Shown here piece after piece: positions 1 through 13,901 of a DNA stretch of 13,901 bases; position 1 is the first letter of the stretch, and the number at the start of each line of letters is the position of its first letter. This DNA is from Oehlia diaphana. Lineage: Eukaryota > Glomeromycota > Glomeromycetes > Glomerales > Glomeraceae. The notes below the pieces were generated by a model. It made no database searches. It saw nothing but the letters and a program-made list of their open reading frames with translations, and was not told the origin of the DNA. The DNA is taken from the NCBI GenBank assembly GCA_003833135.1, contig QZLH01000357.1:70789-84689 (forward strand). Direction: 5' to 3'. The position numbers were made by a program, and so were the translations under genes.

Positions 1-81
1 ATCTAACCCGATAAGTTTAAAAGCTATTGACATGCTCTATTAAAATTATTGGTTAGAATTTTAAAATATTATTTTTTAATA

Positions 82-109
82 ATGTGACATTTTTTTAAAA
101 ATGTCATAT
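82..109 (-). other. Hairpin just downstream of the micro-exon gene stop codon
   Basis: Bases 82-94 and 97-109 form a 13-bp stem with one mismatch (a G-U pair in one transcript) and a very short loop. It lies 6 bases past the TAG at 117-115 on the minus strand, so it would be in the 3' untranslated region. A role in RNA 3' end formation or stability is only a guess; in DNA this AT-rich, such stems can arise by chance. Confidence 0.4.
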
Positions 110-114
110 TATGA

Positions 115-3100
115 CTATAAATTGGGTTGGTTATAGAGGTACTGCACTGTAGTATGTAAATATTATATAAATAAGTAGTAATAGAATTAAATAAATAACT
201 TACCATCTATAAATTAATTTTTTAAATAAAGAAATTAGATAGTTTAAATTATATGCAAATATTATATAAACAAGTAATAATAGAATTAAATAAATAACTT
301 ACTCCCTATATTATAAATAGTTTTTTTTTTAAATAAAGAATTTAGTTATTAAATTATATATAAATATTATACAAATAAGTAATAATAGAATTAAATAAAT
401 AACTTACACCCTATATTATTAAATAATTTTTTAAATAAAGATATGTAAATATTATACAAATGAGTAATAATAGAATTAACAAATAACTTATAACTTACGA
501 TCTATTAAATAAAGAATTTAATCAGTTTAAATTATATGTAAATATTATAAACAAGTAATAATAAAATTAAATAAATAACTTACACCCTATATTATTAAAT
601 AATTTTTTAAATAAAGAATTTAGTTATTAAATTATATGTAAATATTATACAAATAAGTAATAGAATTTTTCTAACTATCACCAGGGTGATGATACCCCAG
701 TGATTTGAAGTAAAAATCTAATAATAGAATTAAATAAATAACTTACGAACTATATATTAAATAATTTTTTAAATAAAGAATTGAGTTATTAAATTGTATG
801 TAAATATTATACAAATAGGTAATAATAGAATTAAATAAATAACTTACAACCTATATATTATTAAATAATTTTTTAAATAAAGAATTTAGTTATTAAATTA
901 TATGCAAATAAATTATATGTAAATATTATACAAATAAGTAATAATAGAATTAAATAAATAACTTACTCCCTATATTATTAAATAATTTTTTAAGTAAAGA
1001 AATTAGTTAGTTTAAATCATATGTAAATATTATATAAATAAGTAATAATAGAATTAAATAAATAACTTATAACTTACGATCTATTAAATAAAGAATTTAA
1101 TCAGTTTAAATTATATGTAAATATTATATGAACAAGTAATAATAAAATTAAATAAATAACTTACTCTCTATATTATTAAATGATTTTTAAATAAAGAATT
1201 TAGTTATTAGATTAAATGCAAATATTATACAAATAAGTAATAATAAAATTAAATAAATAACTTATAACTTACGATCTATTAAATAATGAATTTAGTTAGA
1301 TTAAATTATATGTAAATATTATATAAATAAGTAATAATAGAATTAAATAAATAACTTACTCCCTATATTATAAAATAAATTATTTATAAATATTATACAA
1401 ATAAATAATAATAGAATTAAATAAATAATTTGATCAGTTTAAATTATATACAGTATAAATATTATATAATAATAATAAAATTAAATAAATAACTTACACA
1501 CTATATTATTAAATAATTTTTTAAATAAAGAATATAGTTATTAAATTATATGAAAATATTATACAATAGAATTAAATAACTTACACTCTATATTATTAAT
1601 AATTTTTTAAATAAAGAATTTAGTTAATTTAAATTATATGTAAATATTATATAAATAAGTAATAATAGAATTAAATAAATAACTTACTCCCTATATTAAA
1701 TAAATTTTTAAATGAAGAATTAGTTATTAAATTATATGTAAATATTATATAAATAAGTAATAATAAAATTAAATAAATAACTTAAACTTACGATCTATTA
1801 AATAAGGAATATACTAGTTAGTTTAAATTATTTGTAAATATTATATAAATAAGTAATAATAGAATTAAATAAATAACTTACGAACTATATTATTAAATAA
1901 TTTTTTAAATAAAGAATTTAGTTATTAAATTAAATGTAAATAATATATTAAATAAGTGATAATAGAATTAAATAAATAACTTACTCACTATTATTAAAAC
2001 ATTTTTTAAATAAAGAATTCAGTTAGTTTAAATTATATGTAAATATTATATAAACAAGTAATAATAGAATTAAATAAAAAACTTATAACTTACGATCTAT
2101 TAAATTAAGAATTTAGTTAGTTTAAATTATACGTAAATATTATATAAACGAGTAATAATAGAAATAAATAACCTATAACTTACAATCTATTAAATAAAGA
2201 ATTCAGTTAGTTTAAATTATATGAATAAGTAATAATAGAATTAAATAAATAACTAATAACTTACGACCTATTAAATAAAGAATTTAGTTAGTTTAAATTA
2301 TGTTTAAATATTATATAAACAATTAAATAAATAACTTACTTCCTATATTTTTAAATAATTTTTTAAATAAAGAATTTAGTTATTATATTATATATAAATA
2401 TATATACAAATAAGTAATAATAGAATCAAATAAATTTAACTTACCATCTATAAATTAATTTTTTAATAAAGAAATTAGATAGTTTAAATTATATGTAAAT
2501 ATTATATAAACAAGTAATAATAGAATTAAATAAATAACTTATAACTTACAATCTATTATAAAGAGTTTAAAATTATATGTAAATAAGTAATAGTAGAATT
2601 AAATAAATAACTCATAACTTACGGTCTATTAAATAAAGAATTTATTAGTTTGAATTATGTAAATATTATATAAACAAGTAATAATAGAATTAAATAAATA
2701 ACTTATAACTTACAATCTATTAAATAAAGAATTCAGTTAGTTTAAATAATATGTAAATAAGTAATAATAGAATTAAATAAATAACTTATAACTTACGATC
2801 TATTAAATAAAGAATTCAGTTAGTATAAATTATATATAAATAAGTAATAATAAATAACTTATAACTTACTATCTATTAAATAAAGAATTCAATTAGTTAA
2901 ATTATATGTAAATATTATATAAATAAGTGATAATAAATAACTTATAACTTACAATCTATTAAATAAAGAATTTAGTTGGTTTAAATTATATGTAAATATT
3001 AGTATATAAGTAAGTAATAATAGAATTAAAAAAAATAACTTATAACTTACTAACTATTAAATAAAAAATTTAGTTAGTATAAATTATATGTAATATTATA

Positions 3101-3812
3101 TAAAAAGTAATAATAGAATTAAATAAATAACTTACTGTCTATAAAATAATTTTTTAAATAAACTATTTAGTTAGTTTAAATTTTAAATTATATAAATAAT
3201 AGGAATAGAAATATGACTTACACCCTATTGTATTATTAATTATAAATTAATTAGATGTAAACAATACACAAGTATTTACTGTAAAATTAAATATATTACT
3301 TACAATCTAATTATTTAAATTAAGAATATAATTAGCGAATTATATAAAATATTAGTCAAACAAAGTATAATGTTGTAACTTACCAACTGTAATGCAAATA
3401 ATTATATAAATAAAGAATTTAGTTATTTGAATATTTTATAAATAAATAAAGTAAAGAACTAAAGATTTAAAATAACTGATAACTTACAGACTATAGTATT
3501 GTTATCATCAAATGAATTATTTAGTTACATGAAATATAATAAAATAATAAGTTTTGTATAATATAGATAGTTTAAATTATATTTGTGTATCATATAAGGT
3601 AAAATTATATATAGTATTTAAATTATTTACAAACAAAATTTAATATTCCAGCTTGTTTAATATACCTTTAGAAACCTCAGTGCTACTTCCTTCAAAATTT
3701 TCAATACTACTGGAAACTAGTTTTATTATATTGCAAATTTAAAAATTTTAGAATTTTATTAATTATTTGTGCTATATATATGATTATTACCTTTATTATT
3801 ACTATGAGACAT
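115..3812 (-). CDS. Predicted 38-exon micro-exon gene (35 consecutive 3-nt exons), 69 residues, unknown function
   Basis: I do not recognise this protein. Exon 1 (3812-3791) begins with ATG and ends AAAG before GTAATA. Exon 2 (3716-3666) is 51 nt, Ser/Glu-rich, and ends AAAG before GTATAT. Then 35 sites from 3490 to 204 read AG-NNN-GTAAGT, each a possible 3-nt exon. The last exon (146-115) follows ACTACAG and ends in TAG at 117-115. The lengths 22+51+105+32 give 210 nt, exactly 70 codons including stop. Exons 1 and 2 impose phase 1; in that phase the joined triplets have no stop, and the peptide is rich in Tyr, His, Asn, Arg and Trp. All 35 array donors are GTAAGT; 33 of 35 acceptors end ATAG. 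Introns within the array are 70-160 nt. No signal peptide is evident. The motif pattern is seen directly; splicing of every micro-exon is inferred. An alternative is one large intron, or an untranscribed satellite. Confidence 0.6.
120..3500 (-). repeat. Tandem array of intron-like units with a variable triplet in each
   Basis: About 35 diverged units, usually 73-119 bp apart, make up this very AT-rich stretch. Read on the minus strand, a unit has a GTAAGTTA donor, an A/T body, a CTAAC-, ATAAC- or CTGAT-like branch site about 20 nt or more before the acceptor, and an (A/T)ATAG acceptor. Two subtypes alternate irregularly: one ends ATTTAATAG and often has a doubled GTAAGTTATAAGTT start; the other has a longer T/A run and ends AATATAG. 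Units above about 3180 are more diverged but keep the AG-NNN-GTAAGT junction. Expansion by unequal exchange is likely. Confidence 0.93.
677..704. repeat. Hairpin inside a roughly 50-bp insertion in one array unit
   Basis: The bases at 677-687 and 694-704 pair over 11 positions around a 6-nt loop. In the minus-strand RNA the stem contains two G-U pairs. The hairpin lies in about 50 bp (roughly 663-716) that is foreign to the array. TAATAGAAT occurs on both sides of the insert. It lengthens the intron between triplets 749-747 and 586-584 to 160 nt but leaves that intron's splice sites intact. Confidence 0.7.
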
Positions 3813-4299
3813 TATTATATAATTATATTAAAATGCCCTTTAACTGAAAAAGACAATGTAAATATTTTATTTTTTTTTATGCAAAATGCATTATATACAA
3901 AGCGCTGATCATCACGAGTGCAAGCACATGTATGACAACAAATTTTGCACATCCAGACGGAATATGAATGTATATCAATTACCAAGCCTGTAGCAAAAAT
4001 TATAAAACAGAAAATTGTTCTTAAAATTTAAGGGTTAATATTAACGTTGCTAATGCTGATTATTACATATTTACCACAAATTCAGGTCGAAATGTTTCAA
4101 AATTTTCATAAATTTTATCAATTAATAGCTTATCGTTTATAATTAATAAATATACACGTATGTTATTCCATAGTATCAATGAATAGCAGAAATATTCACT
4201 GATGCCTTGGGGCCCCGAAGGGAGGGAAGCATCGGTGTATATGGAGTATTATTAGAATAACAGGCTTATCATTGCGTATGACGTATTAGGGGTGCAGAC
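3813..4299 (-). promoter_or_regulatory. Upstream region of the micro-exon gene, candidate TATA box at 3897-3891
   Basis: There is no convincing coding sequence here. On the minus strand TATATAA lies at 3897-3891, about 80 bp before the ATG at 3812-3810. A pyrimidine tract ending TTTTTCAG (about 3855-3844) looks like a 3' splice site and could close a 5' UTR intron. Base composition is less AT-rich than in the array (for example 3900-3960 and 4200-4240). The region also has an imperfect GC-rich stem around GGGGCCCC (4209-4216). The MULE element begins at 4300, about 490 bp upstream of the ATG. Confidence 0.35.
4291..4299. repeat. Left 9-bp target-site duplication of the MULE
   Basis: GGTGCAGAC sits directly outside the left inverted repeat and is matched exactly at 8088-8096. 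Confidence 0.95.
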
Positions 4300-4424
4300 G
4301 CAAAAATTACCTTCTTGACCCTCCTCGTGTTACTTTCTTGACCCGGTCAAAATATGCATGATTATGTATGACAAAAATATTTTTTTCTTGACCTGAATGT
4401 GATAAAAAATTATGTGATAAGTAG
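4300..4424 (+). repeat. Left terminal inverted repeat (125 bp)
   Basis: It starts GCAAAAATTACC and is the reverse complement of 7962-8087 except for one missing A near 4396. It holds three copies of TTCTTGACC (4312-4320, 4335-4343, 4385-4393). The middle copy extends into a palindrome, TTGACC-C-GGTCAA (4338-4350). These are candidate transposase-binding sites. Confidence 0.95.
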
Positions 4425-4546
4425 AAACAATTTTTATTTTTAAAATTTTTTTTTTTATTTTTTATTTTTGTTGTACTGTATATTGGAAAAAACCTATTTA
4501 ACAGACTTTATTAATTATATTAAACATTTAAAGGCTCTAATATTAT

Positions 4547-7500
4547 TTAAACATAATAGTAAAGTCTACTTTCTTCTTGTCTATTATCGGAACTTGAGAA
4601 ATTCAAAGTACTGGACGCAGTTATACTACTATTTTGAGATGTGGCAAATGAGTTAGAATTAAAAAGGTATGTAGGTGAAAGAGAATATGGGTTTTGATCA
4701 GGTGGACAATTGTTTGATGGTACCGTAGAATTTGAATAATACGGTACGGTACTAGGAAATGAAATTGGTAAATTTGTAGGAGATAATACATAAGAAGAAT
4801 CAATGGAAGTTCGTAAAACGGATGGTAAAGGCTGAATATAGTCATTTCGCGAATAAGATTGCATGATTGTTGATTGAGTATCTTGAAGGGGTAATGTAGT
4901 TAAAGGTTCATATAGATTTTTGATATTTTTAATGTTTTCCTAAATTAAGTTTCGTTAGAAAGAACTGTATTTGTAATTAATTACTTTAATAAATTTATAA
5001 TACCTTTGCATCCCGAATATTTTTTCTGATTCTTTTTGTGCTTCTTGTTTGTTCAGAAGGTGAAATATTTCGTTCAGTAGTTTTAAGAATCCTACTTGGT
5101 TTTCTTGGTTTTGCTGATGATTTCGGAGGTGCCCCATTATTACCCTTATGATGATCAAATTCTACAGGCCGGAACGGATCTTTATTATTCTCATTTGGTC
5201 GAGAGTATGATTTAAATATCGATATACCTAAATAAAATTAGCTAGATTAATTCATTAGAACTACTAAGCTTAAATTCTTTTTAAAATACTACCATGAGTT
5301 TTATATAAATCAATTATTTCTGAATAAGCAGCCTCAACATCACCATTATATATCACTAGATTTTTGATTCTGCAGGTAATACTCTTTACTTATTTTTAAA
5401 ATATTGTACCAACTCCTTTTTAACTTCTTGCTTAAACAATAATAGATCTGAAACTCCAATTGATTCTTTAAAAATTGATGCTGCATGACAGTGTTTGCAG
5501 ACATCTCTGAATGGACCATTCCATACATAATCAAAACATGTACATTCTCCTGTTTTTATATTGATTAAATAATATTCGGAATGTTCTAAATAATCTGGGA
5601 TCTTGTTTAAGTGTTGTTCCATTAGCTTGCTATGCAACGGAATAAGCAAGTTCAAATTATCCTTATCCAGCCGAACTAATTCATTGTTATATGGAGATTC
5701 TAATGCAAATGGATTATTGCCCTTTTTTACATAAAAATAATCATCAATACCAGTGCATTTAACGTAATCCAACAGAAATAATAATCTTCCATGATTTATT
5801 CTGCGTAATTTATCTGATGCGATATGCGTAGCTTGTGATTCCTATTAAAAAAGAATTATTTTTATAATAAATAAATAAATAAATATAAAATGTAGTGATG
5901 ACAATACCTGTTCAATTGTTTGCATATCAAATATTGTTGCAAGTCCAGCTTCAAACCTTAAATTGCCGCATCCATCTGTTAAATTTTCTCGAAGTAATTG
6001 AATGCCATACAATCGTTCAATAAAATTGACAACTGTTTTTGTACCACTATATTGAGACTCAATTGTACGATTTAGTCTTTCCGTGTAATTATTTGTTGTC
6101 ATGATATGCGTTATACTTGGATTTTCAAGAATTCTTCCAGCATCTATAAAACTTAAAATCCATTCATTACAAATCTAATTGTTATAGAGATCTTTAACTA
6201 ATTATTTTTTAATTCCTGTGTAATATCCAGCGAATTAATAAATTCTGAATATAATGGTCCTAATTCTTTAGCTAACTCTACAGATCTACTTCTACCTTTT
6301 AAATGCCAATGCTATTGGATATCTATAAAATTTATAAATATAAATAAATTATAACATAAATTCTTAGAATAAAAAACGCGTATACCTTAATGGCCATGGT
6401 ACTTTCCAATTATTCAGGTTTTCACCGAATGTCTGCATGATATGAAACCAACACAAAATTGTGCGGTCTAACACATTTTCAGTAGCTATTTTAGTTGGTC
6501 GATGTTTATCCATCATTACCAACGGAATCCAATTGTGATTTTTGGCACATTCTGTAATCCTTTGAAAACCTTTTTCATTTGGCAAATCTTCATAATACCA
6601 TTTATGTTCACAATTTGAATCATTGCATGGTATATTATTTTTCAATGCAATACTAGTTGTCCAGTTATTTTCTTTATTAGATAATCTTAAATAAATACAT
6701 AAATAAATTATTCACAAATTTAAAGTAAAATTTCAATTTTTTTTCTTACCAAATACTAATGGTGTGCCAAATCCAGCATCATTTTCAGCTACAATTGCAA
6801 GTACTGGTGTGCGATCACTATTTAAGTCATACTTGCTATCAACTCCAATACAGTATTTTCCATACCTTTGAGCATTTTTTAACCATAAGTGATTTGATAA
6901 TGTTAATTGATAAAAACGTTCTGAATTTGTTTCCGAAGATGATAAATCAGGTTGTTGATAATAAAGAACATTTCCCTTTGGTTTAAGTATTTCATTAACT
7001 AAATAGTGCAAGATTGTCCATGGTCCCGCATTCTCTTTAGTTCGTCTATCATCACGCACCAAAAACCTATACAATTTTTTATCCTCACATAATTCTTTTT
7101 GATTACGTAGTGCTTCTCACAAATCTTCTTCGTTAGCACCATTGTATGGAGCTAACATTTTTGCTTTAATATTCTTTGTTGTTTTATGGTCTGCTCTACG
7201 GTTTATTATAATATTATCACGTACTTGCCTAGTTAAACTCAACCGGTTAATTTGTGGTGTATGTGTTGTAAGAACATTGGATGGTAAATGGCTATTTAGA
7301 ACTTTTATTTTAAGAGGACATGGACGATCAATTTTAGATAAATATACTTCTGAAATGATTCGTACTTTGCACAAATGCATATCATTATAGTTTTTTAGAT
7401 TATTTGGTAATGCTTCATTTTGACAACCTTCTATGCATTTACCAATTCCACCACATTCATATTGACAAGAATTACCATCCCCAGAACAATACATTACCCA

Positions 7501-7845
7501 AGACCAGCATAATTTATCTTTTTTTACTCCTGCTTCAATTTGTTTAACTAGTTCCTCTCCCTTTTCTGTTAATTTAACTATATCATCAATCCGGTTAGTT
7601 GATTTTGTTTGACCAGTTTTTGTTTGCCATTCGATAAAATCAACAGCTCCTTCAACACGTTCAATTGTGATAATCCCTTCTTTAACTAATTCAGGAGTTT
7701 TCTTTCGACTTTGACTCTTTAAACGAATATTTTTAAGCAAAGGATGATTTTTTAGATAATATTCTGCAACCCGACCAAATGGAACATTAACAGAATTTTC
7801 AGCAGTATTATATTCAATAAAATTTTCAAAGTTGCTATTATTCAT
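4547..7845 (-). pseudogene. MULE transposase with DDE core and SWIM zinc finger, degraded
   Basis: Six exons fit: 7845-6750, 6685 or 6671-6386, 6322-5908, 5841-5293, 5227-5004 and 4939-4547, roughly 990 codons, with introns of 63-78 nt. The last intron has a TTCTAACG branch site. The N-terminus has a Cys-rich segment (residues 113-141) that may bind zinc. The first catalytic Asp is in GVDSKYD (codon 6840-6838). The second is in VMMDKHRP (6510-6508), followed by C-W-F-H at 6453-6442. The third acid is not certain. A SWIM finger, C-x-C-x12-C-x-H, lies at 5544-5491, and the C-terminal tail is Ser/Pro/Asn-rich. Breaks are in-frame stops TGA 7119-7117, TAG 6177-6175 and TAA 5388-5386, and frameshifts near 6296-6303, 6205-6217 and 5362-5370, all beside A-runs. 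With the nearer acceptor (6686), intron 1 also puts the next exon out of frame; the acceptor at 6672 restores it. Confidence 0.9.
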
Positions 7846-7961
7846 TGTATTGTATAAATTGTGTAAAAAGAAAACTAAAAAAAAATACTGGAGTCAAGAC
7901 GCGTCATATAATAAAATGTAACACGTATTATTTATGTAACGCAATTATCACTAATACTGTG

Positions 7962-8087
7962 CTACTTATCACATAATTTTTTATCACATTTCAGGTCAAG
8001 AAAAAAATATTTTTGTCATACATAATCATGCATATTTTGACCGGGTCAAGAAAGTAACACGAGGAGGGTCAAGAAGGTAATTTTTGC
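7962..8087 (-). repeat. Right terminal inverted repeat (126 bp)
   Basis: It is the mirror copy of the left repeat, with one extra base, and carries the same three TTCTTGACC motifs in inverse orientation. The transposase ATG at 7845 lies about 117 bp inside it, so this end probably also contains or adjoins the promoter. Confidence 0.95.
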
Positions 8088-8096
8088 GGTGCAGAC
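8088..8096. repeat. Right 9-bp target-site duplication of the MULE
   Basis: GGTGCAGAC directly follows the right inverted repeat and is identical to 4291-4299. Confidence 0.95.
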
Positions 8097-8244
8097 TTTT
8101 CCTTTTTTTTAGCTACGTCACTCATTAAGTCAATGAAAGGCTGCAACTCGTGATGTAGCTAAATTATTATAAAATTTCTATGTTGACGTTATTGGCGTAA
8201 CTTTGTTACGGCAGTTACGTCGGTAAAGCACCTCTATGACGTAT

Positions 8245-8319
8245 ACACCGATGGATTTCATACTTTTTTATACTTCTTTTATACTGGTGGATTAATTTAC
8301 AAAGAAAATCCATCGGTGT
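8245..8319. repeat. 75-bp fold-back with 14-bp perfect inverted ends
   Basis: ACACCGATGGATTT at 8245-8258 is the exact reverse complement of 8306-8319, with a 47-bp A/T-rich loop. A partial copy of the end motif (CATCGGTGT) lies at 4230-4238, on the far side of the MULE. It may be a small MITE-like repeat; I see no clear target duplication. Confidence 0.5.
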
Positions 8320-8743
8320 TTCCATAGATGGAGCGAGCAGATTAGTATAGGATAGGTGGCAAAAGTTACACAAAAAAATCCGATGTCTTTATGATATGAA
8401 CATTTTTTACCAATGCACGCATAAGTTAAAAAAATATAAGTCCGATAAGATTAAAACTTTATTAATGATATTTCAGATACATAGCGAATCAGAAAGTGAT
8501 AGAGGTAGTAAGAGAAATAAAACATCATGATGGTATCAAAGAGGGAGAAAATACACGGATCCTAGGTGCCACATCACGCTTATTTCTTTGCTCTCTCACA
8601 TTTCCGGTAATATCTATAGCTAATAAAATTATTCTTCTATCTATATGCTACGTTAATATAATTACATCACGAAAATCTGGTCAACGGATTCACTTAAAAT
8701 TATAATAAAACGCTACAAATATACAAAGATTTTTCGATTTATT

Positions 8744-8891
8744 TTATCCAAGTGGGACTTTAGGTCTCACTTTTTTATCACCATACATCTCTATTTCACG
8801 CTTGATACTATGTATATCCATTTCGGCCGAAATCTTTATTGATGTAGTAAATAAATTACGTGATTCAATTTGTAATGGCCCGTCAGCAAAA
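8744..8891 (-). other. Possible terminal exon, about 49 codons, unrecognised
   Basis: On the minus strand a good acceptor (TTTTTCTTACAAG) is followed by an open stretch ending in TAA at 8746-8744. The peptide (including SFADGPLQIESRN and a Lys/Glu-rich end) looks more protein-like than the surroundings. No upstream exon is evident. It could be a remnant of a host gene or effector, or chance. Confidence 0.2.
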
Positions 8892-9064
8892 CTTGTAAGA
8901 AAAATTTTTATTAATACATGCGAAAAATATCAATACAAAGATGGGGACTGTGCCTATGATCCATGACGATTTTTCCTATGCTAATGCCCTAATTTCTGAA
9001 ATATTAAGATACGTCCTAATTATCTATTTTGACTCGCTTTCCATCAACTCCTAAAAATGAAACG

Positions 9065-10530
9065 TCATCGCGGACCCCTAATGATGATTAAAAACCCACT
9101 AACCCACTTGATTTGCCCAAATAATTTCTCGATAAGTCCGACTAGGTCATCGCGGGATAATGATGGGTAGTTGATAGGTAGAGGTGTGGGAGTAGGCGAA
9201 CACAAAAAACTTCGACCTCTCATCACTATTATCATTTCCATCTCCAATACCATTTTGAACTTTCGTTATTATCCAGTCAACTCTTGAAATATCAAATAAA
9301 AGAGTTAGTAATAATCGCTGTAATTTTGATCAAGTAGTAATTCAGGTCATTTTTCGAATTTGTTTTACAAGCATACCCGCAGTACATTGCACCTTCATAC
9401 AAATCAGCATCATTATAAATAAGTTTTTTGCGATTGCATTGTAAAGATGCATGTGCTTGGACAGTGCTCTGGGCAACCCCTTGGTTAATATCTTCTCGTT
9501 TTGCTTCAGTTACAGAAATAATTGTGTCGCCCATTTGATCACCAAATGGGTCCTTCCATGACTTCCGGAGACTTCATACTGGGGATAAACCTTTACAGTA
9601 CCATCAAAGATAAACGTCACACTATATATAATTGCGAAAAATAAATTCACAGCGGGTGGCCTCATTGCGCTAGTGATGGGCGGGCTTTCTTAAAAAATCC
9701 TCAATCACACTGTTCCTGATCTCTTCTGGAGTTGATGAATTTCCAATCTCAATACATGGTAATTGATCATAGCAATAGCCTTCAAACCGAAAGAATCTTC
9801 ATCTTGGGGAAATGTACGAAGAGAAAGGTTGTTGCGTTATAAAAACAGCAAAAGGTGCCGTGAATAAATTAACGGATCAGACAATTAATGGAATTGACAC
9901 GTGAAATATCCTAAATATATTGCTATATTGCTAGTACTTACACGTATCCACAACTATTTCAGCTCCACCTTGGGGTTAGTAGTCCAGATAATGCTCAATA
10001 AATCCTCGTTAGCAGAAAATTGAATAACTTTGCGCTCGTCTAAATTCACCACGATATGCTCGTTTTCTGTCCCATCTGGAAACGTTAAATATTCACAAAG
10101 CTTCTTTCTTAAAACCTTTCAACGTCTCCATTTCTCGCGTCACTGTCCACTGAAACTTTTTACCTTACGCCCATCGGCCCATACGTTGCGGTGCAGTGAA
10201 CTTCTTTCGTTTGGACGCTGTACGATTATATGTGTGTGTTCGTCGGCTGGTTGATAGGGGAAATGTTTGCTAATCTTCGAAAGTGGAAGCAATTTCATAC
10301 CGTCAAGTTCGTCCTTAATATTGACGTTAATTTTTGTATAAACAAAGTTAAGTTTTTCGTTTTCTTCTTCGAGGGAAATGTCGACCTTTCATAGCTTAAT
10401 GTCGTTAGGGAAACGTTCTCAAACTTAGGGTGAAGCTTTTCCTTGATAGCTTCCCTGAAAAAATTAACCGCTTCTGTCTTATTAACTTTTACGATGAAAG
10501 CATTTTCATAAGGGTTCTAAGGGTAAAGCC
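9065..10530 (-). pseudogene. Crinkler (CRN)-type effector relic with restriction-endonuclease-like domain
   Basis: Several minus-strand fragments lie in the order of one gene. The header pieces (10516 to about 10413, then 10406-10140) resemble the ubiquitin-like CRN N-terminus, ending in the conserved HIIVQRP-like strand. A middle piece (10115-9954) is open but unassigned; a GTAAGT donor follows near 9942. The nuclease pieces cover about 9800-9292 and contain VTEAKREDINQG (E-x-K codons 9507-9499), the active-site signature of PD-(D/E)xK enzymes. A tail at 9253-9065 ends near LFGQIKW. Breaks include frameshifts near 10406-10412, 10142, 10113 and 9965, between 9690 and 9665, and near 9555-9530, plus a TGA at 10391-10389. 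The Asp expected just upstream of E-x-K is not readable. CRN proteins are known from oomycetes and are abundant in Rhizophagus; some act in host nuclei. This copy cannot make a full protein. Confidence 0.7.
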
Positions 10531-11754
10531 GGAGTGATATTCTGGGGAACGTTAAATAAAGTTTTTATGTCGCACAGGCATTACATCATTTCACGTGACT
10601 CGCTTCTCTAGAATACAGATAAAAAAAAATTTTAACTGCCCTTTAGTTAAAGTAGGAAAAAATCTAATTAGTAAATCTTTTGACTATAAATTTTACTGTT
10701 AGCATATGATTTTTTTTTATCGTCAAAAAGTTATATTTGCCTAATTTGTATTAAGTTCATTAAAAAATGAATGGTTTTATTTTTATTAGGCGCAAGACCC
10801 TATCCCAATAAAATTTTTAATTCGATAATATAAGGAACGAATCGACTTTTTTTACAGGACAATATATATGTTTTTTTAACTTTCAGACTAAATTACAAAT
10901 ACATAAACAAACTCTGATGATTTTAATGAGAACAGAAAAAAAAATTGGCGTGAACCAGCGACAAATTTTTTTTTAGCCAAAACTTATCTATGACAGTACT
11001 ACAATTAAGGAATTCTATCTTGAATAAAGAACTTGGATTCCAGGAATAAGACGCATTTGAAAATTACTTGTGCAGGGAATATAATAGTGTATTCCTATTC
11101 GTAAAATGAATGATATTTATTTTTTGATTCATCTGCATAATTACATTTATAATGTTTTCTCATTCTTCGGGTTAATTTCATAAAGTTTGGAATATTAATT
11201 TCACAATAAATTCTTTTTATCATATTGTAATTCTTCAAATATCAACATCTCTATTCAATTTTGATATTTTTTTTTTTCTTTTTATTAAAAAAAAAAAAAG
11301 AGATGGAATATTTCTTGTTAAAGTACGCAAACGTATATACTGTATTTGCGTGCCAAATCACCACGTGAATTAATCTCATTAGAAATCACTGCATTTTATA
11401 AAGGTTATTAGACAAGTTATGCAGTACTTGAAAATTTTAATTTCCTCGTATTATGAACTTTTATAACAAATATAAATATATATACACATAAATATGTCAT
11501 TAATAAAATATCATTTAGTTTACAATTTTTAGACGTTCGGGCTTCTACTTTTTACTTTCAAATAACAAATTACACAATAAAATATAAAATAAAATCTGCA
11601 AAATATTTAATTATCGAATAATTAGCATTATTTTCGTCACAAGTATCTATTAATGTCAAAATCATTAGTATCTAATTAAAGATGTTTCAAACGTAAGTTA
11701 TATATACATACCTAATTGCATCACGTTAGAAATTTCTAAGTCAGAATCATGAGT
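10531..11754. other. AT-rich intergenic region, no gene seen
   Basis: Neither strand gives a coding stretch I can support. Features are a T-run facing an A-run (about 11268-11300), which could form a fold-back, and an imperfect palindrome: ACGCAAA at 11325-11331 and TTTGCGT at 11345-11351, with GTATATAC between them. CACGTG occurs near 10591 and 11362. No tRNA or rRNA is recognisable. Confidence 0.5.
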
Positions 11755-12371
11755 TTAATAATTTTGATTTAAAATATTGAATTCATTAATATATGAATTA
11801 ATATTAGATGAATTCTTCTCATATGAAGTTGAGATGTTTGGTATTTCTTTATCAGCTTCATCAAATGCTGCTTTAATTTCTTTTCCTTTATACCCAAATT
11901 CTTCTTTTTATCATTCTTATCTTAATAGAATCATACCAAAACTCAATTATATCAATAACTTAAGTTATTTAAGTGAATATTTCTCAAATTCCCTCTATCA
12001 GCAAATTCTATAATCATCATATAATCATTAGTTTCGGTCTTTAGTTAATCCATAAATCCCTAATTCTTCTTCTTTTTCAGATAAATAAAACTGTATTTTA
12101 AGCTATAGAGTATTCACAATAAATTTGTCAAAATATAAGCATTATTAATGTTTCTTAATATTAAAAAATTAAACTAGAAATAACATAGTATATAAAACGT
12201 ACTTCATTTAAATAATTGTCTGATATATTTAGTGATCCATTTAACCTTTTCAAAGCGATTTTCATCATAGGATTAGAATTAACCTTTCGCCAACTTCCAA
12301 GATAAATATATTCATATGTTGATTTACCATCAATCCATGTTGCAAATCCACCTTCACCAATTTTTTGATAT
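11755..12371 (-). pseudogene. Protein kinase relic: N-lobe, hinge and C-tail, catalytic core deleted
   Basis: Exon 12371-12203 follows TTTGCAG and encodes a Gly-rich loop (KIGEGGFAT), the Ala-Leu-Lys of the VAIK motif (IALKRL) and a candidate helix-C Glu (YLNE). A 100-nt intron (12202-12103, GTACGT...CTATAG) leads to a continuation in frame. A frameshift near 12035-12038 precedes the hinge DYMMIIEFADRGNL, and a TGA follows at 11954-11952. The next readable part (11901-11755) is a C-tail like that of fungal kinases of the large Rhizophagus family, with AAFDEADKEIPNISTSY and a TAA. The HRD and DFG parts are absent: only about 50 bases separate hinge and tail. The loop also lacks the usual Val and following residues. 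A further exon probably lay upstream of 12371. Confidence 0.75.
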
Positions 12372-12966
12372 CTGCAAATCAATAATGTTATAATTACGGG
12401 ATTACAAGTATATATAATTGATAATTATATTTAGGTAGTAGTGGAGTGCTACTCATTTAACACTATTCTTGTGGCTGATATAAAGATGGTTAATCCGCAA
12501 ACCATCAATGTTAATGAATCTAAAAAAAAAGAAAAAAGTGAGTACTATTAAACTAAACAACATGAATGGTTGGGCAGCAAAACCTTGACACACAATTTAT
12601 TTGTAGAAAACAGAGATAGACGTTCACAGTAAGCAGTCTAGGACCACGTAACTGTGGCCACGATGAGCTTCTAGAGCTTCTGAAACCAATGAAAATAAAT
12701 CCATGACAAGATATCACAGTGTTAGAGGCTGATAATTGTTCATCCTTCAGAACAATAGACCTCACATGACCCGTGAGGAAGGTGCATAATTATTCCCGCT
12801 GTAAATGAATGGAATAATAGTCGAAGGGGGCTGAAAAACTCTTTCTGATCGTCGTTTTGACCAAAACTTTCTGAAAAGATAAAACAAAAATAGACAAAAA
12901 TTTATTAAATAAATATAACTTTTCGTTATTTTTTTTGGAATCAACGACTAAATTTATACATACTTT
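12372..12966. other. Unassigned region with a GC-richer island at about 12560-12860
   Basis: The part next to the kinase (12372-12400) is intron-like on the minus strand. The island has a base composition unlike its neighbours, and short minus-strand frames (12765-12553 and 12944-12762) without recognisable motifs. It could be the 5' untranslated region of the LINE that starts translation at 12967, or a remnant of another element. A 6-bp stem lies at 12760-12765 / 12773-12778. Confidence 0.35.
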
Positions 12967-13901
12967 ATGTACTCTTCAAAAAAATTCTTACAAAAAAACT
13001 TAAAAAACATTGCTAAAAACCACAAAAACACCTCGGACTTACAAGACATCCAAAACACATACGGAACCTCACAAAGTCTTCCACCTCACTCATATAGACA
13101 AAACACATCTCCAATATCCTCGGACGATAACGTAAATAAGAAAACTACTTTACAAACACCCATTACTCTTTTCAACATGGAAGATATTCAATACGAAAAA
13201 CCTTCTTCGCAAAATGAAGGTTGGGACTACACAGAGTCACCTGACCAAACCACATTTGGAAATCCAGATATCACCCTACACGATCAACATACAAATACCG
13301 GTTTTGCACCAATCAATGCAAATACCAATGATCAACAATCAAATGACTCTCCAAATTTAACCGAACTTACCCCCAACAATATGGAGATAGACAATCAAAC
13401 ATCTCAAACTCCCAATAAAGGAAAATCTCCTGTAGATAACACACAATCTCAGAATCCTACAGTTGATAATGACGGCATAAAAATATTACACAACATATTT
13501 TCAGCAAACAACAAAGAAATCCCAACCATACACGAAGCATTCATCCCGCGTGATAGCTTTAAATCAGAATTAACAAGACATGACATCATAGACATAATCA
13601 AAAATGCTTTCATTACAGAACACAACGCAATTACTTTCAATTTTAGGAGCACAGCTACATTCCAATACATAATTATTGGTTTCAAATCACGTGAATCACT
13701 CGAAAGATACATCAAAGAATCACCCAAACAACTACGTAATATCAAAATCTACGAATTAACCAAAGAAAACATCAATACACTTATAGATCATAAATTTCAA
13801 TCACAAGACAACTCGGTTGTCAAAATCTTAGATATCCCTTACGATTACGATAACAAACTTATCATCAAACACTTAGCCAACACAACCGGTGTAGGAATAG
13901 T
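12967..13901 (+). CDS. LINE-like ORF1 / gag-type RNA-binding protein, 5' part, runs off the window
   Basis: An ATG at 12967 opens a frame of 311 complete codons with no stop to the window end; the preceding in-frame stop is TAA at 12949-12951. A second Met is codon 71. Residues about 20-170 are disordered and rich in Asn, Gln, Thr, Ser, Asp and Pro. Residues about 205-265 look like an alpha/beta RNA-binding fold (TFQYIIIGFKSRESLERYI). From about 284, VVKILDIPYDYDNKLIIKHL resembles the first strand and helix of an RRM. The coding strand is rich in C and A and poor in G, unlike the flanks. Such a layout is typical of the first part of a LINE polyprotein, with zinc knuckles, endonuclease and reverse transcriptase expected beyond 13901; those are not visible. 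It is intact as far as seen. A host RNA-binding protein is the alternative. Confidence 0.6.
   Translation, partial: MYSSKKFLQKNLKNIAKNHKNTSDLQDIQNTYGTSQSLPPHSYRQNTSPISSDDNVNKKTTLQTPITLFNMEDIQYEKPSSQNEGWDYTESPDQTTFGNPDITLHDQHTNTGFAPINANTNDQQSNDSPNLTELTPNNMEIDNQTSQTPNKGKSPVDNTQSQNPTVDNDGIKILHNIFSANNKEIPTIHEAFIPRDSFKSELTRHDIIDIIKNAFITEHNAITFNFRSTATFQYIIIGFKSRESLERYIKESPKQLRNIKIYELTKENINTLIDHKFQSQDNSVVKILDIPYDYDNKLIIKHLANTTGVGI

Follow-up and report, generated by a model that had tools for sequence, protein, structure and literature searches.

The array in the window (the whole stretch of 13,901 nucleotides of Oehlia diaphana DNA analysed here) very probably forms the central part of a gene whose transcript is predicted to be assembled, over the linker of a likely protein kinase, from consecutive three-base exons that each supply as much sequence as one codon, a reading to which we give a probability of roughly 0.85 on the strength of its sequence. 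The predicted gene lies on the minus strand and is open throughout its ATG exon, acidic exon and 35 one-triplet exons, as follows.

3791..3812, minus strand: predicted first coding exon (ATG..AAAG), M S H S N N K plus the first base of a codon; donor GTAATA
3666..3716, minus strand: predicted exon 2, acidic; acceptor CTAG, donor GTATAT
204..3490, minus strand: chain of 35 predicted three-base exons and 34 introns of 70–160 bases
3488..3490, minus strand: predicted three-base exon 1, TCT
3384..3386, minus strand: predicted three-base exon 2, TTG
3304..3306, minus strand: predicted three-base exon 3, ATT; landmark common to other loci
3222..3224, minus strand: predicted three-base exon 4, GGT
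3136..3138, minus strand: predicted three-base exon 5, ACA
3051..3053, minus strand: predicted three-base exon 6, TTA
2953..2955, minus strand: predicted three-base exon 7, ATT
2870..2872, minus strand: predicted three-base exon 8, ATA
2797..2799, minus strand: predicted three-base exon 9, ATC
2714..2716, minus strand: predicted three-base exon 10, ATT
2623..2625, minus strand: predicted three-base exon 11, ACC
2550..2552, minus strand: predicted three-base exon 12, ATT
2445..2447, minus strand: predicted three-base exon 13, ATG
2340..2342, minus strand: predicted three-base exon 14, GAA
2265..2267, minus strand: predicted three-base exon 15, GTC
2184..2186, minus strand: predicted three-base exon 16, ATT
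2094..2096, minus strand: predicted three-base exon 17, ATC
1985..1987, minus strand: predicted three-base exon 18, TGA; no stop in the split frame
1882..1884, minus strand: predicted three-base exon 19, TTC
1792..1794, minus strand: predicted three-base exon 20, ATC
1688..1690, minus strand: predicted three-base exon 21, GGA
1585..1587, minus strand: predicted three-base exon 22, AGT
1498..1500, minus strand: predicted three-base exon 23, TGT
1363..1497, minus strand: 135-base intron holding a unit-like remnant without acceptor, triplet or donor
1360..1362, minus strand: predicted three-base exon 24, GGA
1273..1275, minus strand: predicted three-base exon 25, ATC
1165..1167, minus strand: predicted three-base exon 26, AGA
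1078..1080, minus strand: predicted three-base exon 27, ATC
967..969, minus strand: predicted three-base exon 28, GGA
848..850, minus strand: predicted three-base exon 29, GTT
747..749, minus strand: predicted three-base exon 30, TTC
584..586, minus strand: predicted three-base exon 31, GGT
499..501, minus strand: predicted three-base exon 32, ATC
408..410, minus strand: predicted three-base exon 33, GGT
303..305, minus strand: predicted three-base exon 34, GGA
204..206, minus strand: predicted three-base exon 35, ATG; the final one, with the N run of the contig beyond

The first coding exon was also found in loci L030, L031, L033, L035 and L038, and exon 2 (predicted peptide V S S S I E N F E G S S T E V S K, plus the first base of a codon) has homologues in the sister loci. 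With its last base exon 2 opens a new codon and thus sets a split frame, in which each codon consists of the last base of one exon and the first two bases of the next; since every codon is split, no triplet is a codon in its own right, and the one reading TGA (1985) does not act as a stop. The remnant within the 135-base intron apparently reflects the loss of one exon. The contig reads N from 61000 (the start of the examined stretch) to 70788, adjoining window base 1, and the predicted kinase end of the gene would fall within this run; the product of the gene is likely a protein kinase. The window gave no Rfam matches and no ARAGORN genes, and Pfam returned no families for three window ORFs of the neighbouring element.

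The sequence-only reading had described 35 minus-strand AG-NNN-GTAAGT junctions, and all 35 were confirmed with the three-base gap exact. The window contains 35 occurrences of the pattern AGNNNGTAAGT, every one inside the array, against a chance level of 0.32 (maximum 4) in 200 dinucleotide-preserving shuffles. GTAAGT is found 38 times on the minus strand of the full window, and within its positions 1–9001 (locus L010) AG lies exactly three bases upstream of all 35. The 19 triplet forms reported earlier were likewise recovered on recounting. To say that the array varies 'at just three bases' is too strong: AG and GTAAGT are fixed, but the introns vary too, both in length (70–160 bases) and in sequence (median pairwise identity 0.71, range 0.40–0.98, gaps counted).

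In the loci examined, junctions were defined as AG, three bases and a donor matching at least five of the six bases of GTAAGT, and clusters by at least three perfect donors with gaps of up to 450. The 22 loci used, out of the 30 numbered L009–L038, were picked via splice-motif matches, independently of frame; L009 (N except for a 211-base overlap with L010), L011 (overlapping L012) and L023–L028 (no chain of three) were left out. The arrays examined are part of the genome's total (53 five-prime and 35 three-prime landmark places). Across the 585 triplets found there, information content is 0.10, 0.47 and 0.01 bits at the three bases of the triplet and 1.74–2.0 bits at those of the donor, the 2.0 bits of AG and GT, and in part the value of GTAAGT, stemming from the selection of the set. 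A less circular count gives AG exactly three bases upstream of 529 of the 546 GTAAGT on the array strand within arrays. Introns have a median length of 96 (≤ 130 in 511/560), AG is rare in the last 30 bases before acceptors (7, 7 and 12 versus 30, 37 and 37 per ten bases), and CTAAY lies near only 408 of the 585 acceptors. A genome-wide count of the spacing, proposed earlier as a check, bore out the three bases: ATAG-NNN-GTAAGTTAT gave 947 matches at spacing 3 versus 12 in the control, with no enrichment at spacings 4–13 (117 versus 134, pooled) or 0–2 (44 versus 66, pooled). The spacing of 3 and the counts at 0–2 do not match recursive splice sites, in which AG meets GT with no exon.

In the split frame, stop codons between neighbouring triplets number 3/560 in the 22 loci versus 27.5 ± 4.0 after shuffling (none of 3000 shuffles reached three or fewer), whereas partners two, three, four, five and six apart show no depletion (27/535, 27/510, 27/485, 19/460 and 26/437; expected 26.4, 25.1, 24.1, 22.8 and 21.8). 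With perfect donors only, the count is 7/504, falling to 3/560 once near-consensus donors are added; the remaining stops lie in L017, L019 and L034. Stop-free clusters amount to 22 of 25 (the 25 include both Sel1-gene clusters) versus 10.6 when shuffled. The window by itself has no stop in 34 codons with 1.0 expected, which is not significant, and the held-out loci give weak support (1/85 versus 3.7 ± 1.6; 336 of 5000 shuffles as low). In-order joining of all triplets would best explain the depletion. Free skipping of triplets as a rule is rejected, since stop pairs two to six apart stand at the shuffled level, although one deposited model, P0079, is still a subset model. The proposed chain of one-triplet exons is thus supported by its spacing and ordered open frame, with the correction that the triplets are not codons; nor is the array free-standing, being a linker in a gene with ordinary exons.

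Codon choice in the split frame resembles that of the kinase exons among T- or C-ending codons (C in 6/180 and 25/370 respectively; 37/77 when triplets are read as codons). Other usage is odd: arginine is encoded by CGG in 29 and by AGG in 18 of 69 cases, versus AGA in 17/30 and CGG in none in the kinase exons, while ATA accounts for 0/27 isoleucine and TTA for 3/54 leucine codons.

The sister loci share one plan: an ATG exon and an acidic exon lead into the three-base exon chain, which is followed by a one-base exon and a protein kinase (PF07714). Six spliced models were built, four of which are open into the kinase: L030 (54 exons, 49 of them three-base, 454 amino acids), L033 (37 exons, 484 amino acids), L038 (36 exons, 31 triplets, 441 amino acids) and L035, open up to an N gap. 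Sister genes are thereby open from the ATG through 31, 32 and 49 three-base exons into an intact kinase domain, and the two loci scanned match PF07714 well above the cut-off of 23.1 (L030, 3.8e-39, 135 bits; L038, 1.1e-40, 140 bits). The models begin MSQYIGK, MALSNDK, MGQYIGK or MAHK. The L031 model (64 residues) has a truncated kinase and ends soon after entering the kinase exon; the L032 translation is out of frame and uninformative because it was modelled without exon 1; and the kinase of L019 is interrupted by about 3.5 kb. The one-base exon (AG-A-GTAAGT) is present in 14 of 15 sister loci under the rule GTNAGN, the 15th having GTAAAT, and the kinase is predicted to be read in the wrong frame without it; in the window no such exon is visible. 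The genome holds a second gene of the same design that encodes Sel1 repeats and is unrelated to the kinase gene; an exact unit pattern of its array was found at ten places, all inside that array. The mapping of kinase-type units covered the 100 places listed.

Deposited gene models bear on an alternative that we regard as very unlikely, namely that one large intron of 1–5 kb is removed, with the triplets skipped or acting as stepping stones of recursive splicing, and that exon 2 joins the one-base exon and the kinase. This product would indeed be in frame without triplets, and the deposited models P0018, P0028, P0043 and P0050 contain none, but neither the avoidance of stops between neighbours only, in the frame that exon 2 dictates, nor the coding-like preference for T over C would be explained. 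The deposited R. diaphanus model P0079, at the L038 locus, includes eight of the 31 triplets, read in the split frame, along with the one-base exon and has a shortened kinase start, while P0001 and P0014 resemble readings with triplets as codons. Current annotation would misread such genes: in the deposited relatives examined, triplets are skipped, few are used, another frame is taken or the start is placed inside the gene. Intronless retrocopies were sought with exon 2 plus the first triplets (a 25-mer, up to three mismatches), which matched no place in the genome, and with the last triplet, one-base exon and kinase, which matched a single place; this reads TTTTTAG followed by the kinase exon and is therefore plain intron–kinase DNA. 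In a protein search with a P0001 linker piece (150 of 1656 candidates scored), the stop-free rows among the 150 matches listed all begin at query residue 42 or later and so do not span linker residues 14–52.

As to origin alone, it is very improbable that each intron was inserted separately as an introner-like element duplicating three target bases. Elements of this kind would show up as near-identical introns scattered across unrelated genes. They are reported from fungi (PMC4457414, in the portion consulted), but target duplications should equalise neighbouring triplets, none of the 34 adjacent pairs in the window being identical, and the pattern taken from the Sel1 array is confined to it. 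Locus L012, moreover, repeats blocks of several triplets (CTC TTA ATG GAA ..), as duplication of units predicts.

Still less probable is a reading that takes each triplet as a codon in translation and puts a five-base exon, AGTAA, in place of the one-base exon before the kinase. The linkers of P0001, P0014, P0029, P0054, P0078 and P0119 are nearer in composition to triplets read this way than to the split frame or introns, several deposited linkers end LSKFGKS, as TTG + AGTAA + ATTTGG would yield, and stops are few (4/585 versus 23.0 under independent shuffling of the three positions). With split-frame codons held fixed, however, the deficit shrinks to 4/535 versus 7.4 ± 2.1 (P ~0.08); the C-ending share is unlike that of kinase exons, the last base of exon 2 begins a codon and so sets the split frame, and the five-base exon requires a weaker donor. 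The reading is rejected on this reciprocal frame test, which favours the split frame. Satellite DNA with chance splice-like motifs and no exon function is scarcely credible: its units would be tandem and partly alike, as observed, and damaged copies exist (L031, L019), but the frame, the gene context at both ends, the neighbour-only stop depletion and the unrelated array in the Sel1 gene speak against it.

No chain of three-base exons was reported among the literature matches listed (open-licence papers). Bicycle proteins of aphids carry CYC motifs. Membership of that family is unlikely for the genes described here because their products are a kinase or Sel1 protein. In the sections consulted of PMC9168663, bicycle and megacycle genes have many small internal exons (over 100 microexons in one megacycle gene), which almost always begin at codon position 2, as here; they are effector candidates without the kinase or Sel1 domain plan, and those sections make no mention of three-base exons. 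The MEG genes of Schistosoma mansoni, as far as covered in PMC10526429, similarly contain tandem, very short, symmetric exons, mostly multiples of three and overlooked by automatic annotation, but these measure 6–81 bp according to its text and 3–81 according to its abstract (mostly 15), come in numbers of 10–20, are separated by introns of up to about 5 kb and encode secreted products, whereas here all exons are three bases, introns about 96, chains reach 49 and the product is a kinase or Sel1 protein. Single-nucleotide exons are described, in the excerpts available, from Arabidopsis APC11 (PMC4674806), Fusarium CYP621A (PMC12940212) and plant APC11 and VPS55 (PMC8831610), as exons that restore the frame and that two of these three sources show in RNA; the one-base exon predicted here from sequence would restore the frame likewise, but those in the excerpts are solitary, while this one closes a three-base exon chain in at least 14 paralogous loci. 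The three-base micro-exon of Drosophila homothorax is, in the part consulted of PMC7392893, single and alternatively spliced rather than part of a chain. SP7-like effectors of Rhizophagus come from the same fungal group and share a repetitive segment, but in the available text of PMC11333574 they carry a signal peptide and repeats, and a single conserved intron precedes the first of these repeats, with no kinase or exon chain described; an SP7-like gene is rejected, the intron chain here lying inside the variable segment.

We suggest that these introns, which are small (median 96) and have a GTAAGT donor and few AG ahead of the acceptor, would be removed one by one by the ordinary spliceosome through intron definition. 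A three-base exon would then be a mere gap between two complete introns, and in the sister loci the one-base exon would, as the last step, shift the phase and bring the kinase exon into frame. Expansion and contraction of the array likely proceed via tandem duplication and deletion of intron-plus-triplet units; each unit gained or lost would add or remove one amino acid with the frame kept, and the linker would therefore evolve like a minisatellite. As a guess, the linker may serve as a spacer or interaction surface.

It is quite probable, judging from these loci, that the arrays represent a new gene architecture in which each codon of a protein segment has a spliceosomal intron of its own, with as many as 49 in succession and a one-base exon at the end. 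The segment would be an intron satellite, in which duplication of a unit would add one amino acid and remake two codons. This architecture would have arisen on two or more occasions in a single symbiotic fungus (kinases and a Sel1 protein), and a gene such as L030 would demand over 50 accurate splicing events for each mRNA. Misannotation of such genes bears on the expanded kinase repertoire of these fungi, put at 2,533 members for R. irregularis in the portion consulted of PMC10234402. If they are spliced as predicted, this spliceosome would have practically no minimum exon size; with dozens of exons of three bases and one of a single base in a transcript, exon-bound splicing factors would find no room, and recognition would therefore rest on the introns. 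The arrays would then serve as repeated experiments of nature on intron definition, on per-event splicing accuracy and on the intron load that a short coding stretch can carry, and as an instance of protein growth residue by residue through intron duplication.

The array carries 35 minus-strand sites between positions 204 and 3490 of the window at which exactly three bases separate an acceptor AG from a perfect GTAAGT donor, so that all 35 junctions claimed in the sequence-only reading are present, against 0.32 expected in shuffled windows. The further claim that only three bases vary holds for the triplets, which take 19 different forms, but not for the introns, which are 70–160 bases long and also variable in sequence (median identity 0.71). 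A stretch of about 50 bases of higher G+C, apparently inserted, lies at about 667–720 inside one 160-base intron. That reading had proposed a genome search as a check on whether the spacing is kept: ATAG-NNN-GTAAGTTAT occurs at 947 places in the 108.8-Mb assembly (12 for the reversed control), mostly clustered in arrays among the 100 places listed, whereas pooled spacings of 4 to 13 gave 117 places (control 134) and 0 to 2 gave 44 (control 66). Landmarks around an early and around the last triplet (up to three mismatches) were found at 53 and 35 places (controls 1 and 0), and the three-base spacing thus belongs to a family of loci and not to the window alone.

Stops were counted in codons that take one base from the end of a triplet and two from the start of another, across 585 triplets in 25 clusters at 22 loci. 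Immediate neighbours gave 3 stops in 560 codons, compared with 27.5 ± 4.0 after shuffling the order within each array (none of 3000 shuffles was as low), while pairs at distances of 2, 3, 4, 5 and 6 triplets gave 27/535, 27/510, 27/485, 19/460 and 26/437, close to the shuffled expectations of 26.4, 25.1, 24.1, 22.8 and 21.8. Read from sequence, this neighbour-only depletion is the trace expected if selection acted on a protein built from the complete, ordered set of triplets. There is no sign of selection for tolerance of skipping, because about 1 in 20 single skips would give a stop. With perfect donors only, 7 of 504 codons were stops (22.9 shuffled), i.e. the frame is worse when near-consensus exons are omitted. 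Twenty-two of the 25 clusters were stop-free (10.6 shuffled). The window on its own had 0/34 stops against 1.0 expected, no proof taken alone, and the held-out loci L039–L041 (88 triplets) weakly pointed in the right direction, with 1/85 against 3.7 ± 1.6 (336 of 5000 shuffles as low).

Stops are also rare when the triplets themselves are read as codons (frame 0; 4/585). With triplets held fixed, split-frame stops remain at 3/560 against 27.5; with split-frame codons held fixed, frame-0 stops number 4/535 against 7.4 ± 2.1 (P about 0.08). The share of C among T/C-ending codons is 6/180 in the split frame, 25/370 in the kinase exons of three loci and 37/77 in frame 0. Of the two, the split frame has the better support as the coding frame. 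Its codons (585 triplets) show an excess of CGG and AGG and a lack of ATA and TTA relative to kinase exons, which may stem from a constraint on the triplet at the level of splicing; as a guess, a triplet-initial TA would make GTA beside the acceptor (AG-TA) and is perhaps avoided.

At the sister loci the arrays are preceded by a short exon with the ATG and by an acidic exon ending one base into a codon, and are followed by a kinase exon. The last triplet is followed by AG-A-GTNAGN in 14 of the 15 loci with a locatable kinase start and by AG-A-GTAAAT in the other (L037). This single A (the one-base exon) yields GAA, GAG or GAT as junction codon and puts the following kinase in frame, read as FGKSG or a similar string (YGKSG in one case); if it is left out, the kinase frame is wrong. 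The start motif is absent from seven of the 22 loci, namely the window (N), L018 (a Sel1 gene), L015 and L020, where the kinase is mostly missing or elsewhere, and the divergent kinases L013, L014 and L017, with candidates AG-G-, AG-A- and AG-T-GTAAGT. Spliced models joined the ATG exon, acidic exon, all triplets, the single A and the kinase exons, with one more short exon in L035. Of six tried, L031 (truncated) and L032 (without exon 1) were unusable; L030 (54 exons, 454 aa), L038 (36 exons, 441 aa) and L033 (37 exons, 484 aa) were open, as was L035 across 41 triplets as far as an N gap. Spliced L030 and L038 matched PF07714. Downstream of the kinase exons, two to three tandem units of about 115–120 bases surround TTCTTAG-TTT-GTAATT, which may be another repeat of the kinase loci:

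L015, 7885–8006: TTCTTAG-TTT-GTAATT tandem units
L016, 8190–8311: TTCTTAG-TTT-GTAATT tandem units
L021, 3742–3971: TTCTTAG-TTT-GTAATT tandem units

The predicted gene start at the window, and one interval within its array, are as follows:

3791–3812, minus strand: predicted exon 1, same start as in sister loci
3666–3716, minus strand: predicted exon 2, same start as in sister loci
1363–1497, minus-strand array: interval in which one unit has apparently lost its junction cleanly, read from sequence and intron length

Joined to the 35 triplets, these exons give MSHSNNKVSSSIENFEGSSTEVSKVFDWYINYNHYHYGSHYLIHRKLWNQNRSFRYRWN. The contig is N from 61000 (the start of the fetched stretch) to 70788, directly next to base 1 of the window, and this run hides the far end of the gene, which, judging from its relatives, would lead to a kinase. 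Just upstream of the predicted start lies a transposon-like element with minus-strand ORFs (4299–8088; 99-nt arms, 100% complementary, at 4299–4397 and 7990–8088), reminiscent of MULE elements; Pfam gave no match for three of its ORFs. On the plus strand, an open reading frame at 12967–13901, 311 aa or longer and with a first half of low complexity, runs off the window.

Public proteins include many Rhizophagus kinases of the chain family (946 matches at E up to 1e-30, of which 120 were listed), and deposited gene-finder models touch the chain and disagree on it. The R. diaphanus proteins P0022 and P0079 are exact to pieces of L030 and L038. P0079, the model of L038, runs from ATG and acidic exons through DEWWNRMVEF to a shortened kinase start; this string is spelled in the split frame, in five ways, by 8 of the 31 L038 triplets plus the one-base exon (0 of 300 shuffled strings could be so spelled). 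The linkers of P0001, P0014, P0078 and three others resemble frame-0 triplets, and P0018, P0028, P0043 and P0050 include none of the triplets. A DUF8211-type R. irregularis model, P0123, opens with the acidic exon of the kinase family (ALSNDKVSGNIEFEGSSTEEFEGSDSGEF..) and is either a fusion or a mis-annotation. Among the matches listed from open-licence papers, none reports three-base exons in a chain or microexons in these fungi. The nearest known systems in those matches are schistosome micro-exon genes and aphid bicycle genes, together with the single-nucleotide exons of Arabidopsis and Fusarium and 1-nt plant microexons.

A second gene with a three-base-exon chain, unrelated to the kinases, is present at L018 (G000:C66:41000-50900). 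At least 17 three-base exons (3887–9726, plus strand), with introns different from the kinase type, are flanked by an ATG exon (MSENTSKRVIRDEGTSEDEI..) at one end and by Sel1 repeats (PF08238) at the other; the chain is split-codon and in frame both before and after a central N gap in the array. One exact unit pattern taken from it is confined to that array (10 of 10 places genome-wide).

The 560 introns of the 22 loci have a median of 96 bases. For the 511 of at most 130, the length remainders by three are 175, 167 and 169, and only three of these introns would stay open on retention. AG is scarce over the 30 bases upstream of acceptors (7, 7 and 12, then 30, 37 and 37 per ten bases), and CTAAY lies within 60 bases of the acceptor in 408/585. 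Intron definition is the most likely mechanism: each unit would constitute a full small intron, with the triplet remaining between two of them. The differing chain lengths (9 triplets in L016, 49 in L030), the recurring blocks of triplets inside L012, the near-constant ends shared among loci (LDDW or FDDW as first residues, F as the last) and the apparent clean junction loss in the window fit growth and shrinkage of arrays by whole units, a process that keeps the frame.
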